NCBI GenBank assembly: GCA_016866785.1
Contig: VGLH01000010.1
Span: 1 to 54,307, forward strand
Length of the DNA stretch: 54,307 nt
Source of the DNA: Candidatus Poribacteria bacterium
Lineage (GTDB): Bacteria > Poribacteria > WGA-4E > GCA-2687025
Direction: 5' to 3'
Made by a program: the position numbers and the translations under genes. The notes below the pieces were generated by a model. It searched no databases, was not told the origin of the DNA, and saw only the letters and a program-made list of their open reading frames with translations. Of the stretch, positions 1 to 54,307 are shown in pieces. Positions within the stretch are counted from its first letter, which is position 1; every line of letters begins with the position of its first letter.

Positions 1-914
1 AGGTACGCGGCGACGATGGCGAACAAGCCTGCTACGGCGGCTGTCAATCGGACTTCGGGTTCCGCATACGAGATGAGCGTGTCGAGCGTGCGGAGCCTGC
101 GCCACATGCCCACGGCGCGCGCTCCGGGTTGCCGAGACCTCGACCCCACGAACGCCGCCAGCAGACAGATCGACGGAAGGGCTGCGTACGCCGCTGTGAA
201 AACGCGTCGACGAAAGCCCTGCCAGAGAGCTCGGGCGTGCCACTGACGGGTTCCAGCCATGAGGCAGGCGTGCTGCAAAGTGAACCCCAAGCCGGCTGCC
301 ACGACCAGGACGGACGCCATCACGTAGGTGACCGGATGCGTGAAGTAGAGCGCGAGCGACAGACCGGTGAACACGACCGTTTCGCGGAACCCTATGCACT
401 CCTTGTGGAGCATCCAGTAGCCGACGACGAGGAAGAACGCCGGCAGGCTGAAGGCGAAGTTGTAGAACCCCATGTGAAGCAGGAAGTTGAGGATGAACGG
501 GAACGCGAGTACCGCGAGCCAGCCGGCGTCAGGGCGTATCGCGCGCAGGGCGTACCGGGCGGAGACGGGAAGCAGCACGATGTACGCCGACACGAAGAGC
601 TTCTCGGCGAGGATGGCGGGCAGGACGGTCAGCAGCGCCGCCAGAACCAGATGTCCGCTCCAGTTCGGGTCCGGGCGCAGGTTGAGGACGAAGTACTCGC
701 GGAAGTGGGCTCCCTCAGCCGTGAAGTAACGGCGCAGGATGTTGGCGTTGTTGAGGTGCTCTCCGCCGTCCTGCGTCGGGAAGTACCGGAACGCCCAGAT
801 GGGGACGAGATGGGCGGCGATCAGGAGAACGAAGAGCGCGTTCTCGGGTTGGCGGAGCCAGGCGGTCCACGTCGATACGTGACGGATCGCCGCGCGCCGG
901 ACGGCGGTGCCCAT
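1..914 (-). CDS. Multi-pass membrane protein, possibly GT-C type glycosyltransferase (cut by left edge)
   Basis: An uninterrupted minus-strand reading frame starts at the ATG overlapping the stop of the upstream DUF4149 gene (ATGA overlap) and runs off the left edge, so about 304 codons are seen. It encodes about seven or eight hydrophobic segments, the first near residues 22-40 (FVLLIAAHLVPIWAF). An acidic loop with the motif YFPTQDGGEHLNNANIL follows the first segment. An acidic motif after the first membrane helix is typical of GT-C glycosyltransferases of the ArnT/PMT type, but this is an inference and the rest of the protein is missing. The frame is real: no stop in over 900 nt, translational coupling to its neighbour, and membrane-protein composition. 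Its C-terminus and exact family are unknown. Confidence 0.7.
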   Translation of the reverse strand, partial: MGTAVRRAAIRHVSTWTAWLRQPENALFVLLIAAHLVPIWAFRYFPTQDGGEHLNNANILRRYFTAEGAHFREYFVLNLRPDPNWSGHLVLAALLTVLPAILAEKLFVSAYIVLLPVSARYALRAIRPDAGWLAVLAFPFILNFLLHMGFYNFAFSLPAFFLVVGYWMLHKECIGFRETVVFTGLSLALYFTHPVTYVMASVLVVAAGLGFTLQHACLMAGTRQWHARALWQGFRRRVFTAAYAALPSICLLAAFVGSRSRQPGARAVGMWRRLRTLDTLISYAEPEVRLTAAVAGLFAIVAAY

Positions 915-1408
915 CAGACACGCCAAGCGTAGCGCGCGAGCAGGACGAGGACGAACACTGCAACCCCCAGCAGCCAGACGAGGGCGTTCAGCACTACGGA
1001 CAGGGTGTGCCCGACGCGGAACGCCGCCTGCGCATCCGCGTATTCGGCAGAGCCTTCGACAGCCTGATTCCGCGCAACGCGGCTCGCCTCGACTCGTGGC
1101 ATCAACCCGATGCGCGCGTAGACTGTGGTTCCCAGCATGATGCCCACCAGCGCTGCCGTCAGCACGGACAACCCGGACAGGTCGCGTGCGGCAACGCGAT
1201 ACGCGGCTCCGGCGATCAGCGCCAGCCCGCCCACGATCATGCAGAACGTGTAGTACGCCGGGAACGCGGATCGGATGTAGATACCGGCGTGCTCGGCATC
1301 GAGCGCTCGGAATGCAGTCGGGGCGGTGACCGCAGAGAAGAGCGTGATCGCGCCGATCCAGACTCCGAGTCCGAGCAGCTCTGCGACTCCCAGCAGCGTG
1401 CGGCCCAT
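914..1408 (-). CDS. DUF4149-type integral membrane protein
   Basis: A 164-residue protein with four predicted membrane helices. It starts with MGRTLLGVAELLGLGVWIGA and carries the motif VTAPTAFRALDAEHAG after helix 1, which is the hallmark I associate with the DUF4149 family. Function is unknown for the family. The chosen ATG lies 16 nt after the stop of the URO-D-like gene. An in-frame upstream start would run back into that gene and add a basic, non-membrane leader, so the short form is preferred. Its stop codon overlaps the ATG of the next gene, so it is probably the third gene of a four-gene minus-strand operon that begins with the GH116 enzyme. Confidence 0.75.
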   Translation of the reverse strand: MGRTLLGVAELLGLGVWIGAITLFSAVTAPTAFRALDAEHAGIYIRSAFPAYYTFCMIVGGLALIAGAAYRVAARDLSGLSVLTAALVGIMLGTTVYARIGLMPRVEASRVARNQAVEGSAEYADAQAAFRVGHTLSVVLNALVWLLGVAVFVLVLLARYAWRV

Positions 1409-1424
1409 GGTTCCCTCGGTACCT

Positions 1425-2660
1425 CTACAGCCTGCGGTCGATCTCCTCGCGCACCATGGCTGCCCAGCGCGCCAGGCGTGGACGGTCGCCTTCGATGCGG
1501 TAGACATCACGGAAAACGAGCTCGGTGTTGCAGTCGCGCGATGCGGACAGCGTCTCCTGAATGTCCTTGCGCAGACCGTCCCAGTCCGGCGTGTAGCCGC
1601 TGATGAGCCACGGCTTCGGCTTGCGGGCGAAGACGCACGTCTTGCCCAGCTTCTGTCCGATGAGCTCCATGTCGCACCAGGGCGAGATGGACACGGCGCG
1701 TACGTGCGGGATCGCCCGGATGATCATGTCCCACCGGTCGCTGACGGGCTCGCAGCAACCGTAGTAGATCAACCCGAACTGCGCGGCGACATCGGCGATG
1801 TAGGGCAGGAAGAATTCGTCGAACATCGCGGGAGAGATGCCAGCCGTCTCCTGCGATTCCGCCCATATCCACAGGTCGCGGAGCCGCGCCGTGCCGTTGT
1901 AGCCGGATTGAGGCAGGACGGTTGTGAACCCGGGACTGCCGGAGCCGACCAACGTCGAGTCGTTGTTGAGCCCTAGCAGTCCTTCCAGCTCCAGGAACTC
2001 GTGGTACGCGACGCGGTCATCGCGCAGGTAGGACATGATCCGGTGGATCGCTTCCGGCTCGTCGAAGACCCAGACCATCAGGTTCGCATTGCCGACGAGC
2101 TTGAACAGGTCTTGGGTCAACGGGCTGTGGAACCCACGGATGCCGTGGAGCGTGACCGGCATGATATCGCCGATGAGATCGGCGATTCGCTCGTGTGCGG
2201 CACGGCTCCCTTCGCGATCCACCGTCCATGACCGTGGCTTGAGCCGGTCGACATCCGCCGGCGTCTGGATCGGGTGCTCATAGGAGTAGCCCGTCGTACC
2301 GCCGACGTGATCGGTCGCGTGCGTGCGCGGGATCGTCACGCCGTAGTCGGGGCCCGACACGTGCCAACCCATCTTCCAGACCGGCTCGACGACGATATCG
2401 TCCCCGACCTCCTCGACGTGACGGATCACATGCCGCATGTGGCGTTCGAGTCCGCGACAGGCCGCGTCCTGACACACGAGCTCGCTCGTGTCGACGTATC
2501 GCTCGAGCGTCCACGTCTCGAAGAGGACCATGGGACGCTCCGCGCGCAGGTCCTTCTCGAGCGTCCAGAGGCGCTTGCGTTCCTCCATGACCGGCAGGTT
2601 CGCAAGCTCGACCCATCGCTTGGCGAGGTCTCGGACAACGAACCGATCGTTGCTGTCCAT
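1425..2660 (-). CDS. Uroporphyrinogen decarboxylase-like (URO-D superfamily) protein
   Basis: A 411-residue URO-D superfamily protein, soluble and cytoplasmic. It is recognised by the closing part of the TIM barrel (LIYYGCCEPVSDRWDMI, then ISPWCDMELIGQKLGKTCVFARKPKP) and by the central segment DEFFLPYIADVAAQFG. It is longer than true HemE (about 350 residues) and lacks the HemE N-terminal substrate motif. It belongs instead to the large paralogous group related to corrinoid methyltransferases (MtaA-like), abundant in Armatimonadota, Planctomycetota and Poribacteria-type genomes, where the substrate is unknown. A purine-rich SD (AAGGGAG) precedes the ATG by about 10 nt. It sits 46 nt downstream of the GH116 gene. 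Haem synthesis is unlikely from this context. Confidence 0.8.
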   Translation of the reverse strand: MDSNDRFVVRDLAKRWVELANLPVMEERKRLWTLEKDLRAERPMVLFETWTLERYVDTSELVCQDAACRGLERHMRHVIRHVEEVGDDIVVEPVWKMGWHVSGPDYGVTIPRTHATDHVGGTTGYSYEHPIQTPADVDRLKPRSWTVDREGSRAAHERIADLIGDIMPVTLHGIRGFHSPLTQDLFKLVGNANLMVWVFDEPEAIHRIMSYLRDDRVAYHEFLELEGLLGLNNDSTLVGSGSPGFTTVLPQSGYNGTARLRDLWIWAESQETAGISPAMFDEFFLPYIADVAAQFGLIYYGCCEPVSDRWDMIIRAIPHVRAVSISPWCDMELIGQKLGKTCVFARKPKPWLISGYTPDWDGLRKDIQETLSASRDCNTELVFRDVYRIEGDRPRLARWAAMVREEIDRRL

Positions 2661-2706
2661 TCTGTCCGCTCCCTTGCATAGATCGCGCGGTGTCGACGCA
2701 GAAGGT

Positions 2707-5286
2707 CTACTCCCAATCGACGATGGAGAGGGTCTGCCCAGCGCGGAGCGTCACGTCGCGGTCCAGCGCAATCTGCGTCCTGCCGTCGCGTGTCGAGGCG
2801 GAGCACTCGATCCTGCCGCCGTTCGAGATGGTGCGCGGATTCGACATGGCGAATCCCAGGGACACGGTGCGGAGCGCGAGTTCCCCGTATCGCACATCGA
2901 CCTCGACGCGCTTGACCCCTTGTCGGAGCGACTGGCGGACAACGCCCCATCCCGAATCCACCGACAGGAAGCAGGCGAAGTCGTCCTGATACACGCGCGG
3001 GGCGAAGTGGAGCCTCTTGGCGTGCGCGGTGTAGAGCAGGTCGGACAGCGCGACGAGCACCGAGTACGACGCCATCGAACGGGCGTAATGGTGCCCGCAC
3101 TCGAACTCATTCCACGGGTTCCGCCGAACGCCCGTGTGACGGTCGCGGACACCCTTGACGACCGCGATGCCCTCCTCGACGAGCCCTTCGTAGATCAGAT
3201 GGCTGGCGACCTGGTACTCGATCCCGCACCAGACTTCGTCCGAGTAGACGAACGGCAGCGCAGGCCGTCCGCCCCGGGGCCATGACGCCAGGAGCAGACC
3301 CGCCTCGTCATTCACGGCGTAGATCCGCTGAGGGTTCGGATGGTCGGACAAGTCCGACTTCCAGTTGTAGCGGAAGATCGACGCCATCGTCTTGCGCACC
3401 TTGTCCGCGTCGAACAGATCGCCCAGATGAAGGAGCCGCGCGAACCACTGCCCGATCATCTGGTCGGACAGACAGCCGATGCCATACTGGTACTTCGGGA
3501 AGTCGAGGCTCTTGGGATCGAGCGTCTCGTTCTCTCGACCTTCGACTTTGACGTCGTGGATGTAGAACTCGCCGTTGAAGAGCGTTTCGTCCATCTTCCG
3601 ACTGCCGCTCTCGAACACGCGCCTCAGCTCTGCGGCGACATCGGATTCGTCGAGATGGCGCGCCATCTCCTCGGCGGCGCGGAGCGCGCCTAGGTAGAAG
3701 CTGCCGATCATCGTGTTCGGACCGTGGAACTCGATGTCGTAGGTGTTGTGTTGGACACCCTCGATTACGCCGTCCTTGTCCTTGTCCCAATGCGTGAAGG
3801 CGTATCCGAGCGACTGTTTCACCTGGGGCCAGACTTTGCGGAGCCACGCTTCGTCGCCGCAGACGAGCCACTCGCGATAGACCTTCATGATGCCGCCCAA
3901 CTGCCCATCGGCGGCGGCATGGAACGACGCCTCCGGGATCACGCCCAGCGGGAGTGGCATGCGGAACGTCATGTGGCCATCGCCGTGAAGGTTGAACGCG
4001 TAGTCGGAGTCGCGGATCGAGCGTTCGAGCGATGGGAACAGGAACGGCAGCGCCTGGGCGTAGTTCCAGACGTGCGTGCAGGTACCCTCGCAACAGCCGC
4101 TTTCGGGGCTGCACCCCTCCCAGCCGTAGAACGTCCCGTCCTCAAGCCGCAGACAGGTCGGCGACTTGAGAATGGAAATCTGGGAACTCACCGCGTCGAG
4201 CACGGGAGCCGGCAGCGTCGATTCGTAGAGCGCCGCCGAGAACTCGCGCGTCTGGGATTCGAGGCGCTCGTGGTGGGTGCCGAGGTAGTCCGCGACGGCG
4301 ACCGCATCCGCGAACCGCGTCGCGTAATGGTTCCGCCAGACCGGTTTCGGATCGGCGCCGCCCCAATACTTGACGAAGTTGGGCGTGTGCCAAATGATCC
4401 ACACGGGCAAGGTCGTGGACTCGCCGGGAGCGACCGTGACACGCAAGCCGATGGAGCCGATATCGGTTCCGCGCTCTGCGGTGGCGGGCTCGCGGTCCTC
4501 CTCGAGCTCTCCCTCGCTCGCCTGGTCCCAGAAGCGGTGGAGCGAGTCGAACCAACCGCCACGGAACCAGTGGGTCTGGACGTTCAGTTCGCGGTGCGGC
4601 GTCGCCAACGCGAAGGAGCCATAGCGCGGCGAATCCTCCGGGTACTTGGTGGTGGACATCCGCAGCCCGCGCACGTCCGCGTGCTCGAAGTACTCGATGA
4701 CGCCGTTGCCGGGCTCCGGGTGACCCGACTTGTTCTCGAGGTTGGCGAAAAGGACGGCTTCGACCGGTTCATCCGACGGATTGGACAGGTGGAACAGGAA
4801 CATCGCCGCCGGCAGACCGGAATCGTCGGGGTTCAGCGGGATGAAAGGATTGAACGCCTCCATCGAGACGGTCAGGGGCATCTTGGGATCATCGAAGTCC
4901 AGTCGGGCGATGGGAAAGGACCCGACGAACTGGACTGCTCGGAAGTGCGGCAAGCCAGAGCCGTCGAGGCGCGTGATGCCCGAGCCGCCAGCCGTGAAGT
5001 TGGCGCCGCTGACCGGACCCTGGACGACCCGGGTGACTGGCGCGTCGTCGCCCTTCTTGGCGAAGAGCGTGAAGAACGTGTAGTTGAACGCCAAGCCCTT
5101 GTGCGGTCGGTTGAACACCTCGAAGTCGCGCAGTTGTCCCCAGCCACCGAGGGAGATCATGCCGGTGCCGATCCCGCCCAAGGGGAACGCGATCTCGTCG
5201 AGCTCTCTGCCGGTGTAGATGCGAGCCGCGCCGCGTCCGAACAAGTCCTCGTGCGAATAGGGGATCTGTGGATTCCGCGCCTTCAT
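2707..5286 (-). CDS. GH116-family glucosidase/glucosylceramidase-like enzyme (DUF608)
   Basis: An 859-residue protein of the GH116 family (bile-acid beta-glucosidase GBA2-like, DUF608 catalytic domain). The N-terminal beta-sandwich begins with TGRELDEIAFPLGGIGTG, the usual GH116 start motif. The (alpha/alpha)6 catalytic domain contains GCCEGTCTHVWNYAQALPF (Glu400, which I align to the family nucleophile) and DGVIEGVQHNTYDIEFHGPN (Asp517, aligning to the acid/base Asp in the TYD motif). GH116 enzymes hydrolyse beta-glucosides or related beta-glycosides with retention. There is no clear signal peptide, so the protein is probably cytoplasmic. The start at MKARNPQ is chosen because AAAGGAG lies 8 nt upstream; a longer in-frame start has none. 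It heads a minus-strand operon with URO-D-like and DUF4149 genes. Confidence 0.85.
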   Translation of the reverse strand: MKARNPQIPYSHEDLFGRGAARIYTGRELDEIAFPLGGIGTGMISLGGWGQLRDFEVFNRPHKGLAFNYTFFTLFAKKGDDAPVTRVVQGPVSGANFTAGGSGITRLDGSGLPHFRAVQFVGSFPIARLDFDDPKMPLTVSMEAFNPFIPLNPDDSGLPAAMFLFHLSNPSDEPVEAVLFANLENKSGHPEPGNGVIEYFEHADVRGLRMSTTKYPEDSPRYGSFALATPHRELNVQTHWFRGGWFDSLHRFWDQASEGELEEDREPATAERGTDIGSIGLRVTVAPGESTTLPVWIIWHTPNFVKYWGGADPKPVWRNHYATRFADAVAVADYLGTHHERLESQTREFSAALYESTLPAPVLDAVSSQISILKSPTCLRLEDGTFYGWEGCSPESGCCEGTCTHVWNYAQALPFLFPSLERSIRDSDYAFNLHGDGHMTFRMPLPLGVIPEASFHAAADGQLGGIMKVYREWLVCGDEAWLRKVWPQVKQSLGYAFTHWDKDKDGVIEGVQHNTYDIEFHGPNTMIGSFYLGALRAAEEMARHLDESDVAAELRRVFESGSRKMDETLFNGEFYIHDVKVEGRENETLDPKSLDFPKYQYGIGCLSDQMIGQWFARLLHLGDLFDADKVRKTMASIFRYNWKSDLSDHPNPQRIYAVNDEAGLLLASWPRGGRPALPFVYSDEVWCGIEYQVASHLIYEGLVEEGIAVVKGVRDRHTGVRRNPWNEFECGHHYARSMASYSVLVALSDLLYTAHAKRLHFAPRVYQDDFACFLSVDSGWGVVRQSLRQGVKRVEVDVRYGELALRTVSLGFAMSNPRTISNGGRIECSASTRDGRTQIALDRDVTLRAGQTLSIVDWE

Positions 5287-5372
5287 CGGATGCTCCTTTA
5301 GGACCTGACGCTCTCTCCGGTGCGGCATGTATCCCATATCGTGCTATCCGGCACAAGCAGTGCCATCAGGCG

Positions 5373-5401
5373 TTGTGGGTCATCGTCTCGTAGGCTATTC
5401 T
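5373..5401 (+). promoter_or_regulatory. Sigma-70-type promoter of the beta-helix gene
   Basis: TTGTGG, a 17-nt spacer, then TATTCT. Predicted transcription starts about 23 nt before the ATG at 5431, leaving room for the GAGAGGA ribosome site. The site lies in the divergent gap with the GH116 operon. Confidence 0.5.
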
Positions 5402-5430
5402 CGAATACCACACTGGCGAGAGGACACGCG

Positions 5431-7494
5431 ATGACACTCCGCAGCCTCTGCCGCTGCGCCACCATGCTTGCCATTTGGATCGCTGTGAGCCACTCCATCC
5501 ACGGACAGGTGAGCGCCATGGAACTCTACGTTGCACCGATCGGCAACGACGCATGGTCGGGGAAGGCAGCGTCGCCCAACTCGGCTGGCACAGACGGGCC
5601 TCTCGCGACCGTTTGTGCGGCGGTGACGGCGGCGCGCAGCCATGCCGGGAAGGAACCGGTGACGGTATGGGTCCGCGAAGGCACGTACTACCTCGAACAG
5701 CCGTTGGAGTTCACATCGGCGGATTCTGGAACATCGTCGGCTCCCATCACCTACGCAGCGTACCCTGGTGAGAAGCCCGTGTTGAGCGCAGGACGTCGGC
5801 TGAACGGATGGCGACCTGCTAAGGTCAACGGTCAGACCGTGTGGACCGCGCAGATTCCCGAGGTCGCCCGCGGGGCTCGCGACCTGCGGCAGTTGTTCGT
5901 CAACGGCGAGCGCCGACTCCGCGCTCGCATGCCAAACGCGGGATGGTTCGAGGTCGCGGCGCTGCCGGACGTGAAAGACGATACGCCGTGGCACGAGGGA
6001 CAGACGCGCTTCGAGTTCGCTCCCGGCGACCTGAAGGCGTGGGACGACGCGGACGAAGGCGAAGTGGTTCCCCTCCACTTCTGGGTCGATTCCCATCTGC
6101 CCATCGCAAGCGTCGATGAGGCGTCTCGCATCGCCACGTTCGCCAAGCGGAGCGTCTTCCGCATGACGGGCGACCACGGCAAGAAGGGCTGCATCTACTA
6201 CGTCGAGAACGTGCTGGCGGCTCTCGACCAGCCCGGCGAATGGGTGATCCATCGCAAGTCGGGCACGCTCTACTACCTGCCCATGCCGGGCGAAGACATC
6301 GCGACGTTCGAGGCGGTGATCGCGGTGCATCCACAGGTCGTGAGGTTCTCCGGCGAGCCGGAGAGCGGGAAGACGGTCGATCATATCCGGCTTCAGGGGC
6401 TGACCTTCAGCCATGCGGAATGGTGGTTGTCCGACAGCTACGAACCGGAGTGGCCCAACAAGGACATCGGTGGGATGGTCCAGGCGGCGTTTGGCGTGCC
6501 TGGAGCCATCCGCATGCGCGGCGCGAGGGACTGCGTCATCGAAGACTGCACGGTCGCTCACGTCGGCACCTACGGCATCGAGCTGGAGCGGGGTTGTCAG
6601 GACAACACGATCGTCCGCAACACGATCACCGACCTGGGAGCCGGCGGCGTCAAGATCGGCGAGACGTCGATCCGCGAGCTGGCGGCAGAGCAGACGCATC
6701 GGAACACGGTGACCGACAACGTGATCTCTTCCGGCGGGCGTGTGTTCCATAGCGCGGTGGGCGTCTGGATCGGTCATAGCGGCGGGAACGTCGTCGCACA
6801 CAACGACATCCACGACTTCTATTACACCGGCATCTCAGTCGGGTGGTCGTGGGGCTACGGCAGGAGCCTCGCAACTCACAACCGGATCGAGCAGAACCAC
6901 ATCTACACGATTGGACAGGGCTGGCTCAGCGACATGGGAGCCATCTACCTGCTCGGCGTCGCGCCGGGAACGACGGTCCGCAACAACCTCATCCACGACA
7001 TCACATCGCGCGGGTACGGCGGGTGGGGCATTTACCCCGACGAAGGTTCCAGCCATCTCGTCATCGAAGACAACATCGTCTACCGGACGAATCGGTGTGG
7101 GTTCCATCTCCACTACGGCAAGGACAATCTGGTTCGGAACAACATCTTCGCGCTGTCCGGCGAGGCTCAGATCTGCCGGACGCGCCCTGACCCCTTCGTG
7201 TTCACGCGGAACATCGTCTACTGGAGCGAAGGGAACCTGCTGGGCGGCAATTGGTCCGAGCTGAACGTCGTCATGGCGGGCAATCTCTACTTCGACACGA
7301 GCGGCAAGCCGATCACTCCGGCTGGCAAGACGTGGGCGGAGTGGACGTCGTCAGGGATGGACGCCGGCACGGTGATCGCCGACCCGGGGTTCCGCGACCC
7401 CTCCAATGGCGACTTCACGCTGCTGTCAGACTCTCCAGCGTGGGACGTTGGGTTCCGCCCGATCGACATGGAGTCCGTGGGCCCACGGCGGTAG
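5431..7494 (+). CDS. Secreted right-handed parallel beta-helix protein
   Basis: A 687-residue exported protein. Residues 1-29 form a signal peptide (hydrophobic core ATMLAIWIAVS, cleavage near GQVSA). The mature protein opens with LYVAPIGNDAWSGKAASPNS, the DUF1565-like start typical of secreted beta-helix proteins. The region from about residue 330 to 610 contains repeated coils such as NTIVRNTITDLG, NVVAHNDIHDF, TTVRNNLIHDIT and HLVIEDNIVYR, the asparagine-ladder pattern of right-handed parallel beta-helices (PbH1 repeats). Such folds are common in polysaccharide lyases and glycosidases, but catalytic residues cannot be assigned here. GAGAGGA precedes the start. Divergent from a GH116 gene, so a polysaccharide- or glycoside-related role is plausible. 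Confidence 0.85.
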   Translation: MTLRSLCRCATMLAIWIAVSHSIHGQVSAMELYVAPIGNDAWSGKAASPNSAGTDGPLATVCAAVTAARSHAGKEPVTVWVREGTYYLEQPLEFTSADSGTSSAPITYAAYPGEKPVLSAGRRLNGWRPAKVNGQTVWTAQIPEVARGARDLRQLFVNGERRLRARMPNAGWFEVAALPDVKDDTPWHEGQTRFEFAPGDLKAWDDADEGEVVPLHFWVDSHLPIASVDEASRIATFAKRSVFRMTGDHGKKGCIYYVENVLAALDQPGEWVIHRKSGTLYYLPMPGEDIATFEAVIAVHPQVVRFSGEPESGKTVDHIRLQGLTFSHAEWWLSDSYEPEWPNKDIGGMVQAAFGVPGAIRMRGARDCVIEDCTVAHVGTYGIELERGCQDNTIVRNTITDLGAGGVKIGETSIRELAAEQTHRNTVTDNVISSGGRVFHSAVGVWIGHSGGNVVAHNDIHDFYYTGISVGWSWGYGRSLATHNRIEQNHIYTIGQGWLSDMGAIYLLGVAPGTTVRNNLIHDITSRGYGGWGIYPDEGSSHLVIEDNIVYRTNRCGFHLHYGKDNLVRNNIFALSGEAQICRTRPDPFVFTRNIVYWSEGNLLGGNWSELNVVMAGNLYFDTSGKPITPAGKTWAEWTSSGMDAGTVIADPGFRDPSNGDFTLLSDSPAWDVGFRPIDMESVGPRR

Positions 7495-7533
7495 TCGGGG
7501 CCCTCACAGGTGTCCATACGCACCGAATTGGCG

Positions 7534-7562
7534 TTGACACCTACATGGGCGGATGTTAGACT
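7534..7562 (+). promoter_or_regulatory. Strong sigma-70 promoter of the tRNA operon
   Basis: TTGACA, a 17-nt spacer, then TAGACT. The start point would be near 7570, about 40 nt before tRNA-Gly. This is among the best housekeeping promoters in the window. Confidence 0.8.
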
Positions 7563-7610
7563 TTACAGCACCGCAGGGACATCGAGCGAGTCTGCGGACG
7601 GTCGTGGCGC

Positions 7611-7685
<75 letters not shown>

Positions 7686-7714
7686 TGGACGCCGCCGTCT
7701 CACGTAGCCCCTAC

Positions 7715-7789
7715 GGCGACGTAGCCAAGTGGCTAAGGCAGGGGTCTGCAAAACCCCGATCGTCGGTTCGATTCCGACCGTCGCCTCCA
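7715..7789 (+). tRNA. tRNA-Cys (anticodon GCA)
   Basis: Acceptor stem GGCGACG/CGTCGCC, anticodon arm GGGGT-CTGCAAA-ACCCC (anticodon GCA), T arm GGTTCGATTCC, encoded CCA. It lies 29 nt downstream of tRNA-Gly. Confidence 0.97.
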
Positions 7790-7800
7790 CTGAAATCTGC

Positions 7801-7877
7801 GGGTGGTTAGCTCAGATGGTTAGAGTGCTTGCTTGACATGCAAGAGGTCAGTGGTTCAAGTCCACTACCACCCACCA
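7801..7877 (+). tRNA. tRNA-Val (anticodon GAC)
   Basis: Acceptor stem GGGTGGT/ACCACCC, anticodon arm CTTGC-TTGACAT-GCAAG (anticodon GAC), T arm GGTTCAAGTCC, discriminator A, encoded CCA. Last tRNA of the operon, 11 nt after tRNA-Cys. Confidence 0.97.
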
Positions 7878-7989
7878 CGAACCGATCATCCTTCCCGTAC
7901 GGCGGCACGCATCGCATCGGAGGGACAACCCTATAGCACGTTGCGCAGACCGTTGTTCCATCACCGAGCGATGCGACGCTCTACGTGGA

Positions 7990-8013
7990 AGAGCCTGATG
8001 AAGGCTCTTTTTT
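7990..8013 (+). terminator. Intrinsic terminator between the tRNA operon and thrS
   Basis: Stem AGAGCCT/AGGCTCT with loop GATGA, followed by five more T. It can end the tRNA transcript or act as an attenuator in the thrS leader. It is enclosed by a longer inverted repeat, CGATGCGAC (7969-7977) and GTCGCATCG (8021-8029). Confidence 0.85.
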
Positions 8014-8065
8014 CGTTCCTGTCGCATCGGCACGATCTGTCTTCGCTCGGCTCGAGGTAGGGTCC

Positions 8066-9979
8066 ATGGCTGTCGTCAAAATCACGTTGCCGGACGGTTC
8101 CGTGAAAGAGGTGGCTCAAGGTTCCACTGCGCTCGCAGTGGCGCAGTCCATCGGTCAGAGGCTCGCGAAGGACGCCCTCGCGGTTCGCCTGAACGGCGTT
8201 CTGCGGGACCTTTCGACGCCGATCACGGAAGACGCGACGGCGACATTCTGCACGTTCGACAGCCCCGACGGCAAGGAAGTCTACCGTCACAGCGCGGCGC
8301 ACGTGATGGCGCAAGCTGTTCAGCGGCTGCGTCCCGGCGCGAAGGTGACCATCGGTCCAGCCATCGACGACGGGTTCTACTACGACTTCGACACCGAGCC
8401 CTTCACGCCCGACGACCTGGTGAAGATCGAAGAGGAGATGCGCCGCATCATCGAAGCGGACTACTCCTACTCGCGGGAAGACGTGTCGCGCGAGAGCGCC
8501 TACCCGGTGTTCGACGCGATGAACGAGCCGTACAAGCGCGAGATTCTCGACGGCATCGAAGACGCGACCGTCTCGATCTACCGACAGGGCGAGTTCACTG
8601 ATCTGTGCCGAGGTCCGCACGTGCCCAGCACAGGCAGACTTCGCATCGTGAAGCTCCTGAACACCTCGGGCGCGTACTGGCGCGGCGATGAGGAAAACAC
8701 GCAGCTCCAGCGGATCTACGGAACCGCCTGGGAGACCCAGGCGCAGCTCGACGACTACCTGAAGCGGCTGGAAGAGGCGGAACGCCGCGACCATCGGCGG
8801 CTCGGTAAGCAGCTCGACCTCTACAGCACGCAGCCCGACCTGGGCGGCGGTCTGGTCCTGTGGCATCCCAAAGGGGCGTTCGTCCGCCATCTCATCGAGG
8901 AGTTCTGGAAGTCGCGACACCTCGAAGGCGGCTACGACTTCGTCTACTCGCCGCACATCGGGCGAGCCCATCTGTGGGAAACGAGCGGGCATCTCGATTT
9001 CTATGCCGACAGCATGTACTCGCCGATGGACATCGACGGTCAGGATTACTACCTGAAGCCCATGAACTGCCCGTTCCACATTCTGATCTACAAAAGCCGG
9101 CTGCACTCCTACCGGGAGCTGCCGATGCGGCTCGCCGAGTTGGGCACCGTCTACCGGTACGAGCGCGCCGGCACGCTGCACGGGCTGAACCGGGTTCGGA
9201 GCTTCACGCAGGACGACGCCCACATCTTCTGCCGCCCCGAGCAGATGCCGGAGGAGATCAGCCGTACGCTCGGCTTCTGCCTCGATCTGCTGCGAGCCTT
9301 CGGGTTCACGGAGTTCGAGACCTATCTCTCGACGCGGCCCGAGAAGTCGGTCGGCGATCCGACGCAGTGGACATCCGCAGAAGCGGCTCTGCGCGGCGCT
9401 CTTGACCGCGCGGGTCTTCCGTACGAAGTGGACGACGGAGGCGGAGCCTTCTACGGGCCCAAGATCGATCTGAAGATCCGCGACGCTCTGGGCAGGTCGT
9501 GGCAGTGCTCGACGATCCAGTTCGACTTCAACCTGCCGGAACGCTTCGACGTCACTTACGTCGGCGAGGATGGGCGAGAGCACCGTCCGTACATGATCCA
9601 CCGCGCCCTCCTGGGGAGCGTCGAACGGTTCTTCGCCGTCTTTGTCGAACACTATGGAGGAGCCTTCCCGGTCTGGCTGGCTCCCACGCAGGCGGTCGTT
9701 CTGACGATCACCGCCGACCACGATGCCTACGCGACGGAAGTGCAGAATGCGCTCAAGGCAGCGGGAATCCGTGTCGAGGGCGACTACAGGAACGAGAAGC
9801 TCGGTCTGAAGGTGCGTGAGGCGCAGCTAGCGAAGATCCCGTATATGCTGGTGATCGGCAATCGGGAGGTCGAGGAACGCACGGTGTCGGTGCGGACACG
9901 CTCAGGCGAGAACCGGGGCGGCACGAACCTCGAATCGTTCCTGGAGTCGATTCAGGAGGAAATACGCTCAAAACGATGA
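8066..9979 (+). CDS. thrS: Threonyl-tRNA synthetase
   Basis: A 637-residue class II aminoacyl-tRNA synthetase that charges tRNA-Thr in the cytoplasm; length is typical (E. coli 642). It has an N-terminal TGS domain (about 1-62), an editing domain with HSAAHVMAQAV (His75 and His79), and a catalytic core with MNCPFHILIYKS, whose Cys near 335 is a ligand of the catalytic zinc. An anticodon-binding domain ends the protein. The ATG at MAVVKITLPDGS is preceded by GAGGTAG at about 6-8 nt; the upstream in-frame ATG would start inside the terminator hairpin and is rejected. The stop overlaps the infC ATG. It leads the thrS-infC-rpmI-rplT-pheS-pheT cluster known from many bacteria. Confidence 0.97.
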   Translation: MAVVKITLPDGSVKEVAQGSTALAVAQSIGQRLAKDALAVRLNGVLRDLSTPITEDATATFCTFDSPDGKEVYRHSAAHVMAQAVQRLRPGAKVTIGPAIDDGFYYDFDTEPFTPDDLVKIEEEMRRIIEADYSYSREDVSRESAYPVFDAMNEPYKREILDGIEDATVSIYRQGEFTDLCRGPHVPSTGRLRIVKLLNTSGAYWRGDEENTQLQRIYGTAWETQAQLDDYLKRLEEAERRDHRRLGKQLDLYSTQPDLGGGLVLWHPKGAFVRHLIEEFWKSRHLEGGYDFVYSPHIGRAHLWETSGHLDFYADSMYSPMDIDGQDYYLKPMNCPFHILIYKSRLHSYRELPMRLAELGTVYRYERAGTLHGLNRVRSFTQDDAHIFCRPEQMPEEISRTLGFCLDLLRAFGFTEFETYLSTRPEKSVGDPTQWTSAEAALRGALDRAGLPYEVDDGGGAFYGPKIDLKIRDALGRSWQCSTIQFDFNLPERFDVTYVGEDGREHRPYMIHRALLGSVERFFAVFVEHYGGAFPVWLAPTQAVVLTITADHDAYATEVQNALKAAGIRVEGDYRNEKLGLKVREAQLAKIPYMLVIGNREVEERTVSVRTRSGENRGGTNLESFLESIQEEIRSKR

Positions 9980-10539
9980 ATACCCGACAGTCGCGACGTA
10001 CCTTCGGACAAGCTGCCGACCGCACGCGCGTGAACGACCAAGTACGCGCTCGGCAGGTCCGCCTGATCGACGAGAACGGCGAGCAGCTGGGTATCATGTC
10101 GTCCGAGGACGCCTATCGGATCGCGCAGGAGCGCGAGCTAGACCTGGTCGAGGTCGCACCCGATGGGCGCCCCCCGGTCTGTCGGGTGATGAACTACAGC
10201 AAGTTCCGCTACGAGCAGGCGAAGCGTGCCCGAGCCGCGCGCAAGAACCAGAAGGTGATCGAGATCAAGGAGATCCGCCTGTATCCTGCGATGGCGGATC
10301 ACGATGTCGAGTACCGGCTGCGGCACGCCGAGGAGTTCCTCAAGGAGGGCGCCAAGGTTCGCGCGACGATCCGGTTCCGCGGCAGGCAGGTGGTCCACTC
10401 GGAGCTGGGCGAAGACCTGCTGAGGCGCTTCGCCGAAGAGCTGAAGGAGCTCAGCGTCGTCGAGCAGGCGCCGAGGCTCGAGGGGCGGTCCATGGCGCTG
10501 CTGCTGGCTCCGCGCGGTGATGCGGCGGCGAACACATAG
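9976..10539 (+). CDS. infC: Translation initiation factor IF-3
   Basis: A 187-residue IF-3, which binds the 30S subunit and checks start-codon pairing. IF3-N spans about residues 17-85 (RVNDQVRARQVRLIDENGEQ) and IF3-C about 92-180 (QKVIEIKEIRLYPAMADHD, GAKVRATIRFRGRQ). The reading frame opens with an ATG that overlaps the thrS stop (ATGA), so translation is probably coupled. Many infC genes use a rare AUU start for autoregulation; here the coupled ATG is the simplest start, though a start closer to RVNDQ cannot be excluded. Confidence 0.95.
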   Translation: MNTRQSRRTFGQAADRTRVNDQVRARQVRLIDENGEQLGIMSSEDAYRIAQERELDLVEVAPDGRPPVCRVMNYSKFRYEQAKRARAARKNQKVIEIKEIRLYPAMADHDVEYRLRHAEEFLKEGAKVRATIRFRGRQVVHSELGEDLLRRFAEELKELSVVEQAPRLEGRSMALLLAPRGDAAANT

Positions 10540-10562
10540 GCGCGACGAGACGCTCGCCCGTG

Positions 10563-10571
10563 TGATATACT
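10563..10571 (+). promoter_or_regulatory. Extended -10 promoter candidate before rpmI
   Basis: TG, one base, then TATACT in the 85-nt gap between infC and rpmI. No good -35 hexamer is seen, so it would be an extended -10 promoter feeding rpmI-rplT. Supported only by motif match. Confidence 0.35.
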
Positions 10572-10624
10572 ATTGCCTTGCGGATGTGATGCGTTGACGC
10601 GACGGCGCATGTAAGGAATTCTCC

Positions 10625-10822
10625 ATGCCGAAGATGAAGACGCACAAGGGCGCTGCCAAGCGGTTCAAGAAGACGGGTGGGGGCAAGTTCAAGCGCGTCC
10701 ATGCCAGCAACAACCACTACTTCGAGCGGAAGAGCTCTGCCCGCAAGCGCCGTCTCGAGCGGCCTGCATACGTCCACGCGAGCGACGAGGGGCGCGTCAA
10801 GAGGCTCCTTCCTTACGGCTAG
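10625..10822 (+). CDS. rpmI: Large-subunit ribosomal protein bL35
   Basis: A 65-residue basic protein, MPKMKTHKGAAKRFKKTGGG onwards, with the conserved bL35 pattern (KMKT..GAAKRF, then KRLLPYG at the C-terminus). It is a small structural protein of the 50S subunit. A TAAGGAA site precedes the ATG by about 8 nt. It sits in the standard position between infC and rplT. Confidence 0.97.
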   Translation: MPKMKTHKGAAKRFKKTGGGKFKRVHASNNHYFERKSSARKRRLERPAYVHASDEGRVKRLLPYG

Positions 10823-10846
10823 ACGCCGCAATCGGAGATCGACTCG

Positions 10847-11209
10847 ATGGCACGGATCAAACGGGGCGTCGCTGCCCGTAAGCACAAGAAGAACACGCTG
10901 CGCCACACGAAAGGCTTTCGGGGCGGTCGGAACAATCTGATTCGATCTGCCCGTGAAGGATTGGAGAAGGGCTGGAACTACGCGTACCGCGACCGGAGGA
11001 AGAAGAAGGGCGAGTACCGCCGCCTCTGGATCGCGCGTATCAACGCCGCCGCCCGGATCCATGACATCTCGTACAGCCGACTCATCGACGGACTCAACAA
11101 GGCGGGCGTCGACCTGAATCGCAAGGTGCTCGCCGAAATGGCAATCAGCGACGACGCTGCATTCGCCCAGCTCGTCGAGATCGCCAAGAAGAGCTCGGTA
11201 TCCGGCTGA
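10847..11209 (+). CDS. rplT: Large-subunit ribosomal protein bL20
   Basis: A 120-residue basic protein starting MARIKRGVAARKHKKNTLRH, with the bL20 signatures GFRGGRNNLIRSAREG, YAYRDRRKKKGEYRRLWIAR and INAAARIHDISYSRLIDGL. It binds 23S rRNA early in 50S assembly, and in several bacteria represses the rpmI-rplT mRNA. GGAG lies about 9 nt before the ATG, and it follows rpmI by 24 nt. A perfect 8-bp hairpin (11210-11228) immediately follows the stop. Confidence 0.97.
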   Translation: MARIKRGVAARKHKKNTLRHTKGFRGGRNNLIRSAREGLEKGWNYAYRDRRKKKGEYRRLWIARINAAARIHDISYSRLIDGLNKAGVDLNRKVLAEMAISDDAAFAQLVEIAKKSSVSG

Positions 11210-11228
11210 GTCGATCCGCTGGATCGAC
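11210..11228 (+). other. Perfect hairpin after rplT
   Basis: GTCGATCC-GCT-GGATCGAC begins at the base after the rplT stop. There is no T-run, so it may be a processing or pausing hairpin rather than an intrinsic terminator. Confidence 0.6.
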
Positions 11229-11229
11229 C

Positions 11230-11567
11230 TGCGCGCAAAGGCGATGACCGAAGTGCAGTAAGCGCCTGAGCCATCCCGCTCAGAGAGAGGCAGCCACCGG
11301 CTGGAAGCTGCCTCCGGGATCAGTCGCCGAAATTCCTTCGCGAGCTGCCCGCTTGAATCCCTTGGTAGTAGGGCGGGACGGTTCCCACCGTGACCGGGAT
11401 GACAGAGCGGGCGCCCTGGCGATGGGCGCCAAGAAGGGTGGTACCGCGGAAGCCCTGCTTCGGTGCGTGGGCGAGCTCGGCTCGCCGAAACGCCAGGAGC
11501 CTGACGCTTTCGTCCCTTCCGTGCGTGGTTCTCACGCTGGAGGTGAACGACAGACGTCGGGTTTTTT
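11230..11567 (+). promoter_or_regulatory. T-box riboswitch (predicted tRNA-Phe-responsive) upstream of pheS
   Basis: A classical T-box leader that senses uncharged tRNA. Stem I begins with GCGATGACCGAAGTGCAGTA (matching the GAUGA..GAAGAGUA block). It has a distal hairpin GAGGCAGC/GCTGCCTC with the conserved AGAGAG and GGCTGGAA elements, then an ATCCC/GGGAT helix. The proximal 3' strand is GAAATTC, giving TTC (Phe) at 11333-11335 as the likely specifier. The T-box sequence AGGGTGGTACCGCG is at 11435-11448; its TGGT bulge pairs with an ACCA tRNA end, which fits tRNA-Phe. The conserved TCGTCCCT follows. A terminator helix CCTGACG (11500) with CGTCGGG (11555) ends in six T at 11562-11567, 45 nt before pheS. 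Confidence 0.93.
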
Positions 11568-11611
11568 GTTTGCCCACGCGCCCCCGGGCATGGCACCGAG
11601 GAGACCGTTCG

Positions 11612-12628
11612 ATGCAAGAGCAGATCGACGCGATTCGGGAAGAGGCGCAAGCGCTGCTTGCGCAGGTCAGCTCCCTCCAGGACGTTGAGTCAGCCCGGAT
11701 CAGGCTCCTGGGTAGGAAAGGGAACCTGACCGAACTGCGACGAGCGCTCGCAGGGCTGGCGGACGAGGAACGTCCGACATGGGGAAAAGCCATCAATGCC
11801 CTGAGTCGGGAGATCGTCGAAGCTCTCGACGCAGCCCAGACCAGTATGCAGGAGGCAGAGCGCCCCGTCGCGCTCGAGGACGAAGGCATCGATGTCTCGC
11901 TTCCGGGTAGACAGCCTAACCTAGGCGGACTGCACCCCATCACGCAGACTATCGACCGGATCCGCGAGATATTCTTGGCAATGGGTTTCGAGGAGGTCGA
12001 GGGTCCAGAGGTCGAGACGGAGTACTACAACTTCGACGCGTTGAACACGCCCGCGCACCACCCGGCGCGCGACATGCACGACACCTTCTACATCACGGAC
12101 ACCGTGTTGCTTCGGACGCACACGTCGCCCGTCCAGGTCCGCGCGATGGAACAGCGCCAGCCCCCGATTCGGATCATCGCTCCGGGTCGCGTTTATCGGA
12201 AAGACGCCGATGTATCGCACAGTCCCATGTTCCACCAGGTCGAAGGATTGCTGGTGGACCGGAACATCCGGTTCAGTGATCTGAAGGGCATCCTGGCTGA
12301 GTTTGCCCGCCAGATGTTCGGACCGTCGACGCGCGTGCGATTCCGCCCCAGCTTCTTCCCGTTCACCGAGCCCAGCGCCGAAGTGGACGTCTCGTGCTTC
12401 TTCTGCGGCGGCGAGGGCTGCCGCGTGTGCAAGCGGACCGGATGGATCGAGATCCTCGGCGCGGGATGTGTCGACCCGGAGGTGTTCCGGTGTGTCGGGT
12501 ACGACCCGGATGTCTACACCGGGTTCGCGTTCGGCATGGGCCCGGATCGGATCGCCATGTTGCGGTACGGGATCAACGACATTCGTGTCCTGTTCGAGAA
12601 CGACATGCGGTTCCTGACCCAGTTCTAG
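11612..12628 (+). CDS. pheS: Phenylalanyl-tRNA synthetase alpha subunit
   Basis: A 338-residue catalytic subunit of the alpha2beta2 synthetase that charges tRNA-Phe. An N-terminal coiled coil (about 1-80) precedes the class II core. The core shows motif 2 (PIRIIAPGRVYRKDADVSHS, FHQVEGLLVD), the segment SCFFCGGEGCRVCKRTGWIE and motif 3 (GFAFGMGPDRIAMLRYGIND). The ATG is preceded by GAGGAG at about 7 nt, and the start lies beyond the T-box terminator. Longer in-frame starts fall inside the riboswitch and are rejected. Expression is predicted to rise when tRNA-Phe is uncharged. pheT follows by 35 nt. Confidence 0.97.
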   Translation: MQEQIDAIREEAQALLAQVSSLQDVESARIRLLGRKGNLTELRRALAGLADEERPTWGKAINALSREIVEALDAAQTSMQEAERPVALEDEGIDVSLPGRQPNLGGLHPITQTIDRIREIFLAMGFEEVEGPEVETEYYNFDALNTPAHHPARDMHDTFYITDTVLLRTHTSPVQVRAMEQRQPPIRIIAPGRVYRKDADVSHSPMFHQVEGLLVDRNIRFSDLKGILAEFARQMFGPSTRVRFRPSFFPFTEPSAEVDVSCFFCGGEGCRVCKRTGWIEILGAGCVDPEVFRCVGYDPDVYTGFAFGMGPDRIAMLRYGINDIRVLFENDMRFLTQF

Positions 12629-12663
12629 ACGACCGCTGCGATGGTGCTGACAAGGGGCTGACC

Positions 12664-15063
12664 ATGCGAATAAGCGCCAAGTGGGTGAGAGAGTATGTGG
12701 ACACGGCGCTGTCCCCGGACGATCTGGCGCAGCGGCTGACCATGCTCGGGCTGGAGGCAGAGGAAGTGATGCCTTTGGACCCAGGAATCGACCGCGTCAT
12801 CGTCGCGCGCGTGTCCAGCGTGTCGCCGCATCCCAATGCGGACAAGCTCTCGGTCTGCGTCGTGGAGACCGGCTCCGGTGCGGTGCGCGTCGTCTGTGGC
12901 GCGCCGAACGTTCGACCTGGTATGGTGGCTCCGTTGGCGCTCGACGGGGCCCGACTCCCCAGCGGCATGACGATCCGCGTCACGTCGGTGCGCGGGGTCG
13001 AGTCGCACGGCATGCTGTGTTCGGCTCGCGAGCTCCAGCTCTCCGACGATGCCAGCGGACTGATGGAGCTGCCGGCGGAGGTAGCGGTGGGCACCCCGCT
13101 CCGCGAGGCTCTCGGACTGGATGACACGGCAATCGAGCTGGGAGTCGCGGCGAACCGTCCTGACTGCCTCAGCATAGTCGGGGTGGCGCGGGAGATCGCC
13201 ACGAGCCAGGGTCTGTCGCTGCGCGTGCCGAAACCGATAGTGGCTGAAGGCGAGGAACCGACATCGCAAGCCACGACGGTTGAGGTCCGAGACCCCGAGC
13301 TCTGTCCACGGTACGCCGCCCGGGTGATCCGAGGCGTTCGCATCGCGCCGTCTCCGGCGTGGCTAGTGCGAAGGCTGCACGCCGTGGGCTTGCGTTCCAT
13401 CAACAACGTCGTAGACGTGACGAACTACGTGCTGATGGAACTGGGTCACCCACTGCACGCATTCGACGACGACCGGCTCGCCGAGAACCGAATCGTCGTT
13501 CGACGAGCGATGGCTGACGAGTCGATCCAGACCCTGGACGGCGAAGAACGCAACCTGACCAGCGAAACGCTGGTGATCGCCGACGCCGAGAAGCCGGTCG
13601 CGCTGGCGGGCATCATGGGCGGTCGGCACAGCGAGGTCACGTCCGAAACGCGGAACGTGCTTCTCGAGAGCGCCTACTTCAACCCGATCAGCATCCGACG
13701 AACCGCCAAAGTGCTGGGGCTCAAGACGGAGGCGTCGTTCCGGTTCGAGCGTGGAGCGGACCCGGAGGGTGTCCTGCGCGCGCTCGACCGCGCGGCGGAG
13801 CTCATCCTGCAGGTCGCTGGCGGCGAGGCGTGCCGCGGCGTTGTGGACGTGTACCCGGCGCGCCACGAGGCGAAGCGAATCGAGCTGAAGCCTGAGCGCG
13901 TTAACGCCCTTCTCGGTACGGACATCGCCGGATCCGAGATGGTGCGGATCCTCCGGGGCTTGGGATGCGGCGTCGAAGAAGGCGATCCGCTGGTGGTCGT
14001 CGCGCCCACGTTCCGCCCCGACCTGACGCGCGACATCGACTTGGTGGAAGAGATCGTTCGGGTCTCTGGATTCGCCAGCGTTCCGACGACGCTTCCTGTC
14101 GGCGAATCTCCAGGGTGCGTTCCGGACCCCTACATGCAGCTCCGACGTCGGATCGCCTCCGTGATGGTGGCTTCGGGGTTCCGCGAGGTCTGCAACTATG
14201 GCTTCTACGGGCCCGCGTCCCTCGACCGGATTCGGATCGGTGGCGAGGACCCCCTGCGCGACGAGCTCCGCATCGCCAATCCGCTCAGCGCCGAGATGTC
14301 GGTCATGCGGACGTCGCTGCTCCCCAGCCTGATGGAGAACGTGCGACACAACCGCCGTCGTCAGGTGGAGCACATCGCGTTGTTCGAGGTGTCGCGGGTC
14401 TTCCACGACGGGTCCAGGTCCGAACTGCCGCGTGAGCGCTGGATGCTCGGCGCTGCGCTGTGCGGAGCGCGGCGAAAGCACTGGTCGTCGGACGTGCGCG
14501 AGCCGGACTACTACGATGCCAAGGGAGTCGTGGAGGCGATTCTGGAATCCATCGGCGTCCAGTCGTGGAACCTGGAGCGGTCGGTGCACCCGACGTTTCA
14601 TCCCGGTAGGACCGCCGAGATCAGGATCGGCGATCAGATCCTGGCGCGCTTCGGCGAAGTGCACCCGGACGTGCTGAGCAACTACGAGCTGATCCGACGT
14701 ACACTCCTCATCGAGATGGACGTGGACTTGCTGGCAGCCAACGCCCGAACCGAGCGCTGGATGGAGCCACTGCCGCTGTTCCCGAGCTCGAACCGGGACC
14801 TTGCGGTGGTCGTCGACGCGTCTGTGCCGGCAGAGGCGGTCATGCGAACCATCCGCGATACCGTATCGCCGTCCGTGCTGGCTTCGGTGTCGCTGTTCGA
14901 CGTCTACTCCGGCGACCAGATCGCCGAAGAGGAGAAAAGCCTGGCGTTCTCGCTGGAGTATCGCTCCTCCGACCGCACGCTGACGGATGCCGAGGTGGAT
15001 CGCTTCCAGTCGCAGATCACGCATGTGCTCGAAGAGCAGTTGGGAGCTCGGCTCCGGTCCTGA
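12664..15063 (+). CDS. pheT: Phenylalanyl-tRNA synthetase beta subunit
   Basis: A 799-residue beta subunit of typical length. In order it has an N-terminal segment MRISAKWVREYV, an EMAP/tRNA-binding domain (about 40-150, HPNADKLSVCVVETG, VRGVESHGMLCSARE), the B3/B4 editing domain (LHAVGLRSINNVVDVTNYVL, RFERGADP), the B5 domain and a C-terminal ferredoxin-fold anticodon domain (PLFPSSNRDLAVVVD). The chosen ATG follows an AAGGGG site; the frame is open further upstream but overlaps pheS. Cotranscribed with pheS and so under the same T-box control. Confidence 0.97.
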   Translation: MRISAKWVREYVDTALSPDDLAQRLTMLGLEAEEVMPLDPGIDRVIVARVSSVSPHPNADKLSVCVVETGSGAVRVVCGAPNVRPGMVAPLALDGARLPSGMTIRVTSVRGVESHGMLCSARELQLSDDASGLMELPAEVAVGTPLREALGLDDTAIELGVAANRPDCLSIVGVAREIATSQGLSLRVPKPIVAEGEEPTSQATTVEVRDPELCPRYAARVIRGVRIAPSPAWLVRRLHAVGLRSINNVVDVTNYVLMELGHPLHAFDDDRLAENRIVVRRAMADESIQTLDGEERNLTSETLVIADAEKPVALAGIMGGRHSEVTSETRNVLLESAYFNPISIRRTAKVLGLKTEASFRFERGADPEGVLRALDRAAELILQVAGGEACRGVVDVYPARHEAKRIELKPERVNALLGTDIAGSEMVRILRGLGCGVEEGDPLVVVAPTFRPDLTRDIDLVEEIVRVSGFASVPTTLPVGESPGCVPDPYMQLRRRIASVMVASGFREVCNYGFYGPASLDRIRIGGEDPLRDELRIANPLSAEMSVMRTSLLPSLMENVRHNRRRQVEHIALFEVSRVFHDGSRSELPRERWMLGAALCGARRKHWSSDVREPDYYDAKGVVEAILESIGVQSWNLERSVHPTFHPGRTAEIRIGDQILARFGEVHPDVLSNYELIRRTLLIEMDVDLLAANARTERWMEPLPLFPSSNRDLAVVVDASVPAEAVMRTIRDTVSPSVLASVSLFDVYSGDQIAEEEKSLAFSLEYRSSDRTLTDAEVDRFQSQITHVLEEQLGARLRS

Positions 15064-15088
15064 CGACGACCGAGGAGCGTGCGGAACC

Positions 15089-16060
15089 ATGCGCGATCAC
15101 GTCCCGATACGCCGGGCTCCCATCGAGACCCCCTACCAGACCGACTGGTGGCATCTGGGTCGTGCGCATCTGCTCGCCCGCATGTCGGACCACGACCTGG
15201 CAGCGTGGGAACGTGGAGCGCATCGGATCGCTCTGGAACCCAACCAACCGCTCGTCCTGCCGGACCAGTCCGAGGCGTGGGCGTACGTCGTCGCGACCGG
15301 GCGGATGCGCGTCGCCATCCCGAAGGCGGGATTGCCCGACCCCAGTAAGCCGAAGCCCGCCGATGCGGCTCTTTCGATGCATCTAGTGTCGCTCGCAGAG
15401 CCGGGCGATGTGCTGGGCAACCACGCCGAGCAGCGTCTGTACCGACCCGACACTGCGGGCACCACCGTGGACGCGTTGCGGGCGACGCGACTATGGGCAG
15501 TACCGCGCGAGTTCCTGCGCCAGTACCTGTGGACGCGACGTCACTGGACCATGCCAGTGCCGCTGTGGGCTCGCGTCAGGGCGCTGCAGAACCGGGGAGT
15601 CGCCATGATTCGTTGCCTGCCGGTCATGTCGCGGGTTCCGGCGATCCCGCTCGCCGATCTCGTGGGTCGCTCGATGACATCGCGCGCAGGCTACGCCGCT
15701 TCGCTGATGCTATCCCGAGGCGCGTCGAGGTCGGGCAAGTCTGCTCGGATACGGTCGCCGCTCGCCCTCGGAGCGTTCGCGCGGATGATCGGCGCAGATA
15801 TCGAGTGGACACGGCGATGGACAGCCTACTGCCGGTACGAAGGTGTCCTGTCCTATCGCCTCTGGCGATGGATAGTGCTGGACACCTGGCGTCTCAGCCG
15901 TTGGGCGGATCGCCCCGCCTTCGAGCTCGCCTTCGACCTTCCGCCGGACCCCGTCCAGCAGTTGGAGGAAGCTGACGAACGGCTGGGGCGTCCGTCGCGC
16001 CGGGCAGACGGGACAACGCCTGCCGATGAACCGATCCCGGAGGACACAGCGATAGGCTAG
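15089..16060 (+). CDS. Divergent Crp/Fnr-like protein with cyclic-nucleotide-binding fold
   Basis: A 323-residue protein that I read as a diverged Crp/Fnr-type regulator. Residues 20-145 follow the cyclic-nucleotide-binding beta-roll pattern (LARMSDHDLAAWERGAHRI, WAYVVATGRMRVAI, VSLAEPGDVLGNHAEQ), and the segment FLRQYLWTRRHW resembles the dimerisation helix. Residues near 225-275 (SPLALGAFARMIGADIEWTR, then YEGVLSYRLWRWIVLD) have the spacing of a winged helix-turn-helix. The usual phosphate-binding residues are not evident, so the ligand is unknown. GAGGAG precedes the ATG. It follows pheT by 25 nt and ends 4 nt before the next gene, so it may be cotranscribed with both. The family call is moderate. 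Confidence 0.55.
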   Translation: MRDHVPIRRAPIETPYQTDWWHLGRAHLLARMSDHDLAAWERGAHRIALEPNQPLVLPDQSEAWAYVVATGRMRVAIPKAGLPDPSKPKPADAALSMHLVSLAEPGDVLGNHAEQRLYRPDTAGTTVDALRATRLWAVPREFLRQYLWTRRHWTMPVPLWARVRALQNRGVAMIRCLPVMSRVPAIPLADLVGRSMTSRAGYAASLMLSRGASRSGKSARIRSPLALGAFARMIGADIEWTRRWTAYCRYEGVLSYRLWRWIVLDTWRLSRWADRPAFELAFDLPPDPVQQLEEADERLGRPSRRADGTTPADEPIPEDTAIG

Positions 16061-16064
16061 CCGC

Positions 16065-17762
16065 ATGAACTCGACCTGTCCCGTCAGCGTCGATGCCGCA
16101 GGGGTCCGATGGGGGCGCGTATCGTCGCGCATGCTGACGGATCGGTTCCCGCATCTGCGGTCGATACGCCTTGCCGCCGAAATCCTCGCATTCGCAGACA
16201 GCGACCCAAACGGCGACGAATACCTCTCCGTCCTGTTGAGCTCCGAATCCGTGGGTTCTGTTCGGACCTGGTACCTGCGGGGCGACGAACACCACGCCAA
16301 CGCGTTCTACGACATCTCGCCGATGCTCCGCGACGCGACGGACTCGCCCGCGTCGCGCCGCGAACTGGGGATGCGTCTGCGCGGGAGGTCGTTGGTGGGG
16401 TTGGCGTCCGTACCGACGCGTGTCGATTGGCTCAGCCCCGATCTGACCGATGCTGTGCTGTCCTTTGTACCCGAAGATGCGGACGGCGTGGTCCTCGCGA
16501 GCGACTTGGCTCCTCGTGACGATCCCGACGGGCTCTCTGTGCCGTGGGGTTCCCCGACCGAACGTTGCTGGGCGGAACTCGGCAGCGCGTCCGAGGTGGT
16601 GTTGCCCTGGGTGTTTGCATCCGGGGAACCGACGGTGCGGGCGCGGCTGCGGTTGCTTCGGGCTGTGCGTGAGGCGACTCGCGTGTCGCTGCATCGACTG
16701 CGCCAAGCGTTGGAGCCGAGGCAGTTGGGCGTTGAGTTGGCGATCTGGCGTAGCTCGCCGTGGACGCCGTCCGCAGTGTCGTTGACCGCACAGCGCGTGA
16801 CCCCGGTGCTCCAGGACCGAGCGTCGTCGCACCGTGGCGGGAGGTCCACGTCGCGCACCGTCGCGCTCTACGAAGGGCTGACGGCACGCCTCGTGGGCGG
16901 CGTCATGCGGTTCCACCGCGACGGCGCGGGCCCTCTCGCGCCTGCGCCTCTCGCCGCTGTCGCGATGGGCGCGACGGAAGCCGTTGCCCCGCTGGAAGCA
17001 CAGCCCATCGCTGACGTGCTCGTCATCGCGCCGCGATCCAACGAGTGGGCGCACGCCGAGGACGGAGCCGGTACCGACTACCGGGCGTGGGTGGGCTCTG
17101 CCATCCGTCGCTTGGAGGATCTCGGAGTCCCGTTTATCGTCGCAGACGAACCCGATGCAGCGTCGCTCCTCGACCGGGCTCGGTTTCGCGCGGTTCTGGT
17201 CTGCCCGTGCCGAACCGTATCGCGCGACACGCTGGGAACGCTCCAAACGGCTCGGAAACGCGGTTCCGTCGTCGTGGTTTGCGAGCCAGCGCCCTACCTG
17301 TGCGACGGCGAGCGCTCCGGCGAGTTGGAGCGATGCCTATCCCGTCGGTGGCTGCGGCGCGTGGACTTGCGTGACCCAGCGGACGATGCGCGCTTTGCGG
17401 CGGCGCTGCGCAGGGCTCGGACGGGACCGGTCGTCGAGTGTTACGAGCCGGACACAGGAAACCGTGTGCGCCCGTGCAGACGTTTGGCACTCATCGCTGC
17501 CACGGAAGCCCACGTGTCGATCCAGATCGAGCGTGCGTCTCAGGGCGATGTCATCGCGGAGTTCGCCGGGACGGGCGCGCTGGATCGGTGGGGGTCAGGT
17601 CGATGGGAGACGGTCGATTCGTGGGTAGCGGACGGTTCCACGTTCACTTGGTTCCGCCCCGACGCCGACACGGCGAGCGCGTACCGCTTCCACCTCGAGG
17701 GTTCGTTGGGCGAGGGGATGAAAAGGCTGCCGTTGCCGGCAGCCCAGGATAAGGAGGTTTAG
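16065..17762 (+). CDS. Unknown protein with a possible GATase1-like domain
   Basis: A 565-residue protein that I do not recognise as a whole. Residues about 300-410 follow the pattern of the class I glutamine-amidotransferase-like domain found in beta-galactosidase-type proteins (ADVLVIAPRSNEWAH, then RFRAVLVCPCRTVSRDTLGT, then KRGSVVVVCEP). The N-terminal 280 residues are rich in Arg, Ser and Val with no signal peptide. The C-terminal part (ATEAHVSIQIERASQGDVIA, WVADGSTFTWFRPD) looks like a beta-sandwich. The start lies 4 nt after the stop of the Crp-like gene, which suggests coupled expression. The coding sequence is long, GC-rich and uninterrupted. Function unknown. Confidence 0.7.
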   Translation: MNSTCPVSVDAAGVRWGRVSSRMLTDRFPHLRSIRLAAEILAFADSDPNGDEYLSVLLSSESVGSVRTWYLRGDEHHANAFYDISPMLRDATDSPASRRELGMRLRGRSLVGLASVPTRVDWLSPDLTDAVLSFVPEDADGVVLASDLAPRDDPDGLSVPWGSPTERCWAELGSASEVVLPWVFASGEPTVRARLRLLRAVREATRVSLHRLRQALEPRQLGVELAIWRSSPWTPSAVSLTAQRVTPVLQDRASSHRGGRSTSRTVALYEGLTARLVGGVMRFHRDGAGPLAPAPLAAVAMGATEAVAPLEAQPIADVLVIAPRSNEWAHAEDGAGTDYRAWVGSAIRRLEDLGVPFIVADEPDAASLLDRARFRAVLVCPCRTVSRDTLGTLQTARKRGSVVVVCEPAPYLCDGERSGELERCLSRRWLRRVDLRDPADDARFAAALRRARTGPVVECYEPDTGNRVRPCRRLALIAATEAHVSIQIERASQGDVIAEFAGTGALDRWGSGRWETVDSWVADGSTFTWFRPDADTASAYRFHLEGSLGEGMKRLPLPAAQDKEV

Positions 17763-17931
17763 ACTTCTGTTCTCTTGCTGGAAAGGAGGTTAGCAACGAG
17801 ACACCAAAGTCACCGTCAGGATAGTGCACCCGATTTGAGCGCTCGTCACTGATCTATGAAGATTCCGTGAACAACCTAGCCGTTGTCGAGCCTGCCTGCC
17901 CTGTTTCTCGAGTCTGACGAATCGGTGTCGT

Positions 17932-18984
17932 TCATTGGGTTGCGGGCCATTGCTCCTTGGGTATGTTCCTGTACACATCCTCCACAGCATGGAACCCGTC
18001 GCGGATGACGACGTCGTAGAGATTGCTCGCGTCGACCGGCACGGGGTCGAGCAGGATGGATGGCACGTCGATCTTGCCGTTGTTGATCGTCTTATCGGCG
18101 GGAACCGTATCGCCCTTGGCAAGGGCGACCGCCAGCTCGGCGGCTCGGTAGGCGAGGGGTTTCAGTGGCTTGTAGACGGTCATCGTCTGAGTTCCCTCGA
18201 CGATGCGCTGACATGCCGCCTCGTCCGCGTCCTGTCCGCTGACCGCCACCTTTCCCGCCAGCCCCTGAGCCCGCAGGGCTTCGACCGCTCCACCGGCAGT
18301 GCCGTCGTTCGAGGCGACAATCGCGTCGATTCGGTTCTTGTTCGCGGTCAGGGCGTTTTCCACGTGCTTGAGCGCGACGTTCGTGTCCCAGTTGTCAGTC
18401 CACTGGTCGCCCACGATCTCGATGGCTCCCGCGTCGATCGCGGGCTGCAGAGCCGCCATCTGTCCCTGGCGCAGAAGCTGCGCGTTGTTGTCGGACGGCG
18501 AGCCGCCCAGCAGGAAGTATCGTCCCTTCGGAACCGACGTCACGATGGAGTCCGCCTGGAGGAACCCAACCCGCTCATTGTCGAACGACACGTAGAGGTC
18601 GAGGTCGCTGTTGCGGATTAGTCGGTCGTAGGCGAGTACCTTCGCGCCTTGCCGATGGGCGGCATCGACGATCTGCGCGGCGGCGACCCCGTCCTGGGCG
18701 ATGACGACGAGGACATCGACGCCTTGCGCCAAGAGGTTCTCAGCCTGCGAGTTCTGCTTCACCGGATCGCTGTCGGCGGACTGCACAAGCACCTCGGCGC
18801 CCAACTCGGTCGCCTTTTCGATGAAGAGGTCGCGGTCTCGCTTCCAGCGCTCGACACGCAACGAGTCCATCGAGAGGCCGATCTTGATCGTCTGAGCCTT
18901 CGGCGTGTCTTGCTTCTTGCACGCTGTCAGCCCTACGAGCAGAACGGCGGCCGCCAAGGCAGCGGTGATGCGCATGCGATTCAC
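17932..18984 (-). CDS. xylF: D-xylose-binding lipoprotein of a sugar ABC transporter
   Basis: A 350-residue periplasmic sugar-binding protein closely matching the XylF pattern: IGLSMDSLRVERWKRDRDLF, ADSDPVKQNSQAENLLAQGV, YVSFDNERVGFLQAD, YFLLGGSPSDNNAQLLRQGQ, ASNDGTAGGAVEAL and VSGQDADEAACQRI. The N-terminus carries a lipobox (LTAC, Cys about 22), so it is a membrane-tethered lipoprotein. The start is a GTG preceded by GGAGGAG at 8 nt, and its first bases overlap the stop of the upstream CsgG-like gene (GTGA). No permease or ATPase gene of the system is nearby; the transmembrane part must be elsewhere or this protein has a sensory role. Confidence 0.9.
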   Translation of the reverse strand: MNRMRITAALAAAVLLVGLTACKKQDTPKAQTIKIGLSMDSLRVERWKRDRDLFIEKATELGAEVLVQSADSDPVKQNSQAENLLAQGVDVLVVIAQDGVAAAQIVDAAHRQGAKVLAYDRLIRNSDLDLYVSFDNERVGFLQADSIVTSVPKGRYFLLGGSPSDNNAQLLRQGQMAALQPAIDAGAIEIVGDQWTDNWDTNVALKHVENALTANKNRIDAIVASNDGTAGGAVEALRAQGLAGKVAVSGQDADEAACQRIVEGTQTMTVYKPLKPLAYRAAELAVALAKGDTVPADKTINNGKIDVPSILLDPVPVDASNLYDVVIRDGFHAVEDVYRNIPKEQWPATQ

Positions 18985-20225
18985 GGGCGTGACTCCTCCG
19001 GTGCGGGTGAGCCCGTCGGTTCGGGCTGCGGCGGGATCGTCTTGACGATGTCGCCGACACGTGCCTCGCCCGATGCGACGCGGGTTCTTGAGAGCTTCGG
19101 GCGAAGCACCTCGACGACGTCCAGGCTGCCGATCTCGGTCTCGAATGTGCCCAGCACTTCGCCCGTGTCGATGTCTCGGATCTCCTCGCCAGGCCGAAGC
19201 AACCGGAGGCGATCACCGGGCCGCAGTCCGGCAGCGGTTCCCAGGTTCACATAGAACTCGGTTGAGTTCTCCGGGTTGAGGATCACCTTGCCGATGCTCT
19301 CCGCCGCGTCGGCAGGCGGCGTGACCTCCTCGAGCGACGGTCCGATCTGATCGCGCATCCGGGCGACGAAGCCGGTCATCACCTCCTGGGTGACCTGCCC
19401 GAGGAGCGTCTGGCGGAAGTTCGGCGGCCCGTCCTCGACGCGCGGCGCATCCCACCCTGGCGTGCCGAACTTCACGTGCTCGAGAACTTCGTGACGCACT
19501 ACCGGTGGCACTTTGCCCGGCGATATGATCTCCTGGCTCCCTACGAGGGCTCTGGCGCCATCGTCGGATACGCTCGCCTGCAGGGGCCCGGATCGAAACG
19601 TCCCGCCCTGGTAGTTCTCTGACTTCTCCACGTTCGCCGCGAATGCCTCGTCGCCGGTGACGCCGTAGACCACGAATTCTGTCGATACACTGGCTCGGTA
19701 GAAGTTCGCCGCTGCGCCGACTGAAGTCGAGAGGCTTCCGCCGCCTGAGATGACGGCGGCTGCTCCAGACCCCGAGATGTCCCTCTCGATGATCCCTCGG
19801 GCGCGCTCCTGCCGGAACTTGCGGATCGTCGCGGTGACCAGCACGCTGGCTCGCACCTTGTCGGCGACGGACAGACGCACGTCCTTTCGCCGCAGGTCTC
19901 GCTTGGAGACGCCGAGCTCGGCGAACGCGACCATCACCTCGTCGGGCGTCACGATTTCATAGCCGGGCGAATCCTGGATCGTCGTCACGAACAGGTCGCG
20001 GAACCCGACCTCGAGGTTCCAGTCTTCGCGCTGCTTCTTCGTCTTGCCGAAGAGTCGCCCGAGGGGCCCGAGCGGTATGAATCCGCATCCGGCTGGCGAG
20101 TCAAAGCCGGAGTCATCCTCGAAGTAGAGGATCGCGACGCGCTTGCCTTGGGCGGAGGCTGGGAGAGCGGACAGACACCAGACGATCAGCAGGAGCCCGC
20201 CGACGATGCGCACCGATAGCCGCAT
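18981..20225 (-). CDS. Secreted CsgG-like protein with FlgT-like C-terminal domain
   Basis: A 414-residue exported protein. Residues 1-25 are a signal peptide (IVGGLLLIVWCLSALPASAQG). The following domain (KRVAILYFEDDSGFDS, GFRDLFVTTIQDSPGYEIVT, PDEVMVAFAELG) matches the CsgG/HfaB and TolB-N-like pattern of outer-membrane-associated secretion proteins. The C-terminal 100 residues (GKVILNPENSTEFYVNLGTA, GLRPGDRLRLLRPGE, ARVGDIVKTIPP) resemble the FlgT C-terminal beta domain. No lipobox Cys follows the signal peptide, unlike CsgG itself. GGAAGG lies 7 nt before the ATG; a longer frame exists but lacks an SD. It overlaps xylF by 4 nt. Confidence 0.65.
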   Translation of the reverse strand: MRLSVRIVGGLLLIVWCLSALPASAQGKRVAILYFEDDSGFDSPAGCGFIPLGPLGRLFGKTKKQREDWNLEVGFRDLFVTTIQDSPGYEIVTPDEVMVAFAELGVSKRDLRRKDVRLSVADKVRASVLVTATIRKFRQERARGIIERDISGSGAAAVISGGGSLSTSVGAAANFYRASVSTEFVVYGVTGDEAFAANVEKSENYQGGTFRSGPLQASVSDDGARALVGSQEIISPGKVPPVVRHEVLEHVKFGTPGWDAPRVEDGPPNFRQTLLGQVTQEVMTGFVARMRDQIGPSLEEVTPPADAAESIGKVILNPENSTEFYVNLGTAAGLRPGDRLRLLRPGEEIRDIDTGEVLGTFETEIGSLDVVEVLRPKLSRTRVASGEARVGDIVKTIPPQPEPTGSPAPEESRP

Positions 20226-20270
20226 GGGGGAGCCTTCCACGCTTCGATCCGTTCCGGCGGACACAGGCGG

Positions 20271-20299
20271 ATTCTAGGAGCGGGGTCGGGAACTGTCAA
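20271..20299 (-). promoter_or_regulatory. Near-consensus sigma-70 promoter of the CsgG-like/xylF operon
   Basis: On the minus strand: TTGACA, exactly 17 nt, TAGAAT. Transcription would start near 20264, about 40 nt before the CsgG-like ATG. It lies back-to-back with the plus-strand promoter. Confidence 0.8.
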
Positions 20300-20311
20300 G
20301 GCGACGCTCCG

Positions 20312-20340
20312 TTGATGGGCGCGAACCCCGGTGATAGACT
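20312..20340 (+). promoter_or_regulatory. Sigma-70 promoter of the DUF6785-like gene
   Basis: TTGATG, 17 nt, TAGACT. The predicted start near 20347 makes the ATG at 20312 impossible and favours the ATG at 20384. Confidence 0.7.
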
Positions 20341-20383
20341 TCGCCGCGACATGGCATCCCTCCTTCCAGGATCTCGCGACCCG

Positions 20384-22324
20384 ATGCAGGTTCATGTCAC
20401 CAAGGCGACACCCGAACGCCGTACGACATGGCGCGCCATAGCCATCGGGGCGGTCCTCATCTTCCCCAACGCCTACTGGATCATGCAGGTCGAAGGCGTC
20501 TGGAACACGGGTCACTCGACGTGCCTTTCGCTGATGTGGCACGTCGTCGTGAACCTGCTGGTTCTCATGGTGGGGAACCTCGCACTCAAGCGATATCTGC
20601 CGCGCTTCGCATTGACGGATGCGGAACTGCTGACCGTCTACGCGATGCTGACTCTCGCGGGCGCAGTTGCCGGGCGCGACTCGTACCAGATCCTCGTGCC
20701 GGTGATGGGATGGGCGTTCCGATACGCCACGCCGGAAAACGAATGGGCGACCGTCATCCATCGGCTCCTGCCCACCGGGATGACAGTGCGCGATCCTGAG
20801 ACGCTTGTCGGGTTGTTCGACGGCGAGTCGACGCTCTTCACACGCGAGCATATGGCGGCGCTTTGGCTGCCCGTAGCCTTGTGGACGCTGTTCATCGGTC
20901 TGCTGGCGTGGACGCTTCTCTGCGCCAATGTGCTGATCCGACGTCAGTGGACACAGCGGGAGCGGCTCAGCTATCCCATCATCCAGCTTCCGTTGGCGAT
21001 CATCGAGGACGGGGGCAGCACGCGGTTCTTCCGGAACCGGCTCCTGTGGCTGGGCGTCGCCGTCGGTGGAGGTATCGACCTGCTGAACGGTCTGCACTAC
21101 CTCTTCCCCTACGTGCCCGGCGTGCCGGTGACCTACCTCGACCACGACCTGGGACGCCTCTTCATCAGCAAGCCTTGGAATGCCGTCGGCAACGTGCCGT
21201 TCCCGATGTACCCGTTCGCCATCGCCTTGGGGTTCTTCCTGCCTCTCGACCTGGCGTTCTCGACGTGGTTCTTCTATGTGGTGCGCAAGGCTCAGCAGGT
21301 GCTGGCGGCTACAGTCGGTCTGCGGTTCCTCCCGGGGTTCCCTTATCTGAACCAGCAATCGACCGGCGCATGGCTGGGCGTCTTCTTCGTCGTGACGTGG
21401 CTTGGAAGGGGGCAGATCCGCGACGTGATCCGCCGCGTGTTCCACGGCGACCTGTCCGTCGACGATAGCGACGAACCGATGCGCTACCGAACAGCCGTCG
21501 TCGGGCTCGCCGGAGGGCTGCTGGCGCTGGGCGTCTTCACGGTTCGGATGGGAATGCAGCCGTGGGTCGTGCCGGTGTTCTTCGGCATCTGGATGATGCT
21601 ATCCGTGGCGATCACGCGCGCTCGCGCAGAACTGGGCCCGCCGACCCACGAGCTCGTCGGCATGAACCCCGGCAACATGCTCGTCGACATGCTCGGCACG
21701 CGGCACGTCGGAGCCTCGAACCTGGCGGTCTTCCCGCTCTTCTGGTGGTTCGCCGGGCGCGGATACCGTGACCACCTGATGCCCTACCAGTTGGAGAGCC
21801 TCAAGATCGCCGAGGTATCTCGCATCGACGCCCGGCGGCTCAGCGCTGCGATGGTCGCCGCCGTCGTGCTCGGATCCATGGCGGCGTTCTTGGCGCTGAT
21901 GCATCTGTCGTTCAAGACGGGCTTGCGGAACATCCCGATTGGGCATGATTCCAGCGTTTGGCGCACGCTGGAGTTGCGGCTCACAGCGCCGACAGAGCGC
22001 GATCTCGGCGCGACGCTGTTCATGGGTGTTGGCGTCGCCATCACCTTCGGTCTGATGTTTCTGCGAACACGGTTCCTTTGGTGGCCCTTGCATCCCGCCG
22101 GCTACGCGCTGTCGATGAACTTCGGCGTCGACTACATCTGGTCATGCCTCATTTTCAGTTCTGCGGCGAAGCTCATCATTCTGAGGCTGGGCGGCATCAA
22201 GGCGTACCGCCGCGCCATTCCGTTCGCGTTCGGCGTGATCCTCGGCGAGTACGTCGTTGGAGCCGGGTGGAGCCTGCTGGCGGTGATTCTCGAGCGGCGG
22301 ATGTACGATTTCTACTTCGCGTGA
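20384..22324 (+). CDS. Large polytopic membrane protein (DUF6785/DUF6784-like)
   Basis: A protein of 646 residues with about 14 predicted membrane helices, starting near WRAIAIGAVLIFPNAYWIM. It resembles the DUF6785/DUF6784 proteins common in Armatimonadota, Planctomycetota and related genomes; these look transporter-like (oligopeptide-transporter fold is sometimes suggested) but have no known substrate. Notable segments are RRQWTQRERLSYPIIQLPLA, PWNAVGNVPFPMYPFAIALG and ITRARAELGPPTHELVGMNP, the last a typical loop of the family. Start: the ATG at 20384 has AGGA 12 nt upstream and fits the promoter; the in-frame ATG at 20351 lacks an SD and would lie only a few bases from the start point. 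Confidence 0.8.
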   Translation: MQVHVTKATPERRTTWRAIAIGAVLIFPNAYWIMQVEGVWNTGHSTCLSLMWHVVVNLLVLMVGNLALKRYLPRFALTDAELLTVYAMLTLAGAVAGRDSYQILVPVMGWAFRYATPENEWATVIHRLLPTGMTVRDPETLVGLFDGESTLFTREHMAALWLPVALWTLFIGLLAWTLLCANVLIRRQWTQRERLSYPIIQLPLAIIEDGGSTRFFRNRLLWLGVAVGGGIDLLNGLHYLFPYVPGVPVTYLDHDLGRLFISKPWNAVGNVPFPMYPFAIALGFFLPLDLAFSTWFFYVVRKAQQVLAATVGLRFLPGFPYLNQQSTGAWLGVFFVVTWLGRGQIRDVIRRVFHGDLSVDDSDEPMRYRTAVVGLAGGLLALGVFTVRMGMQPWVVPVFFGIWMMLSVAITRARAELGPPTHELVGMNPGNMLVDMLGTRHVGASNLAVFPLFWWFAGRGYRDHLMPYQLESLKIAEVSRIDARRLSAAMVAAVVLGSMAAFLALMHLSFKTGLRNIPIGHDSSVWRTLELRLTAPTERDLGATLFMGVGVAITFGLMFLRTRFLWWPLHPAGYALSMNFGVDYIWSCLIFSSAAKLIILRLGGIKAYRRAIPFAFGVILGEYVVGAGWSLLAVILERRMYDFYFA

Positions 22325-22338
22325 TCCCGTCGGGGCAC

Positions 22339-22365
22339 AAAAAACGGGGCGGCATGAGCCGCCCC
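22339..22365 (-). terminator. Intrinsic terminator of the glnA-glnB-porin transcript
   Basis: On the minus strand an 8-bp stem GGGGCGGC/GCCGCCCC with a four-base loop is followed by GTTTTTTG. It lies 34 nt past the porin stop. Because the stem is symmetrical it may also stop the convergent DUF6785-like transcript, though that side lacks a T-run. Confidence 0.9.
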
Positions 22366-22398
22366 ATCAAGGATCACGATTGTCAGAAACGGCGTGCG

Positions 22399-23466
22399 TC
22401 AGAACGACTGCACGAACTGCACGGCTCCCACCATCTGCGAGCTCGACGCGAGCCCGTCCGCGTCGATGAACACGTCCTCGTCGGACGTGTCGAGCCGCGC
22501 CTCGACGCGAAGCCGCGTCGTGTCGGACAGGCTGTACGCGCCGCAGGCTGAAACGCTGATGAGTGTCTGAGCCGTGCCGGTGCGGAAGCCGTCCTCGTCC
22601 TTGAACCACTCACCGCGCGCCGAGAGCGTCACCTTGTCGCTCAGAGCGAAGACCGGCTGGAGCCCGGCGCCCATCCACGTGACGGACTCGTCGGCGACGT
22701 CCTCGGCTCCGTAGTTGCCCTGGAAGCCGATGCTCAGCGAGTCGGTGGCGTCGGCGCTGCCCGTGAAGTCGATGCTCAGGCGCTCACTGTCGCCGCCTTC
22801 CTTGCCGAACGTGCCGGACAAGCCCCACGACAGATACCCGTAGTCGCCGCCGAGCCGTGCGAGCAGCGTCTTGTGCGGCTCGGTGCTGACGAGGCGATCC
22901 CAGCCATTGGCGACGCCTGCACGAGCCTCGAACTGCTCGCCGATGGGAATCGCGGCGAACGCGCCGACATGGTAGATCGGCTCGGCATACGTGTAGAGCA
23001 GCCCATGCGTGATGACGGGGTTGTCGGGCGACTCGATGAGGTCGATGCCCTCGAAGGTCACGAACTTGCCCACAGTCACGCTGGCACTGCCGAAACCGTA
23101 CGAGGCGTAGGCTTCCTGGATGTCGAACAGGCTGCCGCCCGAGTTCACCTCGGCGATTCTGCCGGCGTCGATTTCGACGGTGTAGCTTGCGGCCCCGGAC
23201 GCGCCGGAGGCAACCACATGCGCTGCGCCCAGGTAGAAGCTCATCGCGTCCGTGTAGTACGGGAAGTATGTATTCGCTGGGAGCGTTCCACCGGCGCCGT
23301 CGTCAACGGACGGCGGGTTCGCCACGTTGGCGACGAACGTTGTGTCGACGTAGCCGGACACGGACAGCCCATCCGCAGCACCATCGTCCATCTCGGCATC
23401 GTCTGCGATGGCCGTCGATGCCAGAAGACAACACGCAATACCTATCAGTACGAACGATCGGAACAT
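22399..23466 (-). CDS. Outer-membrane beta-barrel porin (OmpL/BBP2-like)
   Basis: A 355-residue outer-membrane protein. Residues 1-21 form a signal peptide (MFRSFVLIGIACCLLASTAI). The mature part follows the putative beta-barrel porin-2 (BBP2, OmpL-like) pattern: LSVSGYVDTTFVANV near the N-terminus, then alternating strands such as FDIQEAYASYGF, ASVTVGKFVTFEGIDLIESP, EPIYHVGAFAAIPIGEQFE and a terminal strand ending in QFVQSF, with the C-terminal Phe typical of barrel proteins. AAAGGG precedes the ATG. It is 49 nt downstream of glnB, so it may belong to the nitrogen-regulated transcript and could serve uptake of a nitrogenous nutrient (inference from position only). Confidence 0.85.
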   Translation of the reverse strand: MFRSFVLIGIACCLLASTAIADDAEMDDGAADGLSVSGYVDTTFVANVANPPSVDDGAGGTLPANTYFPYYTDAMSFYLGAAHVVASGASGAASYTVEIDAGRIAEVNSGGSLFDIQEAYASYGFGSASVTVGKFVTFEGIDLIESPDNPVITHGLLYTYAEPIYHVGAFAAIPIGEQFEARAGVANGWDRLVSTEPHKTLLARLGGDYGYLSWGLSGTFGKEGGDSERLSIDFTGSADATDSLSIGFQGNYGAEDVADESVTWMGAGLQPVFALSDKVTLSARGEWFKDEDGFRTGTAQTLISVSACGAYSLSDTTRLRVEARLDTSDEDVFIDADGLASSSQMVGAVQFVQSF

Positions 23467-23515
23467 CAGAAACCCTTTCTGTCACCACAGGACTCCGCCG
23501 CGAGGCTCCCATGTG

Positions 23516-25394
<1,879 letters not shown>

Positions 25395-25492
25395 TCTGAG
25401 TGATCCTCCTGAGTGGACGTCACGGGAACGTCACGTTCGCGCCGAAACCCGACGGGCCCCGCCGAGGGCTTCTGCCGCCACACCGAGCCAAC

Positions 25493-25508
25493 AGCAAGGA
25501 TTATGCCA
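25493..25508 (-). promoter_or_regulatory. Sigma-54 promoter, glnA-proximal copy
   Basis: On the minus strand TGGCAT-AATCC-TTGCT. GG and GC are separated by 10 nt as required for the -24/-12 elements. Transcription would begin near 25484, about 90 nt before the glnA start. Confidence 0.85.
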
Positions 25509-25514
25509 CGAGGC

Positions 25515-25530
25515 AGCAAGGATTGTGCCA
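25515..25530 (-). promoter_or_regulatory. Sigma-54 promoter, glnA-distal copy (consensus)
   Basis: On the minus strand TGGCAC-AATCC-TTGCT, an exact match to the TGGCAC-N5-TTGC consensus with GG-N10-GC spacing. Located 22 bp upstream of the proximal copy. No convincing NtrC dyad was found upstream by eye. Confidence 0.88.
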
Positions 25531-25677
25531 CGAAGTGGTCGCCTGCCGCGCGATATTCGACGAGCGGCGATCAGCGCTCACGCCGGCTGTGACTCGGGAC
25601 CACGGACGTCGTGCCGCGTCATGCCTGTTTTTTCGGCAATGTTGTGCTGAATCCGTACGCACGAGTCGGCAGAACCT

Positions 25678-26241
25678 CTAGCGCTCTACTTTGGGCAGCG
25701 TCACGCCGACCTGTCGTTGGTACTTCCCTCCCTTGTCGCGGTAGGACACTTCGCACGGCTCGTCTGACTGGAGAAAGAGCGCCTGTCCCACGCCCTCGTT
25801 GGCGTAGATGATCGCCGGGAGGGGCGTCGTGTTGGAGATCTCGAGCGTGGCGTATCCCTCCCACTCCGGCTCGAACGGCGTGACGTTGAGGATGATCCCG
25901 CAGCGGGCGTAGGTCGACTTCCCGAGGCAGATCACCAGAACATCGCGCGGAATGCGCCAGTACTCGACCGTGCGCGCCAGGGCGAACGAGTTCGGCGGAA
26001 CGATGCACGAATCCGCCTTGATATCGACGAATGCCTCGCTCTTGAACGCCTTGGGATCGATGACGGTCGAGTGGACGTTGGTGAAGACCTTCCACTCGTC
26101 GGCGACGCGGAAGTCATACCCGTAGGACGAGACGCCGTAGCTGATGCACCCGCCGGTGCGCACCTGAGAGGGCTCGAACGGCTCGATCATCCCGTGGTTG
26201 CGAGCCATCCGGTGGATCCAACGGTCGGACTTGATTGCCAT
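25678..26241 (-). CDS. dcd: dCTP deaminase
   Basis: A 187-residue nucleotide-metabolism enzyme that deaminates dCTP to dUTP on the way to dTMP. The family core is clear: [59 protein letters not shown] and a C-terminal [11 protein letters not shown] tail that closes over the substrate. Whether it is mono- or bifunctional (dCTP deaminase/dUTPase) cannot be told from this reading. AGAGGA lies 6 nt before the ATG at MAIKSDRW; the frame extends upstream but without an SD. It is upstream of glnA on the same strand but separated by 283 nt holding the sigma-54 promoters. Confidence 0.95.
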
Positions 26242-26373
26242 GCCATTCCTCTGACATTGCGTGTTACTGGTTCCACAATGAGACAAGGTCATGCCGAGCG
26301 AAGGACGACATCCACTCGTTGCCACACGGAAGCGGTGTGATGATGCGAGGCATGTTCACGCTGGTGCACAACG

Positions 26374-26418
26374 GAGGCTCCGGGGCGGCGTTCGCAACGG
26401 ACGCCCAGCCGGAGCCTC
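26374..26418 (-). terminator. Long stem-loop after the NHL gene, possible terminator
   Basis: A perfect 10-bp inverted repeat GAGGCTCCGG/CCGGAGCCTC encloses a second stem GGCGT/ACGCC. It starts 29 nt past the NHL-gene stop. There is no T-run, so termination strength is uncertain. Confidence 0.5.
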
Positions 26419-26446
26419 ACGCCGTGGTCGAGCCCGGTTCGTTCGC

Positions 26447-28438
26447 CTAGAACTTCAGGTTCAGCTCGCCGGTCAACACCTTGCTCGTGTTCTTGGTGCG
26501 CAGGACCTGGTAAAGATTCCCCTGCAGATCCCAGAAGGAACGGGTGTAGTTCCGGCTCGTGTCGCTCGGGCTGTAGGAATAGTATTGGAGCTGCAGGTTC
26601 GCGTTGCGCAGCAGATCGAGGTCCAAGCCGAGGAGCGTCGATCCGCTCGTACCGTCTTGGCGACCCTTTTGGAGGTTCAGTTCTGGGAACAAGCCATCGC
26701 TGTCGAGCTTCGACGTGCCGTCTTGACGCTGGACGTACACGAGCGCCTCTCGGTACCGGTACGGATTCGGGTTGAGGACTCGCTTCAGCCCGACGTAGAG
26801 GTCGTTGTCGAAGCTCCGATCCGTGAACTCGAGGCTATCCTCGGCTTTCTCCGGGAACTCGTTCGTGCCCTGTCGGTTCGAGTAGGAGGTCCGGTTCTCG
26901 ACGAGGACGTTCCAGCGCTCCGACAGGTCGTAGTTGAGGAGCACCTTCTCGCGCGCCGTCAGCAGGTCGATGTCATCGATGGAGTCTGGCGCCTCGTCGA
27001 TGTCCTCATAGTCCTGCAGATCGTTCGTGCTCTGGTTCATGAACCGCGAGGACGAGACGATGTCGAAGTCTGCCGGTCGAATCGAGAAGCCCACGACCCG
27101 ATAGCGCAGGAGCTCGTAGGTCTCCGGGTCCTGAAGGTAGAGGTTGCCCAACGGGTCAGCCGCGACGAACACCAGATCGCGCCGCGATTCCCCGAGCTGA
27201 TCCATTCGGTACGTCGCGGTGTCGATGTAGTTGCCCGCGAGATCGAACGACAGCACTCGCTGCATGACGGTGTGATAGAGCGTGTTCTGGACACGGATCG
27301 CCGTCTTGAGCGCGCTGTCTTCCAGTTCTTTCTGCTCGTTCTTCTCCTGCTCGTCAAGGAGCCGAAGCTCTTCGAGCCGTCGCAGGCGCAAGCCCAGCTC
27401 TTCTTCGGCGGTCAACTGCGACGCCAGAGGGTCGGTGATCAGATTCGGGCGCAGCGCTCGCTGTCCGCTGGTGAACGCCGAGAGTGACAGCGTTTCGAGC
27501 GGGACGGAGCGGAGCTCCTTCCGCACGAACGTTGACGCATCGCGGACGAGCAGGCGGTTGTCGAGCGTCGCAGCGATGTACGCCGGCGAAGTGACCTCGT
27601 TGCTGCCCAAGCCCTGAGAGGCGAACGCCCGGACGAACGCGCCGCCGTTATCGAACTGGACGATCCGGTCGTTGCCCGTGTCGGCGACGAACACGTTGCC
27701 GTCAGCGCCGACTGCCATGTCATCCGGGGAGTCGAACTCGCCGTCTCCTGATCCGTAACGCCCGAATGTCGCCGCGCGCTTCCCATCGGGCGAGAACTTG
27801 ATCACGTTCTGACGAGAGGCGCGCTCTGCGTCGAGCACGAACAGGTTCCCGGCGGCATCGACCGCGATCTGGATCTTGCGGTCGTGTCCTACGGGCTGGA
27901 TCGCCAGGGCGTAGTTCCCTGAGGCGTCGATGATCTCCTTGACCGGCGTCACGGGCGCCGACGGAAGCGACTGGAGCACGTCGAGCTTGACCGTCGAGCG
28001 GAACTTCAGATCGGGTCCGAACTTGTGGACGCACGGCGTGTAGAGGTAGACGGGCGTCTTTCCAGCAGGCTGCTCCACGGCGGACACGGTAGTGTCGGCG
28101 ACGTAGATGCCGCCGGACGCATCCACCGCCACGTCCCCGGGCGCAGAGAGGACGACGTCGAGCGACTCGGCGTCGGCAGACGGGTACTGAGCGAGGACGG
28201 CCCCATTCGGATCCAGCTTCTGGATGATCCGGGTCGCCGCGTCGCTGACGACGACGTTGCCCTGTTGATCGAATCCCAGATGGATCTGCGTGCTGAACCC
28301 GCCATTGCCGTAGCCCTTACCGCCCAGGGCGCGGTCGAGCTCGACGAGGTTGAGCGCGAGCCCGGACGTTGCCACAGTCGCCAGGGCAATGCCGAGAACC
28401 CATGTCGCTGCACGCCTGATGTCCCGCACCGCTCTCAT
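26447..28438 (-). CDS. Secreted NHL-repeat beta-propeller protein with coiled coil and C-terminal barrel-like domain
   Basis: A 663-residue exported protein. Residues 1-29 are a signal peptide (TWVLGIALATVATSGLALN). Residues 35-310 hold NHL-type propeller repeats: GFDQQGNVVVSDAATRIIQK, GDVAVDASGGIYVADT, IAVDAAGNLFVLDAERAS and DDMAVGADGNVFVADTGNDR. A charged coiled coil follows at about 355-385 (LRLRRLEELRLLDEQEKNEQ). The C-terminal third has alternating-strand segments (WNVLVENRTSYSNRQGTNEF, FDNDLYVGLKRVLNPNPY) and ends in LTGELNLKF, suggestive of an outer-membrane barrel. Its ATG overlaps the stop of the upstream ABC gene, so it is translationally coupled to the exporter. Function unknown. 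Confidence 0.75.
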   Translation of the reverse strand: MRAVRDIRRAATWVLGIALATVATSGLALNLVELDRALGGKGYGNGGFSTQIHLGFDQQGNVVVSDAATRIIQKLDPNGAVLAQYPSADAESLDVVLSAPGDVAVDASGGIYVADTTVSAVEQPAGKTPVYLYTPCVHKFGPDLKFRSTVKLDVLQSLPSAPVTPVKEIIDASGNYALAIQPVGHDRKIQIAVDAAGNLFVLDAERASRQNVIKFSPDGKRAATFGRYGSGDGEFDSPDDMAVGADGNVFVADTGNDRIVQFDNGGAFVRAFASQGLGSNEVTSPAYIAATLDNRLLVRDASTFVRKELRSVPLETLSLSAFTSGQRALRPNLITDPLASQLTAEEELGLRLRRLEELRLLDEQEKNEQKELEDSALKTAIRVQNTLYHTVMQRVLSFDLAGNYIDTATYRMDQLGESRRDLVFVAADPLGNLYLQDPETYELLRYRVVGFSIRPADFDIVSSSRFMNQSTNDLQDYEDIDEAPDSIDDIDLLTAREKVLLNYDLSERWNVLVENRTSYSNRQGTNEFPEKAEDSLEFTDRSFDNDLYVGLKRVLNPNPYRYREALVYVQRQDGTSKLDSDGLFPELNLQKGRQDGTSGSTLLGLDLDLLRNANLQLQYYSYSPSDTSRNYTRSFWDLQGNLYQVLRTKNTSKVLTGELNLKF

Positions 28439-30333
28439 GAACTGCGATCCTTCCCGGCGTTGATCTGCACGCCCTGTCGGGGAACCTGTGCGTCGATTTC
28501 GGTCGCGTGGGGGTGGCTAGCCCCGGTATCGGAGTCCTTGTACTGAAGCCGGTAGAGCCGGTAGTAGATGCCCTGCTGTTGGAGCAGCTCTGCGTGCGAG
28601 CCAACCTCGCGGATCTCGCCTTTATGCATCACGACGATCTTATCTGCATCGCGGATTGTCGACAGACGATGCGCTATGATAATCGAGGTGCGTCCCTCCA
28701 ACAAGCGCTTGATCGCCTCTTGGATCAAGACCTCCGTTTCGGTGTCCACGGAGGATGTCGCCTCGTCGAGGATCAAGATGTCCGGGCTGAACGCCAATGC
28801 GCGGGCGAACGCGATGAGCTGCTTCTGTCCGACCGAATAGCTGGCGCCGCGCTCCTTCACCTCGGAACCATAGTCTCCCGGCAGGGACATGATGAACCGG
28901 TCCGCCTGGACCGTCTTTGCTGCTTGGCGCACAGCGTCCAGATCGATGTGCTCCGCGTTGAGAGAGATGTTCTCGGCGACCGTGCCGGCGAAGAGGACGA
29001 CATCCTGCTGGACGATGGCGATCAGACGACGCAGGTCGGTCAGCCCGTAGTCTCGGATGTCGATCCCATCCACCGTGATGCTGCCCTTCTGCACATCGTA
29101 GAACCGGCACAGCAGATTCGTCATTGTCGTCTTGCCCGAGCCGGTCGCGCCGACGATCGCCACCTTCTCGCCTTTGCGGATCGAGAGGTTGATGCCGCGC
29201 AGGACGTAGTCGTCGTCGCGATAGGCGAACCAGACGTCGCGGAACTCGATGCCTTCCTTCAGCGAATCGATATGCCGCGAGTCCGGCTTCTCCTGGATGG
29301 CGGGCTCGGTGTCGCGGATCTGGAAGATGCGTTCCGATGAAGCCATCGCCATCAGCATCGTGTTGTACTGCTGGCTGAGGTTCCTCAGGGGCCAGAAGAA
29401 CCGGTTCCCCCACGTCAGGAACGCGAACAACTCGCCGAGCGAAATGTGCTGCTGGAGCGCCTGCCCGCCGCCGTACCAGATGATGACCGCCGTCGACAGT
29501 CCGCCCGCCAACTCGACGAGGGGTCCGAAGAACGCCATGGCGATGACGCCACGCAACGCCGCATTCACGTAGTCCGTGTTGATGCCGACGAAGCGGCTCA
29601 GCGTTCTCGGCTCCTGCGAGAAGAGCTGGACGGTCGTCAGACCGGATATGCGCTCGTTCATGTAGGAGTTGAGGCGCGAAAGCTGCCGCCGCCACTCGCG
29701 GTAGGCGCGTCGGGAGATCACCTGGAACGCGAAGGTCGAAGCGGCGATCAGCGGCAAGACACACAGCGTGACAAGGGCGAGTTGCCAGTTCACGTAGAAC
29801 ATCATGCCGACGATGAACGCCAACCCGATCACGCTGCCGAGCGAGTCGACGATGCCGGATGTGAAGAGCTCCTGAAGCGCTCCCGTGTCGTTCATGACAC
29901 GGACCATCAGCCTGCCGACGGTCGTGTTGTCGAAGAAGCCGACGTGGAGTCGGTGGATGTGGCTGAAAAGCTCGACGCGCAGGTCGCGGACGATGTCCTG
30001 ACCCATCAACTGCATGACGTACGATTTGAGGAACTGCGCCGCGAGGTCTACGACGAGCAAGCCCAGATAGGCGACCACCATCCAGCGCAGGGCGCCCAGC
30101 GCTCCGAACAGGTCGAGACCCTTGAGACGGTCTCCCTGGATGAACCCGTCGATTGCCTTCATCGCGACCAGGGGTGTGCCGTTCCGCGCTGCTTCGCCGA
30201 CGAGGATCAGCACGAGACCGATACCCACAGCCTTGCCATACGGCTTGAGGTATCGCAGCAGCCGCTGGAAGATGACGCGGTCGTAGACCTTCGTCAGCTC
30301 GTGTTCTTCGTAGAGATCGCCGAATTCGTCCAT
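28435..30333 (-). CDS. ABC exporter half-transporter, canonical Walker B, degenerate signature
   Basis: A 632-residue inner-membrane ABC half-transporter (six-helix TMD about 35-330, NBD about 365-600). Walker A is GATGSGKTT, the signature is YSVGQKQLIAFARAL (degenerate compared with LSGGQ) and Walker B is ILILDEATSSVD with the catalytic Glu present. Paired with the upstream half-transporter, it fits the asymmetric heterodimers of the TM287/288 or BmrCD type, in which one composite ATP site is active. Substrate unknown; lipids, peptides or drugs are all possible. The ATG is 48 nt after the upstream partner, and its stop overlaps the NHL gene. Confidence 0.9.
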   Translation of the reverse strand: MDEFGDLYEEHELTKVYDRVIFQRLLRYLKPYGKAVGIGLVLILVGEAARNGTPLVAMKAIDGFIQGDRLKGLDLFGALGALRWMVVAYLGLLVVDLAAQFLKSYVMQLMGQDIVRDLRVELFSHIHRLHVGFFDNTTVGRLMVRVMNDTGALQELFTSGIVDSLGSVIGLAFIVGMMFYVNWQLALVTLCVLPLIAASTFAFQVISRRAYREWRRQLSRLNSYMNERISGLTTVQLFSQEPRTLSRFVGINTDYVNAALRGVIAMAFFGPLVELAGGLSTAVIIWYGGGQALQQHISLGELFAFLTWGNRFFWPLRNLSQQYNTMLMAMASSERIFQIRDTEPAIQEKPDSRHIDSLKEGIEFRDVWFAYRDDDYVLRGINLSIRKGEKVAIVGATGSGKTTMTNLLCRFYDVQKGSITVDGIDIRDYGLTDLRRLIAIVQQDVVLFAGTVAENISLNAEHIDLDAVRQAAKTVQADRFIMSLPGDYGSEVKERGASYSVGQKQLIAFARALAFSPDILILDEATSSVDTETEVLIQEAIKRLLEGRTSIIIAHRLSTIRDADKIVVMHKGEIREVGSHAELLQQQGIYYRLYRLQYKDSDTGASHPHATEIDAQVPRQGVQINAGKDRSS

Positions 30334-30381
30334 CTTGCGCCCGTATAAGCCGCGTGCTGTCCGCTTACCGCTGGTGCTCGC

Positions 30382-32118
30382 CTAGAGCCGCTCGAGCTCC
30401 TCCTCAAGACGCTGCTTCTCGAAGAGCTCCTGGTAGAACCCTCCCTGCGAGAGCAACGCCTCGTGCGTGCCGCGTTCGGCGATGGTGCCTTCGTTCAGCA
30501 CGACGATCTCGTCGGCGTGCTTCACCGTCGAAACGCGGTGGGAGATGATGACCAGCGTCATTTTCTCGCCGTAGTCCCGCAGATTGTTCAGGATCGTTTC
30601 TTCCGTATAGGTGTCAACCGAGGCGAAGGCGTCGTCCAGCACGAGTATGCTAGGTCGTCTCAGCAGCGCCCGCGCCAGTGACGTGCGCTGACGCTGACCT
30701 CCGGAGATCATCGCCCCGCGTTCTCCGAGTTCCGTACCGAATCCCATCGGGAACTCCTCGATCTCCGGCAGGAGATGGGCGAGGCGAGAGGCGTCCTCCA
30801 AGTGCGGGTCGGTCGCTTCCGGGTCGCCGAAGCGCAGGTTGTCCGCGATGGAATCGGAGAAGAGGAACGACTCCTGTTGGACGAAGCCGATGGCGCTTCT
30901 CAGGTGCTTGAGCGAGTACTCGCCGACATCCCTGCCGTCCACCAGAACCATGCCCGGTTGCGCGGTGTAGAGCCGCGCGATCAGGTGAACCAGCGTGCTC
31001 TTGCCGGCTCCGGTGGGTCCGACGATCGCGAGGGTCGATCCCGACGGAACGCGCACACTGACATCGTGCAGAACCGGCTCGTCCCCGTATCCGAAGCTGA
31101 GGTTGCGGAACTCGAGATCGCCGTGAATCGGCGGCTCCGGGAGGGCGAGACCGTCGGGATCGACGATGGCGGGAGTCCGATCCATGATGGCGCTCAGCCT
31201 GCCCATGGATGCAGCGCCGCGCTGCAACCCGCTCCATGTGAACCCGAAACTCGCCATGGGGAAGATGAGCATCAGCAGGCACGTGTTGAACTGGGTGAAC
31301 TGACCGAAGGTGAGCGAGCCGCTGGAGACCGCGACACCCCCGACCCACAACAGCAGCAGGAAGCTCAGCCCGGGCAAGAACATGAACATCGGGAAGATGA
31401 GCGATTCGAGACGGATCAGCGATTTGTTCCGCTCGATGTAGTCCGTGTTCATCGCGCCGAACGAGGCGATCTCGCTTGCCTCGCGCGCGTAGGCTTTGAC
31501 GACCCGCACGCCCATGAAACTCTCGCGCACCTTCGCGCTCATCGCCGAGAACTGCTCTTGGATGCTCTCGAACATGGAATGGATCTGAGTCGAGAGCCTC
31601 TGCATGATGAACGGCATGGCGACGAAGGGGATGAGCGTGACCAGCAGCAGGCGCGCGTCGATGGTCGCCATGAGCACGACCGCCGCAGGCACGCGCACGA
31701 CGGACGACGAGAAGAACATCAGCGTCTGACCGAGCGTCTGCCGCACGGCGTTGAGATCGTTGATCGCTCGCGAGACGAGGTCGCCGACGCTGTTTTCGAC
31801 GTAGTAAGCAGGCTCCAGGCGAATCAGGTGCCCGAAGAAGTCGTTGCGGAGCTCGAACTCGATATGCCGGGAACTGTACCCCATGTAGTAGCGCGAACCG
31901 AAGCGCGTGGCTCCCTGAACGACGACCAGCCCGAGCAGGATCATCGCATAGACCGGAATGGTGAACCGACCGGGATGCTCGATGCTGTCGACGGCGTCCC
32001 GCAGAACGTATGTCGAGTAGAGAGCGACGCCTTCTGCGGCGAAGAGCAGCACGTAGCTGAATGCGATCAGCGCGGCGTTTCGCCTGACGTAGGGGAGGAG
32101 TGATCGCAGGCTGCCGAT
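30382..32118 (-). CDS. ABC exporter half-transporter, canonical signature, Asp in place of the catalytic Glu
   Basis: About 578 residues. The TMD spans about 15-320 and the NBD about 345-560, with Walker A GPTGAGKSTL, canonical signature ISGGQRQRTSLARAL and Walker B ILVLDDAFASVD, where Asp replaces the catalytic Glu. This complements its downstream partner. Start: the first standard in-frame codon is GTG at 32052, but that would cut into helix 1. The open frame upstream reads GSLRSLLPYVRRNAALIAFS, a normal transporter N-terminus, and a GAGGGG site lies 7 nt before an in-frame ATC at 32118, so a rare ATC start (or CTG at 32109) is proposed. Promoter TTGCGT/TAGAGT lies just upstream. Confidence 0.85.
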   Translation of the reverse strand: MGSLRSLLPYVRRNAALIAFSYVLLFAAEGVALYSTYVLRDAVDSIEHPGRFTIPVYAMILLGLVVVQGATRFGSRYYMGYSSRHIEFELRNDFFGHLIRLEPAYYVENSVGDLVSRAINDLNAVRQTLGQTLMFFSSSVVRVPAAVVLMATIDARLLLVTLIPFVAMPFIMQRLSTQIHSMFESIQEQFSAMSAKVRESFMGVRVVKAYAREASEIASFGAMNTDYIERNKSLIRLESLIFPMFMFLPGLSFLLLLWVGGVAVSSGSLTFGQFTQFNTCLLMLIFPMASFGFTWSGLQRGAASMGRLSAIMDRTPAIVDPDGLALPEPPIHGDLEFRNLSFGYGDEPVLHDVSVRVPSGSTLAIVGPTGAGKSTLVHLIARLYTAQPGMVLVDGRDVGEYSLKHLRSAIGFVQQESFLFSDSIADNLRFGDPEATDPHLEDASRLAHLLPEIEEFPMGFGTELGERGAMISGGQRQRTSLARALLRRPSILVLDDAFASVDTYTEETILNNLRDYGEKMTLVIISHRVSTVKHADEIVVLNEGTIAERGTHEALLSQGGFYQELFEKQRLEEELERL

Positions 32119-32162
32119 GGGTGTTCCCCTCTATCGCCTCGATATCGCGGTTGCGCAGGCGG

Positions 32163-32192
32163 ACTCTAGCACGGGATGTGACGAACACGCAA
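32163..32192 (-). promoter_or_regulatory. Promoter candidate for the ABC exporter operon
   Basis: On the minus strand TTGCGT, 18 nt, TAGAGT. Transcription would start near 32156, about 38 nt before the proposed ATC start. Confidence 0.45.
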
Positions 32193-32220
32193 TGAGGATT
32201 GCCGTCAGGATCGCTCGTTC

Positions 32221-32250
32221 TTGACTCTGGAAGAGACGCAGGGATAGCAT
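32221..32250 (+). promoter_or_regulatory. Sigma-70 promoter of the FmdB-family gene
   Basis: TTGACT, 18 nt, TAGCAT, about 60 nt upstream of the ATG. Confidence 0.55.
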
Positions 32251-32267
32251 TGCGTTCCGCCAGTAAC

Positions 32268-32289
32268 CTGCGGACCCAACTGTCCGCAG
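32268..32289 (+). other. Hairpin in the FmdB-gene leader
   Basis: CTGCGGAC, loop CCAACT, GTCCGCAG is a perfect 8-bp stem ending 11 nt before the GGAGAGG ribosome site. It may modulate translation or mRNA stability. Confidence 0.5.
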
Positions 32290-32312
32290 AGCCAGTGATG
32301 GGAGAGGAATCC

Positions 32313-32603
32313 ATGCCGACGTACGAGTACCGGTGCGATGCGTGCGGTGCAGCATTCGAGCGATTTCAGAGCATCACGGCAGAGCCCGTGCGCGACTGCC
32401 CGAGCTGCCAGACCGCCGGTCGCGTGCGTCGCCTTATCAGCGGCGGCGCAGGACTCATCTTCCGAGGGTCCGGGTTCTACATCACCGACTATCGCAGCGA
32501 GTCCTACCGGCAGGCAGCCAAGAGCGACAGCTCGTCGTCCGACTCCGCCAAGGCGTCGTCAACCTCCTCGGACAGCTCGTCGTCTCCAAAGGCGTCCAGC
32601 TAG
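32313..32603 (+). CDS. FmdB-family zinc-ribbon protein
   Basis: A 96-residue protein. Residues 1-45 form a putative regulatory FmdB-type zinc ribbon: MPTYEYRCDACGAAFERFQS with CxxC, then RDCPSCQTAGRVRRLISGGA with the second CxxC, and the typical follow-on GLIFRGSGFYITDYRS. The last 35 residues are a low-complexity Ser/Ala/Asp tail. The molecular role of the family is not established. GGAGAGG lies about 6 nt before the ATG. Monocistronic behind its own promoter. Confidence 0.9.
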   Translation: MPTYEYRCDACGAAFERFQSITAEPVRDCPSCQTAGRVRRLISGGAGLIFRGSGFYITDYRSESYRQAAKSDSSSSDSAKASSTSSDSSSSPKASS

Positions 32604-32757
32604 GCGACCTTCTGGGTCGATGCGGGCGCGGACGCGGACATCGGCGACCCGGGGCACATCAGCCTGCAGGCATTGCGCGCTCCGACCGCTTGCTTTGAGC
32701 CGCGCGTCAGTCTCCACTGCCTGCTCCTACTTGACGAACCGGCTCCTTCCTCAGCCG

Positions 32758-32787
32758 TTGACACTCCCGCTCCCGCGATGATAGCGT
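32758..32787 (+). promoter_or_regulatory. Sigma-70 promoter of the Gfo/Idh gene
   Basis: TTGACA, 18 nt, TAGCGT. Predicted start near 32794, about 70 nt before the ATG at 32866. The rest of the gap 32604-32757 shows nothing I can assign. Confidence 0.6.
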
Positions 32788-32865
32788 AGCCCTCACGCCA
32801 CTGCCCGGATGGGCAATGTCTACGGCTCTGCCTTCCCGAAGCTGTACGCGAACTGGAGCAATCAG

Positions 32866-33903
32866 ATGACTCGCGCCGCCGTCATCGGGTACGGGTTTGC
32901 CGGACGCTGTTTCCACACGTATCTGGTCGGGCTCGCGAACGGACTAGAGCTGCACTCGATTGCCACGCGCGATCCCGAGCGCCGCGCCGCGGCACAGCGC
33001 GACTATCCCGACGCCAAGTGCGTCGCGACGATGGACGAGGTACTCGCCGACAGCAAGGTCGATCTCGTGGTGCTGGCGACTCCGCACAACACGCATCGAG
33101 ACCTAGCCGTTCAGGCGATGGATGCCGGAAAGCACGTCGTCGTGGACAAGGTCGTCGCGATGGATGCCGCCGAAACCATCGAGATGGCGGAAGCCGCGAA
33201 GCGGAACCGCGTCCTCTTTTCGGTGTTCCACAACCGGCGTTGGGATTGGGACTTCCTCACCGTTCAGCGTGCCATCCAGGACGGATACCTTGGGGAACCG
33301 TACCTGTTCGAGTCCGCCATCATGCGTTACGGGAAGCCCGGAGGCTGGCGAGGCGTCAAGTCGCAGAGCGGAGGAATACTCTACGACTGGGGCGCACACC
33401 TGATGGATCAGGCGCTCCAGATCGTACCCTCGAAGGTCGAGTCAGTGTCGTGCCAGATTCAACATCGAGGGTGGGACACGGACATCGGCAGCTACGTGCA
33501 GGTGAACATCAACTTCGAGAACGGCGTCATCTATCGCGTCGAGGTCGGGAATCTCTCGCTCTATGCCCGACCGCGCTTCCAGGTGTTCGGCGACCAAGGG
33601 ACGTTCGTCAAGACCGGCGTCGATCCCCAAGAGCCGTTCATGATCCGAGGCGATATCGACGCCGCCGTGGAAGAACCGGAGCACCAAGCCCGCGTATGGA
33701 CGATGCAAGGGGGAGAGCGACGCGAGTTCACCATGGAGACGGTGCGCGGGTCGTGGCGCAGCTACTACCAGAACATCGCCGACGTGCTGAACAACGGCGC
33801 TGAGCTCGTCGTCACGCCGGAGCAGATGGTGCGGCTCATGCAGGTCTACGATGCGGCGATGACCGCGGCGGAATACGGTGTCACGATCCCGCTCGGCATC
33901 TGA
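32866..33903 (+). CDS. Gfo/Idh/MocA-family oxidoreductase
   Basis: A 345-residue NAD(P)-dependent oxidoreductase of the sugar/inositol dehydrogenase superfamily. The Rossmann fold opens with AAVIGYGFAGRCFH, followed by VDLVVLATPHNTHRDLAVQA and HVVVDKVVAMDAAETIEMAE, where the usual EKP is replaced by DKV. The C-terminal alpha/beta domain includes GGILYDWGAHLMDQALQ. The substrate cannot be predicted. The ATG at MTRAAVIG is preceded by GGAG at 8 nt; an upstream in-frame ATG (32809) adds a 19-residue non-conserved leader and is not favoured. Confidence 0.88.
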   Translation: MTRAAVIGYGFAGRCFHTYLVGLANGLELHSIATRDPERRAAAQRDYPDAKCVATMDEVLADSKVDLVVLATPHNTHRDLAVQAMDAGKHVVVDKVVAMDAAETIEMAEAAKRNRVLFSVFHNRRWDWDFLTVQRAIQDGYLGEPYLFESAIMRYGKPGGWRGVKSQSGGILYDWGAHLMDQALQIVPSKVESVSCQIQHRGWDTDIGSYVQVNINFENGVIYRVEVGNLSLYARPRFQVFGDQGTFVKTGVDPQEPFMIRGDIDAAVEEPEHQARVWTMQGGERREFTMETVRGSWRSYYQNIADVLNNGAELVVTPEQMVRLMQVYDAAMTAAEYGVTIPLGI

Positions 33904-33913
33904 GTGGAGCCCG

Positions 33914-35560
33914 CTACGCGGCGGGGTTCCTCCGACGTCGCCAGACGATCCAGGCTAGCGACGTCAGCACGGCGAGGAGAAACGCGGCGGCGGCTGCCAT
34001 GGGGATGGCTGCGCCACCCCCGGCTGCGCGGAGCTGGTCCGCCGCATAGGCTCGGTCGTCCGACCCCTTCGCTGACGCTCGCAGGGCAAGCCGCCAATAG
34101 GCGCGGGAAGCCTTCGGGTCACCCAACTGCGCGGCGAGTTGGGCGCTGGCGATCATCGCCCGCGATGCGCCGGTCTGCGTTCCCCACGCTTCGAGAAGGA
34201 AGTCGGCGAACTCGGACGACAGGCTCGGGAGCTCGTATGCGGTTCGCCGCGCCTCAGCCGCCGACGCCAGAGCCTGGTCCGGGTAGCCCGCCTCGAACCG
34301 AATCTGGGCGACCTCCCACGATGTGCGCTCAGCCGCCTCGATTGCAACGTCGATGTCCGTCGTGCCTGAGAACTTGGCCGTCGCCTCGCCGTATAGGCGG
34401 TCATCGGCGGTTGCCGCGATGATGCGATACGTCTCGCCCGACTTCAGCGCCGCTCCCGTCGTGTCGAACTCGAACGCGCCCGGAGCGCTGAGAACTCTCG
34501 TTAACCCGATGTCCGGGCGCACGGTCACGACGATGTTGGTCACCTGAACCCCTGCCGGAACGGAGACCGTGCCCCGGATGCGCACCGGGCTCAGCGCCAC
34601 GGCCGCCGAGTAGCTCTTGCCGCGAGTACGCGTCACATTCACGAGCACCGGGTCTGCGTCGCGATACCCCGGCATCCGTGCGCTGACAGAGTAGACCTTC
34701 CGACGAAGCTGGGACAGTCGATAGGGGCTCTTGCCGACCTCGACGCCATCCACCAGGACGGTCGCCCCTTCGGGCGAGGTCTCGACCGTCAGACCGGCGG
34801 GCAGTGTCGCCAACGCGACGTCATTGGCTCCGGTCAAGCCGACGATCGCGTCGGCAGCCGTGATGCCCCGCGTGTAGACGCGGCTCTGGAGGGTATTCGC
34901 GACCTCGTCTGGACGGAGCACGCCGTCGCCGTCGGAGTCCGCCGTTGGCGTCAGCGATTGGGCGAGAAGGCGTGCCATTGAGCTTCCCAGCGGCTTCAGG
35001 GCGATGACCGTCAGACCGATCGATCCGAGCGTCGTGCGGTTTCCATGGAAGATCCCGAGGGGGGCGTCGCGTGTCATCAAGTCCATCATCAGCACGACCT
35101 CGGAGCTGCGAACACTGGCAAGCCAGGACCTCAGCTCCGAGTCGCGGATGGGGGCAGGGGAGCCGCCAGCGCCAGCGTCCAATGACGCGTCGGATGGCAT
35201 GACGTAGATGGCGTTCTCGGTGCGAGGCTTATGGACGTAACCCCGCAGGTAGATGTATGCCGGGGCTCCGGCGGGCGCTCGACTTCCGAAGTCGCGGATC
35301 AGCGACGCGATGGCCTGGCGAGTGTGGTTCCCGCCAGTCGATAGGGTGAACCGATCAGGCGAGGAGCCCGTGAGGTTCACGATGCGGTCCCGGAGCGCAT
35401 GGAGGTCATCGTCGATAGCCGACATCGACGGCGCGCCTCGCGGCGAGCCGATATCGACGAACAAGCCCCAGGCTGGTTCCTGGCTCTGCGACTGGGAAGC
35501 CCAGAGCAGCGCTGTCAGCAGCGACAGGATTGCGAGGCTACCGGCCGGAGTGCGAGACAT
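33914..35560 (-). CDS. Degenerate caspase-like protein with EF-hand and PEGA domain, C-terminal membrane anchor
   Basis: A 548-residue exported protein. A signal peptide (about 1-26) is followed by a region (30-205) with the layout of a peptidase C14 caspase-like domain: PAYIYLRGYVHK stands where the YxSGHG strand is expected, and SSEVVLMMDLMTRD where D-x-C-H-S-G is expected. Catalytic His and Cys are both missing, so it would be a pseudoprotease. Residues 208-219 (DSDGDGVLRPDE) are a perfect EF-hand calcium loop. Residues 257-300 are a PEGA domain (TVETSPEGATVLVDGVEVGK, YSVSARMPGY). More beta-sandwich sequence follows, then a membrane helix near 520-540 and the basic tail RRRRNPAA. No clear SD. 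It lies 60 nt downstream of a Gfo/Idh gene. Confidence 0.7.
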   Translation of the reverse strand: MSRTPAGSLAILSLLTALLWASQSQSQEPAWGLFVDIGSPRGAPSMSAIDDDLHALRDRIVNLTGSSPDRFTLSTGGNHTRQAIASLIRDFGSRAPAGAPAYIYLRGYVHKPRTENAIYVMPSDASLDAGAGGSPAPIRDSELRSWLASVRSSEVVLMMDLMTRDAPLGIFHGNRTTLGSIGLTVIALKPLGSSMARLLAQSLTPTADSDGDGVLRPDEVANTLQSRVYTRGITAADAIVGLTGANDVALATLPAGLTVETSPEGATVLVDGVEVGKSPYRLSQLRRKVYSVSARMPGYRDADPVLVNVTRTRGKSYSAAVALSPVRIRGTVSVPAGVQVTNIVVTVRPDIGLTRVLSAPGAFEFDTTGAALKSGETYRIIAATADDRLYGEATAKFSGTTDIDVAIEAAERTSWEVAQIRFEAGYPDQALASAAEARRTAYELPSLSSEFADFLLEAWGTQTGASRAMIASAQLAAQLGDPKASRAYWRLALRASAKGSDDRAYAADQLRAAGGGAAIPMAAAAAFLLAVLTSLAWIVWRRRRNPAA

Positions 35561-35578
35561 GGCGAGCGCCAGGGACAG

Positions 35579-35609
35579 GCCGCCGAACGCGCCGGATGCG
35601 CGCGGCGGC
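35579..35609 (-). other. GC-rich hairpin between the Gfo/Idh and PEGA genes
   Basis: GCCGCCG/CGGCGGC with an inner CGCG-rich stem, in a 60-nt gap. There is no T-run. Confidence 0.45.
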
Positions 35610-35620
35610 TCCGTGTTCGA

Positions 35621-36628
35621 TTACAGCGGCAGAGCCACTGCCTGCCCGGTCTCCGCGGAGCGGTAGGCGGCTTCCATGACCTCGGTGAGGTTCCTACCGT
35701 CGCGGATGGTGATCGCCTGTGGCGTGCCTTTCACGATGGCGTTGACCCACTGCTCCATGGGGGTCGGGGTAGCAGCGGGCCGCGCGGCGAGGTACTTCTC
35801 CTTCGCGTCAGCGTCGAGCTTGCGCGTCTCGAAGTGAAGCCCACCGTGTCCGACGACGAAGGAACCCTCGGTTCCGTAGAGCTCCAGGAGGTTCGGGCCC
35901 GACCGGTGGATCCAAGTGCAGTCCACGATCCCGATGGCGCGGTTCCCGAACTCGAACAGCGTCACGCTGTTGTCGTCGATCGGGTAGGCGTTCGTGTAGT
36001 TGTTGATGATCGCGGTCACCTTGGTGGGCGTTCCCATGAGCCACGGGATGACGTCCATGCGGTGGCAGCCGAGGTCGAACAGCGCCCCTCCGCCGGCGCG
36101 CGCCTTGTCGGCGAACCATGCACTGGTTCCGCCGAACCAGCGGTCGAGGGATGCGGAATGGGCAATCCGACCGCGGCCGAACGTCAGGTCTCCGAGCAGC
36201 CCATCCGTGACGACCTTCTTCGCGAGCAGCAGGTCCGGGCTGCAGCGCGATGGGAGCGAAATCATGAATCGCACACCGGACTTCTCGACGGCGGCGATGA
36301 TCTGGTCGCACTCCTTGACGGTGATCGCGAGGGCTTTCTCCGTGAAGATGTGCTTGCCGGCCTCCGCCGCCTTGACCATGAAGCGGGGGTGGTCGGATGT
36401 AATGGCGTTGACGATGACGCCGTCGATGTCGTCACGCGCCAGAAGGGCATCGAGGTCGGTGTAGAACTCGACGCCGTGGCGCTCCGCTCCTTGCTTACCG
36501 CCGTATTCTTCCTCATCCCACACCGCGACGAGCTCGACGTTCTCGATCGACTTCGCCTGCTTCGCGTATCCCTCGGCATGGACGTGGGCGAAGCTCAGCA
36601 TCGCAACGCGGACGGTGTCGGCAGCCAT
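35621..36628 (-). CDS. Gfo/Idh/MocA-family oxidoreductase
   Basis: A 335-residue NAD(P)-dependent oxidoreductase. The N-terminal fold is less canonical (VRVAMLSFAHVHAEGYAKQA, lacking a clear GxGxxG), followed by IDGVIVNAITSDHPRFMVKA and IFTEKALAITVKECDQIIAA with the EK pair of the EKP motif. The C-terminal domain has RAGGGALFDLGCHRMDVIPW, the family's GGG-x-x-D-x-G-x-H motif. AAGGAG lies about 8 nt before the ATG at MAADTV. It follows the orphan ABC ATPase by 22 nt on the same strand. Substrate unknown; sugar-derived compounds are likely in view of the family. Confidence 0.88.
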   Translation of the reverse strand: MAADTVRVAMLSFAHVHAEGYAKQAKSIENVELVAVWDEEEYGGKQGAERHGVEFYTDLDALLARDDIDGVIVNAITSDHPRFMVKAAEAGKHIFTEKALAITVKECDQIIAAVEKSGVRFMISLPSRCSPDLLLAKKVVTDGLLGDLTFGRGRIAHSASLDRWFGGTSAWFADKARAGGGALFDLGCHRMDVIPWLMGTPTKVTAIINNYTNAYPIDDNSVTLFEFGNRAIGIVDCTWIHRSGPNLLELYGTEGSFVVGHGGLHFETRKLDADAKEKYLAARPAATPTPMEQWVNAIVKGTPQAITIRDGRNLTEVMEAAYRSAETGQAVALPL

Positions 36629-36650
36629 GATGACTCCTTGACCAAGTAGA

Positions 36651-37433
36651 TCACTGGGGCCCGCTTCGGGTCGTGTGATTATCGCTTGCACGAGCTCCGT
36701 GAAGCAACGCCGCTGTTCGCCAAGTTTTCGGCTCCGGGAGGTTCTCCAGCTCCTCAAGGGTTCCCATGGATACGGCTTTGCCGTCTCTCAGGAACAGGGC
36801 GCGTTCGAACAACCCGTCGTAGAGCTCCGGCACGTTCGTGGCGACGAGTATCGTCTTGCCCATCGCGTGCAGCTCGTGAAGCATCGCGGCGGTTTCTGCC
36901 TGCCCGACGGGATCCATGTCTGCCGTCGGTTCGTCGAGGACGAGCAGAGGAGGGTCGTGCAATACGGCACGCGCGACGCTGAACCGCCGTCGTTCGCCCG
37001 TGGACAGACGCCCGATATCCGCGTTCCTCCGGTCATACAGGCCCAGCAGCTCAAGAGCCTGTCGCGCCGCTTCGCGGGCTTCCGGGCGTTGCATACCGTG
37101 GGACTGCGCATGGAGCACGAGGGCACGTTCTACGGCGATGTTCGCCGGAACGCCGAACACACCCACATAGCCCACGCCACGCCGGACGCGGCGAGCGTGG
37201 CGCGGCAGGTCGTGACCCAGGATGCGCACGGAGCCCGAAGTGTGGCGACGACGCCCGGCGATCACTTCAAGGAGCGCTGACTTGCCGCTGCCGTTGGGGC
37301 CCAGCACTCCAACGCATTCGCCCGCCTCGACGCGGAGGTCGACGCCGTCGAGGACGGGCGCGCGGTTCACCCTCAGCACGAGCGATTCGATAAGGACCGC
37401 CGGTACGCGCGTCTCTGTCGCGTCTGCGCCCAA
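36651..37433 (-). CDS. ABC transporter ATP-binding protein (orphan)
   Basis: A 260-residue ABC ATPase. Walker A is GPNGSGKSALL, the signature LSTGERRRFSVARAVL and Walker B LLVLDEPTADMDP; the D-loop and switch His region (ILVATNVPELYDG) have Asn rather than His. The helical domain and size fit multidrug/ABC-2-type or organic-solute transporters. No permease gene is adjacent. Start: a TTG preceded by GGAGGAG at 5 nt is preferred; an in-frame ATG 24 nt further upstream has no SD. The downstream Gfo/Idh gene follows by 22 nt. What it energises is unknown. Confidence 0.85.
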   Translation of the reverse strand: MGADATETRVPAVLIESLVLRVNRAPVLDGVDLRVEAGECVGVLGPNGSGKSALLEVIAGRRRHTSGSVRILGHDLPRHARRVRRGVGYVGVFGVPANIAVERALVLHAQSHGMQRPEAREAARQALELLGLYDRRNADIGRLSTGERRRFSVARAVLHDPPLLVLDEPTADMDPVGQAETAAMLHELHAMGKTILVATNVPELYDGLFERALFLRDGKAVSMGTLEELENLPEPKTWRTAALLHGARASDNHTTRSGPQ

Positions 37434-37546
37434 TGGCTCTCCTCCTGCACAGGTCATTATGAGCCGGACAGCAGTCCTCCACAATCCTAGGGTGTTGCCC
37501 CATCGATGCCAGGAGTCGCCAGGGCGCATGGAGACTGCGATTGTGC

Positions 37547-37576
37547 TTGACAACCCGACCAGCCCTGAGCTAACGT
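37547..37576 (+). promoter_or_regulatory. Promoter candidate upstream of rpsA
   Basis: TTGACA, 18 nt, TAACGT, giving a leader of about 150 nt. It lies in the 302-nt gap 37434-37735. The rest of that gap shows no gene or clear element. Confidence 0.45.
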
Positions 37577-37735
37577 TCATTACGAGTCGCGCGCCGTGGC
37601 TCAGCCTGGGTGTGCGTCACCCCATCCCATGTGCGAAGGAGGAAGCTGGCACTCGGATAATCTGTTGGCTCGTGTTGCGATGCTGTAACGCGGAACCAGT
37701 GTGTTCGTCTGAGCGCCAGTCATGCTCTACCCATA

Positions 37736-39703
37736 ATGACAGAAGAATCGAAACTTCCAGCCGATCCCGACAACACGTCCGAGTCCCCGACTCCCGAACC
37801 CACGCCGGACACCGCCGCGCCCCAGGCGGAGGCGCCCGTGTCTGCGCCCGAGACCGCCAGCGAGCCCGAGAAGCTGAGCGATGAACAGCTCAGCGAGCTC
37901 TATGACGAGTCGCTCAAGAACATCCAAGAGGGCGAGATCCTCAAGGGCACGGTGCTCCAGGTCGACTCCGAGGGCGTGTTGGTCGACATCGGGTACAAGT
38001 CCGAGGGCTTGATCCCTATCACGGAGTTCGAGCTCGACGAAGGCGGTCAGCCGAACATCCATGCCGGAGACGAGATCGACGTCTACCTCGTGCGTCGCGA
38101 AGACGCCGAGGGGCGAGTCGTCCTGTCCAAGGAGATTGCTGACCAACGGCTGATCTGGGAGCAGATCGCCGAGGCGTACGACCAGGGTCGCACGGTGGTC
38201 GGTAAGGTGACTCGGCGGATCAAGGGCGGCTTGCGCGTCGAGATCGGGAACATGTACGCGTTCCTGCCGGCGTCCCAGATCGACATCCGCCCGGTTCAGG
38301 ACCTCGATTCCTGCTTGGGCAGAACCTTCGAGATGAAGGTCATCAAGCTGAGCCGCCGGCGGCGCAACATCGTGCTGTCTCGGCGTGTTCTCCTTGAGGA
38401 GGAGCGCGAGAGCAAGCGCAAGGAGCTGCTCCAGTCGCTCGACGTCGGTCAGGTTCGCAGCGGCGTGGTCAAGAACATCACCCAGTTCGGGGCGTTCATC
38501 GATCTGGGCGGCTTGGATGGCTTGTTGCACAAGACCGACATGTCGTGGGGCCGCGTGGGACATCCCTCCGAGGTCGTCAAGCGCGATCAGGACATCGAGG
38601 TCGTCGTCCTCGACATCGACCGCGAGGAGGGCAAGGTCTCCCTCGGTCTGAAGCAGTTGACGAAGGACCCGTGGCAGGGAATCGCCGAGAGATATCCCGT
38701 CGATTCCGACGTGGCGGGCCGCGTCGTCAACATCGTGGACTACGGTGCTTTCGTCGAGCTCGAAGAGGGCGTCGAGGGGCTGATCCACGTGTCGGAGATG
38801 TCGTGGACCCGACGGAACGTCGATCCGCACACGGTGGTTACCGTGGGCGACGAAGTGCGGGTGCGCGTGCTGCATGTCGATCCGTCGCGTCAGAAGATCT
38901 CGCTGGGCCTCAAGCAACTCCAAGAGAACCCTTGGGACGAGCTCGAGCGGGAGCATCCGGTTGGTTCGCGCGTCCACGGACGTGTTCGCAACCTGACCGA
39001 CTTCGGCGCGTTCGTCGAGATCGGCGATGGGATCGACGGCTTGATCCACGTGTCCGACCTGTCGTGGGCGAAGCGTGTCGTCAACCCGGGCGAGGTTCTC
39101 CGGGAAGGCGATGAGGTGGACGTCGTCGTTCTCAGCATCGACCGTGAGCGCGAGCGCGTGTCGCTGGGACTCAAGCAGGTCGAACCGGATCCGTGGCTCC
39201 ACGTCCCGGAGCGGTTCAAGATCGGCACGGCGACGCAGGTCGAGATCGTGAACATCACGAGTTTCGGCGCGTTCGCCAAGCTCCAGGATGGCGTCGAGGG
39301 GCTCATTCACATCTCGGAGCTCGGGCTCGACCACGTCGAGCGTCCGGAGGACATCGTCCGTGTCGGCGACATGTTGGATGTCAAGGTGATCCACCTCGAT
39401 CGGCAGGAGCGGCGCATCGGCCTGAGCCGTCGCGCCTACCTGATGGATCAGGATCGCTCGCTCGTCGAGCAGTATGGTCAGCCTCGAAGCACGCCGACGG
39501 AAGAAGCCCCGCCTCAGCAGGCTGCGCCAGAACGTGCCGAGCGCCGGGAGCGGCCGGAGCGCGCAGAACGGCAAGACCGTCCGGAACGCCAGGAGCGGCC
39601 CGAGCGCACGACGCTGGGCGATATCATCGATGCTGCGCAGCGCGAACACGCCCGACGCGGCAACGATGACGACAGCGAGAGCGAGACGAAGGAAGACGAA
39701 TAG
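37736..39703 (+). CDS. rpsA: Ribosomal protein S1 with charged C-terminal tail
   Basis: A 655-residue bS1 protein that helps the ribosome bind mRNA. After an acidic Pro/Glu-rich leader (1-60) there are six S1 RNA-binding domains. Examples are EGEILKGTVLQVDSEGVLVD (domain 1), RSGVVKNITQFGAFIDLGGL (3), AGRVVNIVDYGAFVELEEGV (4), HGRVRNLTDFGAFVEIGDGI (5) and VEIVNITSFGAFAKLQDGVE (6). The tail from about 580 is a repetitive Arg/Glu/Pro stretch (ERPERAERQDRPERQERPER). There is no SD before the ATG, which fits the known S1-dependent autogenous control of rpsA in other bacteria. It is followed by the metK riboswitch. Confidence 0.93.
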   Translation: MTEESKLPADPDNTSESPTPEPTPDTAAPQAEAPVSAPETASEPEKLSDEQLSELYDESLKNIQEGEILKGTVLQVDSEGVLVDIGYKSEGLIPITEFELDEGGQPNIHAGDEIDVYLVRREDAEGRVVLSKEIADQRLIWEQIAEAYDQGRTVVGKVTRRIKGGLRVEIGNMYAFLPASQIDIRPVQDLDSCLGRTFEMKVIKLSRRRRNIVLSRRVLLEEERESKRKELLQSLDVGQVRSGVVKNITQFGAFIDLGGLDGLLHKTDMSWGRVGHPSEVVKRDQDIEVVVLDIDREEGKVSLGLKQLTKDPWQGIAERYPVDSDVAGRVVNIVDYGAFVELEEGVEGLIHVSEMSWTRRNVDPHTVVTVGDEVRVRVLHVDPSRQKISLGLKQLQENPWDELEREHPVGSRVHGRVRNLTDFGAFVEIGDGIDGLIHVSDLSWAKRVVNPGEVLREGDEVDVVVLSIDRERERVSLGLKQVEPDPWLHVPERFKIGTATQVEIVNITSFGAFAKLQDGVEGLIHISELGLDHVERPEDIVRVGDMLDVKVIHLDRQERRIGLSRRAYLMDQDRSLVEQYGQPRSTPTEEAPPQQAAPERAERRERPERAERQDRPERQERPERTTLGDIIDAAQREHARRGNDDDSESETKEDE

Positions 39704-39730
39704 CGCACAGACACCGACAACCACGCTGAT

Positions 39731-39857
39731 CTCATCCAGAGGTGCTGAGGGACGGGCCCTGTGAAGCATCGGCAACCGCTGCACCGTCGTGCAGTAGGGT
39801 GCCAATTCCCGCGAAGTCGGCGACGCTCCCCGAGCGCAGGCGGCTTCGGAAGATGAG
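39731..39857 (+). promoter_or_regulatory. SAM-I riboswitch (S-box) upstream of metK
   Basis: A clear SAM-I aptamer. P1 is CTCATC (39731-39736) with GATGAG (39852-39857). The conserved core reads AGAGGTGCTGAGGGACGGGC, then CCTGTGAAGCATCGGCAACC, then GGTGCCAATTCC and GGAAGATGAG. These match the S-box consensus, including the kink-turn, the pseudoknot segment and the P3 strand. It binds S-adenosylmethionine and should switch off metK-ahcY when SAM is plentiful. Confidence 0.96.
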
Positions 39858-39866
39858 CGCTGACCG

Positions 39867-39919
39867 ACCCCCTCTGGTGAGTTGTTGCGTCGCAAAGGTC
39901 GCCGGTAGGGGGTTTCGTT
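39867..39919 (+). terminator. Expression-platform hairpin of the SAM-I riboswitch
   Basis: ACCCCCT pairs with AGGGGGT across an inner TTGCG/CGCAA hairpin, followed by TTCGTTTCG. The T-run is weak, so this is a likely but unproven transcription terminator. It ends about 44 nt before metK. Confidence 0.7.
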
Positions 39920-39962
39920 TCGTGAGTCAACCGGCCTAACCGCCGGAGCTGTGGAGACTTCC

Positions 39963-42405
<2,443 letters not shown>

Positions 42406-42424
42406 CACCCTGGGATGGGAGGCG

Positions 42425-42643
42425 ATGAGCAGAACCGAGCTCATCGAGAGCGTCGTGATGATCTTGTGCATCCCAGCCCTATGGCCCGTGGTGCGGTCTT
42501 TCCGATCCGACGTGCCGCTGCCATCGGGATACAGCGCGGTGCTGGCTGTCGTGGCACTCGTGCTCGGGGCGATCACGGTCCGGCGCATCCGTCGCCTGCG
42601 TGCCGCATTCCGCGACGCGCAGCGACGGACTCCGCCGTTCTGA
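42425..42643 (+). CDS. Small membrane protein, unknown
   Basis: A 72-residue protein with two predicted membrane helices (VVMILCIPALWPVVRSF and YSAVLAVVALVLGAITV) and a basic C-terminus (RRIRRLRAAFRDAQRR). GGGAGG lies just before the ATG, somewhat too close for an ideal SD. It begins 19 nt after ahcY and so may be the third gene of the metK-ahcY transcript. I do not recognise a family. Confidence 0.55.
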   Translation: MSRTELIESVVMILCIPALWPVVRSFRSDVPLPSGYSAVLAVVALVLGAITVRRIRRLRAAFRDAQRRTPPF

Positions 42644-42663
42644 TGGGATACTGGGCAATCACT

Positions 42664-42685
42664 GTGCTCCGTTTCTGAGCACTTT
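42664..42685 (+). terminator. Weak intrinsic terminator after the metK-ahcY operon
   Basis: Stem GTGCTC/GAGCAC with loop CGTTTCT followed by TTT. A short T-run makes it a weak candidate. Confidence 0.45.
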
Positions 42686-42818
42686 GCGCAGATTCGGGCT
42701 GGGTCGCCGTTTGGTCTCCTACCATACCGACGGGCTTCGGATCGTCGGCATTGCGGCGATCCCGCGCCAAGTCCTGTTTTACATGCGTATCGGGAATACT
42801 GCGTCGATGACCCTAGCG

Positions 42819-42834
42819 TGGCATGAGTCTTGCT
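42819..42834 (+). promoter_or_regulatory. Sigma-54 promoter upstream of the sigma-factor gene
   Basis: TGGCAT-GAGTC-TTGCT with GG-N10-GC spacing, the same arrangement as the proximal glnA site. Transcription would start near 42845, about 32 nt before the ATG and just upstream of the AGGAGG site. Confidence 0.75.
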
Positions 42835-42876
42835 TGCGCTTGTCCGTTCTTGACATTTCAGGCGCAGGAGGATGCC

Positions 42877-43767
42877 ATGCGATCCACGACACTTTCTTTC
42901 ATTCCGGTGAGGGAGTACGTCACCTCAAGCCGGGACGCCAGCAAGCGCGATACCCTCGATGCCTGGCTGGAGCAGGCTCAGTCGCATCGTCTTCTCACTC
43001 GTCAGGAGGAGATCGAGCTGAGCCAGCGCATCAAGGCAGGCGACGAGACGGCGCGGACGAAGCTGATCCTCTGCAACCTTCGGCTCGTCCTCAAGATCGC
43101 GCTCGCGTACCGTCGCGCCAATGTGCCTCTGGTCGATCTGCTGCAAGAGGGCATCGGCGGACTGATGCAGGCGGTCGAGCACTTCGACGAGCGTCGCGGG
43201 TTCAAGTTCAGCACCTACGCGGTGCACTGGATCCGTCAGGCAGTCTCGCGATACATCGACCGGACGGCGCGCACCATTCGGCTGCCGTCGTACATCATCG
43301 CCGACATGTCGCAGCAGAACCGCGCCGCATACGAACTGGAACAGGTCCTCGAACGTCCTCCGACAACCGATGAGCTCGCCGAGTTCATGGAGAAGTCGCG
43401 CACCGACGTCCACCTGATCGAACGGCTCCCCGAAGAGCCGGTGCCGCTGGGCACGCCGGTGGGCGGCGATGACAGCACGACGACGCTCTCGGATGTGGTC
43501 GAGGACGCTCAGAACGAGACGCACCGCCATCTCGACGAGTGGATGCGCCGCGAGGAGGTGAACCGCCTGCTCGAGACGCTGACTCCTCGGGAACGGCAGA
43601 TCATCGCCCTTCGATTCGGTTTAAGCGGCGGCGAGGAGCAGACGCTCCGCGCCATCGCGCAGCGCTTCGGCGTCACCAAGGAGCGCGTGCGCCAGATCGA
43701 AGCCCAGGCGATGAGGAAGCTGCGCCAGCGCGTTCAGCAGACGGCTGAACTCGACGCGGCTAGCTGA
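42877..43767 (+). CDS. RNA polymerase sigma factor, sigma-70 family (group 2/RpoD-like)
   Basis: A 296-residue sigma-70-family factor. Region 1.2 starts at DTLDAWLEQAQSHRLLTRQE. Region 2 includes ARTKLILCNLRLVLKIALAY, VPLVDLLQEGIGGLMQAVEH and the -10 recognition helix FSTYAVHWIRQAVSRYIDR; IRLPSYI follows. Region 3 covers about residues 150-205. Region 4 (LTPRERQIIALRFGL, VTKERVRQIEAQAMRKLRQR) is a complete -35-binding helix-turn-helix. It lacks region 1.1 and the long non-conserved insert of primary RpoD, so it is probably an alternative, RpoD-related factor. AGGAGG lies 6 nt before the ATG. The sigma-54 site just upstream suggests that it is activated by an enhancer-binding regulator. Confidence 0.93.
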   Translation: MRSTTLSFIPVREYVTSSRDASKRDTLDAWLEQAQSHRLLTRQEEIELSQRIKAGDETARTKLILCNLRLVLKIALAYRRANVPLVDLLQEGIGGLMQAVEHFDERRGFKFSTYAVHWIRQAVSRYIDRTARTIRLPSYIIADMSQQNRAAYELEQVLERPPTTDELAEFMEKSRTDVHLIERLPEEPVPLGTPVGGDDSTTTLSDVVEDAQNETHRHLDEWMRREEVNRLLETLTPRERQIIALRFGLSGGEEQTLRAIAQRFGVTKERVRQIEAQAMRKLRQRVQQTAELDAAS

Positions 43768-43804
43768 CGTCCGGCATCCAGCTACGCCAAGCAGTCAAGA
43801 ACAC

Positions 43805-43831
43805 AGCCCGCGGACATGATGTCCGCGGGCT
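43805..43831 (+). terminator. Terminator after the sigma-factor gene
   Basis: A 13-bp stem AGCCCGCGGACAT/ATGTCCGCGGGCT with almost no loop, followed by ATTTCGCTT. It sits between convergent genes and can probably stop both. Confidence 0.8.
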
Positions 43832-43864
43832 ATTTCGCTTGCCAAAGGTGTGCGGCGTCGGCGT

Positions 43865-44155
43865 CTAGGCGACGCGGATCTCCACGCTCTTGCGCTCCAC
43901 GGTTCCCTGCGTGTCCTTGAGCACGACCGTCGCGTAGTACGTGCCGGCATCCGCGTCGTACGGTACCAGCTCGGACAGCCGGAACACGGTGGTATCGCCC
44001 TCCTCTGCCGGAGACATGGCGAGCTCGTAGCCTCGCGGGTCGTAGACCTTGGCGGAGGCGATTGCAGCCGGGTCGTCGACTTCCAGCGTAACCTGTACCT
44101 GCTTGCCTGCGACGAGCGGATTCGGCGAGAAGCTGACGTTGCGGATCCGTGACAC
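43865..44155 (-). CDS. Small Ig-like beta-sandwich protein, unknown
   Basis: A 96-residue protein with the alternating pattern of one immunoglobulin-like domain: IRNVSFSPNPLVAGKQVQVT, AKVYDPRGYELAMSPAEEGD and AGTYYATVVLKDTQGTVERK. No signal peptide is seen. Start: GTG with GGAAAGGA 8 nt upstream; a longer frame to 44239 overlaps the TetR gene and has a very basic leader. Such domains occur as accessory modules of surface and flagellar-hook proteins, but no role can be assigned. It lies directly downstream of the TetR regulator and may be cotranscribed. Confidence 0.6.
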   Translation of the reverse strand: MSRIRNVSFSPNPLVAGKQVQVTLEVDDPAAIASAKVYDPRGYELAMSPAEEGDTTVFRLSELVPYDADAGTYYATVVLKDTQGTVERKSVEIRVA

Positions 44156-44235
44156 GGTTTCGTTCCTTTCCCGTTGCCGGTCTTGTTGGCGGCGTTGGTC
44201 AGACCAACCGGCGAGTCTGCGCCGCAGCTCGGTCG

Positions 44236-44844
44236 TCAACGCGTCTGGGCTGATGGCGCCATTCCGTGGATCATGACATCGATGACGCTGAGCAGTCGGT
44301 CTCTAGGCGTTGCTGAGGTTCCCTCCAGCAGCCACTGCGTCAACGTGCCGTGCACGGCGGCGTAGATCGCGGTTGCCGCCGCCGAAGGGTCGAAGTCCGA
44401 TCTGAGCGTCCCGTCGCCGACACCCGCGCGCACGATTCCCTCGATGAAACGCACGTAGTCCCCGATCCGTTCGAGCGCTCCGCTCCGAAGGAAACGGCTC
44501 GTGTGCGGCGCTTCCAGGAGGAGCAGAGCGGTCAGCGCCCGGTTCTGCTCGACCATGGTCGCCTGCGCGTCGACGAATCGCCGCAGTCGGTCGGACGCAT
44601 CGGTTCCAGAGTCTGCTGCCGACTTCACGTCCGCGATCGCCTCGGACATGAGCTCGTCGAAGACTGTCAGGAGCAGGGCTTCCTTGGTCTCGAAGTAGAG
44701 GTAGATGGTTCCGTGTCCCACGCCTGCCAGATCGGCTATATCCGAGATCCGCGCCGCGTGGAAGCCGTCGCGCGCGAAGACCTGCACCGCCGCTGCGAGG
44801 ATGTCTCGGCGTTTGCGTTCCTTCTTCTGTGCGCGAACCGCCAT
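44236..44844 (-). CDS. TetR/AcrR-family transcriptional regulator (FadR/YsiA-like)
   Basis: A 202-residue DNA-binding repressor. The N-terminal helix-turn-helix (RDILAAAVQVFARDGFHAAR, ISDIADLAGVGHGTIYLYFE, TKEALLLTVFDELM) closely resembles the acyl-CoA-responsive FadR/YsiA subgroup of TetR regulators. The C-terminal ligand domain (about 60-202) is all-helical. AAGGAAGGG precedes the ATG. Its promoter contains a palindrome between the -35 and -10 elements, which suggests that it represses its own gene. Ligand and other targets are not visible here. Confidence 0.9.
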   Translation of the reverse strand: MAVRAQKKERKRRDILAAAVQVFARDGFHAARISDIADLAGVGHGTIYLYFETKEALLLTVFDELMSEAIADVKSAADSGTDASDRLRRFVDAQATMVEQNRALTALLLLEAPHTSRFLRSGALERIGDYVRFIEGIVRAGVGDGTLRSDFDPSAAATAIYAAVHGTLTQWLLEGTSATPRDRLLSVIDVMIHGMAPSAQTR

Positions 44845-44868
44845 GGGTGATTCCCTTCCTTAGGAATC

Positions 44869-44897
44869 AGCATAGCATAAACTGACTGACGAGTCAA
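44869..44897 (-). promoter_or_regulatory. Promoter of the TetR-family gene
   Basis: On the minus strand TTGACT, 17 nt, TATGCT. A second overlapping TATGCT lies 5 bp upstream. The start point is about 20 nt before the ATG. Confidence 0.75.
44883..44896. promoter_or_regulatory. Palindromic operator candidate in the TetR promoter
   Basis: TGACT-N4-AGTCA is a perfect dyad covering the -35 element and part of the spacer. Its position predicts autorepression by the TetR protein. Confidence 0.6.
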
Positions 44898-44922
44898 TAC
44901 TTCGCGCAACGAATCGGCAGGC

Positions 44923-44947
44923 GCTCGCCACGAAGCATCCGGCGAGC
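44923..44947. other. Inverted repeat in the tetR-tRNA-Ala gap
   Basis: GCTCGCC/GGCGAGC with an 11-nt loop, followed on the plus strand by GGTTTTC. No gene ends here on that strand, so its role is unclear. The rest of the gap up to tRNA-Ala shows nothing I can assign. Confidence 0.4.
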
Positions 44948-45065
44948 GGTTTTCAAGGACGGACGGCGGCGTCTGGCAAGGTACGCGGGAAAGGGGCGAC
45001 GGGCACACCGGTAGGGACTATCGGCAGCGGATTGCGTGCAGAACCTGGTTGGGTCGGTCGTGGGT

Positions 45066-45141
45066 TGGTGGAGGATATCGGGATCGAACCGATGACCTCC
45101 TGAATGCCATTCAGGCGCTCTCCCAGCTGAGCTAATCCCCC
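45066..45141 (-). tRNA. tRNA-Ala (anticodon GGC)
   Basis: Minus-strand cloverleaf with acceptor stem GGGGGAT/ATCCTCC, D arm TAGCTCAGCTGGGAGAGC, anticodon arm CCTGA-ATGGCAT-TCAGG (anticodon GGC), T arm GGTTCGATCCC, discriminator A and encoded CCA. Confidence 0.96.
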
Positions 45142-45150
45142 ACGCGACAG

Positions 45151-45180
45151 ATGCTAGCGTTTCCGCTGCCGTCGCGTCAA
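45151..45180 (-). promoter_or_regulatory. Promoter of tRNA-Ala
   Basis: On the minus strand TTGACG, 18 nt, TAGCAT, ending 10 nt before the mature tRNA 5' end. Confidence 0.7.
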
Positions 45181-45190
45181 GGGAAAGGTG

Positions 45191-45228
45191 CGCGCCCCAT
45201 CGTCCACAACAGGTGGTGACGGGGCGCG
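45191..45228 (-). terminator. Large hairpin after the exchanger gene, probable terminator
   Basis: CGCGCCCC/GGGGCGCG with inner CGTC/GACG and CAC/GTG pairing. It begins 15 nt past the exchanger stop and separates it from the tRNA-Ala promoter. The following CACCTTTCCC is only mildly T-rich. Confidence 0.6.
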
Positions 45229-45243
45229 TTCGCTTTCAGGTGG

Positions 45244-46236
45244 TCAGACGAACAGTGTGATCGCGTAGACGATGTAGAGGATCCCCATGACGGCTCCGCC
45301 CCAGCGCGGCACGCGTTTGCCTGCCCACAGGAACGCCGTCAGAAGGACGCCGAATCCCAGCATCCACCAGTAGTCGCGAGCGAAGAACTCCGACGCCACC
45401 GTGATCTCCCGCGCAGCCCCCGCGAGCAGTCCGACGATGCCCAGATTGAACGCTATGTTCAGGATGTTCGCCCCGACCACGTCACCGACGCCCAGTGAGC
45501 TCTCGCCCTTGAGCGCGGCGGTGACGTTGGTTGCCAGTTCCGGCAGCGACGTGCCGATCGCGACAATCGTCAACCCGATGACGAGCTCCGGGACCCCCCA
45601 TTGCTGGGCGCAGAACACCGCGCCATTCACGAGGCTGCGGGCGCCGAAGGCGAGGCACACGATCCCGCCGACGATCAGCAGCGGCACGTGCAGCGGTCCA
45701 TGAGGGTCGTCCATCTCCTCGACGTGCTCCGGATGAGCCTTCGCCTCCCAGACTTGGAAGCCGATGTAGCCGAGGAACACGAGGAAGAGGATCAGCGGAT
45801 CGAGCGGGAAGTTCAACCTGCCATCGATGGTCAGGACGCCGAGGAGGACCATCGTGCCGAGCATGATCCAGAGCTCCGGCAAGAGGACTTTGAGACTCAA
45901 GGCTGCCATGGAGGCGATAAGGGCGGCGAGCCCGATGATCAACCCGATATCGACGATGTTGCTGCCGACGACGTTGCCGATGGCGATGTCGCTGGCGTTC
46001 GTCGTCGTGCCGCCCAAGATCGTGAAGAGCGAGACCATCAGTTCGGGAAGCGTAGTTCCCGCGCTGACGATGGTGGAACCGACGATCACGGGGCTGATCC
46101 CGAGACGGCGGGCAAGCGACGACGCCCCTCCGACGAGCCAGTTCGCGCCGTACTCGAGCAGAACGACTCCGATGGCGAGGAGGATGGCGGCGTGCAGGAA
46201 TGACGATGCGTCGAGCAAACTGAGGACGGACGCCAT
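45244..46236 (-). CDS. Sodium/calcium exchanger family protein (YrbG-like)
   Basis: A 330-residue inner-membrane antiporter of the CaCA superfamily with ten predicted helices in two inverted halves. Each half carries the alpha-repeat: STIVSAGTTLPELMVSL with GNVVGSNIVDIGLIIGL, and GLTIVAIGTSLPELATNV with VGDVVGANILNIAFNLG. The paired Glu and Asn/Asp residues of the ion site are present. It is predicted to exchange Ca2+ (or a related cation) for Na+ or H+. The ATG at MASVLSLL has GGAGG 8 nt upstream; a longer frame starts 11 residues earlier. A structured leader of about 150 nt precedes it. Confidence 0.92.
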   Translation of the reverse strand: MASVLSLLDASSFLHAAILLAIGVVLLEYGANWLVGGASSLARRLGISPVIVGSTIVSAGTTLPELMVSLFTILGGTTTNASDIAIGNVVGSNIVDIGLIIGLAALIASMAALSLKVLLPELWIMLGTMVLLGVLTIDGRLNFPLDPLILFLVFLGYIGFQVWEAKAHPEHVEEMDDPHGPLHVPLLIVGGIVCLAFGARSLVNGAVFCAQQWGVPELVIGLTIVAIGTSLPELATNVTAALKGESSLGVGDVVGANILNIAFNLGIVGLLAGAAREITVASEFFARDYWWMLGFGVLLTAFLWAGKRVPRWGGAVMGILYIVYAITLFV

Positions 46237-46388
46237 GCGGTGAACCTCCCACTCGTACCGCACATGCAAGACGCAGAAGCGACTGTGACCTGTGCGCTAC
46301 GGGGGTTGCCACCCCGGTTTGATGGCGGGTGCCATCCGTCCTGAACCGCTAGACGATAGCGCCGAAACGGTCCGTTTGACGAATGGGA

Positions 46389-46417
46389 ATCATCCGTCAG
46401 CTGCGCCTCGCTGTCAA
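46389..46417 (-). promoter_or_regulatory. Promoter candidate of the exchanger gene
   Basis: On the minus strand TTGACA, 17 nt, GATGAT. It implies a leader of about 150 nt with two strong hairpins, GATGGC/GCCATC and GGGGT/ACCCC. Confidence 0.5.
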
Positions 46418-46445
46418 TAGGTTGTCTGGAGGGAAGGGCTGCGTG

Positions 46446-47687
46446 CTACCGAGAACCTGGTACGGGCTGGTGCAGCGCCGCCGCGCCTGCGACGCGCTCG
46501 TAGAAGGCGTTCATCCGAGCGCCGATAGCGACCCAGCCGTACCGTTGCTCGACTCGTGCCCTGGCGGCGATTCCCAGGGCTCTCCGGGCGTCGTGGTCGC
46601 GGATCAGCCGAATGACCTGCTCCGCGAACTCGTAGGGAGAATCCGCCACCACGAGGTCCCTACCGGGAACGACGTCAAGTCCCTCGCACCCGATCGACGT
46701 GGAAACAATCGCCTTGCCCATGCCCATCGCCTCGAGGATCTTGAGCCGACTTCCGCCGCCGATCCGCAGAGGAACGACGTAGACCGTGCCACGTCGAAGG
46801 TACGGATGTATCTCTGGGACGCGTCCGACGATCTCGATTCCATCGATCCCGTCGAACGCGCGCATCGCGTCGGTCGGCTCCTTTCCGACGGCGAGGAATC
46901 TTGACTCCGGCAGACCGGTTCGTATCCGGCTCCAGACCGCTTGGCAGAAGTAGGCGACTGCGTCGGCGTTGGGAAGCCAGTCGTAGCTGCCGGTGTAGAT
47001 GCAGGTCGCGGCCTCCTCTTGTGATGAGTCCGGGGTATAGCCGTCCAGGTCGACACCGTTGTCGATGGTCTCGATGGGGGTCGAGGCGACCAGTTTCCCG
47101 AACAGTTCCGCGTCGCGACTCGACGCCACGGAGATTCCATTCACGGCGGAACCGATGCGCTCCTCCGCCGCCCGGAAGACGTTCGCCTGCCAGCGGAACG
47201 CCCATCGTCGCCACGCCGTCGGTTGATGGTCAGCCGCCCGACGCCATACGTCGGAGTCGACATTCTGCGTCGAGAGCACGACTGCCGCCCGGCTCATCTG
47301 GCGGACGAGCGGCAGCAGGTGTGCGCAATGGATCATCTCCAAGTGGACGACGTCGTACGTGCTGCCAGCGAGCTCGGACACCACGGCTGCCCGCAGCTCC
47401 GGCAGGTCGTACTTCGCGGCGGTGAGTGGAGTTCGGGCGGTCATCGCCCGGAGGACGGACCGAGCCGTCAACGACGGGACGCGCACCGGGTTCTGGGGAA
47501 CGAGCACGACGCGCAGACTGTCCGACGACAGGTCGGCTACGGCTTCCCGGTCGGTGACTTCGGTCTCGAGGGCGACCAGGGTGATGTCGAACGAGCCGGC
47601 TGCCTGGCGAAGCAGGTTCAGAACGCGGATCTTGCCGCCGTCCGTCGGCGGAAACGGCAGACTGAGCGATACGACGAGCAGCCGCAT
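46446..47687 (-). CDS. Glycosyltransferase family 4 protein
   Basis: A 413-residue GT-B fold glycosyltransferase. The N-terminal domain opens with MRLLVVSLSLPFPPTDGGKI, a common start for GT4 enzymes that bind an acceptor. The C-terminal donor domain includes TCIYTGSYDWLPNADAVAYF, EIVGRVPEIHPYLRRGTVYV and VPLRIGGGSRLKILEAMGMG, the last carrying the conserved GGG..K.LE motif. The overall pattern resembles the PEP-CTERM/exosortase-associated sugar transferases, but no exosortase gene is present here. The ATG lies 2 nt after the stop of the PorV/PorQ-type gene, so the two are coupled. Sugar and acceptor unknown; envelope polysaccharide is the likely destination. Confidence 0.9.
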   Translation of the reverse strand: MRLLVVSLSLPFPPTDGGKIRVLNLLRQAAGSFDITLVALETEVTDREAVADLSSDSLRVVLVPQNPVRVPSLTARSVLRAMTARTPLTAAKYDLPELRAAVVSELAGSTYDVVHLEMIHCAHLLPLVRQMSRAAVVLSTQNVDSDVWRRAADHQPTAWRRWAFRWQANVFRAAEERIGSAVNGISVASSRDAELFGKLVASTPIETIDNGVDLDGYTPDSSQEEAATCIYTGSYDWLPNADAVAYFCQAVWSRIRTGLPESRFLAVGKEPTDAMRAFDGIDGIEIVGRVPEIHPYLRRGTVYVVPLRIGGGSRLKILEAMGMGKAIVSTSIGCEGLDVVPGRDLVVADSPYEFAEQVIRLIRDHDARRALGIAARARVEQRYGWVAIGARMNAFYERVAGAAALHQPVPGSR

Positions 47688-47689
47688 CG

Positions 47690-48631
47690 CTAGAACTCGG
47701 CGATCAGCGACACGCGGTTGGTGGGACCCAGGTCGCCATAGGACACGAAAGCATAGTCGAGAACGAATCCGGCGTACCGGACGCCGAAGCCGCCGGTCAG
47801 CCCGGTCGAACTGCCGAGCTCGTTGCCGCCGATCTCGTACCTGTAGCCGCCGCGAACGGTGAGAGCGTTGACGATATCGTAGGCGATTCCGATCCCGATC
47901 CGAGCGTCGTTGTCCGCAGGCTTGCTGACATCGACCGCGATGGTCGCCTGGTCGTCGGCAACCCGGTACCCTAGTCCCGTCCGCACGGTCGTCGGCAGCG
48001 AAAAGCTCTCGGCATCGAACGCCAGCGAGGTCCCGATGTGCTGGATGGCGGCTCCCAGCGACAGTGAGGTTTCTGGCACGTCGTACGAGACACCTAGGTC
48101 CACGGCTCCGCCCTGCGCGCTTGCATCGTCGATCTGCTGCCGCAGGTACTTCGCATTGGCGCCGACCGATACGCCCTCGGCAACCTGAAGTCCTGCGCCA
48201 ACGCCGATTGTCACGTCATAGGGTCGGAAAGTCGTCGTGGCTGCGCCGGAGTCGTCCCTGCCCTGAATCTCGCCGTAGTTGAAGAAGCTCGCGCTGATGG
48301 CGCCGCCCGCCTTCTCGCCAAGGGGCGCCGCGTAGGCTGCGTAGTGCTGCCGCAGGTCCAGAACCCACTCGTTGTTCGTCAGCGCAACTTGGGATCGGCG
48401 CACCTTGACGAGACCGGCTGGGTTCCACGCCGGTGCGTAGGCGTCCTTGGCGAGGGCGACGCCCGTCTCCCCCATCCCAATCGCTTCTGCGCCCACGCCG
48501 ATCTTCAGGGTCGGGAATGCGCGTGTGCCCGCGCTTCCGTGGATATCAGCGGCATGCACGGACGAGGCGGCCGCCGCGAGAGCCAAGCTCAGAGCCATGC
48601 GGGCGATTGACAGCGTCACGCGTCGTGCCAC
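47690..48631 (-). CDS. PorV/PorQ-type outer-membrane protein (UPF0164-like)
   Basis: A 313-residue outer-membrane barrel protein. After a signal peptide (about 1-27, ARMALSLALAAAASSVHAAD) comes the family start GTRAFPTLKIGVGAEAIGMG, then ETGVALAKDAYAPAWNPAGL, a hallmark of PorV/PorQ and UPF0164 proteins. Alternating strands follow, and the protein ends in RVSLIAEF with a terminal Phe. In Bacteroidota PorV is part of type IX secretion; in other phyla the family is widespread without that system, and no other Por genes are visible here. The start is a GTG with GGAGGAG 8 nt upstream. Overproduction of paralogues is common in Poribacteria- and Latescibacterota-like genomes. Confidence 0.85.
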   Translation of the reverse strand: MARRVTLSIARMALSLALAAAASSVHAADIHGSAGTRAFPTLKIGVGAEAIGMGETGVALAKDAYAPAWNPAGLVKVRRSQVALTNNEWVLDLRQHYAAYAAPLGEKAGGAISASFFNYGEIQGRDDSGAATTTFRPYDVTIGVGAGLQVAEGVSVGANAKYLRQQIDDASAQGGAVDLGVSYDVPETSLSLGAAIQHIGTSLAFDAESFSLPTTVRTGLGYRVADDQATIAVDVSKPADNDARIGIGIAYDIVNALTVRGGYRYEIGGNELGSSTGLTGGFGVRYAGFVLDYAFVSYGDLGPTNRVSLIAEF

Positions 48632-48702
48632 CGGTAGCTCTCCTCCGCATCGGAACGCGGACCCGAACGCGACCATCGCATCGGGAGCAAGTGCAGGCAA
48701 CG

Positions 48703-48731
48703 ATCCTACCATGTCATCAACTGTCGCGCAA
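48703..48731 (-). promoter_or_regulatory. Promoter candidate of the PorV/PorQ-glycosyltransferase pair
   Basis: On the minus strand TTGCGC, 17 nt, TAGGAT, about 70 nt before the GTG start. Confidence 0.45.
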
Positions 48732-48751
48732 CTCGACGAGCGCCGATGGAA

Positions 48752-49483
48752 CTACTCCTGCGGCGACCGGGCAGCCTCGAACCGACGATCCACATCCGCC
48801 CAGTTGACCACGTTCCACCAGGCGTCCACGTACGCCGCGCGGCGGTTCTGATACTTCAGATAGTAGGCGTGTTCCCAGACGTCGAGCATTAGAAGCGGCT
48901 CGGTTCCCAGAATGCCCAGGTCCTGCTGGTTCATCAGCGACAGGACCACAAGGCGCGACAGACCGCCATGCCATCCAAGCACCGCCCACCCGCTGCCCTC
49001 GACCGCCTTTGCCGCCGCCCCGAAATGGGCTTGAAACACCTCGATCGACGAGAAGTCGCGCGCGATCGCTTCACGGAGTGCGGCGGAAGGCGCTGGCTGA
49101 CGCCCAGCAGGAGGAGCCATGTTCTGCCAGAAGACGGAGTGGTTGTAGTGACCTCCGCCGTGGAACGCGAGCGCCCGCGACAACGACTGCACAGCCGTGT
49201 AGTTTCCCGCCGCGCGCGTCTCTGCGAGACCGTCGAGAGCCGCGCGCAGCCCTTTCACGTACCCGGCATGGTGCAGGTCGTGGTGGATCCGCATCGTCTC
49301 GGCGTCGATGTACGGCTCCAACGCGTCGTAGCCATAGGGCAGAGCCGGCAGCTCCAGCGGCACTCGTGACGCGGCGTCTACGTCGAGCGCGACGCTCAAC
49401 GGCGAGTGGCTCAACATCCAGAGCCCTCCCATACCGGTCACCGACGCGCGCAGGAAGTCCCGACGAGTGCTCGTCTTTACCAT
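48752..49483 (-). CDS. Tat-exported Fe/Mn superoxide dismutase
   Basis: A 243-residue superoxide dismutase. Residues 1-35 are a twin-arginine signal (TSTRRDFLRASVTGMGGLWM), so the folded, metal-loaded enzyme should be exported. The mature enzyme has all four metal ligands: His in MRIHHDLHHAGYV, His in GGGHYNHSVFW, and Asp and His in LMLDVWEHAYYLKYQ. The ending VDAWWNVVNWADVDRRF is typical. The choice between Fe and Mn cannot be made safely from motifs; the GHYNHSVFW segment leans to Mn or cambialistic types. GAGGGAC precedes the ATG. Its promoter (TTGCCC/TATCTT) diverges from that of the neighbouring bicupin gene. Confidence 0.93.
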   Translation of the reverse strand: MVKTSTRRDFLRASVTGMGGLWMLSHSPLSVALDVDAASRVPLELPALPYGYDALEPYIDAETMRIHHDLHHAGYVKGLRAALDGLAETRAAGNYTAVQSLSRALAFHGGGHYNHSVFWQNMAPPAGRQPAPSAALREAIARDFSSIEVFQAHFGAAAKAVEGSGWAVLGWHGGLSRLVVLSLMNQQDLGILGTEPLLMLDVWEHAYYLKYQNRRAAYVDAWWNVVNWADVDRRFEAARSPQE

Positions 49484-49531
49484 GCTATGTCCCTCAGGAG
49501 TCTCGGTCGCCTCGAATCGCCAGCCACTCAG

Positions 49532-49560
49532 AAGATACCCCGCAGGCTCGTCGAGGGCAA
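49532..49560 (-). promoter_or_regulatory. Promoter of the superoxide dismutase gene
   Basis: On the minus strand TTGCCC, 17 nt, TATCTT, about 50 nt before the ATG. Confidence 0.5.
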
Positions 49561-49595
49561 AACCGGAACGCCGCTTCGAAGGTCACGGGCACGGT

Positions 49596-49624
49596 TTGAT
49601 CGAGGCTCGGCGGCGTGCTAGAGT
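49596..49624 (+). promoter_or_regulatory. Promoter of the bicupin gene
   Basis: TTGATC, 17 nt, TAGAGT. Predicted start near 49631, which rules out a GTG start at 49615 and supports the ATG at 49648. Confidence 0.6.
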
Positions 49625-49647
49625 CGATTCGGAAGGCAGGGACCAGA

Positions 49648-50769
49648 ATGGACCGAACCGCTCTCGACCGAACGCTCGACGCGTGTGCGGACGTCATCCC
49701 GCTGAAACCCTCGTTTGTCGCGCGGACCTTCTACCCTGGACTCGGACGGCTGGGACTCTCAGACTCCGATGCCGGCTCGCGAGGGTCCTACTGCGAGCGC
49801 TGGATCGGCTCGTCGGTGCAGGCGGACAACGCGGAGTTCGTCGAAGGCGAGGGGATGAGCACGTTCACGCTGGCGGACGGCTCGCCGGCGCGCTTGGCTG
49901 ACGCGCTTCAGCTCGCCGGCGAGCGCCTGCTCGGACCCAAGCACGCAGCCCGCACGGGTTCGCGCTTCGGACTGCTGTCGAAGGTTCTGGACATCGGCAC
50001 GCCGATCCCGTGGCATATCCACGCGCGCGAGACCGACGCCAGGAAGTGGTGGAGTTGTCGCGGCAAGGAGGAAGCCTATTACTTCGTGGAAACTGAGAAT
50101 CCTGGGCCCGTGCCCTTCTCGCATCTGGGCGTGCATCCGGACGTGGAAGCATCCGACCTGCTGCCCATTCTGGAACGATGGGACGACGACTCGGTTCTCG
50201 ACCTGTCGCCCGCCTACCGGCTGAACGTCGGTCAAGGGTTCCATGTCCCGCCCGGCATCCCCCATGCTCCGGGAACCGCGCTGACGCTCGAACTCCAGGA
50301 GGAGTCGGACGTCTACAACTTCCTGCAAGCCGTGACGTGCAGCGGGAAGCTCGACCGCTCGCTGATGCTGCGGGGCTTGCCGGATGTTGCGTCGGTCGTG
50401 CGACTCATCGACTGGGCGTCGTCGCGGGCTCCCGAGTTCTATTCGCGTCACCACACGAAGCCGGTCCATCTGGTGGACGAAGACGGTCGTCGCGAGTCTT
50501 GGGTGTTCCATCCGTCGCGGACGCCGAAGTTCAGCGGCAAAGAGGTTCGCGTGGAACCCGGGCGCTCGATGGAATCGCGCGAGGACGCGGCGTACGTCCT
50601 GTTCATCTGGCGCGGCAGCGGCGAAGCCGCCGGGAATGACATCGTGGGAGCCAACCACGGCTGCGACGAGTTTTTCGTCGGCTATCGCGCAGCGACGGTT
50701 CCGCACGTGATCCGCAACACGGGCGACACGACGCTCGTGGTCTACAAGCTGTTTGGACCCTCCGCCTGA
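49648..50769 (+). CDS. Bicupin related to type I mannose-6-phosphate isomerase
   Basis: A 373-residue cytoplasmic protein with two cupin-like regions. The first contains SKVLDIGTPIPWHIHARETD and KWWSCRGKEEAYYFVE, and LNVGQGFHVPPGIPHAPGTA gives the second metal-binding part; together they mirror the His/Glu/His zinc site of type I phosphomannose isomerase (ManA). The C-terminal domain ends VPHVIRNTGDTTLVVYKLFG, also cupin-like. It is longer at the N-terminus and diverged from canonical ManA, so a different sugar substrate is possible. AGGGA precedes the ATG. It is followed 25 nt later by yifB. Confidence 0.7.
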   Translation: MDRTALDRTLDACADVIPLKPSFVARTFYPGLGRLGLSDSDAGSRGSYCERWIGSSVQADNAEFVEGEGMSTFTLADGSPARLADALQLAGERLLGPKHAARTGSRFGLLSKVLDIGTPIPWHIHARETDARKWWSCRGKEEAYYFVETENPGPVPFSHLGVHPDVEASDLLPILERWDDDSVLDLSPAYRLNVGQGFHVPPGIPHAPGTALTLELQEESDVYNFLQAVTCSGKLDRSLMLRGLPDVASVVRLIDWASSRAPEFYSRHHTKPVHLVDEDGRRESWVFHPSRTPKFSGKEVRVEPGRSMESREDAAYVLFIWRGSGEAAGNDIVGANHGCDEFFVGYRAATVPHVIRNTGDTTLVVYKLFGPSA

Positions 50770-50794
50770 GGCGGCAAGCCGAACCGAGGCAGGA

Positions 50795-52330
50795 ATGTTC
50801 GCGGTTGTGATGAGCAGCGCCGTCATCGGGGTCGATGCGTACCCGGTGCGCGTCGAGACGGATATCGCGGGCGGGCTGCCGGCTCTGAACATCGTGGGCT
50901 TGCCGGACAGCGCGGTCCGAGAGGCGCGAGACCGCGTTTCGGCTGCGATCCGCAACTCGGGCTTCGTGCTCCCGGCTCGGCGCATCACGGTCAACCTCGG
51001 TCCTGCCGACGTGCGCAAGGAGGGGTCCTCGTTCGACCTGGCGATGGCTGTCGCCATCCTGGTCGCGTCGGAGCAGACCGTATTCGCCATCGACCCATCG
51101 ACGGCGTTCCTTGGTGAGCTCTCCCTCGACGGATCGATGCGCGCCGTGCAAGGGGCGGTCGCCATCGCTGCGGACGCGCGCAGCTACGGCTGCAAGGCGC
51201 TCGTGGTTCCGAACGCGAACGCGAAAGAAGCAGCCGTCGCCGAGGGCATCGACGTATACGGCGTCGCCACGCTGTCGGATGCGGTCCGTCTGGTCGGGAG
51301 CCGCAATCTGTCGCCGCCGCTGCGGGTCGATCTGCGAGAGCTCTCGGCGCGTCGGGTCGGAGCCACTCCCGACCTTGCCGACGTCAAGGGTCAGGATCAC
51401 GCGAAGCGGGCTCTTGAGATCGCCGCTGCGGGCGGGCACAACATGCTGATGTTCGGTCCGCCGGGATCGGGCAAGACGATGCTCGCGCAGCGTCTGGCGT
51501 CCGTTCTGCCGGACATGGTTCTCGACGAGTCGCTGGAGACGACGAAGATTCACTCCGTGGCGGGCGTGCTGGAAGCCGATTCGCCACTGATCACGACGCG
51601 CCCGTTCCGCGCCCCGCACCACACCGTTTCGACAGCCGGGCTGGTCGGGGGCGGCAAAACGCCTGGTCCGGGCGAAGTGAGCCTCGCGCACAACGGCGTG
51701 CTGTTCTTGGACGAGCTGCCCGAGTTCCGCCGCGACACCCTCGAAGCCCTTCGCCAGCCGTTGGAGAACGGCTTGGCGACCATCGCACGCGCTTGGGGCT
51801 CGCTGACGTTCCCTGCGCGCACCATGTTCGTCGCCGCGATGAACCCGTGTCCTTGCGGCTATCTGGGCGACCCGGTGAAGCCGTGCCGCTGCTCGAGCGA
51901 GCAGGTCCGCAAGTACCGAGCTCGCATCTCGGGCCCGCTGCTCGACCGGATCGACCTGCATGTCGAAGTGCCCGCCGTTCCTCTGTCCGATCTGCGTTCC
52001 GAGGCGAAGGGCGAGCCGTCCGAGACGGTTCGGGCTCGCGTTCAGCGCTCCCGCGAAGTTCAGTCGAGGCGGTTCGACGGAACCGGCGTCTACTCGAACG
52101 CCACGATGGCTCCGCACATGGTGCGGGAGTTCTGCCGGCTCGGCGCAGACGCCGAAGCGCTGCTAGCGGCAGCGTTGAGCCGCCTGCATCTGAGCGCGCG
52201 TGCCCATGACCGAGTGCTGAAAGTCGCTCGCTCCATCGCGGACCTGTCGGAGTCGGAGCGCATCGAGGCTCAGCACATCGCCGAAGCGATTCAGTACCGC
52301 GACCTCGACCGACTTGCGGGCGTATACTAG
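50795..52330 (+). CDS. YifB/ComM-family Mg-chelatase-like AAA+ ATPase
   Basis: A 511-residue protein of the YifB family, which includes ComM, a hexameric helicase that helps integrate DNA during natural transformation. The N-terminal domain (VRVETDIAGGLPALNIVGLP, DSAVREARDRVSAAIRNSG) precedes the AAA+ core with Walker A GPPGSGKTMLAQRL and FRAPHHTVSTAGLVGGG. Next come FLDELPEFRRDTLEALRQPL, the typical MNPCPCGYLGDP and CRCSSEQVRKYRARISGPLL, and a C-terminal helical lid. The ATG after GAGGCAGGA is chosen; a longer frame overlaps the bicupin gene. No competence genes are nearby. Confidence 0.93.
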   Translation: MFAVVMSSAVIGVDAYPVRVETDIAGGLPALNIVGLPDSAVREARDRVSAAIRNSGFVLPARRITVNLGPADVRKEGSSFDLAMAVAILVASEQTVFAIDPSTAFLGELSLDGSMRAVQGAVAIAADARSYGCKALVVPNANAKEAAVAEGIDVYGVATLSDAVRLVGSRNLSPPLRVDLRELSARRVGATPDLADVKGQDHAKRALEIAAAGGHNMLMFGPPGSGKTMLAQRLASVLPDMVLDESLETTKIHSVAGVLEADSPLITTRPFRAPHHTVSTAGLVGGGKTPGPGEVSLAHNGVLFLDELPEFRRDTLEALRQPLENGLATIARAWGSLTFPARTMFVAAMNPCPCGYLGDPVKPCRCSSEQVRKYRARISGPLLDRIDLHVEVPAVPLSDLRSEAKGEPSETVRARVQRSREVQSRRFDGTGVYSNATMAPHMVREFCRLGADAEALLAAALSRLHLSARAHDRVLKVARSIADLSESERIEAQHIAEAIQYRDLDRLAGVY

Positions 52331-52370
52331 CCCTCACGCCCACGTCCGCTGTGTGAGAACGCTCAAGCAC

Positions 52371-52379
52371 TGATACAAT
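52371..52379 (+). promoter_or_regulatory. Extended -10 promoter candidate
   Basis: TG, one base, TACAAT, about 68 nt before the Gfo/Idh ATG. No good -35 is seen. Confidence 0.4.
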
Positions 52380-52446
52380 GGGCGAGCGGAACGCTCTCGT
52401 GGTCCGCCATGGGCGGCACGATCCACACTCAACCCGGAGGAACCCG

Positions 52447-53418
52447 ATGGACGTTCGATTCGGCGTCGTTGGACTCGGCATGGGGATGAACCGTGCCGGG
52501 CAGATCCACCGCACGAATGGCGCGAAGCTCGTCGCTGCGTGCGATCTCGTCGAGGATCGCCTGGCTCGCGCCAAGAGCGAGTTCGGCTGCGATACCCACA
52601 CCGACTACGCGGAGATGATCGCGCGAGACGACATCGACGTCGTGTGGGTGATGCTCCCGAGCGGCCTCCATGCGCAGTTCGGCGTCCAGGCAGCCCAGCA
52701 TGGCAAACACGTCATCACGACCAAGCCGATGGACGTGACCGTCGAAGCGTGCGACCGGCTGACCGCAGCGTGCGCCGATGCGAAGGTCGGCCTGATGGTG
52801 GACTTCGAGGAGCGCTATCGTCCGATCAACCGCAAGATCAAGCGCGCGATCGATGACGGGCTGTTGGGCAAGGTCGTCCTCGGCGAGATCCGTCTGAAGT
52901 GGTGGCGTGGAGCCGGCTACTACCACGGCTGGCACGGCACATGGAAGCTCGACGGCGGCGGCTCGCTCGCCAACCAGGGCGTGCACCAGCTCGATCTGCT
53001 GCAATGGTTCCTGGGCGAAGTGAATTCGGTCACCGGTCACTTCGGCGTCTATGGAGGCGACGAGCACCGCGAAGTGGAGACCGAAGACCTGGTCAGCGCG
53101 CTCGTCAAGTTCAAGAGCGGAGCGCTGGGGACCATCCTGACGACGACGACTTGCCCCAAGCACCAGCAGACTCAGGTTCAGGTGCATGGACTCGAAGGCA
53201 TCGTCGGAACCGGGCCCGACGTTTGGGAGTTCAATCAGGAAGGCGTCGACGTCGCATTGGAGCCGGGACCGGCGAACACAACCGAGGACTGTCTCCGAGT
53301 CCTGCGGGAAGGGACTCGCCCCGCCTGCGATGGAACCGAGGGCAGGCGTACGGTCGAGCTCTTCAACGCGATCTACAAGGCTGCCCGCGAAGGGCGCGAG
53401 GTGTCGCTGCCGCTATAG
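52447..53418 (+). CDS. Gfo/Idh/MocA-family oxidoreductase
   Basis: A 323-residue NAD(P)-dependent oxidoreductase. The dinucleotide fold begins FGVVGLGMGMNRAGQIHRTN, followed by DVVWVMLPSGLHAQFGVQAA and HVITTKPMDVTVEACDRLTA, with TKP in place of EKP. The C-terminal domain contains WKLDGGGSLANQGVHQLDLL, the family's GGG..x.QGVHxxDL catalytic motif with its Gln-Gly-Val-His. This is the most canonical of the three Gfo/Idh proteins in the window. GGAGGAA precedes the ATG by about 7 nt. nadD follows 40 nt later with its own ribosome site. Confidence 0.92.
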   Translation: MDVRFGVVGLGMGMNRAGQIHRTNGAKLVAACDLVEDRLARAKSEFGCDTHTDYAEMIARDDIDVVWVMLPSGLHAQFGVQAAQHGKHVITTKPMDVTVEACDRLTAACADAKVGLMVDFEERYRPINRKIKRAIDDGLLGKVVLGEIRLKWWRGAGYYHGWHGTWKLDGGGSLANQGVHQLDLLQWFLGEVNSVTGHFGVYGGDEHREVETEDLVSALVKFKSGALGTILTTTTCPKHQQTQVQVHGLEGIVGTGPDVWEFNQEGVDVALEPGPANTTEDCLRVLREGTRPACDGTEGRRTVELFNAIYKAAREGREVSLPL

Positions 53419-53458
53419 GAACCCACGAGCCGGATTACGACTGCGCTAGAGAGGTGCG

Positions 53459-54040
53459 ATGCGCATCGGTCTGTTCGGCGGCACGTTCGATCCGATCCAC
53501 ATAGGCCACCTCATCTGCGCGGACGAGGTGAGAGATGGGCTCGGGCTCGACTACGTGTGGTTCATCCCAGCCGCAAGGCCGCCGCACAAGTCGGAGGACC
53601 CGCGTCGAGCGTCGCCGGAGGACCGTTACCGGATGGTGGCGCTCGCCGTGGAGGGCGAAGCCGGGATGGGGGTCTCCCGCGTCGAGCTGGAGCGAGCGGG
53701 CCCCTCGTACGCCATCGACACGGTTCGCCACTACGCCGCCGAGTACCCCGGCGCCGAGCTCTACTGGATCCTCGGAGTGGATCAGTTCCGCGAAATCCGG
53801 ACCTGGCGCGACTACGACACGCTGCTCTCGCTGTGCCAGTTCGTCTGCGTGACGCGCCCGGGCTACGCGCTGTCGGGCATGCCGGACGAGCTGATGCGCC
53901 GCGTGCGCCACTTCGAGTTCACGCCGGTCGGCGTGTCATCGACGGCGATCCGAGCCGCCGTCGGAGCAGGCAGGTCGATTCGGTTCCGCACTCCGCGTGT
54001 GGTCGCCGACTACATCGGCGAGAAAGGCATCTATCTCTGA
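53459..54040 (+). CDS. nadD: Nicotinate-nucleotide adenylyltransferase
   Basis: A 193-residue enzyme that joins ATP and nicotinate mononucleotide to make deamido-NAD. It has the nucleotidyltransferase start MRIGLFGGTFDPIHIGHLIC with the (H/T)xGH motif, then VWFIPAARPPHKSEDPRRAS, ELYWILGVDQFREIRTWRDY and the C-terminal VSSTAIRAAVGAGRS (the SxTxxR nucleotide-binding signature). Length is typical. AGAGAGGTG lies just before the ATG. It may be transcribed with the upstream Gfo/Idh gene. Confidence 0.96.
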   Translation: MRIGLFGGTFDPIHIGHLICADEVRDGLGLDYVWFIPAARPPHKSEDPRRASPEDRYRMVALAVEGEAGMGVSRVELERAGPSYAIDTVRHYAAEYPGAELYWILGVDQFREIRTWRDYDTLLSLCQFVCVTRPGYALSGMPDELMRRVRHFEFTPVGVSSTAIRAAVGAGRSIRFRTPRVVADYIGEKGIYL

Positions 54041-54148
54041 CGCTGCTCTGTGTGCGCCTCAGTCCGCGCGGCTTGAAATGCCCATCGCCGCCGCGTTAGC
54101 ATTGGCGCGGGTTCAAGAACCGATGTCCAGAACGGAGTGCACGCTGCC

Positions 54149-54307
54149 ATGATGGAGTTACTGCGCGGACGGCTGTTCAAGTCCGTGATCATGTTCGGGA
54201 TGGCGTTCATCTTCGCCATCGCGTTTGGCGCGGTGGTATCCGGTGTTCGGCCCGGGGCGATCTTCTCCGGCGGGGGCGACTGGACCCTCAAGGTCGAGGG
54301 GAAGAAG
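54149..54307 (+). CDS. Membrane-anchored protein, possibly SurA/PpiD-type foldase (cut by right edge)
   Basis: An open frame of 53 codons starts at tandem ATG codons and runs off the window. It reads MMELLRGRLFKSVIMFGMAF, then IFAIAFGAVVSG, a single N-terminal membrane anchor. DWTLKVEGKK follows, which looks like the start of a SurA/PpiD N-terminal domain (typically VATVNGxxI). That last assignment rests on very little sequence. A GGAG lies 12 nt upstream of the first ATG. The rest of the gene is outside the window. Confidence 0.5.
   Translation, partial: MMELLRGRLFKSVIMFGMAFIFAIAFGAVVSGVRPGAIFSGGGDWTLKVEGKK

Follow-up and report, generated by a model that had tools for sequence, protein, structure and literature searches.

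Genomic context of the pheST leader

The window, that is, the whole stretch of 54,307 nucleotides analysed here, contains the gene order thrS-infC-rplT-T-box-pheS-pheT, as assigned with Pfam profiles. The genes adjoining the T-box are as follows:

10847-11209, + strand: rplT, the upstream neighbour, located after thrS and infC (PF00453, 1.1e-40)
11612-12628, + strand: pheS, the predicted regulated gene (PF01409, 1.7e-106; TIGR00468 pheS, 358.9 bits)
12643-15063, + strand: pheT, the second gene of the unit, with an approximate start (domains B3_4, tRNA_synthFbeta, B5, and FDX-ACB)

Elsewhere in the window, a SAM (S-box) riboswitch was found at 39729-39859 (+ strand, 76.7 bits), 5' of metK (39951-41096), and a frame for S-adenosylhomocysteine hydrolase (40786-42405) overlaps on the downstream side.

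Identification and anatomy of the T-box

Within the leader of pheS, the full RF00230 model (positions 1-219 of 219) matched at 11235-11459 (+ strand) with 85.7 bits and an E-value of 3.2e-19 in a scan of 551 bases (11150-11700). The E-value was 5.9e-19 when the whole 4.3 Mb genome was searched, and no second RF00230 match was found in that genome even at E<=10; the original prediction had proposed a search for further T-boxes there. The default Rfam scan of the window listed the SAM riboswitch and four tRNAs and no T-box, because 85.7 bits falls under the gathering score of RF00230 (93 bits), which is a curation threshold and not a structural feature. The covariance-model check that had been proposed for this element thus gave a significant full-length match, although one below the gathering cut-off. 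The fold of the leader was better than that of 100 of 100 shuffled sequences (z -3.68). Matches to MIR162 (E 0.68) and P8 (E 2.4) in the same leader were rejected as chance on the basis of their E-values.

Judged by its sequence, the element that separates rplT from pheST is a complete T-box of class I, the transcription-attenuating type. Its parts are the following:

11235-11567, + strand: complete T-box leader of pheST, comprising aptamer and expression platform (RF00230, fold z-score, terminator fold)
11241-11345, + strand: Stem I with the tRNA-contacting motifs GATGA, AGTA, AGAGAG, and apical GGCTG (RF00230 alignment, covariation in 27 aligned sequences)
11333-11335, + strand: specifier codon TTC (Phe), preceded by GAA at 11329-11331 and one A (sequence, conservation)
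11348-11377, + strand: Stem II with the GAA / AGTA S-turn motifs (RF00230 alignment; 85.6% of cells paired where present)
11378-11400, + strand: probable Stem IIA/B pseudoknot, a CGG/CCG hairpin with a TTCCC loop able to pair with a downstream GGGA (RF00230 alignment, sequence reading)
11410-11430, + strand: Stem III, GGCGCCC/GGGCGCC (RF00230 alignment; both-sided changes in 7 of 7 pairs, 95.7% of cells paired)
11435-11452, + strand: antiterminator 5' strand, AGGG-TGGTACC-GCGGAAG, with the TGGT bulge at 11439-11442 complementary to the ACCA of tRNA-Phe (sequence, alignment)
11507-11517, + strand: antiterminator 3' strand, CTTTCGTCCCT, shared with the 5' arm of the terminator (all 11 antiterminator pairs conserved in each of the 27 sequences)
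11494-11567, + strand: intrinsic terminator, with the core CCTGACG (11500-11506) opposite CGTCGGG (11555-11561), followed by T6 at 11562-11567 (minimum free energy -38.5 kcal/mol)

The original prediction had described a T-box layout between rplT and pheS, and all of the parts that it named were recovered in their places: the 14-nt T-box motif AGGGTGGTACCGCG (11435-11448), TCGTCCCT (within 11507-11517), the candidate TTC specifier, the TGGT bulge, and the T6 terminator. The predicted span of 11230-11567 was upheld as an element but not in its start, since the matched leader begins at 11235.

The antiterminator is formed by the pairing of AGGG with CCCT and of GCGGAAG with CTTTCGT, with TGGTACC bulged between them, and its two strands are separated by a 54-base insert that contains a hairpin. 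The terminator has a long, imperfect stem, and its fold was better than that of 200 of 200 shuffled sequences (z -4.85). Since the 3' strand of the antiterminator also forms part of the terminator, the two folds are mutually exclusive. A ribosome-binding site, GAGGAG, is located at approximately 11598-11603, 8 bases 5' of the pheS ATG at 11612 and outside both the antiterminator and the terminator. The presence of a terminator and of a full Stem I distinguishes the leader from class II (translational) T-boxes of Actinobacteria.

The TTC specifier matches the amino acid of the downstream gene pheS. The genome also encodes a tRNA-Phe(GAA) with an ACCA end complementary to the UGGU bulge (RF00005, ARAGORN); the T-arm of this tRNA reads AGTTC, not GGTTC.

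Conservation and covariation

An alignment of 27 pheS T-boxes of the phylum, that of the window included, was used for the covariation test. In these sequences the specifier (T99-T100-C101) and the TGGT bulge were invariant. Overall, 87.7% of cells were paired, compared with 37-52% when the partners were slid by 1-3 columns, a control that leans in favour of the tested structure, which was drawn up from the window's own T-box together with the Rfam model. Changes on both sides were observed in 30 of 49 pairs, the pseudoknot pairs of Stem IIA/B being left out of the pair counts. The first antiterminator pair covaries, as A-U in 16 sequences and G-C in 11. None of 500 shuffles reached any of the five observed structure measures, although the relatedness of the aligned sequences inflates this control.

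Proposed mechanism

Read-through from thrS-infC-rplT upstream, or initiation at a local promoter, would bring transcription into the pheST leader. In Stem I, the UUC specifier is expected to pair with the GAA anticodon of tRNA-Phe, while the apical motifs would grip the tRNA elbow. When tRNA-Phe is uncharged, its free 3' ACCA could pair with the UGGU bulge and stabilise the antiterminator (AGGG/CCCU and GCGGAAG/CUUUCGU), so that the polymerase would continue into pheST. With charged tRNA-Phe, the long terminator hairpin would instead incorporate the 3' strand of the antiterminator, and transcription would end at U6.

A conventional attenuator that encodes a Phe-rich leader peptide and resembles a T-box by accident would likewise account for a leader that ends in a terminator, but it is scarcely credible in view of a covariance-model match over the full model (E 3e-19), a specifier and a bulge that are invariant across relatives, and the strong covariation.

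The reading that we prefer, with a probability of about 0.93, is that pheST of a Poribacteria genome is controlled by a class I T-box riboswitch acting through transcription attenuation and that this element is old and mostly inherited vertically. The evidence for it covers the sequence parts, the conserved structure, the cognate tRNA, the gene context, and the distribution; that this leader binds tRNA, senses its charge, and terminates transcription is presumed by analogy with T-boxes that have been studied. Weighing against this reading are the score under the gathering cut-off, the length and imperfection of the terminator stem, and the existence of relatives with no intact pheS T-box.

Host affiliation

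The position of the host was explored with a PheS tree of 74 rows, a quick tree with SH-aLRT support only, in which support was 99% for a group of the window with five species from its family and 96% for a group with every sampled member of Poribacteria except the long-branch row G011. The sampled Bacillota were placed elsewhere in the tree, and the window PheS was not nested in them. The best PheS matches in the contig search were 53-60% identical and came from mixed phyla. For two members of the phylum (G037 and G068), T-box coordinates and scores equalled those of the genomes behind loci L037 and L044, two MAGs named Candidatus Poribacteria, and the fetched stretches were letter-identical. 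NCBI places Poribacteria among the candidate phyla. In addition, the window encodes a BBP2 outer-membrane porin. On the evidence of the PheS tree and of the letter-identical stretches, the host is a member of the candidate phylum Poribacteria and not a Firmicute, which bears out the prediction of pheST control by a T-box in a diderm genome outside the Firmicutes. The assembly consists of 291 contigs with 3.4% contamination, so the contig might in principle be of Firmicutes origin in a Poribacteria bin; the grouping of the window PheS with its own family and, G011 apart, with the rest of the sampled Poribacteria makes this exceedingly improbable.

Distribution of T-boxes in Poribacteria and other phyla

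T-boxes were detected at E<=0.001 in 79 of 85 Poribacteria genomes (93% of sampled species) and in 55 of the 56 of good quality. Matches above the RF00230 gathering cut-off were found in 61 of 85 relatives; this cut-off hides real T-boxes, the pheST element included. For the phylum of Geomonas, T-boxes were found in 5 of 148 genomes. Among 31 named genomes, they were found only in Bacillota/Clostridiales, two Poribacteria, Geomonas, and one MAG labelled Proteobacteria. A MAG with this label, "Proteobacteria bacterium ZodW_Metabat.265" (G099, the genome of L066; L157), contained two T-boxes.

The gene downstream of the T-box in 71 sampled Poribacteria loci was ilvB (40), pheS (28), or ilvD (2), and in one locus it was cut off by the contig end; NCBIfam confirmed acetolactate synthase, dihydroxy-acid dehydratase, and PheS downstream of T-boxes. 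The specifier of the ilv T-boxes was GTC (Val) nearly throughout, with one ATC. All aligned pheS T-boxes had TTC, and the unaligned row L134 read GAATTTC in the specifier region. These sequence features point to a second conserved T-box regulon in Poribacteria, upstream of ilvB (e.g., L002-L005, L009, L010, L112, and L115) or ilvD (L118 and L133), mostly with a Val specifier and with a terminator. No IlvB homologue was found at E<=1e-30 in the window's genome (G000, 95% complete), which fits the single T-box there; genes of the ILVD_EDD family are present. The lack of an IlvB homologue may mean that branched-chain amino-acid synthesis is incomplete or that a contig is missing.

Variants and apparent decay of the pheS T-box

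The overlapping antiterminator/terminator layout of the window's pheS T-box is common to most relatives. According to the alignment, Stem II and the IIA/B pseudoknot region are missing in two genera of family f8, g19 and g20 (L141-L143, L145, L146, and L148-L150). This family, which includes the two named Poribacteria MAGs, is presumably one of sponge symbionts. In L145 and L150, a terminator-like hairpin without a clear U-run precedes pheS, and the switch may have shifted to translational control or decayed there.

Some relatives from family f1 (G006 and G009) and others have no intact pheS T-box; therefore, it is not essential in Poribacteria. The genomes without a scored pheS T-box are of two kinds. 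G023, G024, G025, G032, and G001 had no rplT beside pheS, whereas G009, G003, G006, and G028 retain the rplT-pheS gap; that of G009 was 56 bases, and that of G003 ended in a terminator. The gap in G006 (L163 2509-2748, reverse strand) has kept CTATCGCTTTTGTCCC and a terminator and has no T-box motif. In G028 (L171 936-1500), GGTGGTACCGCG, CTTTCGTCCCC, the antiterminator, and the terminator are kept, and the 5' half is disrupted. Both gaps look like the remains of decayed T-boxes, and on this reading loss is better supported than repeated gain.

Evolutionary origin

The pheS T-box was located between rplT and pheS in 28 of 28 sampled cases, with 305-736 bases between the matched gene ends. It occupied this gap in seven of ten families (f1, f2, f4, f5, f6, f8, and f10), one of which lies outside the window's class, as does G002. 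This presence in G002 and in the seven families would place the pheS T-box near the base of the phylum. The original prediction had left horizontal spread and deep ancestry side by side; the comparisons favour an element ancestral at the level of the phylum over a recent transfer.

How the element reached the ancestor is a separate question of origin. An ancient transfer into the common ancestor of Poribacteria, followed by vertical inheritance, is compatible with the proposed mechanism and has, in our estimate, an even chance of being correct. It agrees with a phylum-wide presence on only two gene sets, pheS and ilv, and with the rarity of T-boxes in the other sampled diderm phylum, that of Geomonas; yet here it looks the same as inheritance of an even older T-box that few phyla have retained. 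It seems to us rather doubtful that control of pheST and of branched-chain amino-acid synthesis by T-boxes is an ancestral trait of Poribacteria that predates the phylum, has been passed on vertically, and did not come from Firmicutes; if true, a Firmicutes-centred view would underestimate both the age of T-boxes and the extent of their loss.

A recent horizontal transfer from Firmicutes, of the T-box alone or together with pheST, is very unlikely. In its favour, T-boxes are commonest in Firmicutes (PMC2494555), and the pheS T-box is patchy in the window's own family, but the near-universal occurrence of T-boxes in the phylum, including G002, the constant location in the rplT-pheS gap, the position of PheS in the Poribacteria clade outside the sampled Bacillota, and the apparent remnants in G006 and G028 all speak against it.

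Comparison with known systems

The pheST element resembles the class I T-boxes (RF00230) that precede aminoacyl-tRNA synthetase genes in Firmicutes in its Stem I with a specifier loop, Stem II, Stem III, UGGN bulge, antiterminator/terminator switch, and cognate amino-acid gene downstream. It differs from them in its host, a diderm candidate phylum, and in being GC-rich, with a lower covariance-model score and the hairpin-containing insert between the antiterminator strands. Some T-boxes, such as glyQS, lack Stem II and the IIA/B pseudoknot. The pheS T-boxes of family f8 share this lack, on a Phe rather than a Gly T-box, whereas the window's element keeps Stem II.

The leuA T-box of Geobacter/Pelobacter is also found in an outer-membrane-bearing phylum (PMC2494555; PMC2700814). 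However, T-boxes are sporadic there (5/148 genomes) and the known one precedes a biosynthesis gene, whereas T-boxes occur in 79/85 species of Poribacteria with a synthetase operon as one main target. In a 2008 survey, T-boxes were reported in Firmicutes, Actinobacteria, Chloroflexi, Deinococcus, and two Proteobacteria (2/125), and none in Bacteroidetes/Chlorobi or Planctomycetes; the survey left undecided whether T-boxes originated in Firmicutes or were lost elsewhere (PMC2494555). A study from 2025 names T-boxes to illustrate a class confined to a single clade, in this case Bacillota (PMC12452182). Our search of the open-licence literature found no publication joining Poribacteria and the T-box. 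In that literature, the near-universal presence of T-boxes in this phylum appears to be unreported, while the mechanism itself is of an ordinary, known kind. A diderm phylum in which T-boxes are so widespread is a place to test the question of Firmicutes origin versus loss. Poribacteria also provide a natural series, from full T-boxes through those without Stem II and those without a clear U-run to apparent remnants.
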